Source: Gemmatimonadaceae bacterium (lineage in GTDB: Bacteria; Gemmatimonadota; Gemmatimonadetes; Gemmatimonadales; Gemmatimonadaceae). From it: DNA of 64,000 nucleotides. Made by a program: the position numbers and the translations under genes. Of this stretch, positions 1 through 64,000 are shown one piece after another. The stretch lies in the NCBI GenBank assembly GCA_030835125.1, contig JAUQWM010000045.1, positions 1-64,000 on the forward strand, given 5' to 3'. Below the pieces are notes generated by a model. It was given only the letters and a program-made list of their open reading frames with translations. It was not told the origin of the DNA and did not search any database. Positions within the stretch are counted from its first letter, which is position 1, and each line of letters starts with the position of its first letter.

Positions 1-23
1 GGCACCCGGCCGCCGTCCCGTAC

Positions 24-1253
24 CTAACGAGCGGCGGCGGGTGCCGGGTATCGCCGCGCGACATACGCGTCGAGCAGGCGCAGGAACTCCGGCACGATGT
101 CCTCGCCACGCAAGGTGACGTGCAACCGGCCGTCGACGTACACCGGCGCCGTCGGCTCCTCGAAGGAGCCCGGGAGGGAGATGCCGATGTCGGCATGCTT
201 CGACTCGCCGGGTCCGTTCACTACGCATCCCATCACCGCCACCCGCAGGTCCTCGACCCCGGGATGGGCCTCGCGCCATACGGGCATGCGCTCCCGCAGG
301 TACCCCTGGATATCCTCGGCCATCTGCTGGAAGAACGTCGAGGTCGTGCGACCGCAGCCGGGACAGGCGGTGACCTGTGGCGTAAACCGTCGCAACCCGA
401 GCGATTGCAGCACCTGTTGCGCCACGCGCACTTCCTCGGTGCGGTCGCCTCCGGGCCTCGGCGTAAGCGACACCCGGATCGTGTCACCGATCCCATCGGC
501 CAGCACGATCGCCAATCCTGCCGCGCTGGCGATGATGCCCTTGCTCCCGAGACCGGCCTCGGTGAGCCCGAGATGCAGGGGAAAGTCGCAGCGCGAGGCG
601 AGCCGCCGATACACGTCCGCCAGGTCGGCAACCTGCGACACTTTCGCGGAGATGATGATCCGATCGTGCGGCAGCCCGACCTCCTCGGCGAGAGCCGCCG
701 AGCGGATCCCGCTCTCGATCATCGCTTCGAGGTACACATCGCGTGCGTCGAGCGGCTCGGCGCGACGCGCGTTCGCGTCCATCATCGCGGTCAGCAGGTC
801 CTGGTCGAGCGAGCCCCAATTCACGCCGATGCGCACCGGCTTGTCGTTGGCGCGGGCGACCTCGACGATCGTCCTGAAGTTCTCGTCCCGCCGCTTGCTG
901 CCGACGTTGCCGGGATTGATGCGGTACTTGGCCAGCACCTCGGCGCAGCGCGGATGGCGCACCAGCAGCAGGTGGCCGTTGTAGTGGAAATCCCCGATCA
1001 CCGGCACCGACACGCCGGCGTCGGCCAGTCGCGTCATGATCTCGGGCACCGCGGCGGCGGCTTCGTCGGTGTTGACGGTGATCCGGACGAGCTCCGAGCC
1101 TGCGCCCGCCAGCGCCATCACCTGTGCCGCGGTCGCGGCGGCATCGGCGGTGTCGGTGTTGGTCATGGACTGCACGACAATCGGGTGTCCCGAACCGACC
1201 GGGACCCCACCCACCAGCACCGTGACCGTTTTTCGCCTGGCCTGTAGCGACAC
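24..1253 (-). CDS. ispG: 4-hydroxy-3-methylbut-2-en-1-yl diphosphate synthase (IspG/GcpE)
   Basis: This 409-residue protein fits bacterial IspG, the [4Fe-4S] enzyme that reductively converts methylerythritol cyclodiphosphate to HMBPP in the MEP isoprenoid pathway in the cytosol. An N-terminal TIM-barrel part starts with [14 protein letters not shown] and [10 protein letters not shown]. Cluster ligands are visible as CPGC near residues 297-300 and a third Cys in GCVVNGPGE near 343. The start is GTG, the first start codon before the conserved block, with no clear ribosome site. It is divergent from a small membrane protein gene. The TAG stop lies inside a CCTAACG heptamer at 23-29, a word that recurs in this window. 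Length and motifs match the single-domain bacterial form. Confidence 0.97.
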
Positions 1254-1359
1254 TACGCACCCCCCGCCTGATGCTGTAAACTACCCGCGCGGCGCCGCAC
1301 CGGGGATCAGGCGCGCCGGCGCCAGCGTGCCGGATTCACGTTCGACCGTGGGGAAGCCA

Positions 1360-1815
1360 ATGACCGACGACACGACCTCACCCGAACCGGAAGCCGCCCC
1401 CGCGAACACCTCGCGCGAGCCGCTCGAGCCGCACCGGGGCTTTGCACGCCGGCACTGGGGCAAGCTCACGCTCGCGGCCGTGATCGTGGTTCCGGTGCTG
1501 ATCTTCTGGCTCTGGGCCACGATTGCGCTCTCCTACAGCTATTCGACCGGGGAGCGTGTGGGCTACGTGCAGAAGCTTTCCCTCAAGGGATGGCTGTGCA
1601 AGACGTGGGAGGGGGAGCTGCAGATGTCGAGCATCCCGGGGAGCGCGCCGATCCTGTTCGAGTTCTCGGTGCGGAGCGACAGCCTCGCACACGAGATCGA
1701 GCGCACCGCGGGACGGGCGGTGTCGCTCACCTACGAGCAACATGTCGGCGTGCCCACCCGCTGTTTCGGGGAGACCGAGTATTTCGTGACGAAGGTGCGT
1801 GAGGTGACGCGCTAG
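1360..1815 (+). CDS. conserved single-pass membrane protein of unknown function
   Basis: A 151-residue protein with an acidic, Pro-rich N-terminus, then basic residues (RRHWGK) and one hydrophobic segment near residues 34-55 (LAAVIVVPVLIFWLWATIAL). The rest is a soluble domain with YSTGERVGYVQKLS, KGWLCKTWEGEL and a second Cys near residue 138. The GWLCKTWEGEL pattern recalls a conserved family in GC-rich bacteria that databases sometimes label, without good reason, as a dehydrogenase; I assign no function. The ATG at 1360 is chosen because the upstream frame is poor and the N-terminus then leads straight to the membrane segment. Its TAG stop interlocks with the argH stop in the palindrome CTAG (1812-1815). 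Confidence 0.75.
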   Translation: MTDDTTSPEPEAAPANTSREPLEPHRGFARRHWGKLTLAAVIVVPVLIFWLWATIALSYSYSTGERVGYVQKLSLKGWLCKTWEGELQMSSIPGSAPILFEFSVRSDSLAHEIERTAGRAVSLTYEQHVGVPTRCFGETEYFVTKVREVTR

Positions 1816-3209
1816 GCGGCGCTGATGGCGGCGCGGGCGGCGGCGAGCTGTTCGCGGACCGCGGCAGGGCCGGTGCCTCCGGGCAATTCCCGGCGTGCCA
1901 GCGATCGCTCGGGCTTCAGCGCGTCGCGAACATCAGCGCCGAACCCGGGGTGTGCCGCGGCGAACGACGCCGGCGGCAACCCGTCGAGTTCCACGCCGGC
2001 GGCTTCGGCTTCACGCACCAGGCGGCCGACGGCGCCGTGCGCGTCCCGGAAGGTCACGCCCCGGTCGACGAGGTAGTCGGCGAGGTCGGTGGCCATGAGG
2101 CCGGCGGACACCGCTGCGCGCATGCGCGCGGTATCGAACGTCACCTCGTCCAGCGCCCCGGCGGCTGCGGGCAGCACCAGGAGCATGGTATCGACGCCGT
2201 CGAACAGTGGGCGCTTGTCGTCCTGGAGGTCCTTGTTGTATCCGGACGGCAACCCCTTGAGGGTGGCCAGGACCGTCGTGAGGTCACCGAGCAACCTGGC
2301 GGCGGAGCCGCGGGCGATCTCGAAGACGTCGGGATTTCGCTTCTGCGGCATCATGCTCGAGCCGGTGCTGAACGCGTCCCCGAAGCGCAGGAAGCCGAAC
2401 TCGCCGGACCCGAACAGGATCATGTCCTCGGCCAGGCGCGAGAGGTGCGTCGCGAGGAGGGTGAGCGCGAACAGGGTCTCGGCGACGAAGTCGCGGTCGG
2501 CGACCGCGTCGATGCTGTTCGGGGAGAGTGCGGCGAACCCGAGCCGCTCGCGGAGGAACTCGCGGGGCACGGGAAACGCGCTGCCGGCCACGGCGCCGCT
2601 GCCTAACGGCATCACGCCGGCCCCGGCGGCGGCGGCGGCGAGGCGGCGCCGGTCGCGGGCCAGCGGCCAGAAGTGCGACAGCATCCAGTGCGCGCCGCTC
2701 ACCGGCTGGGCGCGCTGCAGGTGCGTGTAGGCCGGCAGCAGCGCGTCCTCCAGGCGTTCCGCGGTCCGGACCATGACCTCCTGGAGGCCCCGCACCGCGC
2801 CGTCGAGCCGGCGGCAGGCATCGAGGGTCCAGAGGCGCGTGGCGGTCGCCACCTGGTCGTTGCGGCTCCGCCCCGTATGCAGCCGGGATGCGGGCTCGCC
2901 CACTTCCTCGTGGAGGAGCCGGTCGATGAGGGTGTGGATGTCCTCGTCCGCGGGGCCCGGGGCGACCCCGGCCTCGAGGCGCCGGCGCACGGCGTCGAGG
3001 CCCGCGACGAGCACCCGGCTCTCGGCCGCGGGGATGACCCCGGCGGCGCCTAACGACTCGGCCCACGCCTGCGACAGCTGGATGTCGAACGGCCACAGCC
3101 GGACGTCGACGCCGATCGAGCGGTTGACCGCCTCGAGCAGCGGGCTGGGTCCGGACGAGAACCGGCCGCCCCACAACTTGTGCGACGGCGCGCCCTCGCC
3201 GGTCGTCAC
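1812..3209 (-). CDS. argH: argininosuccinate lyase (ArgH)
   Basis: The 465-residue product is argininosuccinate lyase, which splits argininosuccinate into arginine and fumarate, the last step of arginine synthesis. It has the fumarase/aspartase superfamily signature [12 protein letters not shown] near residue 283 (the flexible catalytic Ser loop), HTGRSRNDQ, and an N-terminal [10 protein letters not shown]. The start is GTG at 3209, which overlaps the argG stop as GTGA and so implies translational coupling. A longer reading to 3503 is only the argG shadow. Two Leu codons are the rare TTA, both inside CGTTAGG words (2602-2608, 3049-3055). Confidence 0.96.
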
Positions 3210-4447
3210 CGCGACGGGACTCCCGGGCGGGAGGCGCGCGCGGAGGCGGCCAGCTGCTGGTCCTTCAGCGCGCGCACGCGGGCCGGCAGCCCGAAGAGCC
3301 GGATGAAGCCCGCGGCGTCGCTCTGCTGGAAGACGTCGTCCTCGCCGAAGGTGACGAAGCGCTCGTCGTACAGCGCGTGCTCGCTCTGGCGCCCGGCGAT
3401 GGTCACGTTCCCCTTGCAGAGGCGCAACGCCACCGTGCCGGTGACGCGCTCCTGGACCTTGTCGACGAAGGCGTCGTACGCCTCGCGCTCGGTGGTCCAC
3501 CAACGGCCCTCATAGACCAGGTCCGCGTACCGCGGGGCCAGCAGGTCCTTGGCGGCCATGGTGCGGCGGTCGAGGACGAGCATCTCGAGCTCGCTGAGCG
3601 CCGTGTACAGGAGCGTCCCACCGGGCGTCTCGTACACCCCGCGGGACTTCATGCCGATGAGCCGGTCCTCGACGATGTCGGCGCGGCCCACCCCGTGGCG
3701 TCCGGCGATCCGGTTCAGTTCCGTGAGCAGTTCGACGGCGCCGAGCGTGCGCCCGTTCACCGATACGGGGGTGCCGGCCTCGAACCCGATGCGCACCTGC
3801 TCGGGCTCGTCAGGCGCGTCCTGCGGATCGGTGGTGAGGAGGAAGAGGTCCTTCGGCGGCGCCTGGTTCGGGTCCTCGAGCACGCCGCCCTCGTGCGAGA
3901 TGTGCCAGAGGTTGCGGTCGCGGGAGTAGATCTTGGCCGTCGTTGCCGACACCGGGATCTTGCGCGCCGCGGCGTAGGCGAGGGCGTCCTCGCGGCTGCG
4001 GATATCCCACTCGCGCCACGGGGCGATGACCTTGAGCTCCGGCGCGAACGCCATGTAGGTGAGCTCGAAGCGGACCTGGTCATTCCCCTTGCCGGTACAC
4101 CCATGCGCCAGCGCGTCGGCGCCGACGGCGCGTGCCACCTCCACCTGCCGCCGCGCGATGAGCGGCCGCGCAATGGACGTCCCGAGCAGGTACTTGCGGT
4201 TGTAGATCGCGCCGGCGCGGAGCGTGGGGTACACGAACGACTCCACGAATTCCTGGCGCAGGTCCTCGACGGTGCACGAGACCGCGCCCGAGCGCATCGC
4301 CTTCTCGACGATGCCCTCCAGTTCGCCCTCGCCCTGGCCGATGTCGGCGGCGACGCAAATGACTTCCGCGTCGTAGTGCTCGCGGAGCCAGGGAACGATG
4401 ATGGAGGTGTCGAGGCCCCCGGAATACGCGAGCACTATGCGCTGCAT
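3206..4447 (-). CDS. argG: argininosuccinate synthase (ArgG)
   Basis: This 413-residue protein is argininosuccinate synthase, which joins citrulline and aspartate using ATP. The PP-loop AYSGGLDTS lies at residues 8-16, followed by the family blocks [23 protein letters not shown] and [13 protein letters not shown]. Length matches the 400-aa bacterial enzyme. The ATG at 4447 follows a promoter at 4497-4526 with an ArgR-box-like half site over its -10 element. It is the second gene of argR-argG-argH but probably has its own promoter in the 102-bp gap behind argR. Confidence 0.97.
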
Positions 4448-4492
4448 GGAATCGGCTCCAGCCGTTGACGGTGGGACGGTAGTCGGTGCGAG

Positions 4493-4526
4493 TGCATAAT
4501 TAATCGCGCTGGCACGGCGAATTCAA
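4493..4526 (-). promoter_or_regulatory. argG promoter with ArgR-box-like half-site
   Basis: On the minus strand TTGAAT (4526-4521) and TAATTA (4502-4497) are separated by 18 bp, a good sigma-70-type pair, about 50 bp ahead of the argG ATG. The plus-strand word TGCATAATTAAT (4493-4504) overlaps the -10 box. It shares TGCAT and its AT-rich core with the stronger palindromes at argC, so ArgR control is inferred. Only one half-site is well conserved. Confidence 0.5.
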
Positions 4527-4549
4527 CGCGGGAATCCTCCGGCGGGATG

Positions 4550-5008
4550 TCAGGCGCCGGTCCGGGCCACCCGCTCGAGTTTCCGCTCGAGGCGGTCGCG
4601 CGCGGTGGCCGACCGGCAGATCACGAGGATGGTGTTCTCGCCGGCGATCGTGCCCAGGACTTCGGGGAGGGCCTGGGCGTCGATGGCCTCGGCGATCGGC
4701 TGCGCGCCGCCCGGGATCGTCTTGAGCACCAGCAGCTCGCCGACGCCGTCCGCGGAGGCGAAGAACTGCGGCAGGACGTCCTCGAGCGCCGTGCGGTGGT
4801 CGTCACCGGGCGCGTCCGGCGACGCGTACCGGGCGCCCAGCGGCGTGGGAATCCGGGCCAGGCGCAACTCACGGAGGTCCCGCGACAGCGTCGACTGCGT
4901 GACCGCGAACCCGCGGTCGTCGAGCAACTGCCGCAACTCCTCCTGGCTCGCGACGGGCTGGGCCGCAACGATCTCGAGGATGGCCTGCTGGCGTCGTTTC
5001 TTGTTCAC
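4550..5008 (-). CDS. argR: arginine repressor (ArgR)
   Basis: A 152-residue ArgR: N-terminal winged helix-turn-helix with TQSTLSRDLRELRL near residues 36-49, and a C-terminal hexamerisation and arginine-binding domain with VLGTIAGENTILVI. It would repress arginine synthesis genes when arginine is abundant. The GTG start at 5008 gives the family N-terminus VNKKRRQQAILEIV; the frame stays open up to 5137 but the extension has no family character. It lies between argG (same strand) and the divergent argC, with likely target sites on both sides, so the cluster carries its own regulator. Confidence 0.95.
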   Translation of the reverse strand: MNKKRRQQAILEIVAAQPVASQEELRQLLDDRGFAVTQSTLSRDLRELRLARIPTPLGARYASPDAPGDDHRTALEDVLPQFFASADGVGELLVLKTIPGGAQPIAEAIDAQALPEVLGTIAGENTILVICRSATARDRLERKLERVARTGA

Positions 5009-5100
5009 GCGTTCTGGGTCTCCGGTGTCGGCGCGTCCCGACGTTAGCACGGGGCGGCACGGCAGGTAAGCACGCGCGCTCCGGGCGGTACCAGGCGTGA

Positions 5101-5140
5101 TTGACTTTGGCCCTGTGCAATAATATGCATTAATCATGCA
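5101..5140 (+). promoter_or_regulatory. argC promoter and ArgR-box-like double palindrome overlapping the start codon
   Basis: TTGACT at 5101-5106 is a good -35. A -10 can be read as TATGCA at 5124-5129 (spacer 17) or TAATAT at 5121-5126 (spacer 14). Two overlapping palindromes with TGCAT half-sites occur: TGCAATAATATGCA (5116-5129), which keeps the 5-4-5 layout of classical ARG boxes, and TGCATTAATCATGCA (5126-5140), which runs over the ATG at 5136. There is no Shine-Dalgarno sequence, and transcription would start at or just before the ATG, so a leaderless message is likely. Confidence 0.6.
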
Positions 5141-6095
5141 TAGAATTCCGGTTGGCGTCCTGGGCGCCAGTGGCTATGCGGGGCGGGAGCTCTGCACGCT
5201 GATCGCCGGGCATCCCGGCCTCGACCTCGTCTTCGCCACCGCCAATGAACGCCGCGGCGAGCGCCTTGCGCTGCCGACCGGATCCCTCACGATGGTCGGC
5301 ACCGAGGATGCGCCGATCGGCCAGGCGACGCTGGTCTTCAGTGCGCTGCCCCACGGCGCGTCGGCCGAATGGGTGGCCCGGGTGCGCGCCGCCGGCCCGC
5401 GGGTCGTCGACCTCTCGTCCGACCTCCGGCCCGGCCACACCGCGCAGGACGTCCCGTACGGCCTGACCGAGCTCCATCGGGACCGGCTCCGGGACGCCCC
5501 GTTGATCGCCAACCCGGGTTGCTATCCCACCGCGATCCTGCTCGCGCTCGCACCACTCGTCAGGCAGGGGCTGGTCGAGCCGGGAGCGACGGTCGTCGCC
5601 GATGCCGCCAGCGGCGTCACCGGCGCCGGGAACTCTCCCCGCGCCGACATGCTCTTCGGCGAGGTCACGGAGAACTTCCGCGCGTACGCCGTCGGCAACG
5701 AGCACCGGCACCTGCCGGAGATGCGCGCCACGATCGGCGAGCTGGGTGGCGACCTCGACCTGCTCTTCACGCCACACCTGCTGCCGGTCGCGCGCGGCAT
5801 CCTGGCCACCCTGACCGTCCCGGTGACGTCGATCCCGGCAGACCTGATGGCACCCTGGCGGCTCGCCTACGCGAACGAGCCGTTCATCGAGCTGGTGACG
5901 GAGTTGCCGTCGATCCGGGACGTCGCCAGGCGCAACGTCGTGCGCATCGCCGTGCGCGAGGCGCGCGGGCTTCGCCAGCCGACGCTGCTCGTCTTCTCCG
6001 CCATCGACAACCTGGTGAAGGGCGCGGCCGGCCAGGCCATCCAGAACGCCAACCTCTCGCTGGGCCTCCCCGAGGCCCTGGGGCTGCCCGCGTGA
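5136..6095 (+). CDS. argC: N-acetyl-gamma-glutamyl-phosphate reductase (ArgC)
   Basis: This 319-residue protein is ArgC, the NADPH-dependent reductase making N-acetylglutamate semialdehyde. The dinucleotide-binding start VGVLGASGYAGREL, the catalytic Cys129 in NPGCYPTAI and the C-terminal block DNLVKGAAGQA are all visible. The ATG at 5136 is required, since the Rossmann motif begins at once. The stop overlaps the argB start as GTGA, so argC, argB and argD form one operon divergent from argR. Confidence 0.97.
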   Translation: MHRIPVGVLGASGYAGRELCTLIAGHPGLDLVFATANERRGERLALPTGSLTMVGTEDAPIGQATLVFSALPHGASAEWVARVRAAGPRVVDLSSDLRPGHTAQDVPYGLTELHRDRLRDAPLIANPGCYPTAILLALAPLVRQGLVEPGATVVADAASGVTGAGNSPRADMLFGEVTENFRAYAVGNEHRHLPEMRATIGELGGDLDLLFTPHLLPVARGILATLTVPVTSIPADLMAPWRLAYANEPFIELVTELPSIRDVARRNVVRIAVREARGLRQPTLLVFSAIDNLVKGAAGQAIQNANLSLGLPEALGLPA

Positions 6096-6853
6096 GGCGC
6101 GTCGTCAAGGTCGGCGGACGCGCCCAGGGAGACCCGGCGTTGCCATCCCTCCTCGCCCGCGCCGCGCAGGTCCCGGGCGACGCGCTCGTCGTCGTCCACG
6201 GGGGCGGGGACGAAGTCACCGCCCTGCAGCGCCGCCTCGGGTCGGAGCCGACGTTCATCGGTGGCCGGCGCGTCACCACCGTCGATGACATGGACATCGT
6301 CCGCATGGTGCTGTCCGGGACCGTGAACAAGCGACTCGTCAGGCAGTTGCTGGATGCCGGCGTGGCCGCGGTGGGCATCTCGGGTGAGGATGGCGGGTTG
6401 CTGCCGGCGCAGGTGCTCGATGGGGGCGCCCTCGGGGCGGTCGGCGAGCCGATGGCCGCGGATGCCCGTCCGGTCGAGGCGCTGCTCGCGGGCGGCTTCG
6501 TGCCCGTCATCTCGCCGCTCGGGCGCAACGCCGACGGCGGGCAGGGCCTCAACGTCAACGGCGACGACGCGGCGGCCGCGATCGCGGCCGCGCTGGCGGC
6601 CGACGAGCTCCTGCTCCTGGCGGACGTGCCCGGCGTCCTGGATGCCGGAGGCGCCGTCCTGCCGTTCATCGCCGCCGATTCCGTCGACGCCCTCATCGCG
6701 AGCGGCGTGGCCAGGGGCGGCATGTCGGCCAAGCTGCAGGCCGCCCGGCGCGCGCTCGCCGCGGGCGTCCACACGGTCACGATCGGCGACGCCACCGCGC
6801 TCACCGATCCGCACGCCGGAACGCGGATCACCACAGCTCATTCCCCTGCCTGA
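6092..6853 (+). CDS. argB: acetylglutamate kinase (ArgB)
   Basis: A 253-residue amino-acid kinase: RVVKVGGRAQ at the N-terminus, VVVHGGGDEV for the phosphate/substrate loop, GISGEDGG, LNVNGDDAAAAIA and a C-terminal GGMSAKLQAA. It phosphorylates N-acetylglutamate, the second step of arginine synthesis. The GTG at 6092 overlaps the argC stop; the frame extends far upstream but only as a shadow of argC. The related LysW-aminoadipate kinases cannot be fully excluded from sequence alone, yet the neighbours argC, argD, argG, argH and argR favour the arginine role. Confidence 0.93.
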   Translation: MRRVVKVGGRAQGDPALPSLLARAAQVPGDALVVVHGGGDEVTALQRRLGSEPTFIGGRRVTTVDDMDIVRMVLSGTVNKRLVRQLLDAGVAAVGISGEDGGLLPAQVLDGGALGAVGEPMAADARPVEALLAGGFVPVISPLGRNADGGQGLNVNGDDAAAAIAAALAADELLLLADVPGVLDAGGAVLPFIAADSVDALIASGVARGGMSAKLQAARRALAAGVHTVTIGDATALTDPHAGTRITTAHSPA

Positions 6854-6855
6854 CC

Positions 6856-8058
6856 ATGGCCACCGTCACCACACCCGTGCCCAACGCGTCCACCGCCCCC
6901 GTTTCCGGCCCCCTCCTGCCGGTCTACAAGCGCGCCCCCGTCGAACTGGTGGATGGCAAGGGCATCCGCCTCATCGACGCCGAAGGGCGTGAGTACGTGG
7001 ACTTCACGAGCGGCATCGCCGTGAACGCACTCGGCTACGCGGACGAGGGCCTGCGCGCGGCAATGCACCGCGCCGCTGACGGGCTGGTGCACGTGTCGAA
7101 CCTGTTCCGGACGGCACCGGGCGAACGACTGGCACAACGGCTGGTGGATCTCTCCTTCGCCGACCGCGTCTTCTTCTGCAATTCGGGTGTGGAAGCCAAC
7201 GAGGGCGCGTTCAAGTTCGCGCGGCGGTGGGCGCGCGCCGTGGGCACGCCGGCGAAGCACGAGATCGTCGGGCTGCGCGGCGCGTTCCACGGGCGGCTCT
7301 TCGCGAGCCTCGCCGCCACCGATCGTCCCTCGTACCGCGCACCGTTCCGGCCGCTGGCGGGCGGCGTGTCCATCGCCGAGCGCGACCTCGAGAGCCTGGC
7401 GCGCATCCTGTCCGCGGAGACCGTGGCGACGCTGGTCGTCGAACCCATCCAGGGCGAGGGCGGCGTGCGTGTGCTGGATGCCGGATACCTCCGCGAGCTG
7501 CGCGCCCTCACGGCCGAGCGCCGCATTGCGCTGATGTTCGACGAGATCCAGTGCGGCCTGGGTCGGACGGGGCATCTCTTCGCGTACCAGCGCGTCGAGG
7601 TCGTGCCCGACCTGCTCACGCTGGCGAAGCCGATCGCGGGCGGGTTGCCGATGGGCGCCATCCTGATGACGGAAGAGATCGCGGCCACCATCAAGCCGGG
7701 CGACCATGGGACCACGTTCGGTGGCGGGCCCTTCGTCGCGACCGTGGCGGAGCACGTGCTGGAGCGCGTGGCGGACCCGGCGCTGCTCGCTGCGGTGCGA
7801 CGGGAAGGGGCGCGATTCGGCGAGGCGCTCGAGGGGATCCGTGCGCGCACCGGTCGCATCCGCGAGGTGCGCGGGACGGGATTTCTCTGGGGCATCGACG
7901 TGCACGAACCGGCGGCCGACGTCATCGCGCGGGCCCGCGACGAAGGACTGCTGCTGGTCGGGGCAGGTGACTACACGCTCCGGCTCCTTCCGCCCCTCGT
8001 CGCCACGCGTGAGGACCTCGATGACGGGCTGCAGCGCCTCGAGCGCGCGTTAGGCTGA
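6856..8058 (+). CDS. argD: acetylornithine aminotransferase (ArgD)
   Basis: A 400-residue class III PLP aminotransferase. The PLP lysine is K258 in LTLAKPIAGGLPMGA; EPIQGEGGVRV and FDEIQCGLGRTG are typical of ArgD. It transaminates N-acetylglutamate semialdehyde to N-acetylornithine. It starts 2 bp after the argB stop. It is the last gene of the divergent arg operon: argF, argJ and argE are not in the window. The last codons include a rare TTA in CGTTAGG (8048-8054). Confidence 0.95.
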   Translation: MATVTTPVPNASTAPVSGPLLPVYKRAPVELVDGKGIRLIDAEGREYVDFTSGIAVNALGYADEGLRAAMHRAADGLVHVSNLFRTAPGERLAQRLVDLSFADRVFFCNSGVEANEGAFKFARRWARAVGTPAKHEIVGLRGAFHGRLFASLAATDRPSYRAPFRPLAGGVSIAERDLESLARILSAETVATLVVEPIQGEGGVRVLDAGYLRELRALTAERRIALMFDEIQCGLGRTGHLFAYQRVEVVPDLLTLAKPIAGGLPMGAILMTEEIAATIKPGDHGTTFGGGPFVATVAEHVLERVADPALLAAVRREGARFGEALEGIRARTGRIREVRGTGFLWGIDVHEPAADVIARARDEGLLLVGAGDYTLRLLPPLVATREDLDDGLQRLERALG

Positions 8059-8198
8059 CCGGCGCGCCGCGCGTCGTCCAGGCCGCGCGGCGGGTCCGGC
8101 GCGGCCTGCGCAGGGCGGATCAGGGGCGCCGACACCCGGCCGGAATCACGGCCGTGGCGGGACGTGCCACAATGGGGGTCGCGGGGTACATTCCCGTC

Positions 8199-9791
8199 AT
8201 GCCTGACCACAGTTTCCGGGCGGCCGCGTTCGCGTCGCTGCTGCTCGCCGCCGGGCCCCTGCGTCCAGCGGCTGCCCAGCAAGCGGTCGCGCAGCGCCCG
8301 ACCCTCGTCGTGATGGTGACGGTGGACCAGCTGCGCCCGGACTACCTGACGATGTACGAGCGCCAGTTCACGGGCGGCTTCGCGCGCCTGCTGCGCGGTG
8401 GCGCCGTATTCCTGAATGGCTTCCAGGACCACGCCATCACCGAGACGGCCCCGGGACACGCCAGCACGCTGTCTGGACGCTTTCCGCGGAGCACCGGCAT
8501 CGTGTCCAACGAGGCGGGTGTCGCCGATCCGCAGTCTCCATTGCTGGGCGCGCGGGGAGATCCCGCCTCGCCCTTCCGGTTCCGCGGCACCACGCTCACG
8601 GACTGGCTGCGGTTCGCGAATCCCGCGACCCGCGCCCTGTCGGTGTCCCGCAAGGACCGCGGTGCCATCCTGCCGATGGGCCGCGCCAAGCAGTCGGTGT
8701 TCTGGTACGCCACGAACGGCACGTTCACGACCAGCACCTACTACGCGGACACCCTGCCCGGCTGGGTCCAGGCCTTCAACCTGCGACGGCTTCCACAACA
8801 GCTCGCCGGTTCCTCGTGGGACCTGCTCCTCGATCCGGCGCAGTACACGGAACCCGACTCGGTGCCGCTGGAAGCGGGTGGGCGCGACTTCGTCTTCCCC
8901 CACCTGTTCCCCCAGGATGCCGCGAGCGCCGCGGCCAGCCTCGCCGCCTTTCCGATGATGGACCAGCTCACGCTCTCGTTCGCGCTGGAAGGACTCCGCC
9001 AGATGCGACTCGGAGCGGGACCGACCACCGACGTACTGGCCGTGTCCCTGTCCACCACCGATGCGGTGGGCCACAAGTTCGGGCCGGACTCGCGCGAGGC
9101 CCATGACCAGGTGCTGCGGCTGGACCGGTACCTCGGCGCCTTCCTCGACACGCTCTTCACGCTCCGCGACTCGGCCCGGGTCGTGCTGGCCCTGACGGCA
9201 GACCACGGCGTCTCGCCGCTGCCGGCCGCGAAGTCCCGGTACCCTAACGAGGGGGCCGGCTACGTCAACGTGGCGCCCGCGGTCGTCCCGCTCTTCGCCG
9301 CCCTCCGGGCCGCCGGTGTGGACACGAGCGCCTTCGGGTTCGATGAGGGCATCCTGTTCCTGGACGATGCCGCCCTGGCGAAGGCAGGCCTGCGCACCGA
9401 GGCGGTCGCACGAACCTTCGTCACGGAGGTGGCCAAGGTGCGCGGAGTCCTCCGCGTGGATCGCGTGAGCACGCTGGCGACCCTCGACACGACGACCGAC
9501 ACCGTGGCGCGCCGCTGGCTTCACATGCTGCCTCCTGAGCTGCCGGCTGCCGCGGTCGTGACGCTCCGGCCGTACTGGTACTGGCAGGGTGTGACCTACA
9601 GTACGCATGGGTCGCCGCATGACAGCGACGCCAACGTCCCGATCATCTTCTATGGCGCCGGGATCAATCCGGGTCGTCAGGTGCGCAAGGCACTCGTGGT
9701 CGACATCGCACCAACGCTTGCCTCCATCCTCGGTGTGCGTCCGATGGAGCAGCTCGATGGCCGTGTCATCCGCGAGGCCATCCGCCGGTAA
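8199..9791 (+). CDS. exported alkaline phosphatase superfamily protein (nucleotide pyrophosphatase/PafA-like)
   Basis: The 530-residue protein has a signal peptide (hydrophobic residues 8-20, cleavage near RPAAAQQ) and then the phosphodiesterase/alkaline phosphatase fold. Motifs are VTVDQLRPDYL (metal-binding Asp), ETAPGHASTLSG with probable nucleophile Thr83, LSTTDAVGHKFGPDS and TADHGVSPLP, then a C-terminal STHGSPHDSDANVP with His and Asp ligands. That is the layout of PafA and NPP-type enzymes acting on phosphomonoesters or diesters in the periplasm. The ATG at 8199 starts the signal peptide; an in-frame ATG at 8154 would add 15 unlikely residues. No Shine-Dalgarno sequence is seen; a TACATT hexamer sits 6 bp before the ATG. 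Confidence 0.85.
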   Translation: MPDHSFRAAAFASLLLAAGPLRPAAAQQAVAQRPTLVVMVTVDQLRPDYLTMYERQFTGGFARLLRGGAVFLNGFQDHAITETAPGHASTLSGRFPRSTGIVSNEAGVADPQSPLLGARGDPASPFRFRGTTLTDWLRFANPATRALSVSRKDRGAILPMGRAKQSVFWYATNGTFTTSTYYADTLPGWVQAFNLRRLPQQLAGSSWDLLLDPAQYTEPDSVPLEAGGRDFVFPHLFPQDAASAAASLAAFPMMDQLTLSFALEGLRQMRLGAGPTTDVLAVSLSTTDAVGHKFGPDSREAHDQVLRLDRYLGAFLDTLFTLRDSARVVLALTADHGVSPLPAAKSRYPNEGAGYVNVAPAVVPLFAALRAAGVDTSAFGFDEGILFLDDAALAKAGLRTEAVARTFVTEVAKVRGVLRVDRVSTLATLDTTTDTVARRWLHMLPPELPAAAVVTLRPYWYWQGVTYSTHGSPHDSDANVPIIFYGAGINPGRQVRKALVVDIAPTLASILGVRPMEQLDGRVIREAIRR

Positions 9792-9802
9792 CGTCCGGGC
9801 CC

Positions 9803-10411
9803 ATGGAGCTGCGCCCGCCAATCCCCTGGGACCGCGTCACGTTCGGCCCGCTCCGCACGCTCAACGCACGCGCGAGCATGCTCAGCGGCGCCGAGGCCGA
9901 GGCCCGCGTCGAGGGATGGCTGCGCTCGAAGCAGGTGGAGCTCACCGGCGAAGTCCTCATCATCACGGGAAGGGGCAAGGGAAGCCTCGGCGGTATCCCG
10001 GTGGTGCGGGACGCGACAAGGAAGGTCCTGGATCGCCTGAGGCGCCTTGGCGTCATTTCCGGCTTCGCGGAGCACACACCAGGGTCTTTCGTGGCGCAAC
10101 TCGCCCCGCTGCGAGCGCTGCTCGAGGCCCCCCTTCGGCGTCGTCGCTCACGGGCCGCCCCCGCCCCCCGCCGCGGACCTGCCCTGCAGGGATTGCAACC
10201 GGAAACGATGGCTCGCCTGCGCTACCTCGCCGGTCGATCGCTGGACTCGCTGGGAGTCCGAGAGGTGAACGAGGAGTTGCTCAGCGCCGAAATGATGCAG
10301 CAGTTCTCGATCCTCGCGCGCGCGGTGCCGAGTGGAGGAGACGTGGACAAATGGCTGGAGGGCGCCATCGTCAAGGCGATTCGAGAGTACGATGAATCCG
10401 ATGACAGGTAG
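9803..10411 (+). CDS. Smr-domain protein
   Basis: A 202-residue protein whose N-terminal 90 residues form a small MutS-related (Smr) domain: an opening TFGPLRTLNARA block, an EAEARVEGWL helix, and the loop IITGRGKGSLGG followed by VRDATRKVLDRLRRLG. Smr domains bind or nick nucleic acids in recombination, ribosome rescue or mRNA cleavage. The C-terminal half is basic, then helical, and unknown. It begins 11 bp after the phosphatase stop and converges on the Fe-hydrogenase-like gene. The nuclease role is inferred from family only. Confidence 0.75.
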   Translation: MELRPPIPWDRVTFGPLRTLNARASMLSGAEAEARVEGWLRSKQVELTGEVLIITGRGKGSLGGIPVVRDATRKVLDRLRRLGVISGFAEHTPGSFVAQLAPLRALLEAPLRRRRSRAAPAPRRGPALQGLQPETMARLRYLAGRSLDSLGVREVNEELLSAEMMQQFSILARAVPSGGDVDKWLEGAIVKAIREYDESDDR

Positions 10412-10440
10412 AAACCGTCAATCGGTGACTTGAACGGTTA
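10412..10440. terminator. short inverted repeat between convergent genes
   Basis: AACCGT (10413-10418) and ACGGTT (10434-10439) form a six-base-pair stem with a 15-nt loop in the 26-bp gap between two convergent genes. No T-run follows on either strand, so termination is only a guess. Confidence 0.25.
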
Positions 10441-11364
10441 TCTCGGCTCTCCGGCGACCTGAAGCGCGGATATCGGGGTCACCGCCATCGGTGCGCGGCT
10501 CCTCGACGGTGGCGCGGAACCAGTGTGACGTGGGCTCTCATCCCTCTCATCCGATCGCGGCAAGGCGACCGCCAACTCGATGAACACGGGCTCCGCGAAG
10601 ATCGGACTCGGGGACCGGGGAGGTTCGAGCGACGCTGCAGCGATGCGGGCCGAACGTCCTGCCGTTACGTGTGTTACGCCGCTGCACGAGCAGCCGGCGG
10701 CGGGGGCGGGGTCGACGAGGACAGCGTGCGGCGAAAGGAGGTGCTGCGCCAGCTCAACCTGGAAGTCATGGCACTCCGGCTGTGCCAGGACCGTCTCGTT
10801 GCACCGCTGCCACAACAGTTCGGGGGTCGGGCAGCCCCCGGGCATGCTCGCGAATCGTCGCCGGTCGGGCGGGATCTGATCGACAAAAACCGAGGGCTGC
10901 ATCGCCAGCTCGATTCCTGCCAGGCGCAACCGGTCGAGAAGCTCCGGCGGATCGAGCGCAAAATCGAACTCGCTGGTCCTGGCGTCCGGGCATCGTCCGA
11001 CGAACGTCAGCGCGGCGAGCCGCGCGCCAAGTCGCTGCCTCAGGAACCGGGCGATTGCCACCGGTGGAGAAGCGACGGAAACGACAGAAGCGGCGAGGTC
11101 GCCGCCTTGATGAAAAAGGCGTTGCCTCACGACAGGACACGAACACAGTACGGCCGGTTTTCCGGTCCGCGACTCAACCGCCCGCAGAGCTGCTTCGGCC
11201 ACGAGCTCGTCGCCCCATGAAAGGGGAATGACCAGGTCGTAACCCAACAGGCCGCAGGCATGAGCCAACTGGATTGGCCTCGCCGGCAGCGCCTCTATGA
11301 GGGTGTCCGTTCCGACAACCAGAACCGCTAGTGCGTCAGAAGTTTGCCTGCTATCCGACCCCAT
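10438..11364 (-). CDS. stand-alone Fe-only hydrogenase C-terminal-domain-like protein
   Basis: This 308-residue protein aligns by eye with the PF02906 domain of Fe-only hydrogenase large subunits, in the reduced form found in sensory or hydrogenase-like proteins. It has LLGYDLVIPLSWGDELVAE, then VLCSCPVVRQRL (the L1 motif, Cys near 74 and 76), VASPPVAIARFL, TFVGRCPDARTSEFD (L2), FASMPGGCP, and LVDPAPAAGCSCSG (L3-like). There is no N-terminal ferredoxin domain, and the catalytic cysteine set is incomplete, so hydrogen turnover is unlikely. An Fe-S sensory or scaffold role is more likely (inference). The last 60 residues are Pro/Ser/Arg-rich. It is divergent from a MoeB/ThiF-like gene 89 bp away. 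Confidence 0.6.
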   Translation of the reverse strand: MGSDSRQTSDALAVLVVGTDTLIEALPARPIQLAHACGLLGYDLVIPLSWGDELVAEAALRAVESRTGKPAVLCSCPVVRQRLFHQGGDLAASVVSVASPPVAIARFLRQRLGARLAALTFVGRCPDARTSEFDFALDPPELLDRLRLAGIELAMQPSVFVDQIPPDRRRFASMPGGCPTPELLWQRCNETVLAQPECHDFQVELAQHLLSPHAVLVDPAPAAGCSCSGVTHVTAGRSARIAAASLEPPRSPSPIFAEPVFIELAVALPRSDERDESPRHTGSAPPSRSRAPMAVTPISALQVAGEPR

Positions 11365-11441
11365 CCGTACCCGCCAGTCGAGCCCGCCATTGCATCGTAA
11401 GCAAACGGCGCGCCACGAGAGTGTCCAGAACTGAAGTGGCC

Positions 11442-11456
11442 TATATTGCGTTCATG
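11442..11456 (+). promoter_or_regulatory. -10 element directly ahead of the moeB/thiF start
   Basis: TATATT (11442-11447) stands six nucleotides before the ATG at 11454, with no ribosome site between. A -35 is not recognisable. The spacing predicts a leaderless or near-leaderless transcript, as for two regulators elsewhere in this window. Confidence 0.4.
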
Positions 11457-12629
11457 CCGACACATGGCATTCGTCCGGCACCGCCTGGGGAGTCCGGGGA
11501 TGCAACTTCCGGGCTTCGCCCTTCCGAGCTGATCCGCTATCAGAGGCACCTGTCCCTGACAGGGTTCGGCGTGGACGGCCAGCTTCGGCTCAGGAACGCC
11601 AGGGTCGCGATCGTGGGGGTCGGCGGGCTCGGGACACCGGCAGCGATGTACCTCGCTGCGGGCGGGGTCGGTACCATTGCCCTGATCGACGGTGACCGGG
11701 TCGATCCCTCGAACCTCCAGCGCCAGGTCCTCTTCACGGATCGTGACGTCGGAAGACCGAAGGCGGCAGCAGCGGCTGAGCGCCTCAGCGACATGAATGG
11801 CGAGGTGACGATCGTCCCGCGAGCACTCCGACTCGACTCGGCCAACGCCCTGGCCGAGTTGGCCGGCTATGACCTCATCATCGATGGGTCGGACAACTTC
11901 CCGACGCGGTATCTCGTCAACGACGCCGCCGTCCTGCTCGGGGTGCCTTCCGTTCACGGAAGCGTGCTGCGATTCGAAGGCCGCGTGGCGGTGTTCGGCA
12001 CGACGACCGGACCATGCTACCGTTGCCTGTATCCGGAGCCTCCGCCTCCCGGCGTCGTGCAGGACTGCCAGGACGCCGGCGTACTCGGGGTCATGCCCGG
12101 GTTGATCGGGGTTCTCCAGGCGACCGAGGCGATCAAATGGCTCTGCACCCTGGGGGACCCGCTGGACCAGCGACTCCTGGTCGTGGACGGCCTCTCGATG
12201 CGTTTCCAGTCCTTTGCGGTATCGCGGGACGAGTCGTGTCCGATGTGCGCGACGCGCCGCATCACATCCCTCATCGACTACGACGCGTTCTGTGCGCCTC
12301 CCATGCGCGCGCCCGACGTTGCCGCAATGTCCCCGGCCGAGATGGCGAGCCGACTCGGTATCGCGCCGCAGGTGCTGGATGTCCGTGAGCCGTGGGAGTG
12401 GGAACTCTGCCGGATCCCGGGGGCGCGCCTGACGCCACTCGCCCAGCTCGACGACGTCATGAAGACGCTGGACCGGCGCGCCGAGACCATCGTGTACTGC
12501 CACCGCGGCACGCGAAGCCTCCAGGCGGCGCGTCGCCTGCGCGCGGCGGGCTTCGCGGAGGTTTCGCACCTCGAGGGCGGCATCGATCGGTGGAGTGTCG
12601 AGCAGGATGCGACGATCCGGCGGTACTGA
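11454..12629 (+). CDS. MoeB/ThiF-type adenylyltransferase with C-terminal rhodanese domain
   Basis: A 391-residue E1-like enzyme. The N-terminal domain (residues 20-270) has the adenylation fold: RYQRHLSLTGFG, VAIVGVGGLGTPAAMYLA, LIDGDRVDPSNLQRQ, the probable catalytic Cys in VQDCQDAGVLG, and zinc ligands in CYRCLYPEP and CPMC. The C-terminal 100 residues are a rhodanese domain with active-site VYCHRGTRS. Such fusions adenylate the C-terminal glycine of MoaD or ThiS-like proteins and pass sulfur to it, for molybdopterin, thiamine or thiolation pathways. No small carrier protein is adjacent, so the pathway is open. The ATG at 11454 gives the family N-terminus; an earlier in-frame ATG at 11331 lies inside the divergent gene. 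Confidence 0.9.
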   Translation: MPTHGIRPAPPGESGDATSGLRPSELIRYQRHLSLTGFGVDGQLRLRNARVAIVGVGGLGTPAAMYLAAGGVGTIALIDGDRVDPSNLQRQVLFTDRDVGRPKAAAAAERLSDMNGEVTIVPRALRLDSANALAELAGYDLIIDGSDNFPTRYLVNDAAVLLGVPSVHGSVLRFEGRVAVFGTTTGPCYRCLYPEPPPPGVVQDCQDAGVLGVMPGLIGVLQATEAIKWLCTLGDPLDQRLLVVDGLSMRFQSFAVSRDESCPMCATRRITSLIDYDAFCAPPMRAPDVAAMSPAEMASRLGIAPQVLDVREPWEWELCRIPGARLTPLAQLDDVMKTLDRRAETIVYCHRGTRSLQAARRLRAAGFAEVSHLEGGIDRWSVEQDATIRRY

Positions 12630-12649
12630 CCCGGCGATCGCGAGTCCCC

Positions 12650-13528
12650 GTGTCGCCACTCCTGTCCCTCGTCACCGCCGCGATCGCCGGCTCCCTGGGA
12701 GCCCATTGGCTCGTCTCACGGCGATGGGAACGATCGGTTGCCCTGCGACTGCCCCTCGGCGCGCACGGCGTCATCCCGGGTGCGGAACCCACGGTGCTTC
12801 CCGGCGGACCGAACGCCGTCCTCCTGCTCCACGGCTTCGGTGATACGCCCCAGTCCGTCGCGGGGCTGGCTGGTGTCCTTCATGGCGAAGGGTGGACCGT
12901 CGCGGCGCCGCTGCTTCGCGGACACGGGCGGTCGCTGCGCGAGTTCTCGCGGGCCCGCGCGGAAGACTGGTTCGAGGATGCGCGCATCGCGCTCGCCGAG
13001 GTTCGTCGTCAGGCAGGCTCCGTGGCCATCGTGGGCCAGTCGATGGGCGGTGCCCTGGCGATGGTGCTTGCCGCCGAGGGGGGTATCACCTCCCTGGTCC
13101 TGCTGGCGCCGTACGTTCGCGTGTCGCCGCGCGCGGCACGGCTCGCGCAGCATCCGCGACTGGCGGCCACCATCATGCCATACGTCACGTCGCGATCGTC
13201 GATGTCGATCCTGGATCCCGAGGCGCGCCGGCATGCGTTGGGGTTCGGGGTCACGACACCGCACCTGCTCCATGAGCTGTCGCGCGTGGTGGCCGCGGCG
13301 CGGCTGGCGGCACCGCGCATCGAGGCGCCGACGCTGGTGGTGCACTCGCGCCACGATCCCCGGGTTTCCGTGGACGATGCCGAATCGGCGTTCGTCCGGC
13401 TGGGCGCTGCGGAGAAGGAACTCAAGTGGGCCACCAGGAGCGGTCACGTGCTGGCCGTGGACCACGATCGTGCCTGGGTGGCCGAGGAGTCGCGCCGATG
13501 GATCGCCGCGCACTTTCCGAGCGGCTGA
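12650..13528 (+). CDS. alpha/beta hydrolase, carboxylesterase/monoacylglycerol lipase type
   Basis: A 292-residue protein with an N-terminal hydrophobic segment (SLVTAAIAGSLGAHWLV), so probably membrane-anchored or exported. The lipase-like fold then shows LLLHGFGDTPQSV (oxyanion hole), LRGHGRS, nucleophile elbow VGQSMGGALA, Asp in VVHSRHDPRV and His in SGHVLAVDHD. This triad order matches Est30/monoglyceride-lipase-like enzymes; the substrate is unknown. The GTG at 12650 is chosen because it starts the hydrophobic segment, 20 bp after the MoeB-like stop. There is no clear Shine-Dalgarno sequence. Confidence 0.8.
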   Translation: MSPLLSLVTAAIAGSLGAHWLVSRRWERSVALRLPLGAHGVIPGAEPTVLPGGPNAVLLLHGFGDTPQSVAGLAGVLHGEGWTVAAPLLRGHGRSLREFSRARAEDWFEDARIALAEVRRQAGSVAIVGQSMGGALAMVLAAEGGITSLVLLAPYVRVSPRAARLAQHPRLAATIMPYVTSRSSMSILDPEARRHALGFGVTTPHLLHELSRVVAAARLAAPRIEAPTLVVHSRHDPRVSVDDAESAFVRLGAAEKELKWATRSGHVLAVDHDRAWVAEESRRWIAAHFPSG

Positions 13529-13609
13529 GTGCGCAGCCCGGGTGCGTGGCATCGGTCGGCCGGCCGTCGTTAGATTCCGGGCGCACGGCTGGCCATCTCC
13601 CGGAGGAAC

Positions 13610-13888
13610 ATGCCTGACGTCACGTGCGCCCGCTGTGGCCAGACCCGAGCCGGCTTCGAGCGCCCCCCGTTTCCCGGAACGATCGGCGCCCGCGTCGTCG
13701 CCGAGACGTGCCAATCGTGCTGGGCCGACTGGCTGAAGCAGCAGACCATGCTGATCAACCACTACGGCCTGAACGTGATGGATCCGCAGGCTCGTGCCTT
13801 CCTCACGCGGAACCTGCAGGCCTTTCTCTTCAAGAGCGGCTCGGGGGAAGACGTGGACACCTCCCGGCAGGGGACGATCACGTGGTGA
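13610..13888 (+). CDS. YggX-like Fe(2+)-trafficking protein with extra cysteines
   Basis: A 92-residue protein aligning with YggX (oxidative damage protection, iron trafficking): the block WADWLKQQTMLINHYGLNVMD followed by a C-terminal FLF is diagnostic. Unlike E. coli YggX, the N-terminus carries CARCGQ (Cys6, Cys9) and CQSCW (Cys34, Cys37), a pair of CxxC knuckles able to bind zinc or an iron-sulfur site. A strong Shine-Dalgarno sequence, cggagga, precedes the ATG. Its stop overlaps the start of the next gene (GTGA), so the two are coupled. Confidence 0.82.
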   Translation: MPDVTCARCGQTRAGFERPPFPGTIGARVVAETCQSCWADWLKQQTMLINHYGLNVMDPQARAFLTRNLQAFLFKSGSGEDVDTSRQGTITW

Positions 13889-15705
13889 GTGTCGCGGGCG
13901 TGGTGAGGCGGGGCCGGACCATCGCGAGCGGCCTCGCGATGGCGATGGTTCTTGCGGGGTGCTCGTCGGGATCGACACCCTCGCGGGTCGAGACCGGGGC
14001 GACTGCGCCCGCCGGCCTGTCCGGCGCTGCCTGGGTCGACTCGATCATCCGCGCGATGCCGCTCCGCGACCGTGTCGCACAGCTGGTGTGGCCGTGGGTC
14101 CTCGGTGACTACGTGCCGGAGGGCAGCGCCGAATGGGCACGCATCAGCCGCCTGGTCACGGAGCAGCACGTGGGCGGGTTCATCGTGTCCGTCGGCGGGC
14201 CGATCGACATCGCGGCCAAGCTGAACGCCCTGCAGGGGCTGAGCGACCTTCCGCTGCTGGTCAGTGCCGACCTCGAGACGGGCGTGGGATTCCGCGCGCG
14301 TGGCGGGACCTTCCTGCCTAACGTCATCGAACTCGGCGGGGCGACGTCGTTCCCGTGGCAGATGGCCCTGGGCGCGGCGCGGGACACGGCGCTCGCCTAC
14401 GGCATGGCGCGGGTCACGGCGCTCGAGGCACGCGCGCTGGGTATCCATGTGGTGTTCGGGCCGGTGCTGGACGTCAACAACAACCCGGCGAACCCCGTGA
14501 TCGGCGCGCGAAGCTACTCCGAGGACCCGCTCCTCACGGCCCGACTGGGCGCCTCGTTCGTACGCGGCCTGCAGGACAACGGAGTGCTGGCGACTGGCAA
14601 GCACTTCCCGGGGCACGGCGATACCGAGACCAACTCGCATCTCGCGCTGGCCACGGTCAATGCGTCGCGCAGTCGCCTCGATTCGGTCGAGCTCGTTCCG
14701 TTCAGGGCTGCCGTGCGCGCCGGGGTCGGCGCGATCATGACCTTTCATGGCTTCCTGCCGGCGCTCGACTCGAGCGGCGTCCCGGCCACGCTTTCGCCGA
14801 TGGTCATGACGGACCTGCTGCGCCGCGAGATGGGCTTCGACGGATTGCTCTTCACCGACGCGATGGACATGGCCGGCGTGATCGACCGCTTCGGGCCCGT
14901 CGAGGCGGCGAAGCGGGCCATCGCGGCCGGAAATGACGTCCTGCTCATGCCGGCGGACATCGCGGGTGCCATCGATGCGGTCCTGGCCGGCATCGCCGAA
15001 GGACGGTTCACCGAGGCGAGGGTGAATGCCTCGGTGCGTCGCCTCCTGCTGCTGAAGGACCGACTCGGCCTGCGTCGCGAGCGCACCGTGCGGCTGGAGC
15101 GCGTGCGCGCCGTCGTCGGCGATTCGGCGCATGTCGCCCTGGCGCAGACCATCGCAGACCGCGCGGTGGTGCTCGGTCGCGATCCGGGATCGCTGGTGCC
15201 GGTGGCCACCGGTCCCCGGGCGCGCCGTGTGCGCTCGGTGACCTATGCGCGTCGCGCGGAACTCGGCGCCGGCACCGCCTTCAACGCGGAATTGCGCCGC
15301 GTCGGCGTCCCGTTGTCAGCCACCTACGTGAACGCGGACGACAGCCTCCCGAACCTCACCCCATTCCTGTCCACGGTGGACAGCGCGGATGTCGTGGTCG
15401 TGGGTTCATACGTCAACATCAGCTCGACGACGGCCAGCGCCGGCGCGCCGCCGGCGTTCGCGGAGTTGATGCAAGGCGTCCGGGCCCGGACGTCCCGCGT
15501 GATCCTGGTGGCGTTCGGGTCCCCCTACGCGTTGCTGCAGGCACCCGAGGTGCCGACGTACCTGGTCTCGTGGGGAGGGCTTGCCGCCTCCCAGCGCGCG
15601 GCCGCGCGCGGGCTCACGGGCGAGATCGCCATCACCGCGACGCTCCCGATCTCCATCCCGCCGTTGCTGGCGATCGGAGCCGGGGAAAGCCGCCCGAAGC
15701 GGTAG
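13885..15705 (+). CDS. glycoside hydrolase family 3 lipoprotein (NagZ-like beta-N-acetylhexosaminidase)
   Basis: The 606-residue protein begins with a lipoprotein signal (lipobox LAGC, Cys26). Residues 50-400 are a GH3 TIM barrel: LVSADLETGVGFRARGGTFLP, FGPVLDVNNNPANPVIG, the loop KHFPGHGDT (K239), and the probable nucleophile Asp325 in FTDAMDMAG. GH3 enzymes with the KHFPGHG loop are N-acetylglucosaminidases of the NagZ type, acting here on muropeptides or glycans in the cell envelope. The C-terminal 200 residues form an extra domain. GTG at 13885 overlaps the yggX-like stop; the adjacent in-frame GTG at 13882 is also possible. Confidence 0.87.
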   Translation: MSVAGVVRRGRTIASGLAMAMVLAGCSSGSTPSRVETGATAPAGLSGAAWVDSIIRAMPLRDRVAQLVWPWVLGDYVPEGSAEWARISRLVTEQHVGGFIVSVGGPIDIAAKLNALQGLSDLPLLVSADLETGVGFRARGGTFLPNVIELGGATSFPWQMALGAARDTALAYGMARVTALEARALGIHVVFGPVLDVNNNPANPVIGARSYSEDPLLTARLGASFVRGLQDNGVLATGKHFPGHGDTETNSHLALATVNASRSRLDSVELVPFRAAVRAGVGAIMTFHGFLPALDSSGVPATLSPMVMTDLLRREMGFDGLLFTDAMDMAGVIDRFGPVEAAKRAIAAGNDVLLMPADIAGAIDAVLAGIAEGRFTEARVNASVRRLLLLKDRLGLRRERTVRLERVRAVVGDSAHVALAQTIADRAVVLGRDPGSLVPVATGPRARRVRSVTYARRAELGAGTAFNAELRRVGVPLSATYVNADDSLPNLTPFLSTVDSADVVVVGSYVNISSTTASAGAPPAFAELMQGVRARTSRVILVAFGSPYALLQAPEVPTYLVSWGGLAASQRAAARGLTGEIAITATLPISIPPLLAIGAGESRPKR

Positions 15706-15739
15706 GGCGCGCGCGGACCCTGACCGCGTCGTGCCGGCC

Positions 15740-15778
15740 TTGACATTAGTAGCAGACTGTTACTTATTCGCGCGAATG
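15740..15778 (+). promoter_or_regulatory. nrtR-like promoter and probable auto-operator
   Basis: TTGACA (15740-15745) and CTTATT (15763-15768) are spaced by 17 bp, and the ATG follows seven bases after the -10, so the transcript should be nearly leaderless. Between the boxes lies an inverted repeat AGTAGC-AGACT-GTTACT (15748-15764) with one mismatch. NrtR repressors bind palindromes of this size and commonly repress themselves, so this is the likely operator. Confidence 0.6.
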
Positions 15779-16456
15779 ACCGTCCGGCCCCCTGTTGCCC
15801 GAAGTGCCCGTGCCGCGGGCGGCGCCGTGTCGATCGATGTCGTCGTCGTGTCGCCGCTGGCGGGCCACCTGGGGATCCTCGGTCGGCGCGAGCCGGGCCG
15901 GTCGCGTCGACTGGTCGTGCCCTGGGGCTGGCCGGCGAGGGGGGAGTCGCTGGAGGCTGCGGCACGACGTATCGCCAGCGAGGCGGCCGGTGCCGAGCCG
16001 CGGCTGCTGATGCAGTCCGGCACGCATGGGGATGGGGTGGCGCATCCGGGCGGCGCCTTCGTCTCGGTGTCCTGGGTGGGGGTGCTGCCCCCGGCGGTTC
16101 CCGCGCCCGGCTGGGCCTGGACCGACGCGCGATCCCCGGGGGGCTTCGGGCCGCGCCATCGAGGCATCATCGCCGGTGCGGTCGCCGTGTTGCGCCAGCG
16201 GCTGGACCACGAACCGATCGCGTTCCGCATGTTGCCGCCGCTCTTCACGTTATCCGAGCTGCAGGCCGTCTACGAGATGCTTCTCGAACGCCGGATTCAC
16301 AAGGCGTCCTTCCGGCGGGCGTTGCACGCGGCGTGGCTGGTGACTCCGGCGGATGAATGGCGGAGCGAGGGGCGTGGCCGGCCGGCGCAGCTGTTTCGCT
16401 ATGCCCCCCGTCGTCGCCGCGGTGCCCAGCGCGGCGTGCGATTCGACCCGACGTGA
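15776..16456 (+). CDS. NrtR-like regulator (degenerate Nudix domain plus winged helix)
   Basis: A 226-residue protein. Residues 15-140 form a Nudix fold whose Nudix box (GESLEAAARRIASEAAGAE) has lost catalytic glutamates, as in sensory Nudix domains. Residues 145-215 form the winged helix typical of NrtR: LPPLFTLSELQAVYEMLLER, HKASFRRAL and GRPAQLFRYAP. NrtR proteins repress NAD synthesis or pentose genes and are released by ADP-ribose or a related ligand. No NAD gene adjoins here, so targets lie elsewhere. The ATG at 15776 is set by the promoter just upstream. Confidence 0.85.
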   Translation: MTVRPPVARSARAAGGAVSIDVVVVSPLAGHLGILGRREPGRSRRLVVPWGWPARGESLEAAARRIASEAAGAEPRLLMQSGTHGDGVAHPGGAFVSVSWVGVLPPAVPAPGWAWTDARSPGGFGPRHRGIIAGAVAVLRQRLDHEPIAFRMLPPLFTLSELQAVYEMLLERRIHKASFRRALHAAWLVTPADEWRSEGRGRPAQLFRYAPRRRRGAQRGVRFDPT

Positions 16457-16627
16457 GGAACCCGCGGCCGCTTCGCGGCGTACGGAGGAGCCAGCGGTAC
16501 GTTGCCGTGACGGCGCCGTGACGCCATCGCACCATGGTTCCGGTGAGGTTGCTCACCACGACGCAGGTGGCTGGTCGCTATTATTAGTCGCAAGGTGTGA
16601 ATTACACACTAAGCCCCCGGGGGCGTC
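16457..16627. other. 171-bp intergenic region with a palindrome
   Basis: No gene is seen. The notable element is the near-perfect palindrome GTGTGAATTACACAC (16595-16609), 18 bp before the next ATG, preceded by the AT-rich stretch TATTATTAG (16579-16587) that could hold a -10 box. It could be an operator for the 98-residue gene downstream. Confidence 0.4.
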
Positions 16628-16924
16628 ATGCTCGCCTTCCTTGATGCACTCTGTGCTGCCCTGATTGCGCGCGATATCACGCGCATTCGCCACCTGATGT
16701 CGCATCCACTGGCGCGCGCGCTGCCGCGTGCCGTTCGCGACGAAGCCGCCGCGATCGCCGCGGGCGCGTCCCGCGGCCATGCCGCCCCGCTCCAGGCGAT
16801 GCGCCTCTACCACCAGACCGCACACCTGCTGGGCGCGCGGTCGGACCCGGCCGTGCGTCGACCGAGGAAAGCCGAGCAGGCGAGGCAGGCCGACCTCGGT
16901 TTTCAGGTCCTCTCGACAGGCTGA
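16628..16924 (+). CDS. small helical protein of unknown function
   Basis: A 98-residue, Ala/Arg/Leu-rich, probably all-helical protein with pairs RHLMSHPLARALP and LYHQTAHLLG. I do not recognise a family. Support is its position between a palindromic upstream region and a strong terminator 8 bp after the stop. No Shine-Dalgarno sequence is obvious before the ATG. A role with the upstream regulator is not shown. Confidence 0.55.
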   Translation: MLAFLDALCAALIARDITRIRHLMSHPLARALPRAVRDEAAAIAAGASRGHAAPLQAMRLYHQTAHLLGARSDPAVRRPRKAEQARQADLGFQVLSTG

Positions 16925-16932
16925 GAAACGCG

Positions 16933-16962
16933 ACGCCCCGGTTGAGTGAACCGGGGCGTTTT
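16933..16962 (+). terminator. strong intrinsic terminator
   Basis: An 11-bp stem, ACGCCCCGGTT (16933-16943) and AACCGGGGCGT (16949-16959), with a 5-nt loop and TTTTC at the 3' side, placed just after the 98-residue gene. It may also end the minus-strand reading frame that finishes at 16994. Confidence 0.8.
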
Positions 16963-16993
16963 CACGTCGAGAGAGAAGGGCCACGTCCTCGGG

Positions 16994-17278
16994 CTAGAAT
17001 CGGGCCCGCCCGTCGGATTGCCATCGCAGCAGCGCCCTGGCAACGGCAACATTGTCGGTGGCGATTTCGAGAAGCTGCGCAAAGACGCCTTGCCGCGTGT
17101 CCCCTTCGGCGGAAGCAACGACGGGTGGTTCGTGTCCCTCTCGCCGTGCCGGGTCCGTGCGGCGCTCGACCGCGACGAACGCCCGATGGGCCCCGGTCTG
17201 CGATTGGGGGTCGAGTTCGACCTGAACGACGCCGCCGCCGGGCAGGGATCTGCTGTAGATGGTCTTGTCGCTGGTCAT
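16994..17278 (-). CDS. hypothetical protein, 94 residues
   Basis: A minus-strand frame of 94 residues starting MTSDKTIYSRSLPGGGVVQVELD and ending in a helical region rich in Ala, Val and Arg. The amphipathic beta-strand start and acidic/basic mix look protein-like, and the frame ends close to a terminator that works in both directions. I know no family, and no ribosome site precedes the ATG. A plus-strand frame overlaps it (16946-17305) but has a worse composition. Confidence 0.45.
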   Translation of the reverse strand: MTSDKTIYSRSLPGGGVVQVELDPQSQTGAHRAFVAVERRTDPARREGHEPPVVASAEGDTRQGVFAQLLEIATDNVAVARALLRWQSDGRARF

Positions 17279-17482
17279 GGAGGCCCCTGTGAGCCCGGCC
17301 TGTGATACTCGGGCCCGTCCACGTAACGACGACCGAGCCCGGAGACCGTGACATGAAGAGGCTCACCGTGGGCCACTAACCGTCAAAGTCTCCAGTTTCA
17401 GTTACCCGTCCCTGGCTTCGAGTGAAAAAGACGCGCCCTGTGTTTCCACAGGGCGCATCAAGGCTGGCTGGTTGGAACTGGA
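17279..17482. other. 204-bp intergenic region
   Basis: No gene. It holds the upstream region of the 94-residue frame and, at 17421-17456, the terminator of the cold-shock gene. Confidence 0.5.
17421..17456 (-). terminator. terminator of the cold-shock gene
   Basis: A perfect 10-bp stem GCGCCCTGTG (17433-17442) and CACAGGGCGC (17447-17456) with a TTTC loop, followed on the minus strand by GTCTTTTTCACT. It lies 27 bp beyond the cspA-like stop. Confidence 0.85.
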
Positions 17483-17689
17483 TCAGACCTTCATGACATC
17501 CGCGGCCTGGGGGCCCTTCTGGCCCTGCACGATCTCGAATTCCACCCGATCGCCCTCGGCGAGCGACTTGAAGCCGCTCGACTGGATGGCGCTGAAGTGA
17601 ACGAACACATCGGGTCCGCCTTCATGCGAAATGAAGCCAAAACCCTTGGCGTCGTTGAACCACTTCACAGTTCCCGTAATGCGTGCCAT
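17483..17689 (-). CDS. cold-shock domain protein (CspA family)
   Basis: A 68-residue single cold-shock domain: [15 protein letters not shown] (RNP1) and DVFVHFSAI (RNP2), ending in GPQAADVM. It binds single-stranded RNA or DNA and melts mRNA structure. ATG at 17689 follows the ribosome site GAGAGGAAC on the minus strand. A long untranslated leader, usual for cold-shock mRNAs, is possible because the next gene upstream is 200 bp away. Confidence 0.96.
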
Positions 17690-17817
17690 GCTGCTGTTCC
17701 TCTCCCGTTGGGGCTGATGTGAAACACGTACTCGATCCCCGACAGTTCGAGGCCTGACAGGGTGATTCGGGTACCCTACCACCGGGAAAAGGAGGCGTCC
17801 CGGCGCGCCAAAGTGAA

Positions 17818-17846
17818 TTCGCTCCCGGCTGAGGCGCGGGAGCGAA
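17818..17846 (-). terminator. hairpin behind the zinc-ribbon gene
   Basis: TTCGCTCCCG (17818-17827) pairs with CGGGAGCGAA (17837-17846) around a 9-nt loop, 42 bp past the stop of the zinc-ribbon miniprotein. A T-rich tail is poor (GAATTCACTTTG), so it is a probable but not textbook terminator. Confidence 0.5.
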
Positions 17847-17888
17847 GGGACGGTTCACGGCCTCGGCGATCAGGTGTTGGTGGCGACC

Positions 17889-18098
17889 TCAGGCTGCACC
17901 GGCGATGTACCGCGCGACCCGACCACACGACGTGCACTTGAGGGTGACGTGCGAGTGAGGTGCGGGAGGCATAAGCGACGGCGAGCGCTCGATATTTCCG
18001 GAACAGGACGGACAACTCAGTGGTGATCCCGTACGGTCGCTCGCGATCAGATGCAGCGCCTGTGCGGGGTTGTACGTCGCCGGACGAGGCTTGCGCAT
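17889..18098 (-). CDS. zinc-ribbon miniprotein
   Basis: A 69-residue protein with one zinc ribbon: CPSC near residues 29-32 and CTSC near 55-58, joined by a hydrophilic loop. A basic N-terminus (MRKPRPATY) could contact nucleic acid. ATG at 18098 is backed by the ribosome site GGAGGGAG. The function is unknown; free-standing ribbons of this type are often small DNA or RNA binders. A putative promoter TTGGAT-16-TTAGTT lies 70-100 bp upstream. Confidence 0.7.
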   Translation of the reverse strand: MRKPRPATYNPAQALHLIASDRTGSPLSCPSCSGNIERSPSLMPPAPHSHVTLKCTSCGRVARYIAGAA

Positions 18099-18236
18099 GA
18101 CTCCCTCCAAAACTGGAAAAAACCAGACGCTCCGTTCCCTGGAAGCGCCCGAGTGTTGAAAACTAACCACCTAGGTGCCCTAATCCAAGTTGCCGACACT
18201 GAACGACATAGAGCGCGAGCCGACCAGCGTGCTACG

Positions 18237-18257
18237 CAACACTTCTGGCAAGTGTTG
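18237..18257 (-). terminator. perfect 8-bp inverted repeat
   Basis: CAACACTT (18237-18244) and AAGTGTTG (18250-18257) flank five bases, 33 bp beyond the end of the CDRC/CGVC gene. With no T-run it could be a factor-dependent terminator, or a repressor site for the zinc-ribbon gene further on. Confidence 0.4.
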
Positions 18258-18289
18258 GACTGGGGTCGGGGAGACTGAGGGAGCCTGGC

Positions 18290-18511
18290 TCAGCCGTACA
18301 GAATGTCGCCCTCGTCGTCCAGGGCGAGCTCCTGGTCCAAGCCGCAGACGCCGCAGATCCTGGTAACGATCCAGACAGCGCCGAGGGCTGCGCGGTGGTT
18401 CGCTCCCGCTGGCTTCACGACGAGCTTCTTGAAACTGTACTCGAGGCAACGGTCGCACGGATGGCTGCGCGCGATCCGCTCGGCGCGAGCCTGGTCAATC
18501 GGGGCGGCCAA
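18290..18511 (-). CDS. small four-cysteine protein
   Basis: A 73-residue protein with CDRC (residues 19-22) and CGVC (residues 53-56), a likely zinc ribbon split by a 30-residue insert, and an acidic C-terminus (LALDDEGDILYG). The TTG start at 18511 lies 5 bp after the SPFH stop, suggesting re-initiation. No family recognised. With the zinc-ribbon gene downstream it makes two Cys4 miniproteins in a row. Confidence 0.6.
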   Translation of the reverse strand: MAAPIDQARAERIARSHPCDRCLEYSFKKLVVKPAGANHRAALGAVWIVTRICGVCGLDQELALDDEGDILYG

Positions 18512-18516
18512 ATGAG

Positions 18517-19548
18517 CTACCCGGTTCTCGAGCCGTGTCCCGAGTCGCTCCCGGGACCGAGTGTTCGCTGCAGTCCCGGGTCGCCCGGGGAGGCCTTGAG
18601 CACCTCGCGCAGCGCGCCCAGGGCGCCCATCACGCCGGATGCCTCGACCGGCAGGAACACCGTCGAGCCCTTTCCCTGCGCGATCCCCGGGAGCGCATCG
18701 AGGTACTTCTGGCCGAGGAGGTACATCGCGGCCTGTCCCTCCGGTAAGGCCCCGGCGATGCGCTGGAGCGCTTCGGCCTCCGCCTGAGCCGTGGTGAGCC
18801 GGGCTTCCGCCTGCCCCTGGGCTCGCAGGATCGCCGCCTCGCGCTCGCCTTCGGCACGGCGCACCTGAGATTCCCGGACCCCCTCAGCCTCGAGGATGGC
18901 CGCCCGCTTGCCGGCCTCGGCGGTGGTCACTGCCGCTCGCCGCTCCCGTTCGGCGCGCATCTGCAGCTCCATCGCCTGCTGGATGTCGGCCGGGGGCTCG
19001 ATGGCCTGGAGTTCCACGCGAGTCACGTCGACGCCCCACCCAATGGACGCTTCCTCGATCACCTCGCGCATCCGCTTGTTGATGAGTTCACGACTCGACA
19101 ACGTCGTATCGAGCTCCATCTCGCCAACGATCTGCCGGAGCGTGGTGCGGGTCAGCGTCTCGAGCGCATACGGCAGGTTCTGCACGGCGTACGTGGCCTT
19201 CTGGGGATCGGCGACCCGGTAGTACAGCACGGCGTCGATGTCGATCGTGACGTTGTCCTTCGTGATGACCGGCTGGCTGGGGAAGTTGAGCACCTGCTCA
19301 CGCAGGTCGATCCGCGCCGCGGAACCGGAAGTGATACGTCGCATTCCCGTCACGTCGGTCTCGACGAATCGCGTCTCCAGAAAACGCGGGCGCTCGACCA
19401 GCGGGATGAGGATGTTGAGCCCGGAACGCGCCACGCGGTGGAACCTGCCCAGTCGCTCCACCACGATCACCTCAGCCTGGCCGATGATCTTCACGGATCT
19501 CGCCAGTATGACCGCGACAATGCCACCGAGGATCGCAAGCGCCAGCAT
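18517..19548 (-). CDS. SPFH/Band-7 (stomatin-like) membrane protein
   Basis: A 343-residue protein with an N-terminal membrane segment (residues 1-18), an SPFH domain (residues 20-200; VVERLGRFHRV, RVELQAIEPPADIQQAM) and a long Ala/Glu-rich coiled coil (AEAGKRAAILEAEGVRES). The C-terminal block VFLPVEASGVMGALG resembles stomatin/QmcA-type proteins that scaffold membrane microdomains. ATG at 19548 is preceded by GGAG and by a promoter at 19574-19603. No NfeD-type protease partner is adjacent, which is unusual for stomatin operons. Confidence 0.9.
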   Translation of the reverse strand: MLALAILGGIVAVILARSVKIIGQAEVIVVERLGRFHRVARSGLNILIPLVERPRFLETRFVETDVTGMRRITSGSAARIDLREQVLNFPSQPVITKDNVTIDIDAVLYYRVADPQKATYAVQNLPYALETLTRTTLRQIVGEMELDTTLSSRELINKRMREVIEEASIGWGVDVTRVELQAIEPPADIQQAMELQMRAERERRAAVTTAEAGKRAAILEAEGVRESQVRRAEGEREAAILRAQGQAEARLTTAQAEAEALQRIAGALPEGQAAMYLLGQKYLDALPGIAQGKGSTVFLPVEASGVMGALGALREVLKASPGDPGLQRTLGPGSDSGHGSRTG

Positions 19549-19573
19549 GCGTGCTCCGCGTTCAGGACAGTGG

Positions 19574-19603
19574 ATTGTATTGGCCGATGGGCCGCTCACG
19601 TAA
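19574..19603 (-). promoter_or_regulatory. candidate SPFH gene promoter
   Basis: On the minus strand TTACGT (19603-19598), an 18-bp spacer and TACAAT (19579-19574) form a plausible promoter 26 bp before the ATG. Confidence 0.4.
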
Positions 19604-19630
19604 GTGGAAGCGGCCAGCTGTCGCGGGCGG

Positions 19631-20677
19631 TCAGTTCTTCCAGTCGGCGACGAACAGGTTCGTCTCACCCGGCTTCGAGTTCCCGCGATTGGATGCCCAG
19701 ACGATGCGACTTCCGTCGGGGCTGAACATCGGGAACCCGTCGAACTCCTCGTGGCTGGTGACCTGCTCCAGGCCGGTGCCGTCGAGGTTCACGAGGTACA
19801 GTTCGAAATTGCGGCTGCGAGGCGCCTTGTGGTTCGATGAGAAGACGATGCGCTGCCCGTCCGGCGTCCAGGAGGGACCGAAGTTGGCGCCGCCGAGGCT
19901 GGTGACCTGTCGCTGGTCCGTGCCATCGGCATTCATGACGAACAACTCCATGCGGCTCGGACGCACCATCTTCTGGGCGAGCAACGCCTGGTAGTCGGCG
20001 AGACCGGCCGAATCGGGGGGGTGCCAGGCACGATAGGCGATCTTCGTGCCGTCGGGGGACCACCATGGTCCGCCGTCGTACCCCGGGGTGGTCGTCAGGC
20101 GCCGCACATCCGTCCCGTCGACATTCATCGTGTAGATGTCGAGGTCCCCGTCCTTCAACGACGTAAAGACAATGCGCGTGCCATCGGGTGAGAGCACGCC
20201 TTCGGCGGTGTAGACGTCGTAGTTCGTGAGCCGCTGCAGTCCGGTCCCGTCGCGGTTCGCGAGATAGATGTCGAAGCGGTCGAGGCCCCAGACATAGCCC
20301 TGTGACGGATCGGGGCGCGGTGGGCAGGTGGAATCGTGTGCGTGCGAGGACGCGAAGAACAGGCGCTGGCCGTCAGGCAGGAACCAGCCGCAGGTCGTCT
20401 TGCCGTTCCCGTTCGAGACCCGTTGCACGTCCGAGCCGTCGATCCGCATCACGTACTGCTGGTCGCAGGTTCGACCGTCGCGCGTCGACTGGAAGGTCAG
20501 CCATTGGCCGTCGCGGCTGAAGTAGGCCTCGGCGTTTTCTCCGCCGAAGGTCACCTGCCGGATGTTGGCGAAGTGGGTCTCGCCGGGTTGCGGCGTGACC
20601 GGCGGGTGTTGCTCGGCCGGGGCACAAGCGAACGCCGCCACGAGCATCGTGGCGGCGGTGAGGATCTCGGGTCGCAT
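19631..20677 (-). CDS. TolB-like PD40 beta-propeller lipoprotein
   Basis: A 348-residue lipoprotein (lipobox AAFAC, Cys18) built of about six WD40-like PD40 blades: repeated NADGTDQRQVTS and WSPDGTKIAYRA style motifs. Such propellers occur in TolB and in surface-attached protein-binding proteins. Two Cys pairs inside blades may form disulfides. It starts 9 bp after the CtpA-type protease stop, so it is co-transcribed with it and may recruit or regulate that protease in the envelope (inference). Confidence 0.82.
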   Translation of the reverse strand: MRPEILTAATMLVAAFACAPAEQHPPVTPQPGETHFANIRQVTFGGENAEAYFSRDGQWLTFQSTRDGRTCDQQYVMRIDGSDVQRVSNGNGKTTCGWFLPDGQRLFFASSHAHDSTCPPRPDPSQGYVWGLDRFDIYLANRDGTGLQRLTNYDVYTAEGVLSPDGTRIVFTSLKDGDLDIYTMNVDGTDVRRLTTTPGYDGGPWWSPDGTKIAYRAWHPPDSAGLADYQALLAQKMVRPSRMELFVMNADGTDQRQVTSLGGANFGPSWTPDGQRIVFSSNHKAPRSRNFELYLVNLDGTGLEQVTSHEEFDGFPMFSPDGSRIVWASNRGNSKPGETNLFVADWKN

Positions 20678-20686
20678 GGCCCGAAT

Positions 20687-22273
20687 TTATCGCTTGACGC
20701 TCGCCGTGACGAGGGCGAAGAGGTCCTGCTGCGACTGGCCGCGTCGGAGGAGATCGAGCGCCTGGCGCAGCTGGGGATCCTCGTCCAGCGTGCGACGGCG
20801 CGCCGTCGAGTCGCCAAACGCCAGCCGTGAGATCCGGATGTCGAGCTCGCGGTCGATGAACCGGGCGGCCCCGTCGTACAGCTTGCGGTCGACGTCGACG
20901 CCCTTGGCCTGCAGGCGGCGGAACAGCTCATCGCGCCAGGCCGGCTGGACCTTGAAGTCGGGGCTGGTCACCTTCGCCTTGAGCTCGTAGGCGTAGTCGT
21001 AGAGCAGGACGTAGATGTCCTGGGACTTCGCCGCGGTCGCCTTCCGGTACTCCTGCTCGGCGGTGGTAAACGTATCCGGCTTCACGATCAGGTCGGGCGT
21101 AACGGCACCACCGCCGTAGACCGTGCGACCGGCATCGGACTTGAACACCGGGCGCTGTGAGCCCGGCTCGCCCGCCTCGAGCGAATCGTGGTCGACCTCG
21201 ACCCACGCGCCGTCCTCGGTCAGGCGCCGTTCCTTCTGGATGGAGCGGCCGGACGGCGTATACCACTTGCCCGTCGTCATCTTGAGCGCATAGCCACCGT
21301 CGAGGTTGAAGACGGTCTGGACGAGGCCCTTGCCGAAGGACGTCGTTCCGACGATGACGGCGCGATCATGGTCCTGCAACGCGCCCGCGACGATCTCGGA
21401 CGCGGAGGCGGAGTACTGGTCCGTGAGGATGACGAGGGGGACCGTCGGCGCGATGGGCTTTTCGCGGGCATAGTACGTCTGTGGCTCGACGTTGCGGCCG
21501 CGAACGCTCGCGATCTCCTGGCCCTCCTTCAGGAACAGGTTGCTGATCGAAAGCGACTGGTCGAGGAAGCCGCCCGGATTCCCGCGAAGGTCGAGCACGA
21601 GGCCACGCGCACCCTGCGACTGCAGCGAGGCCACGGCGCGCGCGAGTTCGGACGTCGACGTCTCGTTGAAGCCCTGCAGCGGGATGTAGCCGACGTTGCC
21701 CTCGAACATGATGGCGTAGGGCACGGCGGGAACGCGGATCAGCGCGCGAGTGAACGTCGCCTTGATCGGCTCCGTCACCCCGGGCCGGGCGAAGCTCACG
21801 TTGACCCTGGTGCCAGGAGTGCCGGTCAGCGAATCCGCGACGCGGCGCGAATTCCAGCCACGCACGCTGAGCGTGTCGATTCCGACGATGACGTCGCCCT
21901 CCCGGATCCCGGCCTTCTCCGCCGGCGTGTTCGGGAAGATGGTGACGATGGTGATGCCCTTGCCCGGCTGTTCCTCGATGCGCATGCCGATCCCGCCGTA
22001 CCGCCCGGCCGTGCTGGTGTTGAACTGGGTCAACTGGCGGGGCGACATCAGCTCGGAGTACGGATCCTGGAGTTGCGTCACCAGGCCGCGGGCCGCCTTC
22101 TCATACAGGTCGGCGGTGTTGACGGTATCGACGAATCGCACCGACACCAGGTCGAGCACCTGGGAGAACAAGCGTCCACCCTCGCGCGCCGCGCGGTCCT
22201 GCACGACGAAAGCGCCCGCAATGGCGGGCACGAGAATGACACCGATCAATGCTGCTCTGCGGGATGGACGCAT
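20687..22273 (-). CDS. S41 carboxy-terminal processing protease (CtpA/Prc family)
   Basis: A 528-residue periplasmic protease: signal segment (RAALIGVILVPAIAGAFV), a PDZ domain (GIGMRIEEQPGKGITIVTI, GIREGDVIVGI) and the S41 core with GLVLDLRGNPGG, catalytic Ser near 290 in SASASEIVAGAL and Lys near 314 in FGKGLVQ. A C-terminal helical extension of 150 residues follows. The ATG at 22273 starts a normal signal sequence; a TTG at 22297 would add eight residues. First gene of an operon with the PD40 lipoprotein. Confidence 0.93.
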   Translation of the reverse strand: MRPSRRAALIGVILVPAIAGAFVVQDRAAREGGRLFSQVLDLVSVRFVDTVNTADLYEKAARGLVTQLQDPYSELMSPRQLTQFNTSTAGRYGGIGMRIEEQPGKGITIVTIFPNTPAEKAGIREGDVIVGIDTLSVRGWNSRRVADSLTGTPGTRVNVSFARPGVTEPIKATFTRALIRVPAVPYAIMFEGNVGYIPLQGFNETSTSELARAVASLQSQGARGLVLDLRGNPGGFLDQSLSISNLFLKEGQEIASVRGRNVEPQTYYAREKPIAPTVPLVILTDQYSASASEIVAGALQDHDRAVIVGTTSFGKGLVQTVFNLDGGYALKMTTGKWYTPSGRSIQKERRLTEDGAWVEVDHDSLEAGEPGSQRPVFKSDAGRTVYGGGAVTPDLIVKPDTFTTAEQEYRKATAAKSQDIYVLLYDYAYELKAKVTSPDFKVQPAWRDELFRRLQAKGVDVDRKLYDGAARFIDRELDIRISRLAFGDSTARRRTLDEDPQLRQALDLLRRGQSQQDLFALVTASVKR

Positions 22274-22517
22274 CGAGACACCTGGTTGAAGAAACAACGA
22301 CCCAACTCAGTACGTGTGCGAGGGTGACGAGTTCCCGTCACACCCGATCCCGGACTGTTCCTGCCGCTGCGCGGTCACGCCTTCTGGCGCAACGACTTGC
22401 GGACGACCCACGAATGCTAACACCTCGCGTCGGGAGCCCCGCAAGGAGCCGGTGACGGACCGTAGCCCTCTGGAACAGGACGCTGGTGACGCCGGACACC
22501 CCGACGGGCGAACCCGA
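22274..22517. other. 244-bp intergenic region
   Basis: Lies between the repA-like stop and the ctpA start, both minus strand. It should hold the ctpA promoter, but no clear -35/-10 pair is visible. There are no iteron-like direct repeats and no DnaA-box cluster, so a replication origin beside repA is not supported. Confidence 0.4.
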
Positions 22518-23399
22518 CTACCTCGTGCGTCCGGCGAGCACGTAATCCACGAACCACGCACGGCGCTGCTGCCTGATTTCCGCGCTCCGGAGGATTCCCG
22601 CCGACAGGAGCATTTCGTGCGCCGGCTGAAGCACTCGCACGAGGTGTGATGGATAACGCTGGGTGAGGGGAACACGTTCGGCGAGACGTTCGAGGCTGAC
22701 GCGCCAGGCCAGGCCACCTTCCGAACGGCTGACCTCGATCATCCGGTACAGGCGGCGTGCGACGGGCGATGAGAGGGCGAAGTACTGTGAGGACAACAGC
22801 ATCGACGAGTAGCCGGCGGCGAGGTTTGCCCTCAGCGGCGGCGACATCGTGACGCGCGCCTCGCCGGGTTCCGAGGAGGACAGCGTGGCAAAGAGCGAAA
22901 GCTGGTCCTTGTCGGCCTGTCGCCGGCGATCGATGCTGACGCTGGAGAACACGGTGAACCGGAGCGTCGTCGCGCATCCTGCCGTGGCGCTCCAGTAGGC
23001 GTCCGAGGATTCGAGCGTCGTGCGCTCGAGTCGGACCAACGCCCCCCGCAGTTGCTCATAGGTCCTTCCATCGGCCCTGCGCCCGATCGAACGCAGCAAG
23101 GCGTGGAGGGTGAAGGAGACCACCCCGTCAGCCGGGGCGCCGTTTTCCTGGTATCGACGACAGACCTCGACGTACACGTCCTGGTCGAAGGTCCCCGGCA
23201 GCCGATCGCCAGGCGCGGGCAGGACCCGCCACCGCCCGCCTGATTCGGGCGCGAAGACGATCGGTCCGCCATCGGATGAGTCGCTCAGCCGGAAGAGCGG
23301 CATGGATTCCAGGCCGCGGTCGAGAAGAACGACGCGCGAGGTGGCGCGCTTCGATGTCGATTCGTCTGCCGGGGGAGGGGAGGAATCGGGTCCGAGCAT
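22518..23399 (-). CDS. plasmid-type replication initiator RepA (RPA/PF10134-like)
   Basis: A 293-residue protein that follows the PF10134 pattern of replication initiator protein A: VVLLDRGLESMPLFRLSDS, an FDQDVYVEVCRRY segment, FTLHALLRSIGRRADGRTYE (winged-helix core), LRGALVRLERTTLES, then SSQYFALSSPVARRLYRMIE and WRVSLERLAERV. Such proteins start replication of alphaproteobacterial and actinobacterial plasmids. Here it is the last gene of a MerR-SDR-RepA operon (ATG 2 bp after the SDR stop), without partition genes or iterons. It may be a chromosomal relative reused as a DNA-binding regulator. Confidence 0.75.
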   Translation of the reverse strand: MLGPDSSPPPADESTSKRATSRVVLLDRGLESMPLFRLSDSSDGGPIVFAPESGGRWRVLPAPGDRLPGTFDQDVYVEVCRRYQENGAPADGVVSFTLHALLRSIGRRADGRTYEQLRGALVRLERTTLESSDAYWSATAGCATTLRFTVFSSVSIDRRRQADKDQLSLFATLSSSEPGEARVTMSPPLRANLAAGYSSMLLSSQYFALSSPVARRLYRMIEVSRSEGGLAWRVSLERLAERVPLTQRYPSHLVRVLQPAHEMLLSAGILRSAEIRQQRRAWFVDYVLAGRTR

Positions 23400-23401
23400 G
23401 G

Positions 23402-24151
23402 CTAGCCGAGTCGGATGAGTTGCCCCGTGACCGGACCGGCCGCCCTCGAGCACAGCCAGGTCACCCAGGCGGCGACCGTCTCGCGTTCGACGTAGGCCTT
23501 GTCGTCCCCCATTTCCGCGAGGTTCTGCGCCGTGCGGATGGACTGCGGCGCGAGCGCATTGGCACGCACACCGTTCACCCGTTCCTCGGCAGCAACGGCG
23601 CGAGCGAGTGTGGCGACGCCGCCCTTGGCGACGGCGTACGCGGCCGCTCCCGACACGCTGGCGCCTGGCAAGGCAGCCGCGGACGCGAAATAGACCATGG
23701 CGCCGCGTCCCTTTCGCACCAGGGGCAGGAGCGCCCGGGTGGTCACGAACGCCGTCGTCAGGTTGATCGCGATCATCCGATGCCAGGTCGCGGGGTCGAG
23801 GTCAGCGACCGGTGTCCCGCCACTGAAGCCTCCAGCCATGTGAACGACCGCGCGAACGCCAGCTGGGGCGAGCTCCGCGACCTGCGTCGCGAGGTCCCCG
23901 ACCTGGGCGGCATCCGTAAGGTCGCAGCCAAATCCCCGCACGGCGCTCCCGTATTTCGACAGCTCGTCAGCGCGGGCCTGCACCGAGGCCACGTCGCGGT
24001 CGACGAGCATGACCCGGGCGGCGCGGCGGACAAACGCCTCGGCGACCACCTCTCCCACCTGGCCCGGACGACCCACGCCAGTGAGGACGACCGCGGCTTC
24101 GCGGAACTCGTCATCGGGGATCCAGGAGGTGTCAGGGGCGGCGATCATCAC
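23402..24151 (-). CDS. short-chain dehydrogenase/reductase
   Basis: A 249-residue Rossmann oxidoreductase. The cofactor loop is VVLTGVGRPGQVGEVVAEAF, not the usual TGxxxGIG; an Asp in LVDRD suggests NAD(H) preference. Catalytic residues are in SAAALPGASVSGAAAYAVAKGG (Ser, Tyr, Lys) and the NHAG motif reads HMAGG. The substrate is unknown. GTG at 24151 overlaps the MerR-like stop; the next codon is an ATG that could serve instead. It sits between a regulator and a RepA-like gene, an odd partnership for an SDR. Confidence 0.85.
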   Translation of the reverse strand: MMIAAPDTSWIPDDEFREAAVVLTGVGRPGQVGEVVAEAFVRRAARVMLVDRDVASVQARADELSKYGSAVRGFGCDLTDAAQVGDLATQVAELAPAGVRAVVHMAGGFSGGTPVADLDPATWHRMIAINLTTAFVTTRALLPLVRKGRGAMVYFASAAALPGASVSGAAAYAVAKGGVATLARAVAAEERVNGVRANALAPQSIRTAQNLAEMGDDKAYVERETVAAWVTWLCSRAAGPVTGQLIRLG

Positions 24152-24690
24152 GCGTCCGATCGGCCGAGCGTCGAACGCACGGCCTCGCGCAACGCGAGGA
24201 CCGTCTCATCGAGCGCCGCCGGCGAATCCTCGCGGATGTGGAGCTCGATGCCTTCCGCCACCCGAACACGCCGCCACGACAGCGGCTGCGAATCATCGAG
24301 TTCGGCGGCCCCCGGGCGCCCCGTGAGCAGGACTGGGGCGAGCGATTGGGCGACGCGACGTTCGAGGGCGTCGCCGGTCGTCCCGGCCATCTCGTTCCGG
24401 ATGCCCTCGAGCGTGGTGCCCTCGCGCTGTCGCAACTTGATGGCGAGGAGCTGGAGGAAGTGCCGGTAGTTGTAGGTGGCGGATGTCCCGGCCCCGTCGG
24501 GGCGGTCCATGAGGCTGTTCGCCACATAGAAGCGTACGGCGCGCGCGGACGGCGCGGCCCGGGCGGACGCGTTCGTGGGACGCACCCCGGCAGAATCGAC
24601 GAGGGCGGATACGTGCGCGGCGAGCCCGCGAGCATTCCAGGGGGCGTGCCGGGCGTGTGCCCTCAACAGCGCGAGCGGCGAGTCCGCCAT
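24148..24690 (-). CDS. MerR-type helix-turn-helix protein
   Basis: A 180-residue protein whose middle matches the MerR DNA-binding domain: RAVRFYVANSLMDRP (helix and wing), TYNYRHFLQLLAIKLRQREG and LEGIRNEMAG. An unusual N-terminal 45 residues precede it, and the C-terminal 60 residues (ELHIREDSPAALDETV) form an unassigned effector or dimer region without cysteines. Stop codon overlaps the SDR start, so MerR, SDR and RepA are one transcription unit that this protein may control. Confidence 0.72.
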   Translation of the reverse strand: MADSPLALLRAHARHAPWNARGLAAHVSALVDSAGVRPTNASARAAPSARAVRFYVANSLMDRPDGAGTSATYNYRHFLQLLAIKLRQREGTTLEGIRNEMAGTTGDALERRVAQSLAPVLLTGRPGAAELDDSQPLSWRRVRVAEGIELHIREDSPAALDETVLALREAVRSTLGRSDA

Positions 24691-24740
24691 GCGGCAACAT
24701 TACGCACCCGCGTCGAACCTTCGCTAGGCAGATGGACAAC

Positions 24741-24775
24741 GGCCGTGGATGTGACAGGAAGTCACACCCACGGCC
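24741..24775 (-). terminator. long hairpin behind the H1-like gene
   Basis: GGCCGTGGATGTGAC (24741-24755) pairs with GTCACACCCACGGCC (24761-24775) with one mismatch and a 5-nt loop, 18 bp after the H1-like stop. No T-run follows. It also insulates the MerR operon downstream. Confidence 0.6.
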
Positions 24776-24793
24776 GGTTGTCGAACGTTGCGG

Positions 24794-25405
24794 CTACTTC
24801 TTGCCGCGTGGCGGCTTCCGAGCAGCCTTCTTTGCAGGCCGGGCGGCCGGCTTTTTCGTCTTCTTCGGCGCAGCCTTGGCAGCCTTCGCTCCGGGCTTCG
24901 CCTTGGCCTTTGCAGCCGGCTTTGCCTTGGCGGCCGGCTTGGCTTTCGCGGCTGGCTTGGCCTTCGGCGCGGCGGCTTTGGCCTTGGGTGCCACCTTGGG
25001 CTTCGCTGCTGGCACGGCCTTGGGTGCAGGCGTCGGCTTGGTCGCCGGCCTCGCCGCTGGCGCCGCCTTGGCCTTCGGCGCGGCGGGTGCGGCGGACGGC
25101 GTGGAGGGACCCGCTGCGGGGGCGGCGGGCTTCGCGGCGCGACGAGGTGCCGGCGGCGGAGCGCCGAAGACTACCTCTTCCTCATCGTCGGCTGCGTCAT
25201 CCGCCACCTCGGCGACTTCCTCTTCCTCATCGAGGGAAGCCTCCTCGGGCTCGTCCCAGAGGTCGCTGCTCTGTTTGCCGGAACCCCAGCTCCCTTCCTC
25301 ATCGTCGTCATCGTCGTCGAACGATGACCCGCCGTAGCCGACATCCTCGGCTTCGTCGTCGTCCGAGAAGAAGAGTGGCTTGCTGACTTCCTCGTCACGC
25401 GGCAT
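24794..25405 (-). CDS. acidic/histone H1-like bipartite protein
   Basis: A 203-residue protein of two opposed halves. Residues 1-75 are strongly acidic (runs such as DDDDDDEE and DEEEEVAEVADD); residues 90-203 are a Lys/Ala/Pro-rich tail made of PAAKAK and AAPKAK-type repeats, as in bacterial histone H1-like nucleoid proteins. The basic tail should bind DNA, and the acidic head may modulate it. A perfect ribosome site AAGGAGG and the promoter at 25532-25560 support strong expression. The repeat tail makes overlapping frames open on the other strand; those are shadows. Confidence 0.8.
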   Translation of the reverse strand: MPRDEEVSKPLFFSDDDEAEDVGYGGSSFDDDDDDEEGSWGSGKQSSDLWDEPEEASLDEEEEVAEVADDAADDEEEVVFGAPPPAPRRAAKPAAPAAGPSTPSAAPAAPKAKAAPAARPATKPTPAPKAVPAAKPKVAPKAKAAAPKAKPAAKAKPAAKAKPAAKAKAKPGAKAAKAAPKKTKKPAARPAKKAARKPPRGKK

Positions 25406-25531
25406 GCGTGCCTCCTTAAGCGTTGATATCGCCGGGACCGTCCGGCGGTTGGGTCACCGTGAGCGGCAGCAGCCCATGGCGCCGTGGTTGCAGATCGGGA
25501 TTCGCGGCGATGCTCAGTTATCGCGAACTCC

Positions 25532-25560
25532 CTAGTACAATGACGGCCCTTCCGAGTCAA
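25532..25560 (-). promoter_or_regulatory. promoter of the H1-like gene
   Basis: On the minus strand TTGACT (25560-25555), a 17-bp spacer and TACTAG (25537-25532) precede the gene by 127 bp, implying a leader of about 120 nt. Confidence 0.45.
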
Positions 25561-25639
25561 GCGGGGACGTGCCCGGCATCGTCCCCCGCGGTCCCGCAGC
25601 CGTTAGGCCGCCCGCCGGAGGCGGGCGACCCGAACTGGC

Positions 25640-26491
25640 TCAATCGACGAATTCAACGGTGACCGGTTGGGTGATTATGCCGGCCTTGACGCCTTCGGCG
25701 AGGAGTTCCCGCACGGCCAAACGGCCGCGCTCGCCATAGTCGCGAGTCCAGTCGTTGACGTACATGCCGACGAACGTGTCCGCGTCCTGACGTGCCAGCC
25801 CCCTGGCGTACTGCATGGCGTGGTCAAGTGCCCGCTCACGATGATCTAACGCATAGTCGATACTGGCGCGAAGATGTCGCGAAATTCTGGCCATCAAGTC
25901 GGGTCCCAAGTCCTTCCTGACGACGTTTCCGCCAAGTGGCAGCGGTAGACCCTTCTTCTGGAACCACCATTCGCCGAGGTCCGCGATCAGACTGAGGCCT
26001 GTTTCTCCATAGGTGAGCTGGCCTTCGTGGATCAGGAGCCCGAAGTCCACCTGACCAGACGCGACGCTTTCCTCGATCTGGTCGAACGGAACGACGACGG
26101 CCTCGAACTCCGGGACCGCGAGTTTGAGCGCCAGATAGGCGGTGGTGAGGAGGCCGGGAACGGCGATTCGGCGACCGGCGGCGTCGGCGAGGGTGCCGGG
26201 TCGAGTGGCAACCAGCCGCGGGCCGTACCGATCCCCCATCGAGGAGCCGCTCGGCAACAGGGCGTAGCGGTCGGAGAGGTACGCGTACGCATGGATCGAG
26301 ACCGCGGTCACCTCGAGTTCACCCCGGAGGGCGCGGCGGTTCAGCGTCTCGATGTCCTGCAGCTCGTGGGAGTACGCCAGGTCGCCGGTGTCGATGAGCC
26401 CCTCGGCGAGGGCGTAGAACATGAAGGCGTCGTCCGAATCGGGACTGTGGCCCACGTGGATGGTGCGCGTCACGGCTGGGAGGGTGGTCAT
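25640..26491 (-). CDS. mqnD: 1,4-dihydroxy-6-naphthoate synthase (MqnD)
   Basis: A 283-residue periplasmic-binding-fold enzyme of the futalosine pathway to menaquinone. Family marks are IHVGHSPDSDDAFMFYAL at the N-terminus, ELQDIETLNRRALRGELEVTAVS, VDFGLLIHEGQLTYG and GLPLPLGGNVVRKDLG. MqnD cleaves cyclic dehypoxanthinyl futalosine to 1,4-dihydroxy-6-naphthoate, indicating menaquinone made without MenF/MenD. The ATG overlaps the stop of the upstream zinc-ribbon gene by one base (TGATG). Confidence 0.94.
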   Translation of the reverse strand: MTTLPAVTRTIHVGHSPDSDDAFMFYALAEGLIDTGDLAYSHELQDIETLNRRALRGELEVTAVSIHAYAYLSDRYALLPSGSSMGDRYGPRLVATRPGTLADAAGRRIAVPGLLTTAYLALKLAVPEFEAVVVPFDQIEESVASGQVDFGLLIHEGQLTYGETGLSLIADLGEWWFQKKGLPLPLGGNVVRKDLGPDLMARISRHLRASIDYALDHRERALDHAMQYARGLARQDADTFVGMYVNDWTRDYGERGRLAVRELLAEGVKAGIITQPVTVEFVD

Positions 26492-27321
26492 CAGCGCCGG
26501 CTCCGCGCGGCCGCGATCGCGTTGTCGATGTCCGCCTTGTGGCGGAGGTATTCCTCGAGGCCGCGGGCCCGCTGCGCGGGCTCGGCGGCGATGAGGCGGC
26601 GCTCGAACTCGGCCCGGCGCGTTTCGTCACCTCGTGCGGCCGCGACGGACGCCGAGAGGATCAGCCCGAGCAAGTGGTCGGGCGCCTCGCGCAGGATGCT
26701 GTCGGCCTGCGCCTGGGCGAGATCCAGGCTTCCACTGACCTCGGCGACCCGGCCATAGTCGTACCGCATGTCGAGGTCGAGCGGGCCTAACGACTCGTAG
26801 ACGCCGGTGGCCATGGAGGCGAAGAAGGCGGCACTATCGCGCTTTCCCTCCTCGGACAGGCGCATCACCCGGTCGAAGAGCCGGCTCGCCCGTTCCTGCG
26901 GGGTCATCTGGGAGATGTCGACCCCGGCAGCCCCACCGGCGCCGCCGCCCATGGGGGCTGATGGCGTCACCGGCTCCTGCCCGGCGCGTTGGGCGGCGAA
27001 GATGACCACGGCCGCGACAAAGGCGATGCCGGCGAGGATCCAGGGGAGGTTGCTCCGGGGAGCGGCCGTGGCGGCGACGGGCCTCGCAGCGGGTCGCGGT
27101 GCCCGCTGGGCCGCGGCACGGACAGCGGCGCCGGTACCAGCGCCGGCGGGGGCGCCACAGTCGTGGCAGAACTTCGCACCTGGGGTCAGGGGCGCTCCGC
27201 ACGACTGGCAGCGCGCCTCCCGAACGGCCGCCCCGCACTCCGTGCAGAAGCGCCCAACGGCGGGTTCGCCGCAGGAGGGACAGGGAATGGCCGGAGTCGG
27301 TGGTCCTTGCGATTTCGACAT
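26491..27321 (-). CDS. double zinc-ribbon, single-TM protein with TPR-like periplasmic domain
   Basis: A 276-residue protein. Residues 13-60 contain two zinc ribbons of the double zinc ribbon/DZR type (CPSCGEP, FCTECG, CQSCG, FCHDCG), then a Pro/Ala-rich linker, one membrane segment near residues 95-110 (WILAGIAFVAAVVIFAA), and an outer part with helical hairpins (FFASMATGVYESLG, QAQADSILREAPDHLLG) resembling TPR repeats. The function is unknown. Ribbons inside the cell and repeats outside suggest signal or complex assembly. It is coupled to mqnD. Confidence 0.7.
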   Translation of the reverse strand: MSKSQGPPTPAIPCPSCGEPAVGRFCTECGAAVREARCQSCGAPLTPGAKFCHDCGAPAGAGTGAAVRAAAQRAPRPAARPVAATAAPRSNLPWILAGIAFVAAVVIFAAQRAGQEPVTPSAPMGGGAGGAAGVDISQMTPQERASRLFDRVMRLSEEGKRDSAAFFASMATGVYESLGPLDLDMRYDYGRVAEVSGSLDLAQAQADSILREAPDHLLGLILSASVAAARGDETRRAEFERRLIAAEPAQRARGLEEYLRHKADIDNAIAAARSRR

Positions 27322-27494
27322 TGGAGGCAGGGGGTCGGTGCGGGCAGCCCAAGTATAGCGACGGTTCCCCTCGGTGGACGCCGGGCACAGTGGTTGAGCA
27401 GGGGGGCGCCGTGCCCTATGCTACCTGCCCGCGCCAACGCGGTCCGCGTGCATCCCCTGCACCGGCCGCGACCCGCCCCCTCCCGGACCACGCG

Positions 27495-28841
27495 TTGTCG
27501 TCGTCGCCCTTCACCGGTGTCTCCCGCCAGGAACTGCTGGCCCTGATGACCGCCCAGAACGTGCGGTTCCTCCGGCTGCAGTTCACGGACATCCTGGGGG
27601 TCAACAAGAACGTCGAGATTCCGCGATCGCAGTTCGAGAAGGCGCTCGCGGGGGACATCATGTTCGACGGCTCGTCGATCGAGGGTTTCGTCCGGATCGA
27701 GGAGTCGGACATGCTCCTGTCGCCGGACCTTTCGACGTTCCGCATCTTCCCGTGGGGGGACGCCGGCAGTCGCGTTGCCCGGCTCATCTGCGACATCAAC
27801 CGCCCGGACGGAACGCCCTTCGACGGCGATCCGCGCGGCGTGCTGAAGCGCCAGATCGCGAAGGCGGCCGGGCACGGCTTCACGATGAACGCGGGGATGG
27901 AGGCCGAGTTCTTCGTCTTCAAGCCGGGGGAGCGCGGCGAACCGACGACCGTCACCCACGATGTCGGCGGCTATTTCGACCTGGCGCCCGCCGACCTGGG
28001 AGAAGATGCGCGCCGCGCGATCGTCGACGCGCTGGAACAGATGGGATTCGAGGTCGAGGCGGCGCACCACGAGGTCGCGCATGGCCAGCACGAGATCGAC
28101 TTCCGCTACGCCGACGCGCTGACGACGGCGGACAACATCACGACGTTCCGCTTCGTCGTGAAGTACGTGGCGCAGCAGTTCGGCCTGCTGGCGTCGTTCA
28201 TGCCCAAGCCGATCTTCGGGCAGAACGGCAGCGGCATGCACACGCACCAGTCGCTCTTCCGCGAAGGCCGCAACGCGTTCTGGCAGCAGGGGGCGCAGTG
28301 GGAGCTGAGCGAGGTCGCGCTGCACTACATCGGGGGACTCCTGCGGCACGCGCGCGGGTTCTGCGCGATCACCAACCCGCTGGTGAATTCGTACAAGCGC
28401 CTGGTGCCGGGGTACGAGGCGCCGGTGAACGTGGCCTGGTCGATGCGCAACCGTTCGCCGCTGATCCGCGTGCCGGAGCGGCGCGGCGCAGGGACACGGG
28501 TCGAGGTCCGGATGCCGGATCCGTCGGCCAACCCGTACCTGGCGCTGTCGGTGATGCTGGCGTCCGGGCTGGATGGCATCGCGACGAAGGCGGATTACCG
28601 GGAACCGGTGGACACGAACATCTTCGAGATGTCGCACCGGGAGAAGCGCCGCCTCCGGATCGATGACCTGCCGCACGACCTCAACGAGGCCTGTGACGAG
28701 CTGGAGAAGGACGAGGTGATCCTCGATGCGTTAGGCGGACACGTGTCGCGCCACTTCCTCAGCGCCAAGCGGTCCGAGTGGAGGGAATACATCACGCAGG
28801 TGACGCAGTGGGAGCTGGAGAATTATCTCCTCAAGTACTGA
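27495..28841 (+). CDS. glnA: glutamine synthetase type I (GlnA)
   Basis: A 448-residue GSI of the shorter alpha type found in Bacillus. Motifs are FTDILGVNKNVEIPRSQ, MFDGSSIEGFVRIEESDM, GMEAEFFVF (metal Glu), NGSGMHTHQSLF (His) and NPLVNSYKRLVPGYEAP. It makes glutamine from glutamate and ammonia with ATP. The TTG at 27495 is the only start that gives the family N-terminus; the frame is open upstream without family character. The adenylylation-type insertion of the beta class is absent, so control by feedback or a repressor is more likely. A TTA codon lies in CGTTAGG (28729). Confidence 0.95.
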   Translation: MSSSPFTGVSRQELLALMTAQNVRFLRLQFTDILGVNKNVEIPRSQFEKALAGDIMFDGSSIEGFVRIEESDMLLSPDLSTFRIFPWGDAGSRVARLICDINRPDGTPFDGDPRGVLKRQIAKAAGHGFTMNAGMEAEFFVFKPGERGEPTTVTHDVGGYFDLAPADLGEDARRAIVDALEQMGFEVEAAHHEVAHGQHEIDFRYADALTTADNITTFRFVVKYVAQQFGLLASFMPKPIFGQNGSGMHTHQSLFREGRNAFWQQGAQWELSEVALHYIGGLLRHARGFCAITNPLVNSYKRLVPGYEAPVNVAWSMRNRSPLIRVPERRGAGTRVEVRMPDPSANPYLALSVMLASGLDGIATKADYREPVDTNIFEMSHREKRRLRIDDLPHDLNEACDELEKDEVILDALGGHVSRHFLSAKRSEWREYITQVTQWELENYLLKY

Positions 28842-28968
28842 ACGGGCTGCGTGCTGATTGCTGGTTGCTGGGGCAGCTTGCACCAGCTGGGGCTGGGTGT
28901 TGAGGCTGGTGCTGGTGCTAGGGCTGGTGCTAGGGCTGGTGCTGGTGCTGGGCACTAACCTCTCCGGA
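28842..28968. repeat. low-complexity GCTGGT region starting with heptamers
   Basis: The 127 bp between glnA and the next start are repetitive. Three heptamers GCTGATT, GCTGGTT, GCTGGGG occupy 28853-28873, then after a short unique part, GCTGGT and AGGGCTGGTGCT units repeat in 6- and 12-bp steps from about 28897 to 28951. Read through, the repeat would encode Leu/Val/Gly, but this is not thought to be translated. Confidence 0.75.
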
Positions 28969-29922
28969 ATGACATCGGTCGCAGCTCTCATCGAAGACGC
29001 GGAACGTCGCCTCCGGCCGCACGTGCGCGAGACGATGCTGGTTCCTTCGCTTGCCCTGGGCGAGGCCACGGGCGCCGAGGTCTGGCTCAAGTGCGAGAAC
29101 CTGCAGGTCACCGGCTCCTTCAAGGTCCGGGGAGCCACGAACTGCCTCCTCTCCCTGCCTGACGAGCGCCGGCACCGGGGCGTGATCGCGGCTTCGTCCG
29201 GGAACCACGGTATTGCCGTGGCGCACGCCGGCCGGGCACTCGGCATCCCGGTCACGGTCTACGTACCCGAGGGTGCCTCGCCGGTGAAGATCGCGGCCAT
29301 GCACCGGCTGGGGGCCACGGTCGTTGCCTTCGGGACCGACGGTCTCGACACCGAGATCGAGGCGCGCCGTCATGCCGAGGCTGGGGGCCGCGCCTACGTG
29401 TCCCCGTACAACGACCTGGCCGTGGTGGCCGGACAGGGGACGATCGGCGTGGAACTGTTGCGCCAGGCACCGGAACTCGACGTCGTCGTGGTGGCCGTGG
29501 GCGGGGGCGGATTGATCGGGGGGATCGCTGCGATCCTCAAGCAGCGCCGCCCCGGCATCCATGTCGTCGGCGCGCAGCCCGCCAACTCCCGCGTCATGGC
29601 GGACTCGGTGCGCGCCGGACGCGTCCTCGACCTGCCGTCGCTACCCACGCTGTCGGACGGCACCGCCGGGGGCGTCGAGCAGGACACGCTGACGTTCGCC
29701 ATGTGCCGCGATCTGGTCGACGAGTGGATCATCGTCGACGAGGCCGCCATCGGGCGCGCGATGCGACACGCAATCGAGGTGGAGCACCTGCTGATCGAGG
29801 GCGCGGCCGGCGTCGCGCTGGCCGCGCTCGAGGTGCACCGGGCCACGATCCGCGGGGCACGGGTGGTCGTCGTGCTTTGCGGGGCCAATGTCAGCGCGGA
29901 GACGCTGAGGCGGGTGGTGTGA
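28969..29922 (+). CDS. threonine dehydratase-like PLP enzyme
   Basis: A 317-residue fold-type II PLP enzyme of the threonine ammonia-lyase/serine racemase group: PLP Lys52 in TGSFKVRGA, SSGNHGIAVAHA, the phosphate-binding VAVGGGGLIGGIAA and a C-terminal VVLCGANVS. No ACT regulatory domain, so it is the short catabolic form. Possible substrates are threonine or serine. It lies between the two glutamine synthetases. ATG at 28969 follows the repeat region with weak CTCCGGA before it. A 7-bp tandem array begins directly after its stop. Confidence 0.85.
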   Translation: MTSVAALIEDAERRLRPHVRETMLVPSLALGEATGAEVWLKCENLQVTGSFKVRGATNCLLSLPDERRHRGVIAASSGNHGIAVAHAGRALGIPVTVYVPEGASPVKIAAMHRLGATVVAFGTDGLDTEIEARRHAEAGGRAYVSPYNDLAVVAGQGTIGVELLRQAPELDVVVVAVGGGGLIGGIAAILKQRRPGIHVVGAQPANSRVMADSVRAGRVLDLPSLPTLSDGTAGGVEQDTLTFAMCRDLVDEWIIVDEAAIGRAMRHAIEVEHLLIEGAAGVALAALEVHRATIRGARVVVVLCGANVSAETLRRVV

Positions 29923-30013
29923 CATCAGGCATCAGGCATCAGGCATCGGGCATCGGGCATCGGGCATCGGGCATCGGGCATCGGGCATCGGGCATCAGGC
30001 ATCGGGCATCAGG
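29923..30013 (+). repeat. tandem heptamer array, 13 copies of CATCRGG
   Basis: Thirteen perfect 7-bp units (three CATCAGG, seven CATCGGG, then CATCAGG, CATCGGG, CATCAGG) start on the first base after the TGA stop at 29920-29922. The same unit recurs, in opposed arms, at 56792-56868. It is not a CRISPR array: there are no spacers. Confidence 0.95.
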
Positions 30014-30070
30014 GGCAGGCGACACCACGGGGCAGGTGGCAGGGAGGTGACAGGCTGGGCGGACGCAGTG

Positions 30071-30094
30071 AGGGCCCGGCGTTCACCGGGCCCT
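30071..30094. terminator. GC-rich hairpin between convergent genes
   Basis: AGGGCCCGG (30071-30079) and CCGGGCCCT (30086-30094) form a 9-bp stem with a 6-nt loop, about 50 bp beyond the glnN stop. No T-run. It can serve both convergent genes. Confidence 0.55.
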
Positions 30095-30145
30095 CATGCG
30101 TACAGACAGGACCTCATTGCGTGGCGCTGACCCTGCTGCGGCGCC

Positions 30146-32383
30146 TCACACGGGGAAGAGCATCTCGCGGTACTTCGGCAGCGGCCACGCATCGTCGGCC
30201 ACCAGCAGTTCCAGCGCGTCGCACGCGGCGCGCACGTCGGCCATGATATCCGCCCCTTCCTTCGTGAGCAGCATGGCCGCCTTCGTCGGCGCCTCGTGCA
30301 GGTTTTCGGCACGATCGCGCAGCTTCACCATCGCCTCGCGCTTCGCCTTGAGCTGCTTCGCCAGCTTCCCGACCTCGTTGGCACGATCGACCTGCGGAAT
30401 CTCGGTGATGCCTGCCGCCTTCGCCTGGGCGGCACTGGCGGCGAGGGATCCGGCGTATTCGTAGGCCGCCGGCAGGACGAGCGTGTCCACCATCTCGGTG
30501 AGCGTGTGCATCTCGATGAGCATGTCCTTGATGTAGCGCTCGATCCGGACATGGTACCTCGACTCCAGCTCGGGCTCGGTCAGGACGCCCATGCCCACCA
30601 GGACCGCGTGGGCCTTCTTCGTGGTGAGCTCGGCGAGACCCTCGGGAGCGCGCCGCAGGTTCGGCAGCCCGCGCTTCGCGGCCTCCTTCACCCACTCCTC
30701 CGAGTAGTTGTTGCCCTCGAAGCGGATGGGCGTGGTTTCGCGGAATACCTTCCGCACGACTTTCATCACGGCGTCGTCGACGTTCTTCGTCTTCTTGCGC
30801 TCGGCGCGGATCTGCGCGATGACGTCCTCGATGGCGGCGGCGACGGCCGCATTCAGCAGCGTGACCGGCCAGGCGATCGACTGTCCGCCGCCAACGGCAC
30901 GGAACTCGAACTTGTTGCCCGTGAAGGCGAACGGCGACGTCCGGTTGCGATCGGTGTTGTCCTTCTCGATCTCGGGGAGCTTGGCCACGCCGAGCTTGAT
31001 CAGCTGCTCCTCGGCCCCGGCGCTCGCTGCCTTGCCCTTGATGATGTCCTCGATGAGCCGAGTGAGCATGGCGCCCATGAAGACGGAGATGATGGCCGGG
31101 GGCGCCTCATTGGCGCCGAGCCGGTGCTCGTTGCCCGACGTGGAAATGCCCGCGCGCAGCAGGCCGGCGCACTCGTGTACACCCTTGAGGACCGCGGCCA
31201 GGAACACCAGGAATCGCACGTTCTGGTGGGGCGTGCGTCCCGGCTTGAGCAGGTTCATCCCGTCGAGCGCGTTGTCGGACGCGATCGCCATGGACCAGTT
31301 GCAGTGCTTGCCCGAGCCATTGATGCCCGCGAACGGTTTCTCGTGCACGATGGCCTGCATTCCGTGGCGCAGCGCGACGCGCCGCAGGACGGCCATGACG
31401 AGCTGGTTGTGGTCCACGCCCAGGTCCGTCTCCTCGAAGACCGGCGCCATCTCGAACTGCGATGGCGCGACCTCGTTATGCCTGGTGACGATCGGTACGC
31501 CCAGCTTGTAGAGCTCGTGCTCCACCTCGGCGATGCACGCCTGCGTGCGTTCGGGGATGCCGCCGAAGTAGTGGTCCTCGAGCTGCTGGCCACGTGGCGG
31601 CGGGGCACCGATCAGCGTGCGGTTCGCCATGACCAGGTCGGGGCGCATCGCGAAGTGGGCGCGGTCGATCAGGAAGTACTCCTGCTCGGGTCCCAGGGTG
31701 GTGTAGACGCGGTAGACACCCTTGTCGCCAAGGATCTCCAGCAGCTCCATCGCCTTCGCCGACAGCACGTCGGAGCTGCGGAGGAGCGGCGTCATTTCAT
31801 CGAGCGCCTCGCCGTTGTAGCCGATGAAGACCGAGGGCACGCAGAGCGTGCGTGACCCGCCGGACTCGAAGACGAACACCGGGCTCGCCGGATTCCAGGC
31901 CGTGTAGCCGCGCGCCTCCCACGTGGCGCGCAGCCCGCCTGACGGGAAGCTCGACGCGTCGGGTTCGCTCTGGATCAGCTGCGCGGCGGAAAACTGCTCG
32001 ATCGGCTGGCCGTTCTCGTCGAAGGTCAGGAACGCGTCGTGCTTCTCCGCGGTCAGCCCGGTCTGCGGGAGGAACCAGTGGGTGAAGTGCGTCGCGCCGC
32101 GCGACATCGCCCATTCCTTGATGGCCTGCGCCACGGTCGGCGCGATGTCGATGTCGAGTTTCTTCCCGTGCCGGATGGCGCTGACGAGCTTCTCGTAGGC
32201 ATGCCTCGGCAGCTTCGCGCGCATCTGCCTGACGCCGAAGGTGTTGATGCCGAAGTAGTCGGAGATGGACGCGGAGGTGCCGTTGGAGGACGCCGACGGA
32301 CCGTGGGGCCTGGCCGTGCTGGCGGCGATGGCACCGAGGACAGCCTTACGCGACGAGAGGGAGGAGGGAGCGTCGGAGCTCAT
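30146..32383 (-). CDS. glnN: glutamine synthetase type III (GlnN)
   Basis: A 745-residue GSIII, much longer than GSI and typical of Bacteroidota, cyanobacteria and relatives. Family blocks are YFGINTFGVRQMRAKLP, THWFLPQTGLTAEKHDAF, GGLRATWEARGYTAWN, GPEQEYFLIDR, NGSGKHCNWSM and TSPFAFTGNKFEFR, with a long helical C-terminal region. It makes glutamine, probably under nitrogen limitation (family knowledge). ATG at 32383 follows a leader of at least 60 nt. A type I enzyme lies 1.3 kb away on the other strand. Confidence 0.95.
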   Translation of the reverse strand: MSSDAPSSLSSRKAVLGAIAASTARPHGPSASSNGTSASISDYFGINTFGVRQMRAKLPRHAYEKLVSAIRHGKKLDIDIAPTVAQAIKEWAMSRGATHFTHWFLPQTGLTAEKHDAFLTFDENGQPIEQFSAAQLIQSEPDASSFPSGGLRATWEARGYTAWNPASPVFVFESGGSRTLCVPSVFIGYNGEALDEMTPLLRSSDVLSAKAMELLEILGDKGVYRVYTTLGPEQEYFLIDRAHFAMRPDLVMANRTLIGAPPPRGQQLEDHYFGGIPERTQACIAEVEHELYKLGVPIVTRHNEVAPSQFEMAPVFEETDLGVDHNQLVMAVLRRVALRHGMQAIVHEKPFAGINGSGKHCNWSMAIASDNALDGMNLLKPGRTPHQNVRFLVFLAAVLKGVHECAGLLRAGISTSGNEHRLGANEAPPAIISVFMGAMLTRLIEDIIKGKAASAGAEEQLIKLGVAKLPEIEKDNTDRNRTSPFAFTGNKFEFRAVGGGQSIAWPVTLLNAAVAAAIEDVIAQIRAERKKTKNVDDAVMKVVRKVFRETTPIRFEGNNYSEEWVKEAAKRGLPNLRRAPEGLAELTTKKAHAVLVGMGVLTEPELESRYHVRIERYIKDMLIEMHTLTEMVDTLVLPAAYEYAGSLAASAAQAKAAGITEIPQVDRANEVGKLAKQLKAKREAMVKLRDRAENLHEAPTKAAMLLTKEGADIMADVRAACDALELLVADDAWPLPKYREMLFPV

Positions 32384-32534
32384 GCTGGGAGCCGGGGGAA
32401 GCGGGTGAGTGCGGCGGAGCTGTCAGGAAGCGCGAAATAAACACTGCAATTGTCAAATGCGCAATAATTCTCGCCAACTTTGCACATTTCATTCATGAAA
32501 CACAAAGTTTGTGCGTCGTAGAGTGCTTTCTTGT
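32384..32534 (-). promoter_or_regulatory. AT-rich glnN upstream region
   Basis: This 151-bp gap is far richer in A and T than its surroundings. On the minus strand TTGGCG, a 17-bp spacer and GACAAT (32482-32454) form a possible promoter. An imperfect palindrome TTTCATGAATGAAA (32491-32504) lies upstream and could bind a nitrogen regulator. The site does not match the TnrA/GlnR consensus. Confidence 0.4.
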
Positions 32535-33170
32535 CTATCTTCGCTGTTCCGATCGCCAAACGAAGTACGAATTGGCCATTACGGAAACGACCAGTACGAC
32601 TGTGCCACCAACAAGGACGCGGATCCACTCGGACCTGCCGAGCACGCCGGTCAGGACGAGGGCGAGACCGAGGCCGCCCATCACCCATCCTCCCAGTCGG
32701 TGGGTGCGCAGCCACGCGGTCTCGCTGCTGAGTGTCCATGGTGTCCTGATCCCGAAGAAGAAGTTCGAGCGGAATCGCGGCAGGAGGTTGCCAAGAACGA
32801 TGAAAAGGGCGCCGATCAGGATGGGCGCGGCGCGATGCACCTCGATTGGCCATCCGAGTGCGGTGCCCAGAATGCTGACGTGCAACGCGCACATGACGGC
32901 AACGACCGCCAGCATGAGGGCTTCGTAGCTTCCCCGGAACTTCTCGATGTTGGCCTGGCGGGGATCGAGTTTCGGCAGCACGAGCATCAGACCCCACATC
33001 CCGAGCACCACCAGCGGAAGCAGGAACGCGCCCATGAATCGCGAACCGTACCCGTCGGGCTCGCCGGCGGCGTTCCAGTGGGTCACCATCCGCTCCGGAA
33101 GCCGGTCAAAGACCGCGGCCGTGAACACAAGGGTCCCGACGATGACGATGAGGGGAAGCCACTTACGCAT
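32535..33170 (-). CDS. SdpI/DUF1648 family membrane protein
   Basis: A 211-residue protein with six predicted membrane segments. The N-terminal DUF1648 motif (FDRLPERMVTHWNAAGEPDGYGSR) and the SdpI-type block LGNLLPRFRSNFFFGIRTPWTLSSE are both present. SdpI in Bacillus gives immunity to the SdpC toxin and signals to its regulator; most homologues are uncharacterised. ATG is preceded by CGGAGGA. No sdpC or regulator gene is adjacent. Confidence 0.85.
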   Translation of the reverse strand: MRKWLPLIVIVGTLVFTAAVFDRLPERMVTHWNAAGEPDGYGSRFMGAFLLPLVVLGMWGLMLVLPKLDPRQANIEKFRGSYEALMLAVVAVMCALHVSILGTALGWPIEVHRAAPILIGALFIVLGNLLPRFRSNFFFGIRTPWTLSSETAWLRTHRLGGWVMGGLGLALVLTGVLGRSEWIRVLVGGTVVLVVSVMANSYFVWRSEQRR

Positions 33171-33204
33171 TGGTCCTCCGGGTTCTCGGCCAATTACCGG
33201 CGGC

Positions 33205-33250
33205 TCGTCCCCGGACGCAACCCTGCCTCGTCTCCGGACGCAACCCTAAC
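33205..33250 (+). repeat. two tandem copies of a 23-bp repeat
   Basis: The unit TCGTCYCCGGACGCAACCCT plus three bases occurs at 33205-33227 and 33228-33250 with two or three differences. It lies in the 192-bp gap between divergent genes, which otherwise shows no gene. The second copy ends in CCTAACG. Confidence 0.8.
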
Positions 33251-33362
33251 GACGGCCCCATGGCCGGCCTGAGCCCGTCGCCCGCGATTGACGGAGCTCG
33301 ACGCACCGGACGAACTTGAGTGGTCGCGGCGATGGAGGCCCGACCCTCACCCCGGACTCACC

Positions 33363-35030
33363 ATGCGAGCCCTGTCGACCCTGCGCGCCCTGCTGGCAGC
33401 CTTGCCGGCGCTGGCCCTCACCGTCCCCCGCACCGGGAGCGCCCAGTGGATGCGCCCCGACGTGATGGGTCGAGAGGCGGCGGTCGTCTCCGACCACGTG
33501 CTTGCCTCCAATGCCGGCGTGGCCGTATTGCGACGCGGCGGCAACGCGGTCGACGCCGCGATCACGATGGCCGCCGTCCTGGCGGTCGTGCGCCCGCACA
33601 TGAACGGGGTCGGGGGCGACAACTTCCTCCTCGTGCGCCAGGCCGCCTCCAACCAGGTCTTCGCGCTCAATGGCAGCGGCCGCGCCGGCGCGAAGGCCAC
33701 GCCGTCGTTCTTCACCGCGCGCAACCTCCGGCAGGTTCCCTCCACGGGCATCCTCTCCGTTTCCGTGCCGGGCGCGGTGCGTGCGTGGGAGGACGTGCTG
33801 AAGCGCTTCGGCACCATCAGCCTTGCCGAGGCGCTGCAACCGGCGATCGGGTATGCCGAGCACGGGTTCCCGGTGTCGACGAGGCTCTCGCTCGACATTG
33901 CCGCAGAGGCACGGAAGGTGGCGGCGGATCCGGCCCTGGCCAGCATCTTCCTGCCGGAGGGAAAGGCGCCGGTGGTCGGGACGATCCTGGTCCAGAAGGA
34001 ACTCGCTGTGACGCTGCGCGCGATTGCGAGCGGTGGGGCCGATGCGCTGTACAAGGGAGCGCTGGCCGGGCGCATAGCGCGGTTCATGGACCAGGAAGGC
34101 GGGCTGGTGGCCGCGACGGACCTCGCCGCGCACCAGTCGACGTGGCAGGAACCGATCCGTACGACGTACTCGGGCAAGTCGATCCTCGCGTTCCCGCCGA
34201 ACACGCAGGGGATGACGTTTCTCGAGATGCTCAACCTGGCGGAACGGCTCGCGCCCGACCGGGGCGAGCCTAACGCGGCGGCGTCGATCCATGCGCTGGC
34301 GGAGGCCGCCAGACTGGCCTACGATGACCGCGACCGATTCCTGGCCGACCCGGCCTTCAGCCCGGTGCCGGTGGATCGCCTGATCTCGAAGGCGTTCGCG
34401 GTCGATCGCGCGCAGCTGTTCCGGCCGGACGCCTCGTGGTCGCCCGACACCAGCCGAACGCCGCCGGACGGAAACGGCGACACGATCTACCTGGCCGTCG
34501 TGGACAAGGACGGCAATGCCGTCTCGATGATCCAGAGCCTGTTCGCGGCGTTCGGGAGCGGGCGCATGGTGCCGGGGACGGGAATCACGCTGCACAACCG
34601 TGGCGCGCTCTTCGAGCTCGCGCCGTCGCACCCGAACGTGATTGCCCCGGGCAAGCGACCGTTCCACACGCTCAGCCCCGCGATGGCGCTCAACCCGGAT
34701 GGCACGCTGGCGATTGCGTTCGGGACGCCGGGCGGCGACGGGCAGCCGCAGACGCTCGTCCAGGTGCTGAACAACGTGCTCCGGCACGGCATGACGCCGC
34801 AGCAGGCGGTCGAGGCGCCACGGTGGCGCGTCTTCGCGGGCGGTCGGCTGGGCGTGGAGCCGGGCATCGATGCGGCGACGCGGGCGGAACTGGAACAGCG
34901 CGGCCACGTGGTGCGTGTGCAGGAGCCGAGCGCGGAGTTCGGCGGCGCGCAGATGATCGTGATCCATGCCTCCGGCGCGCGCATGGTCGGCGCCGACCCG
35001 CGCCGCGAGGCGTACGGCATCGCCTGGTAA
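33363..35030 (+). CDS. ggt: gamma-glutamyltransferase
   Basis: A 555-residue Ntn-hydrolase precursor with signal peptide (ALSTLRALLAALPALALTV, cleavage near GSAQ). GGT motifs: GGNAVDAAITMAAVL, MNGVGGDNFLLV, the autoprocessing site with Thr374 in NGDTIYLAVVDKDGNAVS, and GGDGQPQTLVQVL. It would hydrolyse glutathione and other gamma-glutamyl compounds in the periplasm. The start at 33363 gives the signal peptide; the frame is open 75 bp further up. The next gene starts 24 bp after its stop. Confidence 0.93.
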   Translation: MRALSTLRALLAALPALALTVPRTGSAQWMRPDVMGREAAVVSDHVLASNAGVAVLRRGGNAVDAAITMAAVLAVVRPHMNGVGGDNFLLVRQAASNQVFALNGSGRAGAKATPSFFTARNLRQVPSTGILSVSVPGAVRAWEDVLKRFGTISLAEALQPAIGYAEHGFPVSTRLSLDIAAEARKVAADPALASIFLPEGKAPVVGTILVQKELAVTLRAIASGGADALYKGALAGRIARFMDQEGGLVAATDLAAHQSTWQEPIRTTYSGKSILAFPPNTQGMTFLEMLNLAERLAPDRGEPNAAASIHALAEAARLAYDDRDRFLADPAFSPVPVDRLISKAFAVDRAQLFRPDASWSPDTSRTPPDGNGDTIYLAVVDKDGNAVSMIQSLFAAFGSGRMVPGTGITLHNRGALFELAPSHPNVIAPGKRPFHTLSPAMALNPDGTLAIAFGTPGGDGQPQTLVQVLNNVLRHGMTPQQAVEAPRWRVFAGGRLGVEPGIDAATRAELEQRGHVVRVQEPSAEFGGAQMIVIHASGARMVGADPRREAYGIAW

Positions 35031-35054
35031 TCACGGCATTCCGGGGACAAGGAG

Positions 35055-36083
35055 ATGTCGAGCAGGGTGACTGCCGGCCTTCGCGCGGCCGCGGGGCGGC
35101 TCGTGGCCGCGCTGCTGGCAGGCGGGGTGCTGGTAGGGCTGGTCTGGCTCCTGGTCGTCGTGCGTCGCGCCCTGCCTGACGAGTCCGCGGGCAACGCCGG
35201 TTCGCTCACCGCGCCCACGTTCGCGGCGCCGCCTGCGGCCAGCGGCGTTGCCCGGGTGCTCATCCCCGATACGCTGCTTGGGCGCAGCCGGGCCCTGCGG
35301 TTCGTCGCCCTGACGCCGGCGGAGGCGGAGGCGGTGCCGGGCCTCGTGGCCACCTTCGGGGACTCGATCCTGCGGACCGCGCGGACGCTCACCGTCCAGG
35401 CGGGCGCAGACCCGTTCACGCTGTTCACGCTTCGGGGCTTCGGCCAGAAGCGCGGCGAGATGCTTGGCGCCTATCGCCTGGGATTGTGGCCGGCCGAGCG
35501 TTGGATGATGGGCGCCAACTACCTGAACCCGGACGGATTCGTCGAGGTGTGGCCGGCCAACGCGGACACCCCGTTGTCGGAACACTTCCGGTTGGGCGAC
35601 TTTGTCATGAAGGACCGGCAGGTGTCCTGGCCGAAGTATCTCGCGCTCGAGGAGCGGCTGGTCGACAAGCTCGAACTGGTGCTCGATGAGCTCGAGGCGC
35701 GCGGCGTGGGGGCGTCCCGGGTGGTGGTGCTGTCCGGGTTCCGGGCCCCGTATTACAACGACCTGCAGGTCGACGAGGGTGCGGCGCGCGCCAGCCGGCA
35801 CCAGTACGGTGACGCGGCCGATATCCTCATCGACCACGACGGCGACGGCGCGATGGACGACCTCAACGGCGATCGCCGACGCGACCTCAGCGACGCGAAC
35901 GTGATCGGCGCGGCGGTCGCCGCGGTGGAGCGCCGCTTCCCGGAGCTGCGGGGTGGGCTGGGGACATACGCGGCGATGGGGCCGAGCGGGCCGTTCGCGC
36001 ACGTGGATGTGCGCGGGACGAGCGCGCGCTGGGAACGTGCCCGCGGCGCCCGCGGGGACACCCTGCCAGTGCGACGGCGCTAG
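35055..36083 (+). CDS. membrane-anchored M15-type peptidase (DUF882/YcbK-like)
   Basis: A 342-residue protein with one N-terminal membrane segment (residues 15-35). The C-terminal domain has the zinc peptidase M15A pattern: LSGFRAPYYND, SRHQYGDAADILID (His249 and Asp) and GPFAHVDVRG (His316). These enzymes cut peptidoglycan cross-links. An EF-hand-like DHDGDGAMDDLNGD loop is inserted, probably for calcium. The ribosome-like AAGGAG touches the ATG, so GTG at 35067 is an alternative start. The stop interlocks with the convergent gene over CTAG. Confidence 0.82.
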   Translation: MSSRVTAGLRAAAGRLVAALLAGGVLVGLVWLLVVVRRALPDESAGNAGSLTAPTFAAPPAASGVARVLIPDTLLGRSRALRFVALTPAEAEAVPGLVATFGDSILRTARTLTVQAGADPFTLFTLRGFGQKRGEMLGAYRLGLWPAERWMMGANYLNPDGFVEVWPANADTPLSEHFRLGDFVMKDRQVSWPKYLALEERLVDKLELVLDELEARGVGASRVVVLSGFRAPYYNDLQVDEGAARASRHQYGDAADILIDHDGDGAMDDLNGDRRRDLSDANVIGAAVAAVERRFPELRGGLGTYAAMGPSGPFAHVDVRGTSARWERARGARGDTLPVRRR

Positions 36084-37027
36084 AGCAGGGACTTCAGGAG
36101 GGCGGGGTCCGCGTTGCCGCCGCTGACCACCACGGCCACGTGATCGCCCGGCGTGATCATGAGGCGGCCGCCGAGGAGCGCCGCGGTGGCCGCCGCGCCG
36201 GCCGGCTCGGGGAGGATTCGCGCGTGGCGCATCAGCGTGCGCATGGCGTCGAGGATCTCGGCGTCCTCGACCAGCACCACTTCGTCGACGAAGGCCTGCG
36301 CGTGGGCCAGCGTGTGCGTGCCGGCAAAGGGAGCCGCCAGCCCGTCCGCGATGGTCGTGGTGCTCGCGAGCCGGACCGGGTGGCCCTGCGCGAGGCTCTC
36401 GTGCATCGCGGGCGCGCCCACGGGCTCGACGCCGATGACCCGCGCGCGAGGGCAGAGCGCGCGGATCGCGGCGGCCACGCCGGCGAGCAGGCCACCGCCG
36501 CCACAGCCCACGATGACGAGCCGGATGTCCGGCGCGTCCTCGGCGATCTCGAGGCCGACGGTGCCCTGGCCGGCGATGACCACGGGTTCATCGAACGGAT
36601 GGACGAAGGCGAGCTGGCGTTCGCGCTGCAGGTGTTGCGTCGTGGCGAGGAGGTCGCCCTCCGTCTGGATCACGTCGCCGCCGTACCCGCGCGTCGCCTC
36701 CACCTTGGCCTGGACCGCGGTGGCCGGCATGACAATGGTGGCCGGCACGCCGATGGCATTGGCGGCCCAGGCCAGCGCCTGGGCGTGGTTGCCCGCGGAG
36801 AGGGAGATGACGCCGCGCGCGCGCTCGTCAGGCGGCAGGGCGGCCAGGGCGTTGAGGACGCCTCGCGGCTTGAACGACCCGGTCTGCTGGAACAGCTCCA
36901 GCTTGAGCGACACGCGGGCGCCGGTGCGTTGCGAGAGGTGGGCCGAGGGCACCAGCGGCGTCCGCACGAGGCGGTCGCCGATGACGGTGCGGGCGTCGCG
37001 GATGTCCTGGAGGGTGACGAGGCTCAC
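36080..37027 (-). CDS. threonine/serine dehydratase-like PLP enzyme
   Basis: A 315-residue fold-type II enzyme: PLP Lys near 51 in TGSFKPRGV, SLSAGNHAQALAWA, VIVGCGGGGLLAGVAAAI, and a C-terminal VVSGGNAD. It is the short form without ACT domain, related to catabolic threonine dehydratase (TdcB) or serine racemase. It is a paralogue of the gene at 28969 but only moderately similar. The GTG at 37027 gives the family N-terminus SLVTLQDIRDA. The stop overlaps the M15 peptidase stop in CTAG (36080-36083). Confidence 0.87.
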   Translation of the reverse strand: MSLVTLQDIRDARTVIGDRLVRTPLVPSAHLSQRTGARVSLKLELFQQTGSFKPRGVLNALAALPPDERARGVISLSAGNHAQALAWAANAIGVPATIVMPATAVQAKVEATRGYGGDVIQTEGDLLATTQHLQRERQLAFVHPFDEPVVIAGQGTVGLEIAEDAPDIRLVIVGCGGGGLLAGVAAAIRALCPRARVIGVEPVGAPAMHESLAQGHPVRLASTTTIADGLAAPFAGTHTLAHAQAFVDEVVLVEDAEILDAMRTLMRHARILPEPAGAAATAALLGGRLMITPGDHVAVVVSGGNADPALLKSLL

Positions 37028-37105
37028 GCGGTGCTCCCGGTCAGTGTCAGGTCGAAGGGCGGCGCCTTGAGGAGGCGCGCTGCCTGCCGTAGCTTGCCAT
37101 TCCGT

Positions 37106-37177
37106 GGCGCGGTAGCCAAGTGGTAAGGCAGGAGTCTGCAAAACTCCCATTCGCCGGTTCGATTCCGGCCCGCGCCT
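37106..37177 (+). tRNA. tRNA-Cys (GCA)
   Basis: A complete cloverleaf: acceptor GGCGCGG/CCGCGCC, D arm GCC-AAGTGGTAA-GGC, anticodon stem GGAGT/ACTCC with loop CTGCAAA (anticodon GCA), and T arm GCCGG-TTCGATT-CCGGC. Discriminator base is T73, as expected for Cys. CCA is not encoded. No integrase or duplicated 3' end (attachment site) is seen nearby. Confidence 0.97.
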
Positions 37178-37197
37178 CTTGCCCGGCGCCCGCGAGC

Positions 37198-38994
37198 CTA
37201 ACGACGATCGCGGAGCAGGCTGGTGAGCCGGAGGTGCAGGCTGTCGCGCCGCGCCGCCGACCCCGGGTCGCCGGCGAGGTCGTGTTCCTGGAGCGTATCG
37301 GCCCGGTACGCGTAGAGCTCGAGCCGGCCATCCCCGTTCCGGATCAGCTCCCACTGGTCGTCGAGCAGGGTCTGCATGTCACCGGCCGCCGTGGGGTACT
37401 TCGCGTCGATGTTCCGGGCCTTCGTCACTTCGGAGATGACGGGACTGACGGTTCCTCCCGTCCACGCCGCGGTCAGCGACGTGCCGGGCAGGGGCGGGGC
37501 GTCCGGTGCGGCGAGGGCCATCACCGTCGCGGCGAGATCGCGGAGCGTCACGGGCTGCTGGACCCGCATCCCGGCGGGCACGGCGCCCGGGAGGCGCATG
37601 AAGAGCGGTACGCGGATCGTATTGAGGTACAGGTTGTGGGCGTGTCCGGAGAGGCGCTTGAAGTCGAACAGCTCGCCGTGGTCCGACGTCACGATGACCA
37701 GTGTCCGGTCCAGGACCCCGCGCTGCGCGAGCGCGGACAGGATGCGATCCACCTGCGCGTCGAGGTAGGCGATCGCGCCGAGGTATGTCGCGTACTGCTC
37801 CCCACCGGCGAAGTGGCGGAACTCCGGCGGGGCGTAGTAGGGCTGGTGGGCGTCGAAGAGGTTGAGGAATGCGAGGAAGGGACGGGTCCCGACGCCTCCC
37901 TGCCACTCGAGGAATTCCGTGGCGACTTCCTCGCCCCGCTTGGGATCGAACTCGTGCTTCGCCTGGATGGAAAGGTTGTGGCGGCGCAGCGCCGTGATCA
38001 CGCCCCCGAAGGTTCGCGCCGCGGCGAGTTGACGGACCATGGCCGTCTGCGCGTACGACGACGACCGGACCAGCTGGCCCCAGCTGACGCGGTAATCGTC
38101 GTACCGCGCGAATCCACGGGGCAGTCCGGAATCCCAGGCGGTGTAATGCATGTTTGCGACGAACCCGCCCGTCGCGTAGCCGCGGTCGCGGAAGCGCTCG
38201 GCGAGCACCGGCAGCCGGTCGTCGAGCGGGCTTTCCCAGTTGCCCGACTGCCCGCCGGCCCACGCGCCGGTGAGCATCGACCCGTGCGAGGGCAGCGTCC
38301 ACGGCGCGGGCGAGAAGGCCCAGTCGAACACCGTGCCGCTCCGGCTCCACTGGTCGAGGCGGGGCGTGGTGGGTTCTGGCGCGCCATACAGGCCCATCGA
38401 CGCGGCCCGCACCGTGTCGAGGATGATGACGAGGACGTTGGACGCCCCTTCCGGGGCGTCGGGGAGCGCGGCGATGGCGCGCGATTCCCTCGTCGTCCGG
38501 GCGAGGTGCTGGACCGGCGCAATGACGACGATGGCTGCGATGCCGGCCGCGGCCACGAACCGCGCCCGGCGGAGGACTGCAGCGGGCCGCTGGTGCATGG
38601 CACGCGCGATCGACACGGCGATCCCGATCGACAGGATGAGCGACGACAGGCGCGAGACCTGGCTGTAGGGAAGCAGCAACCCGAACGCCCCGACGGCAGC
38701 GAACGCACCGGTCGAGAAGGACAGGACCCACGGGCGGCGCACGACGACGCCAACGAGGAACAGGACCGCCGCCCCGGGGAGCAGGACGAGCGCGTAGGCA
38801 ATCGGCGCCATCCAGGCGAACTCCCGGCTGAACCAGGCAAGCTGTCCGAGGCCATAATGGGCCACGAGGAGCTCAGCACCATGCAGGAAGCCCGTCAGCA
38901 CCGCGGTGGCAAGCCAGAGCGTGACGATCGCCGCGAGCCACGCTCGAAGCGAGGCGGGACCCTCCAGGCGGCCTGGTGCTGGCAGAGCGCTCAC
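37198..38994 (-). CDS. polytopic membrane sulfatase/LTA-synthase-like phosphotransferase
   Basis: A 598-residue protein: five N-terminal membrane segments (residues 15-190) and an outer alkaline-phosphatase-like domain. Motifs: VIILDTVRAASMGLYG (metal Asp), PWTLPSHGSMLTG where Thr fills the nucleophile place, as in LtaS and phosphoethanolamine transferases instead of the Cys or Ser of true sulfatases, and VIVTSDHGELF. It may transfer or cleave a phosphorylated group on surface polymers. GTG at 38994 is chosen; GTG at 39036 would add 14 residues. It is divergent from a methyltransferase gene. Confidence 0.8.
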   Translation of the reverse strand: MSALPAPGRLEGPASLRAWLAAIVTLWLATAVLTGFLHGAELLVAHYGLGQLAWFSREFAWMAPIAYALVLLPGAAVLFLVGVVVRRPWVLSFSTGAFAAVGAFGLLLPYSQVSRLSSLILSIGIAVSIARAMHQRPAAVLRRARFVAAAGIAAIVVIAPVQHLARTTRESRAIAALPDAPEGASNVLVIILDTVRAASMGLYGAPEPTTPRLDQWSRSGTVFDWAFSPAPWTLPSHGSMLTGAWAGGQSGNWESPLDDRLPVLAERFRDRGYATGGFVANMHYTAWDSGLPRGFARYDDYRVSWGQLVRSSSYAQTAMVRQLAAARTFGGVITALRRHNLSIQAKHEFDPKRGEEVATEFLEWQGGVGTRPFLAFLNLFDAHQPYYAPPEFRHFAGGEQYATYLGAIAYLDAQVDRILSALAQRGVLDRTLVIVTSDHGELFDFKRLSGHAHNLYLNTIRVPLFMRLPGAVPAGMRVQQPVTLRDLAATVMALAAPDAPPLPGTSLTAAWTGGTVSPVISEVTKARNIDAKYPTAAGDMQTLLDDQWELIRNGDGRLELYAYRADTLQEHDLAGDPGSAARRDSLHLRLTSLLRDRR

Positions 38995-39128
38995 GGCGTG
39001 AAAAGAAAACAGGTGGGGCGTCAACTCGTAAGGCACCGGCCCCGATTGGAGGGATCGCGTTCCCGGCGCGACCGGCTAACTTCGCGCCAGCGCGCCGACC
39101 CCAGAGCAGATCCGCCGGGAGACTGTCC

Positions 39129-39773
39129 ATGCACCGAGACCTGACGCACTACGATCGCTCGTACTTCGACAAGTGGTATCGGCACCCGCGTCATCGCGTG
39201 AAGACGCGGCAGGACATGGTGCGGCAGTTGACCTTCATCGTATCGGCCACCGAATACCTTCTCGACCGGCCGGTGAGATCGGTCCTGGACGTGGGGTGTG
39301 GGGAGGGCAACTGGTCGACGGTGCTGCGCGCGCTGCGGCCCCGGGCAACGTACACCGGTGTCGACGGCAGCGAATACGCGGTCAGGCGATTCGGGAAACG
39401 AAGGAACATCCGGCTCGGCACGCTGGGGACCATCGGGTCGCTCGCCCTCGACGGGCCGTTCGACCTGGTCCTGTGCCTTGGCGTCCTGAACTATGTCGGG
39501 CCGGACGAGCTGAGGACCGGGCTGCGCCAGTTGAGGCCGCTGGCCGGTGGGGTCGCGTATCTCGAGATCTTCACGAAGGCGGACGACGCGAGCGGTGACT
39601 TCACGAGGAAGGCGGCGCACGCGCCGGCCTGGTATCGTCGCGTGATCCGCGGGGCGGGGTTCGTCCCGGTGGGGCTGCATTGTCACCTGCCGAAATCGCT
39701 GGCCTGGCATGCGGCGGCCCTGGAGCGGGCCGAGGTGGGAGGACGCGCGGGGCGCCCGCGGCGACGCGCCTAA
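39129..39773 (+). CDS. class I SAM-dependent methyltransferase
   Basis: A 214-residue methyltransferase: SVLDVGCGEGNWSTVL (motif I), YTGVDGSEYAV, and LVLCLGVLNYVGPDEL (motif IV region). The N-terminal YDRSYFDKWYR resembles sugar or small-molecule methyltransferases from glycan clusters. The C-terminus is basic. Its TAA stop interlocks with the convergent glycosyltransferase stop across CTAA, within a GCCTAACG octamer (39768-39775). Confidence 0.85.
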   Translation: MHRDLTHYDRSYFDKWYRHPRHRVKTRQDMVRQLTFIVSATEYLLDRPVRSVLDVGCGEGNWSTVLRALRPRATYTGVDGSEYAVRRFGKRRNIRLGTLGTIGSLALDGPFDLVLCLGVLNYVGPDELRTGLRQLRPLAGGVAYLEIFTKADDASGDFTRKAAHAPAWYRRVIRGAGFVPVGLHCHLPKSLAWHAAALERAEVGGRAGRPRRRA

Positions 39774-40807
39774 CGTCTCGTGACCACCTTGCGGCCCCAG
39801 ATGGCCCGGCGATAGCGGTTGACGTGCTCCTCGCCATAGGCGAGGACGCGGGTAACATCGGCATTGGTCAGGTCGTGGAACGGGGCGAACTGGAACGGGT
39901 GTCGTCGCGCGACCTCACGGAACTCGGCGATGTGCGGCCACTCGACCGCGAGGCGTGGCACGAGGCGCAGCACCGATCCGAGCAACTGGGCGGGCCCGAC
40001 GGAATCGCCAAACGAGTAGGCGAGGTAGCGGCGCTCCACGAGATTCCAGAACGTCTCGGTGTCGGGGCGGACGGCGATGGCGTCGTACTCGAGCGCCGTG
40101 CACAGGAGTCCCCAGAGGACATGGTCCTGCCGCCCCGGCTTGTTGCGCGTGGGTGACTCGGGCGCGCCATGCCAGTGCCGGAGGTATCCCGCATCCATGG
40201 CGTAGGCGGTGGCGAACCCGCTGCGCCACATGCGCAGGTTCAGCTCGGTCCACTCGCCCCAGAAGGCGCGTCGCGGGTTGAAGCCGCCGATGTCCTGGAT
40301 GAGGCGGCGATACCCGGCCACCAGCATCCCCTGCACGCTCATGAACTTGAGGCCGTGCGCCTCCACGCTCGGGGTCGATCGCCGCGGCTTGAACAGGCGG
40401 TTGGTGTCCTCGACCAGTGATGGCACGCCGATGAGTCCCACCGGCTGCGTGCGCATGTGATCCTCGAGGGACTCGAGGATCTCCCCGTGCATCGTGATGT
40501 CGTCGTCGATGAAGCAGATGAGGGGGGTCTTGCAGAGGGCCAGTTGCTGGATCCGGCCGCCGATGATGCTCGGGTTCCGGACGTTGAAGTGGACGGACAG
40601 GGGCAGGCCCTTCCCGATCTTCTTCAGGCGGCGCTCGACCGAATAGGGCTCCTCGTCGGTGTCCCAGTTGTAGACCAGGGACAGCTCCCACGGCGAGCGC
40701 CGCGAGCGCATGGACCGCAGCGAGTCGAAGAGGCGCGTGAGGTAGGCCTCGCGCTGGGGGATCGTCAGCACGGTGAGCGTCCACAACGGCGGTCGCTTCC
40801 TGAGCAT
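39770..40807 (-). CDS. glycosyltransferase (GT-A, family 2-like)
   Basis: A 345-residue protein with a GT-A start (LWTLTVLTIPQREAYLTRLF), donor-binding region LICFIDDDITMHGEIL (DDD near residue 100), GLIGVPSLVE and an acceptor part with RRAFWGEWTELNLRMW. No membrane segment. Donor and acceptor are unknown. ATG overlaps the stop of the HAD phosphatase (TGATG), so phosphatase and transferase are co-translated, a pairing seen in two-step mannosylglycerate-type or sugar-phosphate pathways (inference). Confidence 0.8.
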   Translation of the reverse strand: MLRKRPPLWTLTVLTIPQREAYLTRLFDSLRSMRSRRSPWELSLVYNWDTDEEPYSVERRLKKIGKGLPLSVHFNVRNPSIIGGRIQQLALCKTPLICFIDDDITMHGEILESLEDHMRTQPVGLIGVPSLVEDTNRLFKPRRSTPSVEAHGLKFMSVQGMLVAGYRRLIQDIGGFNPRRAFWGEWTELNLRMWRSGFATAYAMDAGYLRHWHGAPESPTRNKPGRQDHVLWGLLCTALEYDAIAVRPDTETFWNLVERRYLAYSFGDSVGPAQLLGSVLRLVPRLAVEWPHIAEFREVARRHPFQFAPFHDLTNADVTRVLAYGEEHVNRYRRAIWGRKVVTRR

Positions 40808-41643
40808 CAGGCGCTCCGGGTCGGCAGGATCATCGACAGCGTACGCCGCCAGGCGCGCGCGCCTGACGAGGGCAGGGGAGTGACCCCGGCGAGGGCGAGG
40901 AGGTCGGGGTGGTGGCCGCGCCCCGGGTTGCGGATGGCAAGCCGGCGCTCGGCGGCGGCGAGGAGCGGCGCGTCGTTCGCCTCGTTGCCGATGGCCACGG
41001 TGACCTCGTAGGCTGCACCGCGGCGCGCGGCCAGCGCAAGGAGCGCCCGGACCCCGGTTCCCTTGTGCGCGCCGCGCGTGACCGTGATCCACGCGCCCGA
41101 CCGTGTCGCCTGGAGCCCCTGCCGCGACAGGGCGCGGAGGAAACGCTCGGCGTCCGGTCCCGACCAGTTGCGGACGCAGACGCTGTGCGTGCGCCGCAGG
41201 GACCGTCCACGGTCCGGCAGCAGCGCGCGCTGGTCGACGATGACGGCGCCGGCCTCCTCGGCTGCCTGCCTGACGAGGGGCCGCAGGCGCGCGACCGGCG
41301 CGCCGAGCCGGAGGGTGCGCCTGACGAGTGGCCGGGTCGTCCGCCAGCCAGCCGGGATCGACACGACGGCGCCGTTCTCTCCCACGAGGGCGCCTTCGAG
41401 CCCCAGTGCGCGCTGGATCACGGCGAGCTCGGCGAGGGTCCGGCTCGAGACGAGGATAAGCTCCGCGCGGCCACGCAGGCGCTCGACCTGATCGCGCCCC
41501 AGGGCGAATCGCCCACGAGCATCGAGCAGCGTGCCATCGACATCGCTGAAGATGCCGATGGGCGCGGGAGGCTCAGGAGGGACGCGACGGGGGCGCATGC
41601 GGCGAAACATGCGCCGGCATGCGCCCCTCGTCACGACTTGCAT
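40807..41643 (-). CDS. HAD-IIB phosphatase, mannosyl-3-phosphoglycerate phosphatase-like
   Basis: A 278-residue HAD hydrolase: motif I IFSDVDGTLLD, motif II LVSSRTLAEL, a C2B cap with VGENGAVVSI, and motif III/IV AHKGTGVRALL then IGNEANDAPLL. This is the layout of MPGP and trehalose-6-phosphate phosphatase-like enzymes. In-frame ATGs at 41610 and 41598 would remove a basic 11- or 15-residue leader and may be the true start. It is the first gene of a pair with a glycosyltransferase. Confidence 0.78.
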   Translation of the reverse strand: MQVVTRGACRRMFRRMRPRRVPPEPPAPIGIFSDVDGTLLDARGRFALGRDQVERLRGRAELILVSSRTLAELAVIQRALGLEGALVGENGAVVSIPAGWRTTRPLVRRTLRLGAPVARLRPLVRQAAEEAGAVIVDQRALLPDRGRSLRRTHSVCVRNWSGPDAERFLRALSRQGLQATRSGAWITVTRGAHKGTGVRALLALAARRGAAYEVTVAIGNEANDAPLLAAAERRLAIRNPGRGHHPDLLALAGVTPLPSSGARAWRRTLSMILPTRSA

Positions 41644-41652
41644 TTGTCGCGC

Positions 41653-41671
41653 GCCCTGCCCCCGGCAGGGC
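41653..41671 (-). terminator. hairpin at the end of tldE
   Basis: GCCCTGCC (41653-41660) and GGCAGGGC (41664-41671) flank three bases, touching the tldE stop codon. No T-run. The short loop makes a stable stem. Confidence 0.5.
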
Positions 41672-43080
41672 TACACGGCGTCGGACAGGCTGGTGAAGTT
41701 GAAGTCGCGCACCTTGAGCGGAGGGACCACCACCGCCCCGCCCGCCTCGGTCCCGGCGAGCCGCACCGGCCGGCCCATCATCTCGAGGTTGTTGAGCATG
41801 AAGAGCGGCGAGTCGTTGAAGCGGAAGTTCTTCACCGCCTTGGTGACCTTGCCGTTCTCGACGAGGAAGGTGCCGTCACGCGTGAGACCCGTGTAGAGGA
41901 TGGTGCGCGGGTCCACCTCGCGCAGGTACCAGAGGCGCGTGACCAGGATGCCGCGCTCGGTGGAGCGGATCATCTCGTCGACCGAGGCCGTGCCCCCGCT
42001 CATGAGGAACGAGGTCGGGGCGCCCGTCGGTTGCACCCCCTTCTTCTGCGCCCAGAATCGCGAGTAGTACAGGGTCTTCAGGGTGCCATTCTCGATGAAG
42101 ACCTGTCGGCCGAGGGGCAAGCCATCGCCGTCGAAAGGCTGGGCCAGGATGTTGGGGTCGAAGGGATCGGCGTAGATCGAGATGCGCTCGTCCATGATTT
42201 TCTCGCCGATCTTGCTGCCGCCACCCTGCTTGACGAACGGGCTGCGCCCCTCGTCGGTGGCCCGGGCGTTGGCGTAGAAGCCGATGAGCTGGCAGATGTC
42301 GCCGACCGCCTGCGGCTCGAAGATCACCGTGTACCGGCCCGGCTCGACCGCGACCGGGTTCCGGGAGAGCCGTGCCTTCTCGATGGCACGCCGGCTCACC
42401 CCCGCGAAGTCCACCTTCGCAGCGTCGTTATGCTCGGCGCCCGCCCATCCCGAGCCGGTGCCATCGGTGGTCCGGACCGTGAGGGTGAAGTTGGCGTTGG
42501 TGGCCCGGTGGTACGCGAACAGGCCCTTGCTGTTGCCGAGGGCGGTCGCGCCGGCATTGTTGATGAGGAACCCGGCCGCCCGCAGGTCCGGCGCGCCGCG
42601 CGCCGGCTCCAGCGCGGTGAGCGCGATCCGCGCGCGATCCTCGGCGGTCATCGACGCGACTGACGGGAACCAGGCGTCGACCTGCCGGTGGGCCTGCTGC
42701 CCGAGCATGGGCATCGCCTCCGGATCGTCCGGGGCGAGCTTCGCGAGCCGCTCCGACTTGTCCACGGCGGCGCGGAGCGCCGCATCGGAGATCTCGTTGG
42801 TCTGGACGACGGCGTGCTTGTTCCCGAACCAGCTCTGCACGGCCACGTTGAAGTCGGTGATCGCGCCGGCGGTGGACATCTGGTTGTCGGCGAACCGCAC
42901 GTTGCTCGAGTAGCCGCCGCCGATCTGGACGTCGATGCCGTCGGCCTTCGACATGGCCACGACGCGCTGGATGAGCGCCTGCGCTTCCTCGCGCGAGAGG
43001 ATCGCCCCCGATTGCGCCGCCGCGGATTCGAGGAGCCGGTTGGGCGCCGAGAGGACTTCGGTGATGTTGGAGCGTCGCAT
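41671..43080 (-). CDS. TldE/PmbA-family protein
   Basis: A 469-residue member of the TldD/PmbA family without the HExxxH zinc motif, hence the TldE partner. It begins NITEVLSAPNRLLESAAAQ and shows VSRRAIEKARLSRNPVAVEPGRYTVI, a family block, and YYSRFWAQKKGVQPTG. In E. coli TldD and TldE form a heterodimeric metalloprotease that matures peptide substrates. No signal peptide is obvious, although its partner carries a Tat signal. It starts 14 bp after the tldD stop. Confidence 0.88.
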   Translation of the reverse strand: MRRSNITEVLSAPNRLLESAAAQSGAILSREEAQALIQRVVAMSKADGIDVQIGGGYSSNVRFADNQMSTAGAITDFNVAVQSWFGNKHAVVQTNEISDAALRAAVDKSERLAKLAPDDPEAMPMLGQQAHRQVDAWFPSVASMTAEDRARIALTALEPARGAPDLRAAGFLINNAGATALGNSKGLFAYHRATNANFTLTVRTTDGTGSGWAGAEHNDAAKVDFAGVSRRAIEKARLSRNPVAVEPGRYTVIFEPQAVGDICQLIGFYANARATDEGRSPFVKQGGGSKIGEKIMDERISIYADPFDPNILAQPFDGDGLPLGRQVFIENGTLKTLYYSRFWAQKKGVQPTGAPTSFLMSGGTASVDEMIRSTERGILVTRLWYLREVDPRTILYTGLTRDGTFLVENGKVTKAVKNFRFNDSPLFMLNNLEMMGRPVRLAGTEAGGAVVVPPLKVRDFNFTSLSDAV

Positions 43081-43094
43081 CGGATATCCCCGGG

Positions 43095-44717
43095 TTACGC
43101 CTTTCGGCCGGTGTTGATGACGTTGATGTTGCGGAAGCGGGCCGGCACCGAGCCGTGGCTCACCGCGTTCACCTGGCCTGGCTGTCCCTTGCCGTCGAAG
43201 AACGACCCCCAGACCTCGTAGCCGCGCCGGCCGCCGATCATGTCCATCGCGTTCCAGAAGTCGGGCGTGCGCATCTGGTACGCGACGTCCTTCAGCATGC
43301 CGGTGATCTTGCCGCCCTTCACCTCATAGAAGAGCTGGCCGCCGAACTGGGCGTTGTAGCGCTGCTGGTCGATGGAGAAGGACCCGTCCCCCACGATCGC
43401 GATGCCACTGTCGGTGGCGGCGATCATGTCGTCCCAGGTCCGGTCGTTGTCGCCGGGCAGGAGCGAGACATTCGGCATGCGCTGGAACTGCACGCTGCTC
43501 CAGTTGTCGGCGTACGAGCATCCGTGAGACCGCGTGGGCCGGCCCTGCGACTTGTACCAGGCGTCGAGCCATGGCGCCTGCTCACGGGTCGTCTGGTAGT
43601 CGTTGACCACGCCGTTCCGGATGATCAGGAACTCGTCAGGCGCGACGCCTTCGTCATCGTACCCGATGGTGCCGAGCGCGCCGGGCTGCGAGCGGTCGCC
43701 CTGGACGTTCATGAAGTCGGGGCCGTACCGGAACTTGCCGAGGAACTGCTCGGGCGGTGCGACGAACGACGTGCCCGCGTAATTGGCCTCGTAGCCCATC
43801 GCCCGGTCGAGCTCGGTCGGGTGCGCGATGGACTCGTGGATGGTGAGCCAGAGGTGCGACGGGTGGAGCACCAGGTTGTAGCGACCGACTTCAACCGGCT
43901 TCGCCTTCAACTTCTCGCTCGCTTCCTCACCCCAGCGGCGCGAGTTGTTCACGAGGTCCTGCTGGCGCACCCATTCCCAGCCCCGGGCGACCGGCGGCAG
44001 CGTGTTGCCGCGGTTCTGGAAGTCGGAGAAGTCGGGTGAGACGGCCGTGAACTGCTGCTGTACCGCGCTCTGGATGACCGTCTGCGCGATGACCGAGCCG
44101 TCGGTGTTGGCGTAGTTGCGCTCCATCTTCCGGAAGAAGAACCCGGCAAAGACGAACTTCACGTTCGCCGCCTTCATCCCCTCGGCGTTGGCCCGCAGGA
44201 GCAGGTCGGCCTTTTCCTCGATCGGGATGGTCCAGGGATCGACCTCATACGCGCTCCGCCAGGTGACGTCCCCGACCGAAGGGGCGGGCGCGAGCTGGAC
44301 CGAGCGATCCTTCGCGATCCCGTTGGCCCTGGCGATCGCGACCGCCTCGCGCGCGGCCGCGGCGACGCCCGCCTTCGTCAGGTCGCGCGACGCGGCGAAT
44401 CCCCAGGCCCCGTTGACGAGCGCGCGCACGCCGATGCCGATCGAATCGGTGTCCACGACGTTCGTGATCTGCTGTTCGCGGGTGACCACGAAGTTCTGCA
44501 GGTAGCGTCCGATCCTGGCGTCGGCATAGCTGGCGCCGCCGGACTTCGCGGCATTCAGGGACTCCATCAGGAGCTCGCGGATCACCGCGTCCATGGCTGG
44601 CGCCTGCGACGAGACGCCGGGAACGGCCGATGCCCCGGCGGTGTGCAGCGCCCCACCGAGGGCCAGCGTGCCGGCGACGGCGCCTCCCTGCTTGAGGAAG
44701 TCACGACGAGTGCTCAT
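43095..44717 (-). CDS. Tat-exported TldD-family metalloprotease
   Basis: A 540-residue TldD with a Tat signal peptide (STRRDFLKQGGAVAGTLALGG, cleavage near residue 32). The zinc motif HESIAHPTE (HExxxH near residue 292), the Tyr-rich region GYDDEGVAPDEFLIIRNG and the C-terminal FDGKGQPGQVNAVSHGS are visible. E. coli TldD is cytoplasmic and has no signal, so export is notable. Substrate unknown. It is coupled to the TldE gene downstream. Confidence 0.9.
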   Translation of the reverse strand: MSTRRDFLKQGGAVAGTLALGGALHTAGASAVPGVSSQAPAMDAVIRELLMESLNAAKSGGASYADARIGRYLQNFVVTREQQITNVVDTDSIGIGVRALVNGAWGFAASRDLTKAGVAAAAREAVAIARANGIAKDRSVQLAPAPSVGDVTWRSAYEVDPWTIPIEEKADLLLRANAEGMKAANVKFVFAGFFFRKMERNYANTDGSVIAQTVIQSAVQQQFTAVSPDFSDFQNRGNTLPPVARGWEWVRQQDLVNNSRRWGEEASEKLKAKPVEVGRYNLVLHPSHLWLTIHESIAHPTELDRAMGYEANYAGTSFVAPPEQFLGKFRYGPDFMNVQGDRSQPGALGTIGYDDEGVAPDEFLIIRNGVVNDYQTTREQAPWLDAWYKSQGRPTRSHGCSYADNWSSVQFQRMPNVSLLPGDNDRTWDDMIAATDSGIAIVGDGSFSIDQQRYNAQFGGQLFYEVKGGKITGMLKDVAYQMRTPDFWNAMDMIGGRRGYEVWGSFFDGKGQPGQVNAVSHGSVPARFRNINVINTGRKA

Positions 44718-44951
44718 GAATCACACCGGGTAAGGGACCGACTGGCGCGAGGCTCGCCGGCCGCAATGGACGGAACTGCCCGGCGACGTGCCGGGCCCCG
44801 ATCCCCCAACGGTAGCGCGGACCGGGCGCAGCCGGGACTCCCCTGAGACGGAACGCGTGTGGTCGATGGTGAACGGAGGAAAGCGGTCCCCAGCCGGTGA
44901 CCGACCCGCGGTCATCCACGCGCAGTTCGACATGGACGATACCCGGGCGGC
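44718..44951. other. 234-bp divergent intergenic region
   Basis: Between tldD (minus) and the fused synthase-like gene (plus). I see no gene, no clear promoter and no repeat beyond GC-rich inverted words. Confidence 0.35.
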
Positions 44952-47408
44952 ATGGCACCTTCCCGGGCCATGTCCTCCGACGCCATGCCAGCCGACCCGG
45001 TTGCCGCGACGAGCCCAGCCGTTGCCGCGGCGGCGCCGCGCGGCGGATCCCGGTCTTTGATTCTCGTCACCGCCTTTACCGCGGCGATCTTCCTCAACGC
45101 CGCCTTGCTGTTCTCGGTGCAGCCGCTGTTCACCAAGATGGTGTTGCCGCTCCTCGGCGGGAGCCCGGCCGTCTGGAACACCTGCCTGCTGTTCTTCCAG
45201 GCCCTGCTGCTGGGGGGCTACCTGTATGCGCACCTGACTTCGCGCCTGCTGTCGCCGCGCCTGCAGGCGGCGCTGCACGTGTCCCTGCTCGCGGTGGCGA
45301 TCCTGGTGCTGCCGATCCACGTGCCGGAATCGTGGTCGCACCCGCCCGGCATCGCCCTGCCGATCGGTTGGCTGCTCGGCCTCCTGACGGTGTCGCTCGG
45401 GTTGCCGTTCTTCCTGCTGTCGGCCGGCGCCCCGATGATGCAGCGCTGGTTCGCCGGCACGAGTCATCCTGCCGCGCACAACCCGTACTTCCTGTACGCG
45501 GCCAGCAACCTGGGGAGCTTTGCGGCGCTGCTCGCCTACCCCTTCGTGATCGAGCCGCGCATGCCGATCTCGGACCAGTCGGTGACGTGGCTCGAGGTCT
45601 ACTATGTGCTCGTCGCGCTCATCGTCGGGTGCGCGGTGACGGCGTGGATCATGCGCCGGCGCGGGGGTATCGCAACGTCGTCCGCCGCGGCCGACGGAAC
45701 GGAGGCGGCACCGTTGCCGTCGCCGGACCACCTGGTCGAGACCGGGGAGGGGATCCGCCTCACTCGACCCGGCGCGCTTCGCGGATCGATGCGGCTGCTG
45801 ATCGAGGAGAATCCTTCCGTCATCCGCCGGTTCCTGCAGCGGGACACGCCGATCGTCGAACCGACCATCGTGCCGTCGCGGCACTGGCGCCTCCGCTGGG
45901 TGTTGCTGTCGTTCGCGCCGTCGAGCCTCCTGATCGGCACCACGACGTACCTGAGTACCGACATTGCGTCGGTGCCCTTCCTGTGGGTCATCCCGCTGGC
46001 GCTGTACCTGCTGACATTCGTGCTCGTCTTCGCGCGCCGTCCGTTGCTGCCCCGGTGGCTGATGCTGCACGTGCAGCTGGTGCTGGGCCTGGTGCTGATG
46101 CTCGAGTTGAGCATCGGTGGCGCCGCCGGAATCGTGGGGCCGGCGGTGGTGCACCTGCTCGCCTTCTTCGCCACCGCGATGATGTGCCATCGCGAACTGG
46201 CCGACTCGCGGCCGAGGGCGGAGTACCTGACCGAGTTCTACCTGTGGATGTCGCTGGGCGGGGTGCTGGGGGGCGTGTTCAACGTGCTGCTGGCACCGGT
46301 GCTGTACGACTCGTTGGTGGAGTACCCGTTCGCGATGGTCGTGGCGTTCGGGTTGCGGCCGGGGCGGGCGAGTGCGTACGGCGGCTGGAGGGACTTCCTG
46401 CGCGACGTCCTGTACCCGGCGGCGATCGGGGCGGTGATCCTGTTTGCCTTCCGCCTCCCCAGCACGCCGGGCGAGTGGTTCAACGGGGGGACGCAGGTCT
46501 TCCTGGCGACGGCGGCGATCACGGTCTTCACGTTCCGGAACCGGCCGTTCCGCCTGGCGCTGGGGGCGGGGGCGATCTATGCGGCGATGCAATTGTCGGG
46601 CGCCGCGCGGAGCAACATCCTGATGCAGGATCGCAGCTTCTTCGGCACGTACCGGGTGCGGCGGATCCTGGACTACCACGTCCTGCAGAACGGGACGACG
46701 ACGCACGGGGGGCAGAGCCGCGAGCTCGCGCGGCGGATGGAGCCGCTCACGTACTACTATCGGGGCGGTCCCCTGGGGGACATCTTCGACAAGCTCGCGC
46801 AGAAACCCGTCCGACGGGTGGCGATGGTCGGCCTCGGGACCGGCACGATCGCGTGCTACGGGCGTCCGGACGAGCACTGGACGTTCTATGAGATCGACCC
46901 GATGGTCGCGCGCATTGCGCAGACCCCGCGCTACTTCACGTACCTGCGGGACTGCGCGCCCCGGACGAACATCGTGATCGGGGATGCGCGCCTGTCGCTG
47001 GGCGCGGCGGCCGACGGCGAGTTCGACCTGATCGTGCTCGATGCGTTTTCGTCCGACGCGATACCGGCCCACCTGATCACGCGGGAGGCCATCGCGCTGT
47101 ACCTGCGGAAGCTGGGTCCCGACGGCGCGATCGCGATCCACATCAGCAACCGGTACCTGGACCTGCGGCCCGTCATCATCGCGCTCGCGAACGACGCCCG
47201 GGCCGCGGGAGCACTGGGCGAGCGCTCACCGGGGGACGAGGATCGCACCAAGTTGTATTATGGCAGTCGGTGGATGGTGCTGGCGAAGCACGCGGCGGCA
47301 CTGTCCGACCTGGTGAAGGTGGACGGCTGGAATGCCCTCGGCACGTGGCCGGAGTCGCGCCTGTGGACGGACGACTACACGGACGTGCTGGGGGCCATCA
47401 AATGGTGA
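44952..47408 (+). CDS. fused membrane protein/spermidine synthase-like methyltransferase fold
   Basis: An 818-residue protein. Residues 35-240 and 300-560 hold about a dozen membrane segments (LILVTAFTAAIFLNAALLF, LLFFQALLLGGYLYA). Residues 610-800 form a spermidine-synthase-like Rossmann domain: VAMVGLGTGTIACYG, YEIDPMVARIA, VIGDARLSLG and DLIVLDAFSSDAIPAHL. Many bacteria encode this fused MFS/spermidine-synthase family; the substrate is unknown. ATG at 44952 is taken; the ATG at 44970 is equally possible. A heptamer array starts one base after the stop. Confidence 0.87.
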   Translation: MAPSRAMSSDAMPADPVAATSPAVAAAAPRGGSRSLILVTAFTAAIFLNAALLFSVQPLFTKMVLPLLGGSPAVWNTCLLFFQALLLGGYLYAHLTSRLLSPRLQAALHVSLLAVAILVLPIHVPESWSHPPGIALPIGWLLGLLTVSLGLPFFLLSAGAPMMQRWFAGTSHPAAHNPYFLYAASNLGSFAALLAYPFVIEPRMPISDQSVTWLEVYYVLVALIVGCAVTAWIMRRRGGIATSSAAADGTEAAPLPSPDHLVETGEGIRLTRPGALRGSMRLLIEENPSVIRRFLQRDTPIVEPTIVPSRHWRLRWVLLSFAPSSLLIGTTTYLSTDIASVPFLWVIPLALYLLTFVLVFARRPLLPRWLMLHVQLVLGLVLMLELSIGGAAGIVGPAVVHLLAFFATAMMCHRELADSRPRAEYLTEFYLWMSLGGVLGGVFNVLLAPVLYDSLVEYPFAMVVAFGLRPGRASAYGGWRDFLRDVLYPAAIGAVILFAFRLPSTPGEWFNGGTQVFLATAAITVFTFRNRPFRLALGAGAIYAAMQLSGAARSNILMQDRSFFGTYRVRRILDYHVLQNGTTTHGGQSRELARRMEPLTYYYRGGPLGDIFDKLAQKPVRRVAMVGLGTGTIACYGRPDEHWTFYEIDPMVARIAQTPRYFTYLRDCAPRTNIVIGDARLSLGAAADGEFDLIVLDAFSSDAIPAHLITREAIALYLRKLGPDGAIAIHISNRYLDLRPVIIALANDARAAGALGERSPGDEDRTKLYYGSRWMVLAKHAAALSDLVKVDGWNALGTWPESRLWTDDYTDVLGAIKW

Positions 47409-47409
47409 A

Positions 47410-47444
47410 CATCGGGCCGGAGGCCAGAGGTCAGGGGCCGGAGG
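47410..47444 (+). repeat. five degenerate heptamers behind a stop codon
   Basis: CATCGGG, CCGGAGG, CCAGAGG, TCAGGGG, CCGGAGG run in strict 7-bp steps from two bases after the TGA. The last unit supplies the GGAGGGG ribosome site of the next gene. Confidence 0.7.
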
Positions 47445-47452
47445 GGATTCCA

Positions 47453-49147
47453 ATGGCGAGATCGCAGCAGGCCGAATACGACGTGTGCGTCGTTGGCTCG
47501 GGAGCCGGGGGCGGGATGGCCGCGCACCGGCTGGCCCTGGGAGGCGCCCGCGTGGTCATGCTCGAGGCGGGGGGATGGTGGGACAACACCACCAGCAACA
47601 GCGCCATGCTCCGGTGGCCCTACCAGTCGTCCCAGCGCGGCGCCTCCACGCCCGAGCGTCCGTTCGGCGAGTTCGACGCGTGCGTGGGCGGCTGGGACCT
47701 GCCGGGCGAGCCGTTCACGCGCGCCGAGGGCACAAGCTTTTCGTGGTGGCGGGCGCGGATGCTCGGCGGGCGCACGAACCACTGGGGCCGCATCTCGCTG
47801 CGCTTCGGCCCGGACGACTTCCGGCGGAAGAGCATCGATGGCCTCGGCGACGACTGGCCCATCTCGTACGACGACCTGGCCCCGTACTACGATCGCGTGG
47901 ACGAGCTGGTGGGGATCTTCGGCAGCCGGGAGAACCTGCCGAACCACCCGGACGGGAAGTTCCAGCCGGCGCCGCGCCCCCGGTGCTACGAGCTGTACGT
48001 GAAGGAGGCGTGTGACCGGATGGGGATCTGGTGCATCCCGGCCCGCCTGTCGGTGATCACGCAGCGGCTGGGCAACCGGGCGCCGTGCCACTACTGCGGC
48101 CAGTGCAACCGCGGCTGCATGACGAACTCCAACTTCTCGTCGCCTAACGTGTTGCTCCTGCCGGCCCGGCAGACCAACCGCCTGCGGATCATCACCAACG
48201 CGATGGCGCGCGAGGTGACGGTCAACCCGCAGGGCCTGGCGACCGGGGTCTCGTACATCGACACGACGACGGGCCGGGACGAGCACGTGCGGGCGCGGGT
48301 GGTGGTGCTGGCGGCGAGCGCGTGCGAGTCGTCGCGGATCCTGCTCAACTCGAAATCATCGCAGTTCCCGCAGGGCCTGGCGAATTCGAGCGGCGTGGTG
48401 GGCAAGTACCTCACCGACACGACCGGCAGCGACGTCGCCGGCTTCATCCCGAAGCTGGTCGACCATGTGCCGCACAACTGCGATGGCGTCGGCGGCGGGC
48501 ACATCTACATGCCCTGGTGGCTCGACAACCGGAAGCTCGACTTCCCGCGCGGCTACCACATCGAGGTGTGGGGCGGGCTGGGGGTGCCGTCGTACGGCTT
48601 CATGGGGGGGATCGAGCGGTACGAGCCGGGGGGCGGGTACGGGGCGCAACTCAAGAACGACTACCGCCGCTACTACGGATCGACGATCGGGTTCTCGGGG
48701 CGCGGCGAGCAGATCCCGAACGCCGACTGTTACTGCGAGCTGGATCCCGCGGTGAAGGACAAGTACGGGATCCCGGTGCTCCGCTTCCACTGGAAGTGGA
48801 CGGACCACGAGATCAACCAGGTGAAGCACATGCAGGAGACGTTCCGGTCGCTGGTGAGCGAGATGGGGGGAGAGGTGTTCTCGCCGATGCCGACGAAGGA
48901 ACGCGGCTACGGCATCGCGACGGGGGGATCGATCATCCATGAACTCGGCACGGTGCGGATGGGGAGCGATCCGAAGGTGTCAGCCCTGAACTCGTGGGGC
49001 CAGGCCTGGGACTGCCGGAACCTGTTCGTTGCCGACGGCGGGTCGTTCGTGTCGCAGGCCGACAAGAACCCGACGTGGACGATCATGGCGCTGGCGATGC
49101 GATCTGCGGACCGTATTCTCGAGCTGCGTCGTACGGGGGCGGTGTGA
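47453..49147 (+). CDS. GMC-family oxidoreductase, gluconate 2-dehydrogenase flavoprotein type
   Basis: A 564-residue FAD enzyme: the Rossmann start DVCVVGSGAGGGMAAHRLA, GGRTNHWGR, and a C-terminal GSIIHELGTVRMGSDP and ADGGSFVSQADKNPTWTIMALAMR with catalytic His and Asn. A cysteine cluster CHYCGQCNRGC near residues 209-219 could hold a metal centre. ATG at 47453 has a good ribosome site (GGAGGGG, 7 bp before). With the small subunit downstream it would form a periplasmic sugar or alcohol dehydrogenase; the Tat signal is on the partner. Confidence 0.88.
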   Translation: MARSQQAEYDVCVVGSGAGGGMAAHRLALGGARVVMLEAGGWWDNTTSNSAMLRWPYQSSQRGASTPERPFGEFDACVGGWDLPGEPFTRAEGTSFSWWRARMLGGRTNHWGRISLRFGPDDFRRKSIDGLGDDWPISYDDLAPYYDRVDELVGIFGSRENLPNHPDGKFQPAPRPRCYELYVKEACDRMGIWCIPARLSVITQRLGNRAPCHYCGQCNRGCMTNSNFSSPNVLLLPARQTNRLRIITNAMAREVTVNPQGLATGVSYIDTTTGRDEHVRARVVVLAASACESSRILLNSKSSQFPQGLANSSGVVGKYLTDTTGSDVAGFIPKLVDHVPHNCDGVGGGHIYMPWWLDNRKLDFPRGYHIEVWGGLGVPSYGFMGGIERYEPGGGYGAQLKNDYRRYYGSTIGFSGRGEQIPNADCYCELDPAVKDKYGIPVLRFHWKWTDHEINQVKHMQETFRSLVSEMGGEVFSPMPTKERGYGIATGGSIIHELGTVRMGSDPKVSALNSWGQAWDCRNLFVADGGSFVSQADKNPTWTIMALAMRSADRILELRRTGAV

Positions 49148-49153
49148 ACAATC

Positions 49154-49188
49154 GAGTTGAGAGTTGGGAGTTGAGAGTTGAGAGTGAC
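49154..49188 (+). repeat. five-copy GAGTTGR heptamer array
   Basis: GAGTTGA, GAGTTGG, GAGTTGA, GAGTTGA, GAGTGAC in 7-bp steps, starting 6 bp after the GMC stop, followed by a purine-rich stretch that provides the ribosome site of the next gene. Confidence 0.85.
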
Positions 49189-49213
49189 AGAAGAGAGCTG
49201 AGAGGAGAGAGCG

Positions 49214-49837
49214 ATGAGTGACGAGGAGAGGCACATGCGTGATCTGCCACGGCGCGACGTCGTCAAGTTTCTCGCGGCAGCTCCGCTGGCCGTGTTCGCG
49301 GTGACCGCGCTCGACGTCGAGGAAGCGTCCGTCCTGACGCGGGACACGCTCGAACGGCTCACGCAGCGGGGGCAGCAGTATCAGCCGAAGGTATTCACGG
49401 CCGCCGAGTGGCGTACCGTCAACATCCTGGTCGACCTGGTCATTCCGCGCGACGCGCGCTCGGGGAGTGCCACGGACGCGAAGGTGCCCGAGTTCATGGA
49501 CATCTTCATGCAGACGCGCGAGAACATGCGGACGTGGATGCGGACGGGGCTGACCTGGCTGGACGGGGAGAGCCGGAAGCGCTTCAACAAGGCCTTCGCC
49601 GAGTGCGAGCCGGGGCAGCGCACGGCGGTGCTGGACGACATCGCCTGGCCGCGGCGTGCGCGCCAGGACATGCAGGCGGGGGTGCGGTTCTTCAACAACT
49701 TCCGGAACTTCACGGCGTCGGGGTTCTGGTCGAGCAAGATCGGCGTCGACGACCTGCGGTACATGGGGAACCGGCCGGTGGCGCAGTGGAACGGGTGTCC
49801 GGCGCCGGCGCTGGGCAAGCTCGGGGTGAAGTACTAG
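49214..49837 (+). CDS. gluconate 2-dehydrogenase subunit 3 family protein
   Basis: A 207-residue protein with a Tat-type signal (LPRRDVVKFLAAAPLAVFAV). The mature part matches the gluconate dehydrogenase gamma-subunit family: FTAAEWRTVNILVDLVIPRD, FMDIFMQTRENMRTW, GLTWLD, and ASGFWSSKIGVDDLRYMGN. It carries the signal for the cofactor-loaded flavoprotein encoded just upstream (hitchhiker export, known in this family). ATG at 49214 is used; ATG at 49235 is an alternative. Confidence 0.88.
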   Translation: MSDEERHMRDLPRRDVVKFLAAAPLAVFAVTALDVEEASVLTRDTLERLTQRGQQYQPKVFTAAEWRTVNILVDLVIPRDARSGSATDAKVPEFMDIFMQTRENMRTWMRTGLTWLDGESRKRFNKAFAECEPGQRTAVLDDIAWPRRARQDMQAGVRFFNNFRNFTASGFWSSKIGVDDLRYMGNRPVAQWNGCPAPALGKLGVKY

Positions 49838-49858
49838 ATGGGAGATGGGAGATGGGCG
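49838..49858 (+). repeat. three ATGGGAG heptamers over a start codon
   Basis: ATGGGAG, ATGGGAG, ATGGGCG directly follow a TAG stop; the third copy contains the next gene's ATG (49852), and the second provides GGGAG before it. Changes in copy number would shift start-codon spacing. Confidence 0.75.
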
Positions 49859-50820
49859 CGTTGAGCTGGTGCGTGGCTGCTGGATGGCGCGCGTTGGTAT
49901 GGGTGACTGTCTGGCTGGTGCTGGTCCCGGCTCCGCGGGTTGCGGTTGCGCAGCGATACTTCCCTGGCGGGCCGGCGCTGCCGGGTGGTGACACCACGCT
50001 CGTCATCACGCTCGGCACGGGCACCCCGGTGCCGAATCCCGATCGATCCGGGCCGGCCACGGCGATCGTGGTGGGGCGTCGTGTGTTCCTCTTCGACGCC
50101 GGCGCGGGTGTCATGCGGCGCGTCGCGGCGGCGGGGCTGCCGATCGACGGAGTCACGGCGGCGTTCATCACCCATCTGCACAGCGACCACACGTTAGGGC
50201 TCCCCGACCTGATCCTGACATCGTGGGTCATGGGTCGGACGGCTCCCATGCGGGTGGTGGGTCCGCCCGGGCTGAGACGAATGACGGATCACCTGGTTGC
50301 GGCGTGGTCCGAGGACACCCTGGTGCGCGTGCAGGGGCTGGAGCGCGGCCGGCCCGGCGGCTACCGCGTCGATGCGCGCGAGGTGACCGGCGGCGTGGTC
50401 TTCGACAGCGGGGGCGTGAAGGTCACCGCGATCCGCGTGCCGCATGGAGAATGGGAGTACGCGTTCGCCTATCGAGTCGACACGCCGAGCCGGAGCATCG
50501 TGATCTCCGGGGACACGAGGTACAGCGAGGCGCTCGAGCGGGCGTCGTCAGGCGTGGATGTCCTGGTGCATGAGGTGTATGCGGAGACGCGGGTCGCCCC
50601 GGAAGCACGCCCGGGCGGAGAACTGTGGCCGCGCTACCTGCGCGAGGTGCACACGTCGGACGTGGAGCTCGGCCGCCTGGCCGCGGCCGCGCAGCCACGC
50701 GTCCTCCTGCTTTCGCACGTGCTGTTCATGGGCGCGACGGAACAGGAGGTCATCGATGGGATCCGGCGGGGTGGGTTTACCGGCCGGGTCGTCATCGCAC
50801 GGGACATCGGCCGCTACTGA
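49852..50820 (+). CDS. exported metallo-beta-lactamase-fold hydrolase (RNase Z-like)
   Basis: A 322-residue protein with signal peptide (WRALVWVTVWLVLVPAPRVAVAQ). The mature part has the RNase Z/arylsulfatase-type MBL fold: LGTGTPVPNPDRSGPA, THLHSDHTLG (His108, His110, Asp112, His113), VISGDTRYSEAL and LLSHVLFMG. Because it is exported, tRNA processing is unlikely; an ester, lactone or phosphodiester substrate is more plausible. The start ATG lies in a heptamer array after the previous stop. Confidence 0.85.
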   Translation: MGALSWCVAAGWRALVWVTVWLVLVPAPRVAVAQRYFPGGPALPGGDTTLVITLGTGTPVPNPDRSGPATAIVVGRRVFLFDAGAGVMRRVAAAGLPIDGVTAAFITHLHSDHTLGLPDLILTSWVMGRTAPMRVVGPPGLRRMTDHLVAAWSEDTLVRVQGLERGRPGGYRVDAREVTGGVVFDSGGVKVTAIRVPHGEWEYAFAYRVDTPSRSIVISGDTRYSEALERASSGVDVLVHEVYAETRVAPEARPGGELWPRYLREVHTSDVELGRLAAAAQPRVLLLSHVLFMGATEQEVIDGIRRGGFTGRVVIARDIGRY

Positions 50821-50861
50821 ACACGATGGCAGCAGGGAGCAACCCAATCGGAGCATGCCAG

Positions 50862-51902
50862 ATGCCGGCGTCCCCCCGCACTGATCGCCGAACCCTCACC
50901 GCGGCGCTGCTGATCCTGTCGTGCATACCGTCGGCGGCGATCGCACAGGCTCCGGTTACCCACCGGCTGCCCGCGACGCCGGCGACGGTCGCGTACGGCT
51001 ACTACTGGTGGGAGGCGAAGCCGGCGCTGCGCATCTCGTCAGGCGACGTCATCGACGTGGAGACGCTGCTCACGAACACGCCCACCCGGCTGGAGGCGGC
51101 GGGCGTGCCGGCGGCGGAAATCCAGCAGTCGTTGCGCGACATCGTGGCGCAGGTGACGGATCGCGGCCCCGGCGGGCACATCCTGACCGGACCGGTCTAT
51201 GTGGAGTGGGCCGACTCGGGCGACGTCCTCGAGGTGAAGGTGCTGTCGATCGACCTTCCGATCGCGTACGGCTACAACGGGTGCAGCGGGTTCGCGCGCG
51301 ACCTGTGTGATCGCAGCCAGTCCACGACGCGCATCATCCGGCTCGATCGCGAACGCATGGTCGGCCACTTCGGGGAAGGCATCGAGGTACCGCTGAAGCC
51401 GTTCTTCGGCAGCATGGGCGTGGCGCCGCCTCCCGCCCGTGGCCGCGTGAGCAGCAACCCGCCCGACATCCATGCCGGGAACCTCGACAACAAGGAACTG
51501 GTCGCCGGGACCACCCTGTACATCCCTGTCCACGTGAAGGGCGCCCTGTTCGAGGTGGGCGACGGGCACGCTGCCCAGGGCGATGGTGAAGTGGACCAGA
51601 CGGCGATCGAGACGAGCCTGCGTGGACGGCTGCAGCTCACCGTGCGAAAGGGCATGACGCTGGACTGGCCGCGCGGCGAGACCCCGACCCACTGGATCAC
51701 CATGGGCATGGACACGTCGCTGACCCGGTCCACGCGCATCGCGATCGACGAAATGGTGAAGCTGCTGGTGGAGAAGCGTGGCCTGACGCGGATGGCGGCC
51801 TACCAGCTGGCGAGCATCGCCGCCGACCTGCGGATCACCCAGCTGGTCGACGGCAATGTCGGCGTGCACATGATGGTGCCGAAGTCGCTGATCGCCCGCT
51901 GA
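50862..51902 (+). CDS. exported acetamidase/formamidase family protein
   Basis: A 346-residue member of the FmdA/AmdA family: GPVYVEWADSGDVLEVKVL, FFGSMGVAPP, NPPDIHAGNLDNKELVAGTTLYIPV and GDGHAAQGDGEV are characteristic. These enzymes hydrolyse formamide or acetamide. A signal peptide (LTAALLILSCIPSAAIAQ) makes this copy periplasmic. ATG at 50862 begins it; ATG at 50826 would add 12 residues. The true substrate is open. Confidence 0.87.
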   Translation: MPASPRTDRRTLTAALLILSCIPSAAIAQAPVTHRLPATPATVAYGYYWWEAKPALRISSGDVIDVETLLTNTPTRLEAAGVPAAEIQQSLRDIVAQVTDRGPGGHILTGPVYVEWADSGDVLEVKVLSIDLPIAYGYNGCSGFARDLCDRSQSTTRIIRLDRERMVGHFGEGIEVPLKPFFGSMGVAPPPARGRVSSNPPDIHAGNLDNKELVAGTTLYIPVHVKGALFEVGDGHAAQGDGEVDQTAIETSLRGRLQLTVRKGMTLDWPRGETPTHWITMGMDTSLTRSTRIAIDEMVKLLVEKRGLTRMAAYQLASIAADLRITQLVDGNVGVHMMVPKSLIAR

Positions 51903-51916
51903 CGGGGCCTCCGGGC

Positions 51917-52444
51917 CTACCGCTTCTTCAGCAGGGTCTCCGCGGCGAGCTGGTGCGCCGCGAAAGCCGGCGCGACCTTCTCGACGAACGCCTTCAGCTC
52001 GGCGTTCCGGATGGCAGGCAACAGCGTGGTGGTGACGGCGTCGATGACCGCCTTGTGGTACGCGACCTCGTGCTCCAGGAACGCCCGGTCGAACGCGGCC
52101 CCGCTCAGGCCCTGCAACTTCTTGATGGCGGCCTCGTGCGCGACCTTGAGCGGGAAGTCGGCGGCTACGGGCGTCGGCGTCACCTTCAGCGTCGCGGCCA
52201 ACTCGCGACCCTGGTCCTGCACTGCCTTGTGGTCCCGCGCCAGCATGGCGCCGAAATCCCTGACGTCCTGGCGTCCGGCCTTCGAGGCGGCCAGTGATCC
52301 CGTGGCGATGTCCCACGTGTTGGCGATGTCGAAGATGCCGACGATGGCGGCGTCGTCGAGGGCAGGCGCAGGGGCCTTTCCCTGGGCCAGCAGGACGGCC
52401 GGAGCCAGCCAGGCGGCAGTGAGGATCATGCGGAGCGTGCGCAT
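51917..52444 (-). CDS. DUF4142 exported protein
   Basis: A 175-residue protein with signal peptide (LRMILTAAWLAPAVLLAQ) and a DUF4142 four-helix, ferritin-like domain: DIANTWDIATGSLAASK, DVRDFGAMLARDHKAVQ, FDRAFLEHEVAYHKAVIDAV and LKAFVEKVAPAFAAHQLAAETLL. Function unknown. Its -35 box lies in a palindrome shared with the divergent regulator gene, so it is probably repressed by it. Confidence 0.85.
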   Translation of the reverse strand: MRTLRMILTAAWLAPAVLLAQGKAPAPALDDAAIVGIFDIANTWDIATGSLAASKAGRQDVRDFGAMLARDHKAVQDQGRELAATLKVTPTPVAADFPLKVAHEAAIKKLQGLSGAAFDRAFLEHEVAYHKAVIDAVTTTLLPAIRNAELKAFVEKVAPAFAAHQLAAETLLKKR

Positions 52445-52488
52445 TCTGGAATCCCTCGGAGTGAAAATGGGTTTGAGAAGGAAGCCGG

Positions 52489-52550
52489 AGCATGGCGGCA
52501 GTTCACCAATAAGTCAAGTAATTACTTGACATATCTAGCTCGACTATATT
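52489..52550. promoter_or_regulatory. divergent promoters over an 18-bp perfect palindrome
   Basis: GTCAAGTAATTACTTGAC (52513-52530) is a perfect palindrome. Minus strand: TTGACT (52517-52512), 17 bp, CATGCT (52494-52489) for the DUF4142 gene. Plus strand: TTACTT (52522-52527), 17 bp, TATATT (52545-52550) for the regulator. Both -35 boxes lie in the palindrome, as expected of a shared repressor operator. The regulator ATG is 5 bp beyond its -10. Confidence 0.7.
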
Positions 52551-52555
52551 GTGGC

Positions 52556-53176
52556 ATGGCTCGATCCAGCACTTCCCATCCGGCCCGGGCAGCCGTGCTG
52601 GACCTCATCCGGCGCGGCGCGCGCACGGTGAATGCGATGGCCGCCGAACTCCGGATCTCCGACAACGCCGTCCGCGCGCACCTGTCCGCGCTGGAGCGCG
52701 ATGGGCTGATCGAGCGGAAGGGCCTGGTCAGGTCCGGAACGGCTGGCCAACCCGCCGCCGAGTACGACCTGACCGCGGCCGGCGAGGTGGCGCAGTCGAA
52801 GGCGTATCCGACTGCGCTGGCGGCCGTGGTGGCGGCCGCCAGCCACCGATTCGACGCACGAGCGAGACGGGCCCTGTTCCTCGATGCCGGAAGGCGGCTG
52901 GCAGCCACCATGCCGTCCCGGGAAGCGGGAACTGTGGCGGAGCGGGCGAAGGCGTGCGCGACGCTGATCGAATCCCTCGGCGGCCACGCGACGGTCACCG
53001 CCGCTCGCGGATCCGCAACGATTCAGGGCGCTGGGTGTCCGTTGGCGGCCGGTGTGCGCGCGGACCCCGCGACCTGTTTCCTGATCGAGGGACTACTCGA
53101 AGCCCATACGGGAAGCGAGGCAGAGCAGCAGTGCAGTCACGGGGAACATCCCGCCTGCCGGTTCCGGTTGACGTAG
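52556..53176 (+). CDS. COG2345-type winged-helix regulator with C-terminal cysteines
   Basis: A 206-residue protein. Residues 5-75 form an ArsR/MarR-like winged helix (VLDLIRRGARTVNAMAAEL, SDNAVRAHLSALERDGLIER). The C-terminal domain has cysteines near 143, 162, 174, 194 and 200 (GCPLAAG, CFLIEG, CSHGEHPACRF), as in SufR-related sensors that hold an Fe-S cluster or metal. It probably represses itself and the divergent DUF4142 gene in response to iron, redox or metal state (inference). The ATG at 52556 follows the -10 by five bases. Confidence 0.75.
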   Translation: MARSSTSHPARAAVLDLIRRGARTVNAMAAELRISDNAVRAHLSALERDGLIERKGLVRSGTAGQPAAEYDLTAAGEVAQSKAYPTALAAVVAAASHRFDARARRALFLDAGRRLAATMPSREAGTVAERAKACATLIESLGGHATVTAARGSATIQGAGCPLAAGVRADPATCFLIEGLLEAHTGSEAEQQCSHGEHPACRFRLT

Positions 53177-53388
53177 CGTACGGGAACGCGTCGGTCGAAC
53201 CCGACGTATGACACCGGCACGCGCACGCGCGAGGACCGGCACACCATGCTGCTCACACCTTCCGGTCTGGTGAAGTCAGGCGTATTTCCCATCACGGTGA
53301 GCGTGGAGTCGTGCGGAATCGACCGCCATCCAGATCGTGCCGTTGGGGTCCGCTGGATGAGGTCGATGTTCCGCGCGGAGGAGATACA
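53177..53388. other. 212-bp intergenic region
   Basis: No gene seen. A GAGGAG ribosome site for the next gene lies at its right end. No clear hairpin ends the regulator transcript. Confidence 0.4.
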
Positions 53389-53859
53389 ATGAACCGGTCT
53401 GCCCTGGTGGGTGCTCTCGCCCTGGTGTCCGCCTGTGCTTCAGGGGGCGCCCCGGCGTCACGCGGCCCCTCGACACCCATCGAGGGCACCTACGAGTACG
53501 TGGCCAACATCCCCGGCGGTCAGCAGGTCCGCGGCGTCATGCGGTTCCTGGGTGACACGGTCCTTGTCGAACCCGTCACCGAGTACTGTCGGCCCGCGCT
53601 GGGCGCCCCATCCCTGCAGGTGATCCGTTACACCTGCAACGGCTCGGGGACGTTCGAGCAGTTGCAGCTCTCGATCGACCGGCGCAACCCGGTGCAGCTC
53701 TCACGGTGGTCGGCGACCTTCCGGGTGCAGAAGCGCCGGGAGGTCTGCGTCCGGTACGAGGTGCGAGCCGGGCGGCAGGTCTGCGTGGAGACGACGACCG
53801 AGACGTACGAGACGTCCGAGTCGCGAGGGGGCACGCTGCAACTCACGCGGACGCCGTAG
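53389..53859 (+). CDS. small lipoprotein of unknown function
   Basis: A 156-residue protein with lipobox VSAC (Cys16) and a Gly/Ser/Pro linker. The mature part is beta-rich (GTYEYVANIPGGQQVRGVM) with four cysteines that could pair, and ends in repeated VCVRYEVRAGRQVCVETTTETYE. No known family. The ATG has GAGGAG 5 bp before it. It may be an outer-membrane-bound scaffold; nothing more can be said. Confidence 0.65.
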   Translation: MNRSALVGALALVSACASGGAPASRGPSTPIEGTYEYVANIPGGQQVRGVMRFLGDTVLVEPVTEYCRPALGAPSLQVIRYTCNGSGTFEQLQLSIDRRNPVQLSRWSATFRVQKRREVCVRYEVRAGRQVCVETTTETYETSESRGGTLQLTRTP

Positions 53860-53945
53860 CCCCCCAGTCCCGCGAGCGTCTTCACGACACGGCTGCCGGT
53901 CGCCATACTCCCGCGGAACGCGCCCTCATCCATTTCGGGGAGTCC

Positions 53946-55187
53946 ATGCCAAACCAGCGCCTCGGCGTCGCTTTCGTCGGTAGCGGCTTCAACACGCGGT
54001 TCCACCTCCAGGCCTGGCGCGGCGTGCGCGACGCGGACGTCGTGGGTATCTGGAGCCCGAATTCCGCCAACGCCGCGTCGGCGGCGGCGCTGGCGCGCAA
54101 GCTGGACGTTGGCCCGGCGCGGCCCTACCGCAGCATCGCCGACCTGGTGATGGACAAGCGGGTGGATGCCATCTGGCTCTGCGGCCCCAACCATGCGCGC
54201 ATCGAGAACGTCGAGGAGATCGTCGACACGGTGCACCGGGGCCGCGGTGACCTGAAGGGCATCGCCTGCGAGAAGCCGCTGGCGCGCAATGTGGCCGAGG
54301 CGGAACGGGTCGAGGTGATGGCCGAGAGCATCGGGGTCCTGACCGGCTACCTCGAGAACCAGCTCTTCGCCCCGCACATCGAGGCGGGCAAGGCACTGCT
54401 GTGGGCCCGCGGAGCTGCCACCACGGGGCGGCCGTACCTGGCGCGCGCCGCGGAGGAGCACTCGGGTCCGCACATGCCGTGGTTCTGGCAGGGATCGCTC
54501 CAGGGGGGCGGGGTGCTGAACGACATGATGTGCCACTCGGCCCTCGTCGTCAGGCACCTGCTGACGAAGCCGGGCGAGCCGCTGAGCACCGTGAAGCCGG
54601 TGCGGGTCACCGGGCACATCGCGTCACTCAAGTGGACGCGGCCACGCTACGTGCGACAGTTGAAGCAGCAGATGAGCCACGCGGTGGACTACGAGAACGC
54701 GCCGGCGGAAGACTTCGCGAGCATGACGATCGAGTTCAAGACGAACGACGGGCACAAGGTGATCGGTGAGGCGACGACGTCCTGGAGCTTCGTCGGCGCG
54801 GGCCTCCGGCTCTCGGCGGAACTGCTCGGTCCCGAGTACTCGCTCAAGTGGAACTCGCTCGACAGCGGGTTGCAGCTCTTCTTCAGCCGGGCGGTGCGCG
54901 GCAAGGCGGGGGAGGACCTGGTGGAGAAACAGAACGCCGAGGTCGGCGTGATGCCGGTCGTCCCCGAGGAATGGCTGGCGTACGGGTACACGAACGAGGA
55001 TCGGCACTACGTGCGCGCCTTCCTGGGGAAGGAGAAGCCACGGCTGACGTTTGCGGATGGCGTCGACGTGGTGCGGATGCTGATGACCGCGTACAAGAGC
55101 GCGGAGCAGGGCAAGACGTTGCGCTACCAGCCCTCGACCCTGACCCGGTTCGTGCCGAAGGTGGCAAAGGGGACGTGGAGGCCCTGA
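53946..55187 (+). CDS. Gfo/Idh/MocA-family oxidoreductase
   Basis: A 413-residue NAD(P)-dependent sugar-type dehydrogenase: VAFVGSGFNTRFHLQAWRGV (Rossmann), ADVVGIWSPN, CEKPLARNVAEAE (the family EKP motif), and GGGVLNDMMCHSALVVRHLL with the usual Gly-x-x-x-Asp-x-x-x-His catalytic pattern. The substrate, likely a sugar or inositol derivative, is unknown. No signal peptide. A TPR protein and an MFS transporter follow, but spacing does not prove an operon. Confidence 0.88.
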   Translation: MPNQRLGVAFVGSGFNTRFHLQAWRGVRDADVVGIWSPNSANAASAAALARKLDVGPARPYRSIADLVMDKRVDAIWLCGPNHARIENVEEIVDTVHRGRGDLKGIACEKPLARNVAEAERVEVMAESIGVLTGYLENQLFAPHIEAGKALLWARGAATTGRPYLARAAEEHSGPHMPWFWQGSLQGGGVLNDMMCHSALVVRHLLTKPGEPLSTVKPVRVTGHIASLKWTRPRYVRQLKQQMSHAVDYENAPAEDFASMTIEFKTNDGHKVIGEATTSWSFVGAGLRLSAELLGPEYSLKWNSLDSGLQLFFSRAVRGKAGEDLVEKQNAEVGVMPVVPEEWLAYGYTNEDRHYVRAFLGKEKPRLTFADGVDVVRMLMTAYKSAEQGKTLRYQPSTLTRFVPKVAKGTWRP

Positions 55188-55248
55188 GCTGGCCGAAGGT
55201 CGATGGACGATTCGAGATGGCCTACCGTGATGAAACCCGGGACATGAC

Positions 55249-56784
55249 ATGCAACTCAGGCCGTGGGGTGTGCTCGCCGGGCTCGTGATGGTCGCGTCGC
55301 CGCTGTCGGCACAGCGATTGGGGACGATCACCTTCCCGACCTCCGGCCCGGCCGCGGCCCAGGACGCGTTCGTGCGGGGGGTGCTGTTCCTGCACAGCTT
55401 CGAGTACGAATCCGCGGCGACGGCCTTCCGCGAGGCACAGCGCCTGGCGCCCCGTTTCGCGATGGCGTACTGGGGCGAGGCCATGACGTATACGCACCCG
55501 GTCTGGAACGAACAGGACCTGGGGAAGGCCCGCGATGCGTTAGGCAGGCTGGCGCCGACGCGGACGGCGCGCCTGGCGGCGGCCGGCACACCGCGTGAGC
55601 GCCTGTACCTCGACGCCGTCGAGGTGCTGTACGGGGAGGGCAGCAAGCCGCGGCGGGACACGCTGTACGCGGCGGCGGTGGAGCGACTGGTGGAGGCCTT
55701 CCCGGACGACGACGAGGCGCAGGCGTTCCACGCGCTGGCGCTTCTCGGGCTGAACCAGGGAGTCCGGGACGTCCCCACGTACATGCGGGCCGGCGCGATC
55801 GCGCAGGACCTGTTGCGCCGCAACCCGGACCATCCCGGGGCGGCGCACTACACGATCCACGCCTTCGACGACCCGATCCACGCTCCCCTGGGCCTGCGCG
55901 CGGCGCGGCTCTACGCGCGGATCGCGCCGTCGGCGCCGCACGCGCAGCACATGACGACCCACATCTTCGTGGCGATGGGGATGTGGGACGAGGTCGTGTC
56001 GCAGAACATCGCCGCCGCGGGGCACGACCACGACCAGTGGCAGGCGGGTCACTACACCGCGTGGCTCGGCTACGGGTACGCGCAGCAGGGTCGCATGGAC
56101 GAGGCCCGCAAGCACCTCGAGGTGGTGCGGGCAAACTATCACCGCACGGCGAGGCGCGGCGAAGACCCGTCGCTGATGAGCATGCGGGCGCAGTACCTCA
56201 TCAACAGCGAGCGCTGGACCGACCCGGTGGCCGCGTGGGAGCTGGACGCGCCGGGTGCGGGCATCGTCGCGCAGGCGATGGACGCCTTCGCCACGGCTTA
56301 TGCGGCGCTGCGCAGCGGGAATCGCCGCCGCGCCGAGCAGTCCCTGGCGGAACTCCGGGCACGGGCCGGCAGGGCAGCGCCCGATGACTTCTACTCGAGC
56401 AACCAATCGGTGCCCGGAATCCTGGAGCGCGAGCTGCGAGCGCTGCTGTTGATCGAGGACGGGAAGGGTGCCGAGGGAATCGCGTTACTGCGCGAGGCGG
56501 CGAAGCTGGAGGACGCGATCCCGCTCGAGTTCGGCCCGCCCGACGTGGTGAAGCCGACCCACGAGCTGCTCGGCGAGGTCCTGCTCGGCTCGGGCCAGGC
56601 GGTCGAGGCCCAGCGGGAGTTCACCCGCGCGCTGGAACTGGCGCCTGGCCGGGCGCGGTCGCTGCTGGGGTTGCGGCGGGCCGCGCTCGCGGCTGGAGAT
56701 ACGGCGGCGGCAGCGAGGGCGCTGGCCGCCATCGAGCGGGCGTGGCACTCGGCGGATCCGGCGTTGAAAGGGGAGGTGAGGTGA
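55249..56784 (+). CDS. exported TPR-repeat protein
   Basis: A 511-residue protein with signal peptide (WGVLAGLVMVASPLSAQ) and TPR-like helix pairs: FLHSFEYESAATAFREAQRLAP near the start, WLGYGYAQQGRMDEARKHLE in the middle, and AQREFTRALELAPGRARSLLG at the end. The central AHYTIHAFDDPIHAPLG and MTTHIFVAMGMWDEVV are a conserved block of an uncharacterised bacterial TPR family. Possibly a scaffold for a periplasmic complex. A heptamer array follows the stop. Confidence 0.8.
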   Translation: MQLRPWGVLAGLVMVASPLSAQRLGTITFPTSGPAAAQDAFVRGVLFLHSFEYESAATAFREAQRLAPRFAMAYWGEAMTYTHPVWNEQDLGKARDALGRLAPTRTARLAAAGTPRERLYLDAVEVLYGEGSKPRRDTLYAAAVERLVEAFPDDDEAQAFHALALLGLNQGVRDVPTYMRAGAIAQDLLRRNPDHPGAAHYTIHAFDDPIHAPLGLRAARLYARIAPSAPHAQHMTTHIFVAMGMWDEVVSQNIAAAGHDHDQWQAGHYTAWLGYGYAQQGRMDEARKHLEVVRANYHRTARRGEDPSLMSMRAQYLINSERWTDPVAAWELDAPGAGIVAQAMDAFATAYAALRSGNRRRAEQSLAELRARAGRAAPDDFYSSNQSVPGILERELRALLLIEDGKGAEGIALLREAAKLEDAIPLEFGPPDVVKPTHELLGEVLLGSGQAVEAQREFTRALELAPGRARSLLGLRRAALAAGDTAAAARALAAIERAWHSADPALKGEVR

Positions 56785-56791
56785 TAACAGG

Positions 56792-56880
56792 CATCAGGCA
56801 TCAGGCATCGGGCATCAGGGCGTCCTGATCCCTGTTGCCCTGATGCCCCTGATGCCTGATGCCTGATGCCTATGCCTGTT
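56792..56880. repeat. opposed heptamer arrays forming a large hairpin between convergent genes
   Basis: Four CATCRGG units (56792-56819) face four CCTGATG units (56839-56868, with two extra bases) around a 19-bp centre; AACAGGCAT and ATGCCTGTT extend the arms. Transcribed from either side it folds into a long stem ending the convergent TPR and MFS genes. The MFS stop codon lies inside the right arm. Confidence 0.85.
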
Positions 56881-58105
56881 TTCCGCCCCCCCGCCTGGCG
56901 GGGCGGAACAGCGCCAGGAACAGCACGAGCACCACGGCCGCACCTAACGCCGGCACTCGCCACACGCTCGCCCAGTCGTGGCGCACGCACTCGGCGGCCG
57001 CGGCGGCGGCGTCGGTGCAGGCGGCATTCACGTAGCGGCCCACCACCGCGCCCGACGCCCACGCGCCGATGAAGTAGCCGACGCCATTGGTGACGAAGTT
57101 GATGAACCCCTGGGCGGCGGCCCTGATGCGCGGTCCCGCGGTCTCGTCGGTGTAGATCTGGCCGGCGACGAAGAAGAAGTCGTAGCAGACCCCGTGCAGG
57201 AGGATGCCGGCGTAGATGAGCCACATGCCGCTTCCCGCATCGCCGGCGCCGAAGGCGAGGTAGCGCAGTGCCCAGGCGGCCATCCCGACGAGCATGATGA
57301 CCTTGATGCCGAATCGCCGCAGGGCCAGCGGCAGGAGCAGCATGAACCCGATCTCGGACCACTGGCCGAAGGTCTGGATGAAGGCCGGGTCGGCGACGCG
57401 GATCTCGGTGAGGAAGGGGTTGGCGAACGCGTAGTAGAACTGCAGCGGGATGCAGAGCAGGAACGATCCCACCACAAAGGTCGCGAAGTCGGGACGCCGC
57501 ATGAGTTGCAGGGCGTCCAGGCCGAGGGCATCGCGAATGCTGAACGGGGCACCGGCGGCGCGCGGGGGTGTGTGGGGGAGGAGCAGGGCGAACAGCCCGA
57601 GCAGGACCGACGCGCCGGCCGCGACCAGCATGGGGGTCGCGAGCTGCTCGGCGTGCAGGCCCTTGCTGATGACGGTGCCGGCGACGATCCATCCAAAGGT
57701 CCCGAGCACGCGGATGAGCGGAAAATCGGCGGCCGGGTCCTTGACGTGGTGGAACGAGATGGAGTTCGTCAGGCTGAGCGTGGGCATGTAGCAGAGCGCG
57801 TAGAGGATCAGCACCGGATAGAACGTCCCGAATGCGTCCTGCCTGGAGACCAGCCACATCAACACCGCCCCCGCCAGGTGCAGGATGGCCAGCAGCTTCT
57901 CGGTAGCAAAGAACCGGTCGGCCACGATCCCGATGAAGAACGGCGACACGAGCGCGGCGATGGCGGTGGCACCGTAGGCGAGCCCGACCTGCGCATCCGT
58001 GAACCGCAGCGTCTGGCTGAGATAGGTGCCCATGGTCACGAACCAGGATCCCCAGATGAAGTACTGGAGGAACATCATGACCGAGAGGCGGGCTTTAAGA
58101 GACAT
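56870..58105 (-). CDS. MFS transporter, nucleoside:H+ symporter type
   Basis: A 411-residue protein with twelve membrane segments and the NHS-family start ([27 protein letters not shown]), [27 protein letters not shown] and [22 protein letters not shown]. NupG/XapB-like symporters import nucleosides, but relatives near Gfo/Idh/MocA genes may carry sugars. A TTA Leu codon in CGTTAGG occurs near the C-terminus. Convergent with the TPR gene. Confidence 0.87.
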
Positions 58106-58207
58106 GGCGGAGACGTGGAACGGGTGACGAGTGGCGGGCGAGCGAACCTAGAACCTGCGGCGATACTTCGGAAGATTCGCAGGTCCCTCCTTGGGAGTCG
58201 AACGACA

Positions 58208-59653
58208 ATGATCACGAAGACATACGGGTTCCGGCGTGCGGTGCGCGCCTTGTTCCCGGCGGCGTTGGCGTGGGCGCTGGCAACGTGCGCCACGAACCCG
58301 GTGACCGGGCGGCGCGAACTGTCGCTCGTGTCGGAGTCCCAGGAAATCGCGATGGGCAAGGAGGCGGCTGACCAGACCGTCGCCTCCATCGGCGCCGTGC
58401 CCGACAACGCGCTGCAGAGTTACGTGTCGGGGCTGGGCATGACCCTGGCGAGGGCCTCCGAGCGTCCCGGCCTGCCGTGGAGCTTCACGGTCATCGACGA
58501 CCCGATGGTGAACGCCTTTGCGCTTCCCGGCGGGCCGGTCTTCGTGACGCGCGGGATCCTGTCACACATGAATTCCGAAGCCCAGCTGGTCTCGGTGCTG
58601 GGCCACGAGATCGGGCACATCACCGCCAAGCACTCGGTGCAGCAGATGTCGCAGGCGCAGCTGGCGCAGATCGGGCTTATCGCGGCCATCGTGGTGAAGC
58701 CCGGGTTGGCGCAGTTCGGCGACCTGGCGAGCCAGGGACTGGGCCTGCTCTTCCTCAAGTTCGGGCGCGATGATGAGACGCAGGCCGATGACCTGGGGTT
58801 CCGGTACATGGTCGGCGCGGGGTACTCGCCGCGCGAAATGGCCGAGATGTTCCGCACGCTGGAGCGCCTGGGCGGTGGCGCCGAGGGCCGGGTCCCGGAG
58901 TGGATGTCCACGCACCCGGATCCCGGGAATCGTGTCCAGAAGACGCTCGACCGCATGAATGCGCAGCCCGCATCGTCGCAGGCGTCGAAGGTGGAGCGCG
59001 ACACGTTCCTGCAGCGCACCGAGGGGCTGATCTTCGGCGAGAATCCGCGGCTCGGGTTCTTCCGGCAGACGTCGTTCCTGCATCCCGACCTGAAGTTCCA
59101 GTTCGACTTCCCCGGCGGGTGGAAGACGCAGAACCAGGCGGCGGCCGTGGTGGGAGTCAGCTCGCAGCAGGACGCCATCATCGCGCTGGCGCTCGCCGGA
59201 ACGGCGGCGCCGAGCCAGGCGTTGTCGGAGTTTCTCGGACAGCAGGGAATCCAGGGGAGCAGCGGGTCGACGGGGTCGGTGAACGGGCTCCAGGCGGCGG
59301 CAGCGGAGTTCACGGCCCAGACGGATGAGGGGACGCTGGCAGGCCGGGTGGGATTCGTATCGCTGGACAACCGGACCTACCGGTTGCTGGCGTACACGCC
59401 GTCGCAGCAGTACGGCGCGTACCGGTCGACGTTCGCGCAGGCGCTGGGCTCGTTCCGGCGGCTGACGGACCCGTCTGCGCTGGCGGTGCAGCCGGTCCGG
59501 GTGCGTCTCGTCAGGCTCCCGCGGGCCATGACGGTGACCGAGTTCCACGCTGCGTACCCCTCCCCGATCCCGGTGGCGGAAGTGGCGCTGATCAATGGGG
59601 TGGAGCCGGGAACGACGCTCCCCGCGGGAACGCTGGTGAAGCGGGTCCAGTAG
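58208..59653 (+). CDS. M48-family metalloprotease lipoprotein (BepA/Loi-like)
   Basis: A 481-residue protein with lipoprotein signal (LATC, Cys27) and mature start NPVTGRRELSLVSESQE, the usual M48C beginning. The zinc motif is HEIGH (His133, His137) with the third ligand Glu in DETQADDLG. BepA-type enzymes handle outer-membrane assembly quality control. Residues 300-420 are an extra domain (FDFPGGWKTQNQ), and the end resembles a LysM peptidoglycan-binding motif (TVTEFHAAYPSPI, INGVEPGTTLPAGTLV). The ATG at 58208 begins the signal. Confidence 0.92.
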   Translation: MITKTYGFRRAVRALFPAALAWALATCATNPVTGRRELSLVSESQEIAMGKEAADQTVASIGAVPDNALQSYVSGLGMTLARASERPGLPWSFTVIDDPMVNAFALPGGPVFVTRGILSHMNSEAQLVSVLGHEIGHITAKHSVQQMSQAQLAQIGLIAAIVVKPGLAQFGDLASQGLGLLFLKFGRDDETQADDLGFRYMVGAGYSPREMAEMFRTLERLGGGAEGRVPEWMSTHPDPGNRVQKTLDRMNAQPASSQASKVERDTFLQRTEGLIFGENPRLGFFRQTSFLHPDLKFQFDFPGGWKTQNQAAAVVGVSSQQDAIIALALAGTAAPSQALSEFLGQQGIQGSSGSTGSVNGLQAAAAEFTAQTDEGTLAGRVGFVSLDNRTYRLLAYTPSQQYGAYRSTFAQALGSFRRLTDPSALAVQPVRVRLVRLPRAMTVTEFHAAYPSPIPVAEVALINGVEPGTTLPAGTLVKRVQ

Positions 59654-59838
59654 GCGCTGACGGAGTGGCTGGGCAGGGGCGGCCCCTGGTCGGAATGGCC
59701 CCTTTCGTAGGGCGCGTGACGGAAACGGCGCCGGTTATGCGCATAGGGTGGCAGGGCCACTACTTGCTGCCGCAAGCCGCGGAGCACAGTTTGGACAGCC
59801 TTGCATCGCTCCCTACTTCTCCTCAGGAGGTTTCCCAG
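59654..59838. other. 185-bp intergenic region
   Basis: No gene. A strong ribosome site, CAGGAGG (59824-59830), lies 8 bp before the next ATG, one of the best in the window. TTGGAC (59791-59796) may be a -35. Confidence 0.4.
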
Positions 59839-60402
59839 ATGAATCGCGTGGTCGCACGTGCACTGCTCGTTGTCGTGGCCGCAACGGTGGCGCCGCAGGT
59901 GAGCGCTGCCCAGGAGGGCGTGGGCGTCGGCTTCACCGACATCGGTGCGGTGGTGGGTCTGGGCGGCATCGGCGGCGCCAGCATCTCGCTCGGCGGCCGG
60001 TACGAGAAGATCATCAAGCCGCTGCCCGACCTCGGTGATGGCCTGCTCGGCATCCAGCTTGGGGTGGACTGGTGGAGCTGGAACTACAACTACTTCGGCT
60101 CGAACAGCTCCAGCATCTCGTACATCCCGATCGGCCTGACGGCGAACTACCACTTCAAGATGGAGAACAAGAAGATCGATCCGTTCCTTGGCGCCGGCCT
60201 GGGGTACCAGATCGTGAACGCCAGCTGCGTCTTCAACGGGATCGACTACTGCTCGGGATCGTACTCGAGCGGGATCTACTTCGTCACGAAGGCCGGCATC
60301 CGGTACTTCATGAGCCAGGCGATGGCGTTGTACGCCGACGTCGGCGTGGGCGCGGCGACGCTCAACGCCGGGTTGACCTGGAAGATCGGGTCCGGCTCGT
60401 AA
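59839..60402 (+). CDS. outer-membrane beta-barrel protein
   Basis: A 187-residue protein with signal peptide (ARALLVVVAATVAPQVSAAQ) and alternating beta strands rich in Gly, Tyr and Phe: GASISLGGRYEK, LGIQLGVDWWSWNYNYFG, IGLTANYHFKMENK, PFLGAGLGYQIV, AGIRYFMSQAMALYADVGVG. This is the eight-strand OmpA/OmpX-like barrel layout. Two Cys (CVFNGIDYC) may close an outer loop. Strong ribosome site, so abundant. Function unknown. Confidence 0.82.
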   Translation: MNRVVARALLVVVAATVAPQVSAAQEGVGVGFTDIGAVVGLGGIGGASISLGGRYEKIIKPLPDLGDGLLGIQLGVDWWSWNYNYFGSNSSSISYIPIGLTANYHFKMENKKIDPFLGAGLGYQIVNASCVFNGIDYCSGSYSSGIYFVTKAGIRYFMSQAMALYADVGVGAATLNAGLTWKIGSGS

Positions 60403-60459
60403 GGCGGATGGGATCCATGGTCGGGTGATGTTCGCCCCCCGACTCGAGGTACGGGGATC

Positions 60460-61794
60460 GTGAGGGAGGTTCAGGCCGCGCCCAACGCGTCCTGGGCCTT
60501 CCTCGCCTGTTTTTCAGGCCCGGACGTCGGGAAGCGCGTGATGCTGGCGGACGGATCGCTGCGGCTCGGGTCGGCAAGCGCGAGCGAGATCCTCAGCGAC
60601 GACCCCGAGGTGGCGGCGGAGCACGTGATCGTCGAGGTGGAGCCGGGCCGGGTCCGCGTGCGCCCGGTGGACGGCGCGATGGTGCTGGTCGACGGCCGTC
60701 GCCTGGAATCGGAAGCGGTGCTGTCTCCGGGGCAGCAACTGCGCGCCGGGCGGTCGCTCTGGCGTGTCGAGCAGGCACACGACGCGAGCCTCTCGAAGTT
60801 CATCCGGGACCTTGGCGACCGGATCAGCCTCGCCGCGGGGGTGGAGAAGATCGAGGGCTTCAGCGCGCGCGAGATGTTCTCGGAGGTGTTCAAGCGCCGG
60901 AGCGACGAGGAGATCGAGGAATACTTCGCGGTGGGTACGGCGCGGACGACGCCGGCGCTGACGCAGGTGGATGCCAACTGGCCGAAGCCGTGGGCATTCG
61001 CGCGGACGTTCCTGTTCTCGGCGGCGGCGTACCTGGTGCTGGTCCAGGGGTTTCGGGAGTTCCAGAACCCGTATTTCCTGCCGGGGATCATTGCGCTGGG
61101 GTCGGTGGCGATCCCGTTCGCGGTGCTGGTGTTCTTCTTCGAGATGAACGTGCCGCGGAACATCTCGGTGGTGCTGCTGCTGAAGATGATGGTGTTCGGG
61201 GGGATCTTCTCGCTGATCGTGTCGCTGTTCTTCTTCCGGGCGGCGGGTTCGTTGAGCTGGCTGGGGGCGATGCGGGCGGGGATCGTCGAGGAGACGGGGA
61301 AGCTGGCGGTGGTGCTGTTCTTCGCGCGGAAGGCGCGGTTCCCGTGGCTGCTGAACGGGCTCCTGATCGGAGCGGCGGTGGGGACCGGGTTTTCGGTATT
61401 CGAGACGGCGGGGTACGTGATGATCAACGGGCTGCTGTCGGACGGGGGCGGGGTGTCGGGGATGTACGCGATGATCACGGGGCGGGGGCCGTTGAGCGTG
61501 CTGGCGGACCACTCGTTATGGACGGGGCTCGTGGGAGCGGCGCTGTGGCGGGTGCGGGGGCAGCAGCCGTTCCGGTTCGAGATGCTGTGGGACTTCCGGT
61601 TCCTGCGGGTGCTGCTGCTGGCGATGGGGTTGCACATGGTGAACAACGCGCCGTTCGACCCGCCATGGAGCCTGAAGTACTGGGCGATCGGGTTCGTGGG
61701 GTGGGTGGCGCTGCTGGGGTTCATCCAGGAGGGGTTGAAGGAGGTGCGGGGGGCGCAGGTGGCGCGGATCACGGGCGGGCACCAAGCGGCGTGA
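60460..61794 (+). CDS. FHA-like domain fused to PrsW-type intramembrane protease
   Basis: A 444-residue protein. Residues 1-105 resemble a forkhead-associated domain (GSASASEILSDDPEVAAEHVIVEVEPGRVRV, VLVDGRRLESEAVLSPGQQL). A charged linker follows, then at least eight membrane segments with the PrsW marks IVEETGK (Glu near 276-277) and LADHSLWTGLVGAALW, and a His in LLAMGLHMVNNAP. PrsW proteases cut anti-sigma factors inside the membrane. A phosphopeptide-binding head could link cleavage to kinase signals (inference). GTG start at 60460. Confidence 0.83.
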   Translation: MREVQAAPNASWAFLACFSGPDVGKRVMLADGSLRLGSASASEILSDDPEVAAEHVIVEVEPGRVRVRPVDGAMVLVDGRRLESEAVLSPGQQLRAGRSLWRVEQAHDASLSKFIRDLGDRISLAAGVEKIEGFSAREMFSEVFKRRSDEEIEEYFAVGTARTTPALTQVDANWPKPWAFARTFLFSAAAYLVLVQGFREFQNPYFLPGIIALGSVAIPFAVLVFFFEMNVPRNISVVLLLKMMVFGGIFSLIVSLFFFRAAGSLSWLGAMRAGIVEETGKLAVVLFFARKARFPWLLNGLLIGAAVGTGFSVFETAGYVMINGLLSDGGGVSGMYAMITGRGPLSVLADHSLWTGLVGAALWRVRGQQPFRFEMLWDFRFLRVLLLAMGLHMVNNAPFDPPWSLKYWAIGFVGWVALLGFIQEGLKEVRGAQVARITGGHQAA

Positions 61795-61850
61795 TGGGAT
61801 GGCGGCAACGATTTGCGTCGCGACGGCAGACCGGTGGCCTGAGTGGTTGC

Positions 61851-63830
61851 ATGCCCTTACAGGTTCAGCAACCTCAGGATAGATCAGTGGCCAGTCCCTT
61901 AGCGAGCGCGACGCTGACGCCGACGGAGCCGAGTTCATATCGACGAGCGGACGGCTACGACGTAGTCGCCCGGCGAGCCCTGGGTGCGACGGCGCTGCTC
62001 GGTGTACTCGTTGCGTGGGCCTCTGAGTTCCCGTCCATAGCACGCGACCCTCTGCTCGCCGGTGGGTTGGTCTTTTGGTTCGTTGTCACCGGATGGACGG
62101 CGATCAGGGCGTTGCGGCGGGCGTGGATCACGGCAACGCCATCTGCTGAGTGGGCGGCAGGCATCCTCGGATCAGCAGGGATAGCGGTTACGGTGGTGAG
62201 CTCGATGCAGCTCGAGATCATCCGAACGGCGAATCACCGACCGGCTCTATCCTGGAACGTCGACTGGCGATATGCGTGGAATCACGCCCAAGCTATCGCC
62301 CGGTTTGGCGGGGTTGATCGTGCATTGGACTACTCCGGCGCCGCGGTTGACTACCACGTCGGCCCGGCTTGGCTCGGTGCGGCAGCTGAGCGGGTCATGG
62401 GGACGGGCATGACCACGGTGTTGTTCGGCGTCGTCCCGGCAATCTGCGTCATCACGATCACCATTGCGCTGCTAGTTCTCACGTCCCGAGGCGGGTCCTC
62501 ACGGCGCATCGCGGCCGCGGGGATCGCGGTGGCATTCTGCCTGCCCCTCGGTATTCCCATGTCCCGCTTTCCCCTGACGCTTTCAGAGGTGGTGAGCAGC
62601 CCGGATGTCTGGATCTTCGGCCCGGGACTCAACATTAACGCGTACTTCGGCCTTGCGGTCGGCTTAGCAAGCGTTGCGCTGCTTGTTGATGAGTCGAGCG
62701 GCAAGTGGTGGGTTGCCCTCGGCGTCGTCGGACTGAGCGCCGTCGCGCAGCTCAAGCCGCCGCAGTTCATCGGTTTCGGCGCGCTTGTCGCCGTTGTCGG
62801 AATCGGGCGAGCATTCGCTGTGAAACCATTCGGACAGCGATCGCTCACGGTCCTGATCGCAGGTCTCGTGTCCTTGCTGGCAGGTGCGATGGCCAAGCAG
62901 TTCCTGCCAGGCATTCCGATCCAGGTAGCAGTCCCCGACCTGCTCCCGGGATCGACAGGCTTCACGGTCTCGATGACTCATCCATGGCTGATGGGCGCCA
63001 TGCTGGCCATGGCAGTCGGCGTGTGGGCCATGAGCCCGGATCGGTCTTCGGCGCAGTTTTCGCACCCGCGGGGCGAGTTCGCGATCGCCACTGTTGTGAC
63101 TCACGTGCTGATCGCGATGACCGTGTTGTTGATCGCTTTTCCCATTCGGGCGACGAAAGCCGAGGGGGTGCAGCGCAGTCTCGCCCATGCGCTTGACCCC
63201 ACTGAACTCCTGTTACCCGTCATTGTGGTGCTGGCATTGGTCAGCTTGCTGACCCGCAGGCCGGCATGGCGGTCGTGGCTGCTGGCGCTCGGAGGACTCG
63301 TAGTGCTGGCGCCCGTTCCTCGCATAGCACTCGGGTTCCGTGATCCACTCCGCGGGTACGAAGCGGTTGAGGATTCCGCGCTCCGTTCCTTGCTTCAAAG
63401 GATCCCGAGGGACGGTGCGGTGCTCATCGCAAGCGACATCGCGGATGAGGCTGAGGGTTTTGCGCGCGACAAGCGCGCAGCGATCCTGACTGCTTATGGC
63501 GGCCATCAGTTCTACGTCTCGAATACGGCTTACGTGCACTTCGCGCGACCGGATCTCGAAGAGCGGATGGACAATCTCCGCTCCTTTTTCGGATCTGAAT
63601 GGAGTGACTGGCATCACGCGTGGCTCTGGCGGACAGGCATCACACACGTATTCGTCAACGATCGCTGTCTGCCGGTTTGGTGGGACACGCGCGATTCGGG
63701 ACTCCAAATGGTGGGACATGATGGAGAGTGGACCGTTCTTGCGCGCCGGGTCGCGCCCACCAATGCCGTCGCTCCGCGTCCCTCATCACGGCCCGTCGTC
63801 CCCAGACATGGTGGCGCGCCGTGCCTGTAG
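61851..63830 (+). CDS. large polytopic membrane protein of unknown function
   Basis: A 659-residue protein with a hydrophilic N-terminus, about ten to twelve membrane segments, and a soluble C-terminal domain of 170 residues. A periplasmic loop with SWNVDWRYAWNHAQAIARFGG and DYHVGPAWLG resembles GT-C-like glycosyltransferases, but I cannot name a family. The C-terminal part has RIPRDGAVLIASDIADEA and VHFARPDLEERMDNLRSFF, again as in some GT-C proteins. An earlier start, ATG 61794 overlapping the PrsW stop, would add 19 residues. Codons are richer in A/T at third positions than in nearby genes, a sign of transfer. Confidence 0.65.
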   Translation: MPLQVQQPQDRSVASPLASATLTPTEPSSYRRADGYDVVARRALGATALLGVLVAWASEFPSIARDPLLAGGLVFWFVVTGWTAIRALRRAWITATPSAEWAAGILGSAGIAVTVVSSMQLEIIRTANHRPALSWNVDWRYAWNHAQAIARFGGVDRALDYSGAAVDYHVGPAWLGAAAERVMGTGMTTVLFGVVPAICVITITIALLVLTSRGGSSRRIAAAGIAVAFCLPLGIPMSRFPLTLSEVVSSPDVWIFGPGLNINAYFGLAVGLASVALLVDESSGKWWVALGVVGLSAVAQLKPPQFIGFGALVAVVGIGRAFAVKPFGQRSLTVLIAGLVSLLAGAMAKQFLPGIPIQVAVPDLLPGSTGFTVSMTHPWLMGAMLAMAVGVWAMSPDRSSAQFSHPRGEFAIATVVTHVLIAMTVLLIAFPIRATKAEGVQRSLAHALDPTELLLPVIVVLALVSLLTRRPAWRSWLLALGGLVVLAPVPRIALGFRDPLRGYEAVEDSALRSLLQRIPRDGAVLIASDIADEAEGFARDKRAAILTAYGGHQFYVSNTAYVHFARPDLEERMDNLRSFFGSEWSDWHHAWLWRTGITHVFVNDRCLPVWWDTRDSGLQMVGHDGEWTVLARRVAPTNAVAPRPSSRPVVPRHGGAPCL

Positions 63831-63918
63831 CAGGCGTGGTGCGGCTCAAGGCCAACCCAGCGGATCAGCCGCAGACTTCATGAGAACGCCGGTGGGAGCC
63901 GGCAAACTCAAAGCAGAA

Positions 63919-63950
63919 CGCTCGCCCGCGCTGACGCGAGTCGGCGAGCG
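63919..63950 (+). terminator. hairpin downstream of the last gene
   Basis: CGCTCGCC (63919-63926) and GGCGAGCG (63943-63950), with an inner CGCG/CGCG pair, form a two-part stem about 90 bp past the stop. No T-run. The rest of 63831-64000 shows no gene. Confidence 0.45.
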
Positions 63951-64000
63951 GTTAACGTGTCGAGTACGGACCAGAGGTACGGATAACTGAGGGACGCGTC

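Follow-up and report, generated by a model that had tools for sequence, protein, structure and literature searches.

Two described regulators come closest to the one reported here. The Fe-S repressor SufR is published with the site CAAC-N6-GTTG (accessible text of PMC8593673 and PMC13421787), and the cysteine spacings of the SufR proteins in the accessible literature vary. For Mtb SufR, the accessible text reports that cysteines C203, C216, and C244 (spacings X12 and X27) are needed for the protein to replace the wild-type gene and that cysteine variants still repressed a reporter (PMC6034842). MsvR of methanogens is described as a V4R redox regulator with cysteines C206, C232, and C240 that represses its own gene and, in one species, fpaA at a shared promoter region (accessible text of PMC3729527). 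Literature titles and abstracts held no description of the SufR paralogue presented below or of a link between SufR and DUF4142, and the term “SufR-like” was not found in the literature searched. To our knowledge, DUF4142 proteins are widespread and uncharacterised. In accessible text they have been called ferritin-like and putatively exported (PMC11317620), and CopM is described as a periplasmic Cu(I) binder that gives copper resistance (PMC4335983).

The window analysed here, a 64-kb stretch of DNA from a Gemmatimonadaceae bacterium, holds a palindrome in the 111-bp gap (52445–52555) between a DUF4142 gene and a divergently oriented regulator gene (Table 1). The best explanation, which as a whole we consider probable, is that the adjacent regulator, a SufR paralogue that governs DUF4142 and probably senses Fe-S, uses this palindrome as its operator. 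As in the accessible descriptions of SufR, a winged helix is joined to a cysteine-bearing C-terminal domain with the spacing C-X12-C-X26/27-C (here C161-X12-C174-X26-C201), the half-sites are of the form CAAn with N6 spacing, autoregulation would apply, and the arrangement is divergent, as for SufR in cyanobacteria. Unlike SufR, the window regulator falls in a separate clade, has an additional conserved cysteine (C193), scores far below the SufR cut-off, and is associated with CAAG rather than CAAC in its own genome. Nor does it stand next to sufB: its neighbours are DUF4142 and unrelated genes, and the paralogues in general sit beside DUF4142, cytochrome c, and other genes, not beside suf. 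MsvR offers a second parallel, with its helix-turn-helix and V4R domain, its conserved cysteines, and its action on its own promoter and one redox gene in one species. However, MsvR is archaeal, and the accessible text gives it the operator TTCGTA-N4-TACGAA and cysteine spacings of X25 and X7 (PMC3729527).

Table 1. Features of the DUF4142–regulator locus, in window positions
Feature	Position	Strand	Basis
DUF4142 gene, 175 aa, probably secreted four-helix protein, candidate target gene	51917..52444	-	PF13628; secretion judged from the N-terminus
-10-like CATGCT of DUF4142 promoter, 17 bp from -35	52489..52494	-	fits yATnyT; under the strict-scan threshold
Extended operator AATAAGTCAAGTAATTACTTGACATATC	52508..52535	.	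20/22 consensus positions; R1 profile 30.3 bits
-35 element TTGACT of DUF4142 promoter, within the operator	52512..52517	-	sequence; -10 at 17 bp in 50-site profile
Palindrome GTCAAGTAATTACTTGAC, putative operator core	52513..52530	.	sequence, uniqueness, core kept across loci
TTGACA hexamer on regulator side, -35 role uncertain	52526..52531	+	sequence; relatives without consistent -10
TATATT, possible regulator -10	52545..52550	+	sequence; 13 bp from TTGACA, 5 bp before ATG
Regulator gene, 206 aa: winged helix (HTH_20/ArsR type) and V4R/TRAPP-like C-terminal domain	52556..53176	+	HTH_20, 40.1 bits; predicted structure

An earlier, sequence-only reading of this DNA had described a perfect 18-bp palindrome and proposed a search of the genome for it. 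The description is accurate, since GTCAAGTAATTACTTGAC equals its own reverse complement, and the search, once run, showed it to be a single-copy element. No other match with up to three mismatches occurs in the 64-kb window (0 in 100 shuffles), and no second one is found elsewhere in the 4.48-Mb genome. The gap is AT-rich, with 37–48% GC in three 60-base windows from 52460 to 52559 as against 72–77% from 52560 onward, a composition in which a palindrome could arise by chance. This origin is scarcely credible given that the shuffles yielded none, that the element is rare per genome, and that it has been retained ahead of the regulator's relatives and of target genes at other loci; we rejected it on the shuffles, the single genome copy, and the conservation across loci. 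Self-complementarity could also denote an RNA hairpin or terminator rather than a DNA operator, and a terminator scan does flag the palindrome (1 terminator, where shuffles lead one to expect 0.8). However, the palindrome lies upstream of both divergent genes, and in relatives its right half changes without matching changes in the left half, which a hairpin would not allow. A hairpin is thus very improbable, and it was rejected.

The same reading had placed the -35 boxes of both divergent genes within the palindrome. This stood for the DUF4142 side. When 50 sites were aligned on the side of the DUF4142 type, TTGAC was followed after 17 bp by a -10 element yATnyT (A 70%, last T 68%); the 100% conservation of TTG in this -35 is partly an effect of how the sites were selected. 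For the regulator side it was not confirmed: the best -10-like element is 13 bp away, and the 50 aligned sites revealed no consistent -10 among relatives and a half-site less conserved than that facing DUF4142. Between TATATT and the regulator ATG there is no ribosome-binding site. Given also how close TATATT ends to that ATG, the regulator transcript may be leaderless, as Mtb sufR is described to be in the accessible text of PMC6034842.

The geometry of operator and promoter suggests that a bound regulator would repress DUF4142 by covering its -35 element. Alternatively, the regulator could be an activator, or bind in both of its states, so that the palindrome raises DUF4142 transcription. 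The -10 element of DUF4142 (CATGCT) has the weakness seen in activated promoters, and no promoter was found on either strand of 51850–53450 in a strict sigma-70 scan. Nonetheless, the overlap of the operator with the DUF4142 -35 is a position that favours occlusion, and SufR is described as a repressor in the accessible literature. We regard activation as quite unlikely and retain repression as the preferred sign of control.

Conservation of the palindrome upstream of orthologues, on which the earlier reading had staked its proposal, was found, and the pairing of DUF4142 with the regulator is conserved as well. The regulator is carried by 23 of 60 related genomes at E <=1e-15, its own genome included. 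After a shared upstream element had been spotted by eye, loci were scored by their matches to AATAAGTCAAG-N6-CTTGACTTATT over 22 positions. At least 16 of the 22 were matched at 14 of 27 loci from relatives, with no shuffle of 200 as good, and at 49 of 71 loci from a wider search, with at most 1 of 200 shuffles as good. Judged by their record titles, the 49 loci span six phyla: 23 are from Gemmatimonadota, 14 from Acidobacteriota, 5 from Chloroflexota, 4 from Verrucomicrobiota, 2 from Rubrobacter, and 1 from Abditibacterium. Many of the loci, and most of those bearing the operator, come from metagenome bins, and the wider loci overlap the genome set (for example, L061 and G034:C98); isolates include Pyrinomonas methylaliphatogenes K22 (20 of 22) and Thermogemmatispora carboxidivorans PM5 (16). 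Scores below 16 were obtained at 22 of the 71 wider loci and 13 of the 27 relatives' loci, several of which have the left half only. Among the 71, 13 score 14 or 15 and 9 score less than 14 (L064, L075, L082, L109, L115, L117, L118, L129, and L131, the last related in the helix region only). Of 70 upstream regions, 43 contain the pattern GTCAAn-N6-nTTGA, versus 0 of 70 stretches just inside genes, a coding-region control that differs from promoters in base composition.

The recognition helix tracks the operator. A genome scan with a single protein as query gave no matches, and the 71 loci were gathered with patterns from a 7-row alignment that included the TDN helix motif. The 71-locus set therefore leans towards Asp36, so the association was tested within the 27 relatives' loci only. 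There, the operator accompanies Asp36 at 18 of 19 loci as against 2 of 8 with other residues (Fisher p 6e-4, at a score threshold of 14 that was set after the scores had been seen). Six loci lack both Asp36 and this operator (L016, L018, L020, L027, L028, and L029); L011 and L022 lack Asp36, yet have the operator. Five loci without Asp36 (L016, L018, L027, L028, and L029) have cytochrome c upstream, and in place of GTCAAG-N6-CTTGAC they seemingly have AT-rich inverted repeats of another kind, for instance AAGATATTTATTAAATATCT in L027.

Kinship with SufR is apparent from profile matches. With the SufR model TIGR02702, all 43 members give a match at E <=0.001 (best 3.6e-20), compared with 41 for a generic ArsR/SmtB model and 1 for the NCBIfam MsvR model, the latter at the same threshold. 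The window regulator itself scores 35.3 bits, below the 178.8-bit cut-off of TIGR02702, in a match confined to its DNA-binding part (residues 16–79, model positions 9–71), while four paralogues match from model position 2 or 8 to positions 182–188 of 208. In a tree of 82 proteins, 31 SufR proteins are split from 51 paralogues with 100/99 support, where L227, on a long branch, was placed with SufR by score alone. The window protein, whose branch is long (1.33), clusters with L011 and L022 (100/77). We therefore regard the regulator as a SufR paralogue, for which we propose a separate operator and regulon.

A separate SufR is encoded in the same genome (G000:C65:20942-21626). At 111.4 bits, it too lies below the TIGR02702 cut-off, which was passed in 0 of 50 relatives. 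It has the same cysteine spacing as C161, C174, and C201, and downstream of it come two SufBD-core genes flanking an ABC ATPase gene, and beyond these a NifU-like gene, a row that by order and domain corresponds to sufB, sufC, sufD, and sufU. The 50 relatives hold 30 SufR-like genes, 29 of which have sufB nearby. The promoter of the own-genome sufR contains GTCAACACATCTGTTGAC, with the core GTCAAC-N6-GTTGAC, which departs from the window operator by one base per half-site. Across genomes, exact CAAC-N6-GTTG is present at 8 of 30 SufR loci (22 of 30 have none within 250 bp) and at 1 of 70 paralogue loci, and exact CAAG-N6-CTTG at 0 of 30 and 10 of 70, respectively. In paralogue loci, GTCAA is followed by G in 32 of 47 pattern matches and by C in 2, and the right half often has T. 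Since so few paralogue loci have exact CAAG-N6-CTTG, the right half must be considered loose; the one-base contrast with SufR thus holds exactly for this genome and is no general rule.

What the regulator senses can be approached through its cysteines. The earlier reading had counted five in the C-terminal part. Five are present, at residues 134, 161, 174, 193, and 201, but only four are conserved: C161, C174, C193, and C201 are among 12 positions invariant in 28 regulator sequences, an alignment in which C134 is not conserved. In 43 wider sequences, C161, C174, and C193 remain invariant and C201 is kept at 90% or more. The predicted structure (mean pLDDT 88) comprises a winged helix and a C-terminal domain of the V4R/TRAPP/BcsD type. 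The structural matches of this domain are 7zzq_K, 8pkd_A (BcsD), 2cfh_C (TPC6B), 7vqf (MopR), and 5frw_A (PoxR), with Z of 11.1–12.1 and rmsd of 2.6–3.0 over 121–124 aligned residues. A BcsD model (Cellsynth_D) matches 7 of 43 members (best E 4.6e-4), and a V4R sequence model is absent among the matches listed (25 of 46 families). The structural matches listed include no solved SufR, which has no bearing on the SufR fold.

These folds leave some room for a regulator without an Fe-S cluster, in which the cysteines would hold structural or sensory zinc or undergo thiol–disulfide exchange, and repression would be relieved when a metal or small molecule occupies the V4R-like pocket, after the manner of phenol sensors or of MsvR. 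Zinc or a ligand can take the place of Fe-S in the V4R fold, MopR has a zinc site, and the matches include MopR and PoxR as phenol sensors. In addition, C193-X7-C201 shares the X7 spacing given for MsvR in the accessible text of PMC3729527. We nevertheless judge such a regulator unlikely, given that the X12 and X26 spacings of C161, C174, and C201 follow SufR and that the SufR model matches all members and the MsvR model just one, although the generic ArsR/SmtB model matches nearly as many. Most likely, the regulator holds a cluster, which we infer to be [4Fe-4S], on four cysteines of its V4R-like domain. The Fe-S, metal, or redox sensing guessed earlier fits both the SufR kinship and the four conserved cysteines.

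How far the operator extends beyond this locus was determined with R1, a sequence-only operator profile built from 37 regulator-side sites and the window site, which is itself 1 of the 38 rows. Because R1 was built from regulator-side sites, some circularity attaches to its matches next to regulators, but none to its matches elsewhere. Stricter filters were applied in searches over more than 40 genomes. In the own genome, the extended operator is the only R1 match at E <=0.5. Among the 60 relatives at the same threshold, 14 genomes have a match: 13 of 23 with the regulator versus 1 of 37 without it (Fisher p 2.5e-6). The lone match without a regulator, in G002, is weak (E 0.41), and no target-family gene was seen there. 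A search of 249 genomes of the phylum at E <=0.1 returned 35 distinct sites in 26 genomes, of which 25 are beside the regulator, 9 elsewhere, and 1 at a contig end (G254:C31, with DUF4142 and cupredoxin on the other side).

Each of the 9 sites found elsewhere stands upstream of a gene from a target family, and none of them was used to build R1. Six precede a di-heme cytochrome c gene (G016, G030, G069, G097, G194, and G203, with G030 and G069 belonging to one genus), and one precedes DUF4142 (G048). The others lie before a cupredoxin–DUF4142 pair, 2 kb from the site of its regulator (G150), and before a GTP cyclohydrolase I gene (G207). Outside the phylum, R1 matched in 19 of 20 genomes at E <=0.05, these genomes having been reached through the wider loci, and four extra sites were found. 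One, in an Acidobacteriota bin, is an operator-like site before a Bac_globin gene with a signal-peptide-like start (G263:C4:58765, L223), and another precedes a di-haem oxidoreductase gene at a distance of about 550 bp. A third belongs to a second regulator copy with its own operator-like site in a Chloroflexota bin (G275:C24:228995, L224). The fourth, on the same contig as a regulator and 4.8 kb from it, precedes a glycosyl hydrolase 15 gene, which is no target family (G278:C21:953, L225).

Neighbouring genes were identified with a home-made ORF caller and HMMs built from neighbour clusters; these HMMs, together with the earlier loci, also served to assign the 25 sites beside the regulator. 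In the 1.6 kb upstream, all 27 relatives' loci have DUF4142 or cytochrome c on the opposite strand, and 22 of them have DUF4142. Upstream sequence was sufficient at 66 of 70 wider loci, among which DUF4142 is found within 2.5 kb at 30 of 34 Gemmatimonadota loci versus 0 of 32 others; the regulator and its operator are therefore more widely distributed than the pairing with DUF4142. Neighbours outside Gemmatimonadota include a Rieske-FAD oxidoreductase (9 of 32) and cytochrome c (3 of 32), together with single cases of DUF2231 (one fused to Rieske), GTP cyclohydrolase II, and DUF488. The two-gene regulon foreseen by the sequence-only reading is thus compatible with the own genome, where the profile search gave one site, but the regulon is larger in relatives, where cytochrome c, cupredoxin, Rieske-FAD oxidoreductase, and GTP cyclohydrolase join it. 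A cytochrome c query gave no match in the own genome.

The DUF4142 protein matches PF13628 at 102.5 bits, against a gathering cut-off of 27. In 31 DUF4142 sequences, D45, D71, H72, H130, and H164 are invariant and E126 is nearly so. The predicted structure is a four-helix bundle (mean pLDDT 91); among solved structures it best matches CopM, DUF305, Rv2844, and YciF, while Dps ranks lower and no match has E <0.001. CopM and DUF305 reach TM-scores of 0.61–0.69 on the query with a Foldseek E no better than 1.5e-3, and a profile search yielded CopM weakly (E 8e-5). CopM and DUF305 share the four-helix bundle with DUF4142; they differ from it in sequence (about 12–15% identity), the conserved residues of DUF4142 being Asp, Glu, and His. 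From the model, we predict that DUF4142 folds as a four-helix bundle of the CopM/ferritin-like kind in which Asp and His residues are conserved, and it may bind metal. Two further DUF4142-like sequences occur in the own genome, G000:C63:35681-36079 (43.9 bits) and C71:54513-54683 (23.9, below the cut-off), neither with an operator match.

Computation, then, showed where the site lies, that it is conserved, that it recurs before target families at places without the regulator beside them, and how the proteins are related; we infer DNA binding, repression as the sign of control, the cluster type, the signal, and metal binding by DUF4142. A dimer of the regulator would bind GTCAAG-N6-CTTGAC over the DUF4142 -35 and close to its own start, carrying a [4Fe-4S] cluster on the four cysteines of its V4R-like domain. 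Bound in this way, it would block RNA polymerase at DUF4142 and limit its own synthesis. Loss or alteration of the cluster by oxidants, nitric oxide, metal excess, or iron shortage would lift repression, and the DUF4142 protein, probably exported, would bind or sequester a metal. In related bacteria, further metal and electron-transfer genes would be under the same operator. The recurrence of similar sites before the regulator in several phyla and before related genes elsewhere would tie DUF4142 to a redox or metal-stress circuit, for which copper, nitric oxide (in view of the globin gene), and superoxide may each be relevant. A conserved operator before DUF4142, both beside and away from the regulator, would place this family in a defined, testable redox or metal circuit.

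More speculatively, the SufR paralogue family, present in at least six phyla, may have arisen by an operator switch from CAAC to CAAG, in which the fourth base of the half-site changed, and may have separated from the suf operon to control an Fe-S-sensed regulon for metal and electron-transfer proteins that are exported or sit in the membrane, including DUF4142, di-heme cytochrome c, cupredoxin, Rieske-FAD oxidoreductase, GTP cyclohydrolases, and a globin. We give this reading as a whole somewhat less than an even chance. If it is correct, a single cell senses damage to its clusters by way of two repressors insulated from each other, the first serving to rebuild clusters and the second to protect against whatever destroys them. 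A genome that encodes both SufR and its paralogue, whose operators differ by one base in each half-site and whose recognition helices differ as well, would offer a ready system for the study of insulation between related Fe-S repressors. The paralogue also points to a broader use of the fold.

The locus is flanked in the window by genes of three other families, a GMC-type oxidoreductase (47270–49147), a gluconate 2-dehydrogenase subunit 3-like protein (49214–49837), and a GFO/IDH/MocA protein (53946–55187). The same three families are found downstream of the regulator in G040 and G052 (loci L038 and L051), the two relatives closest in the tree.
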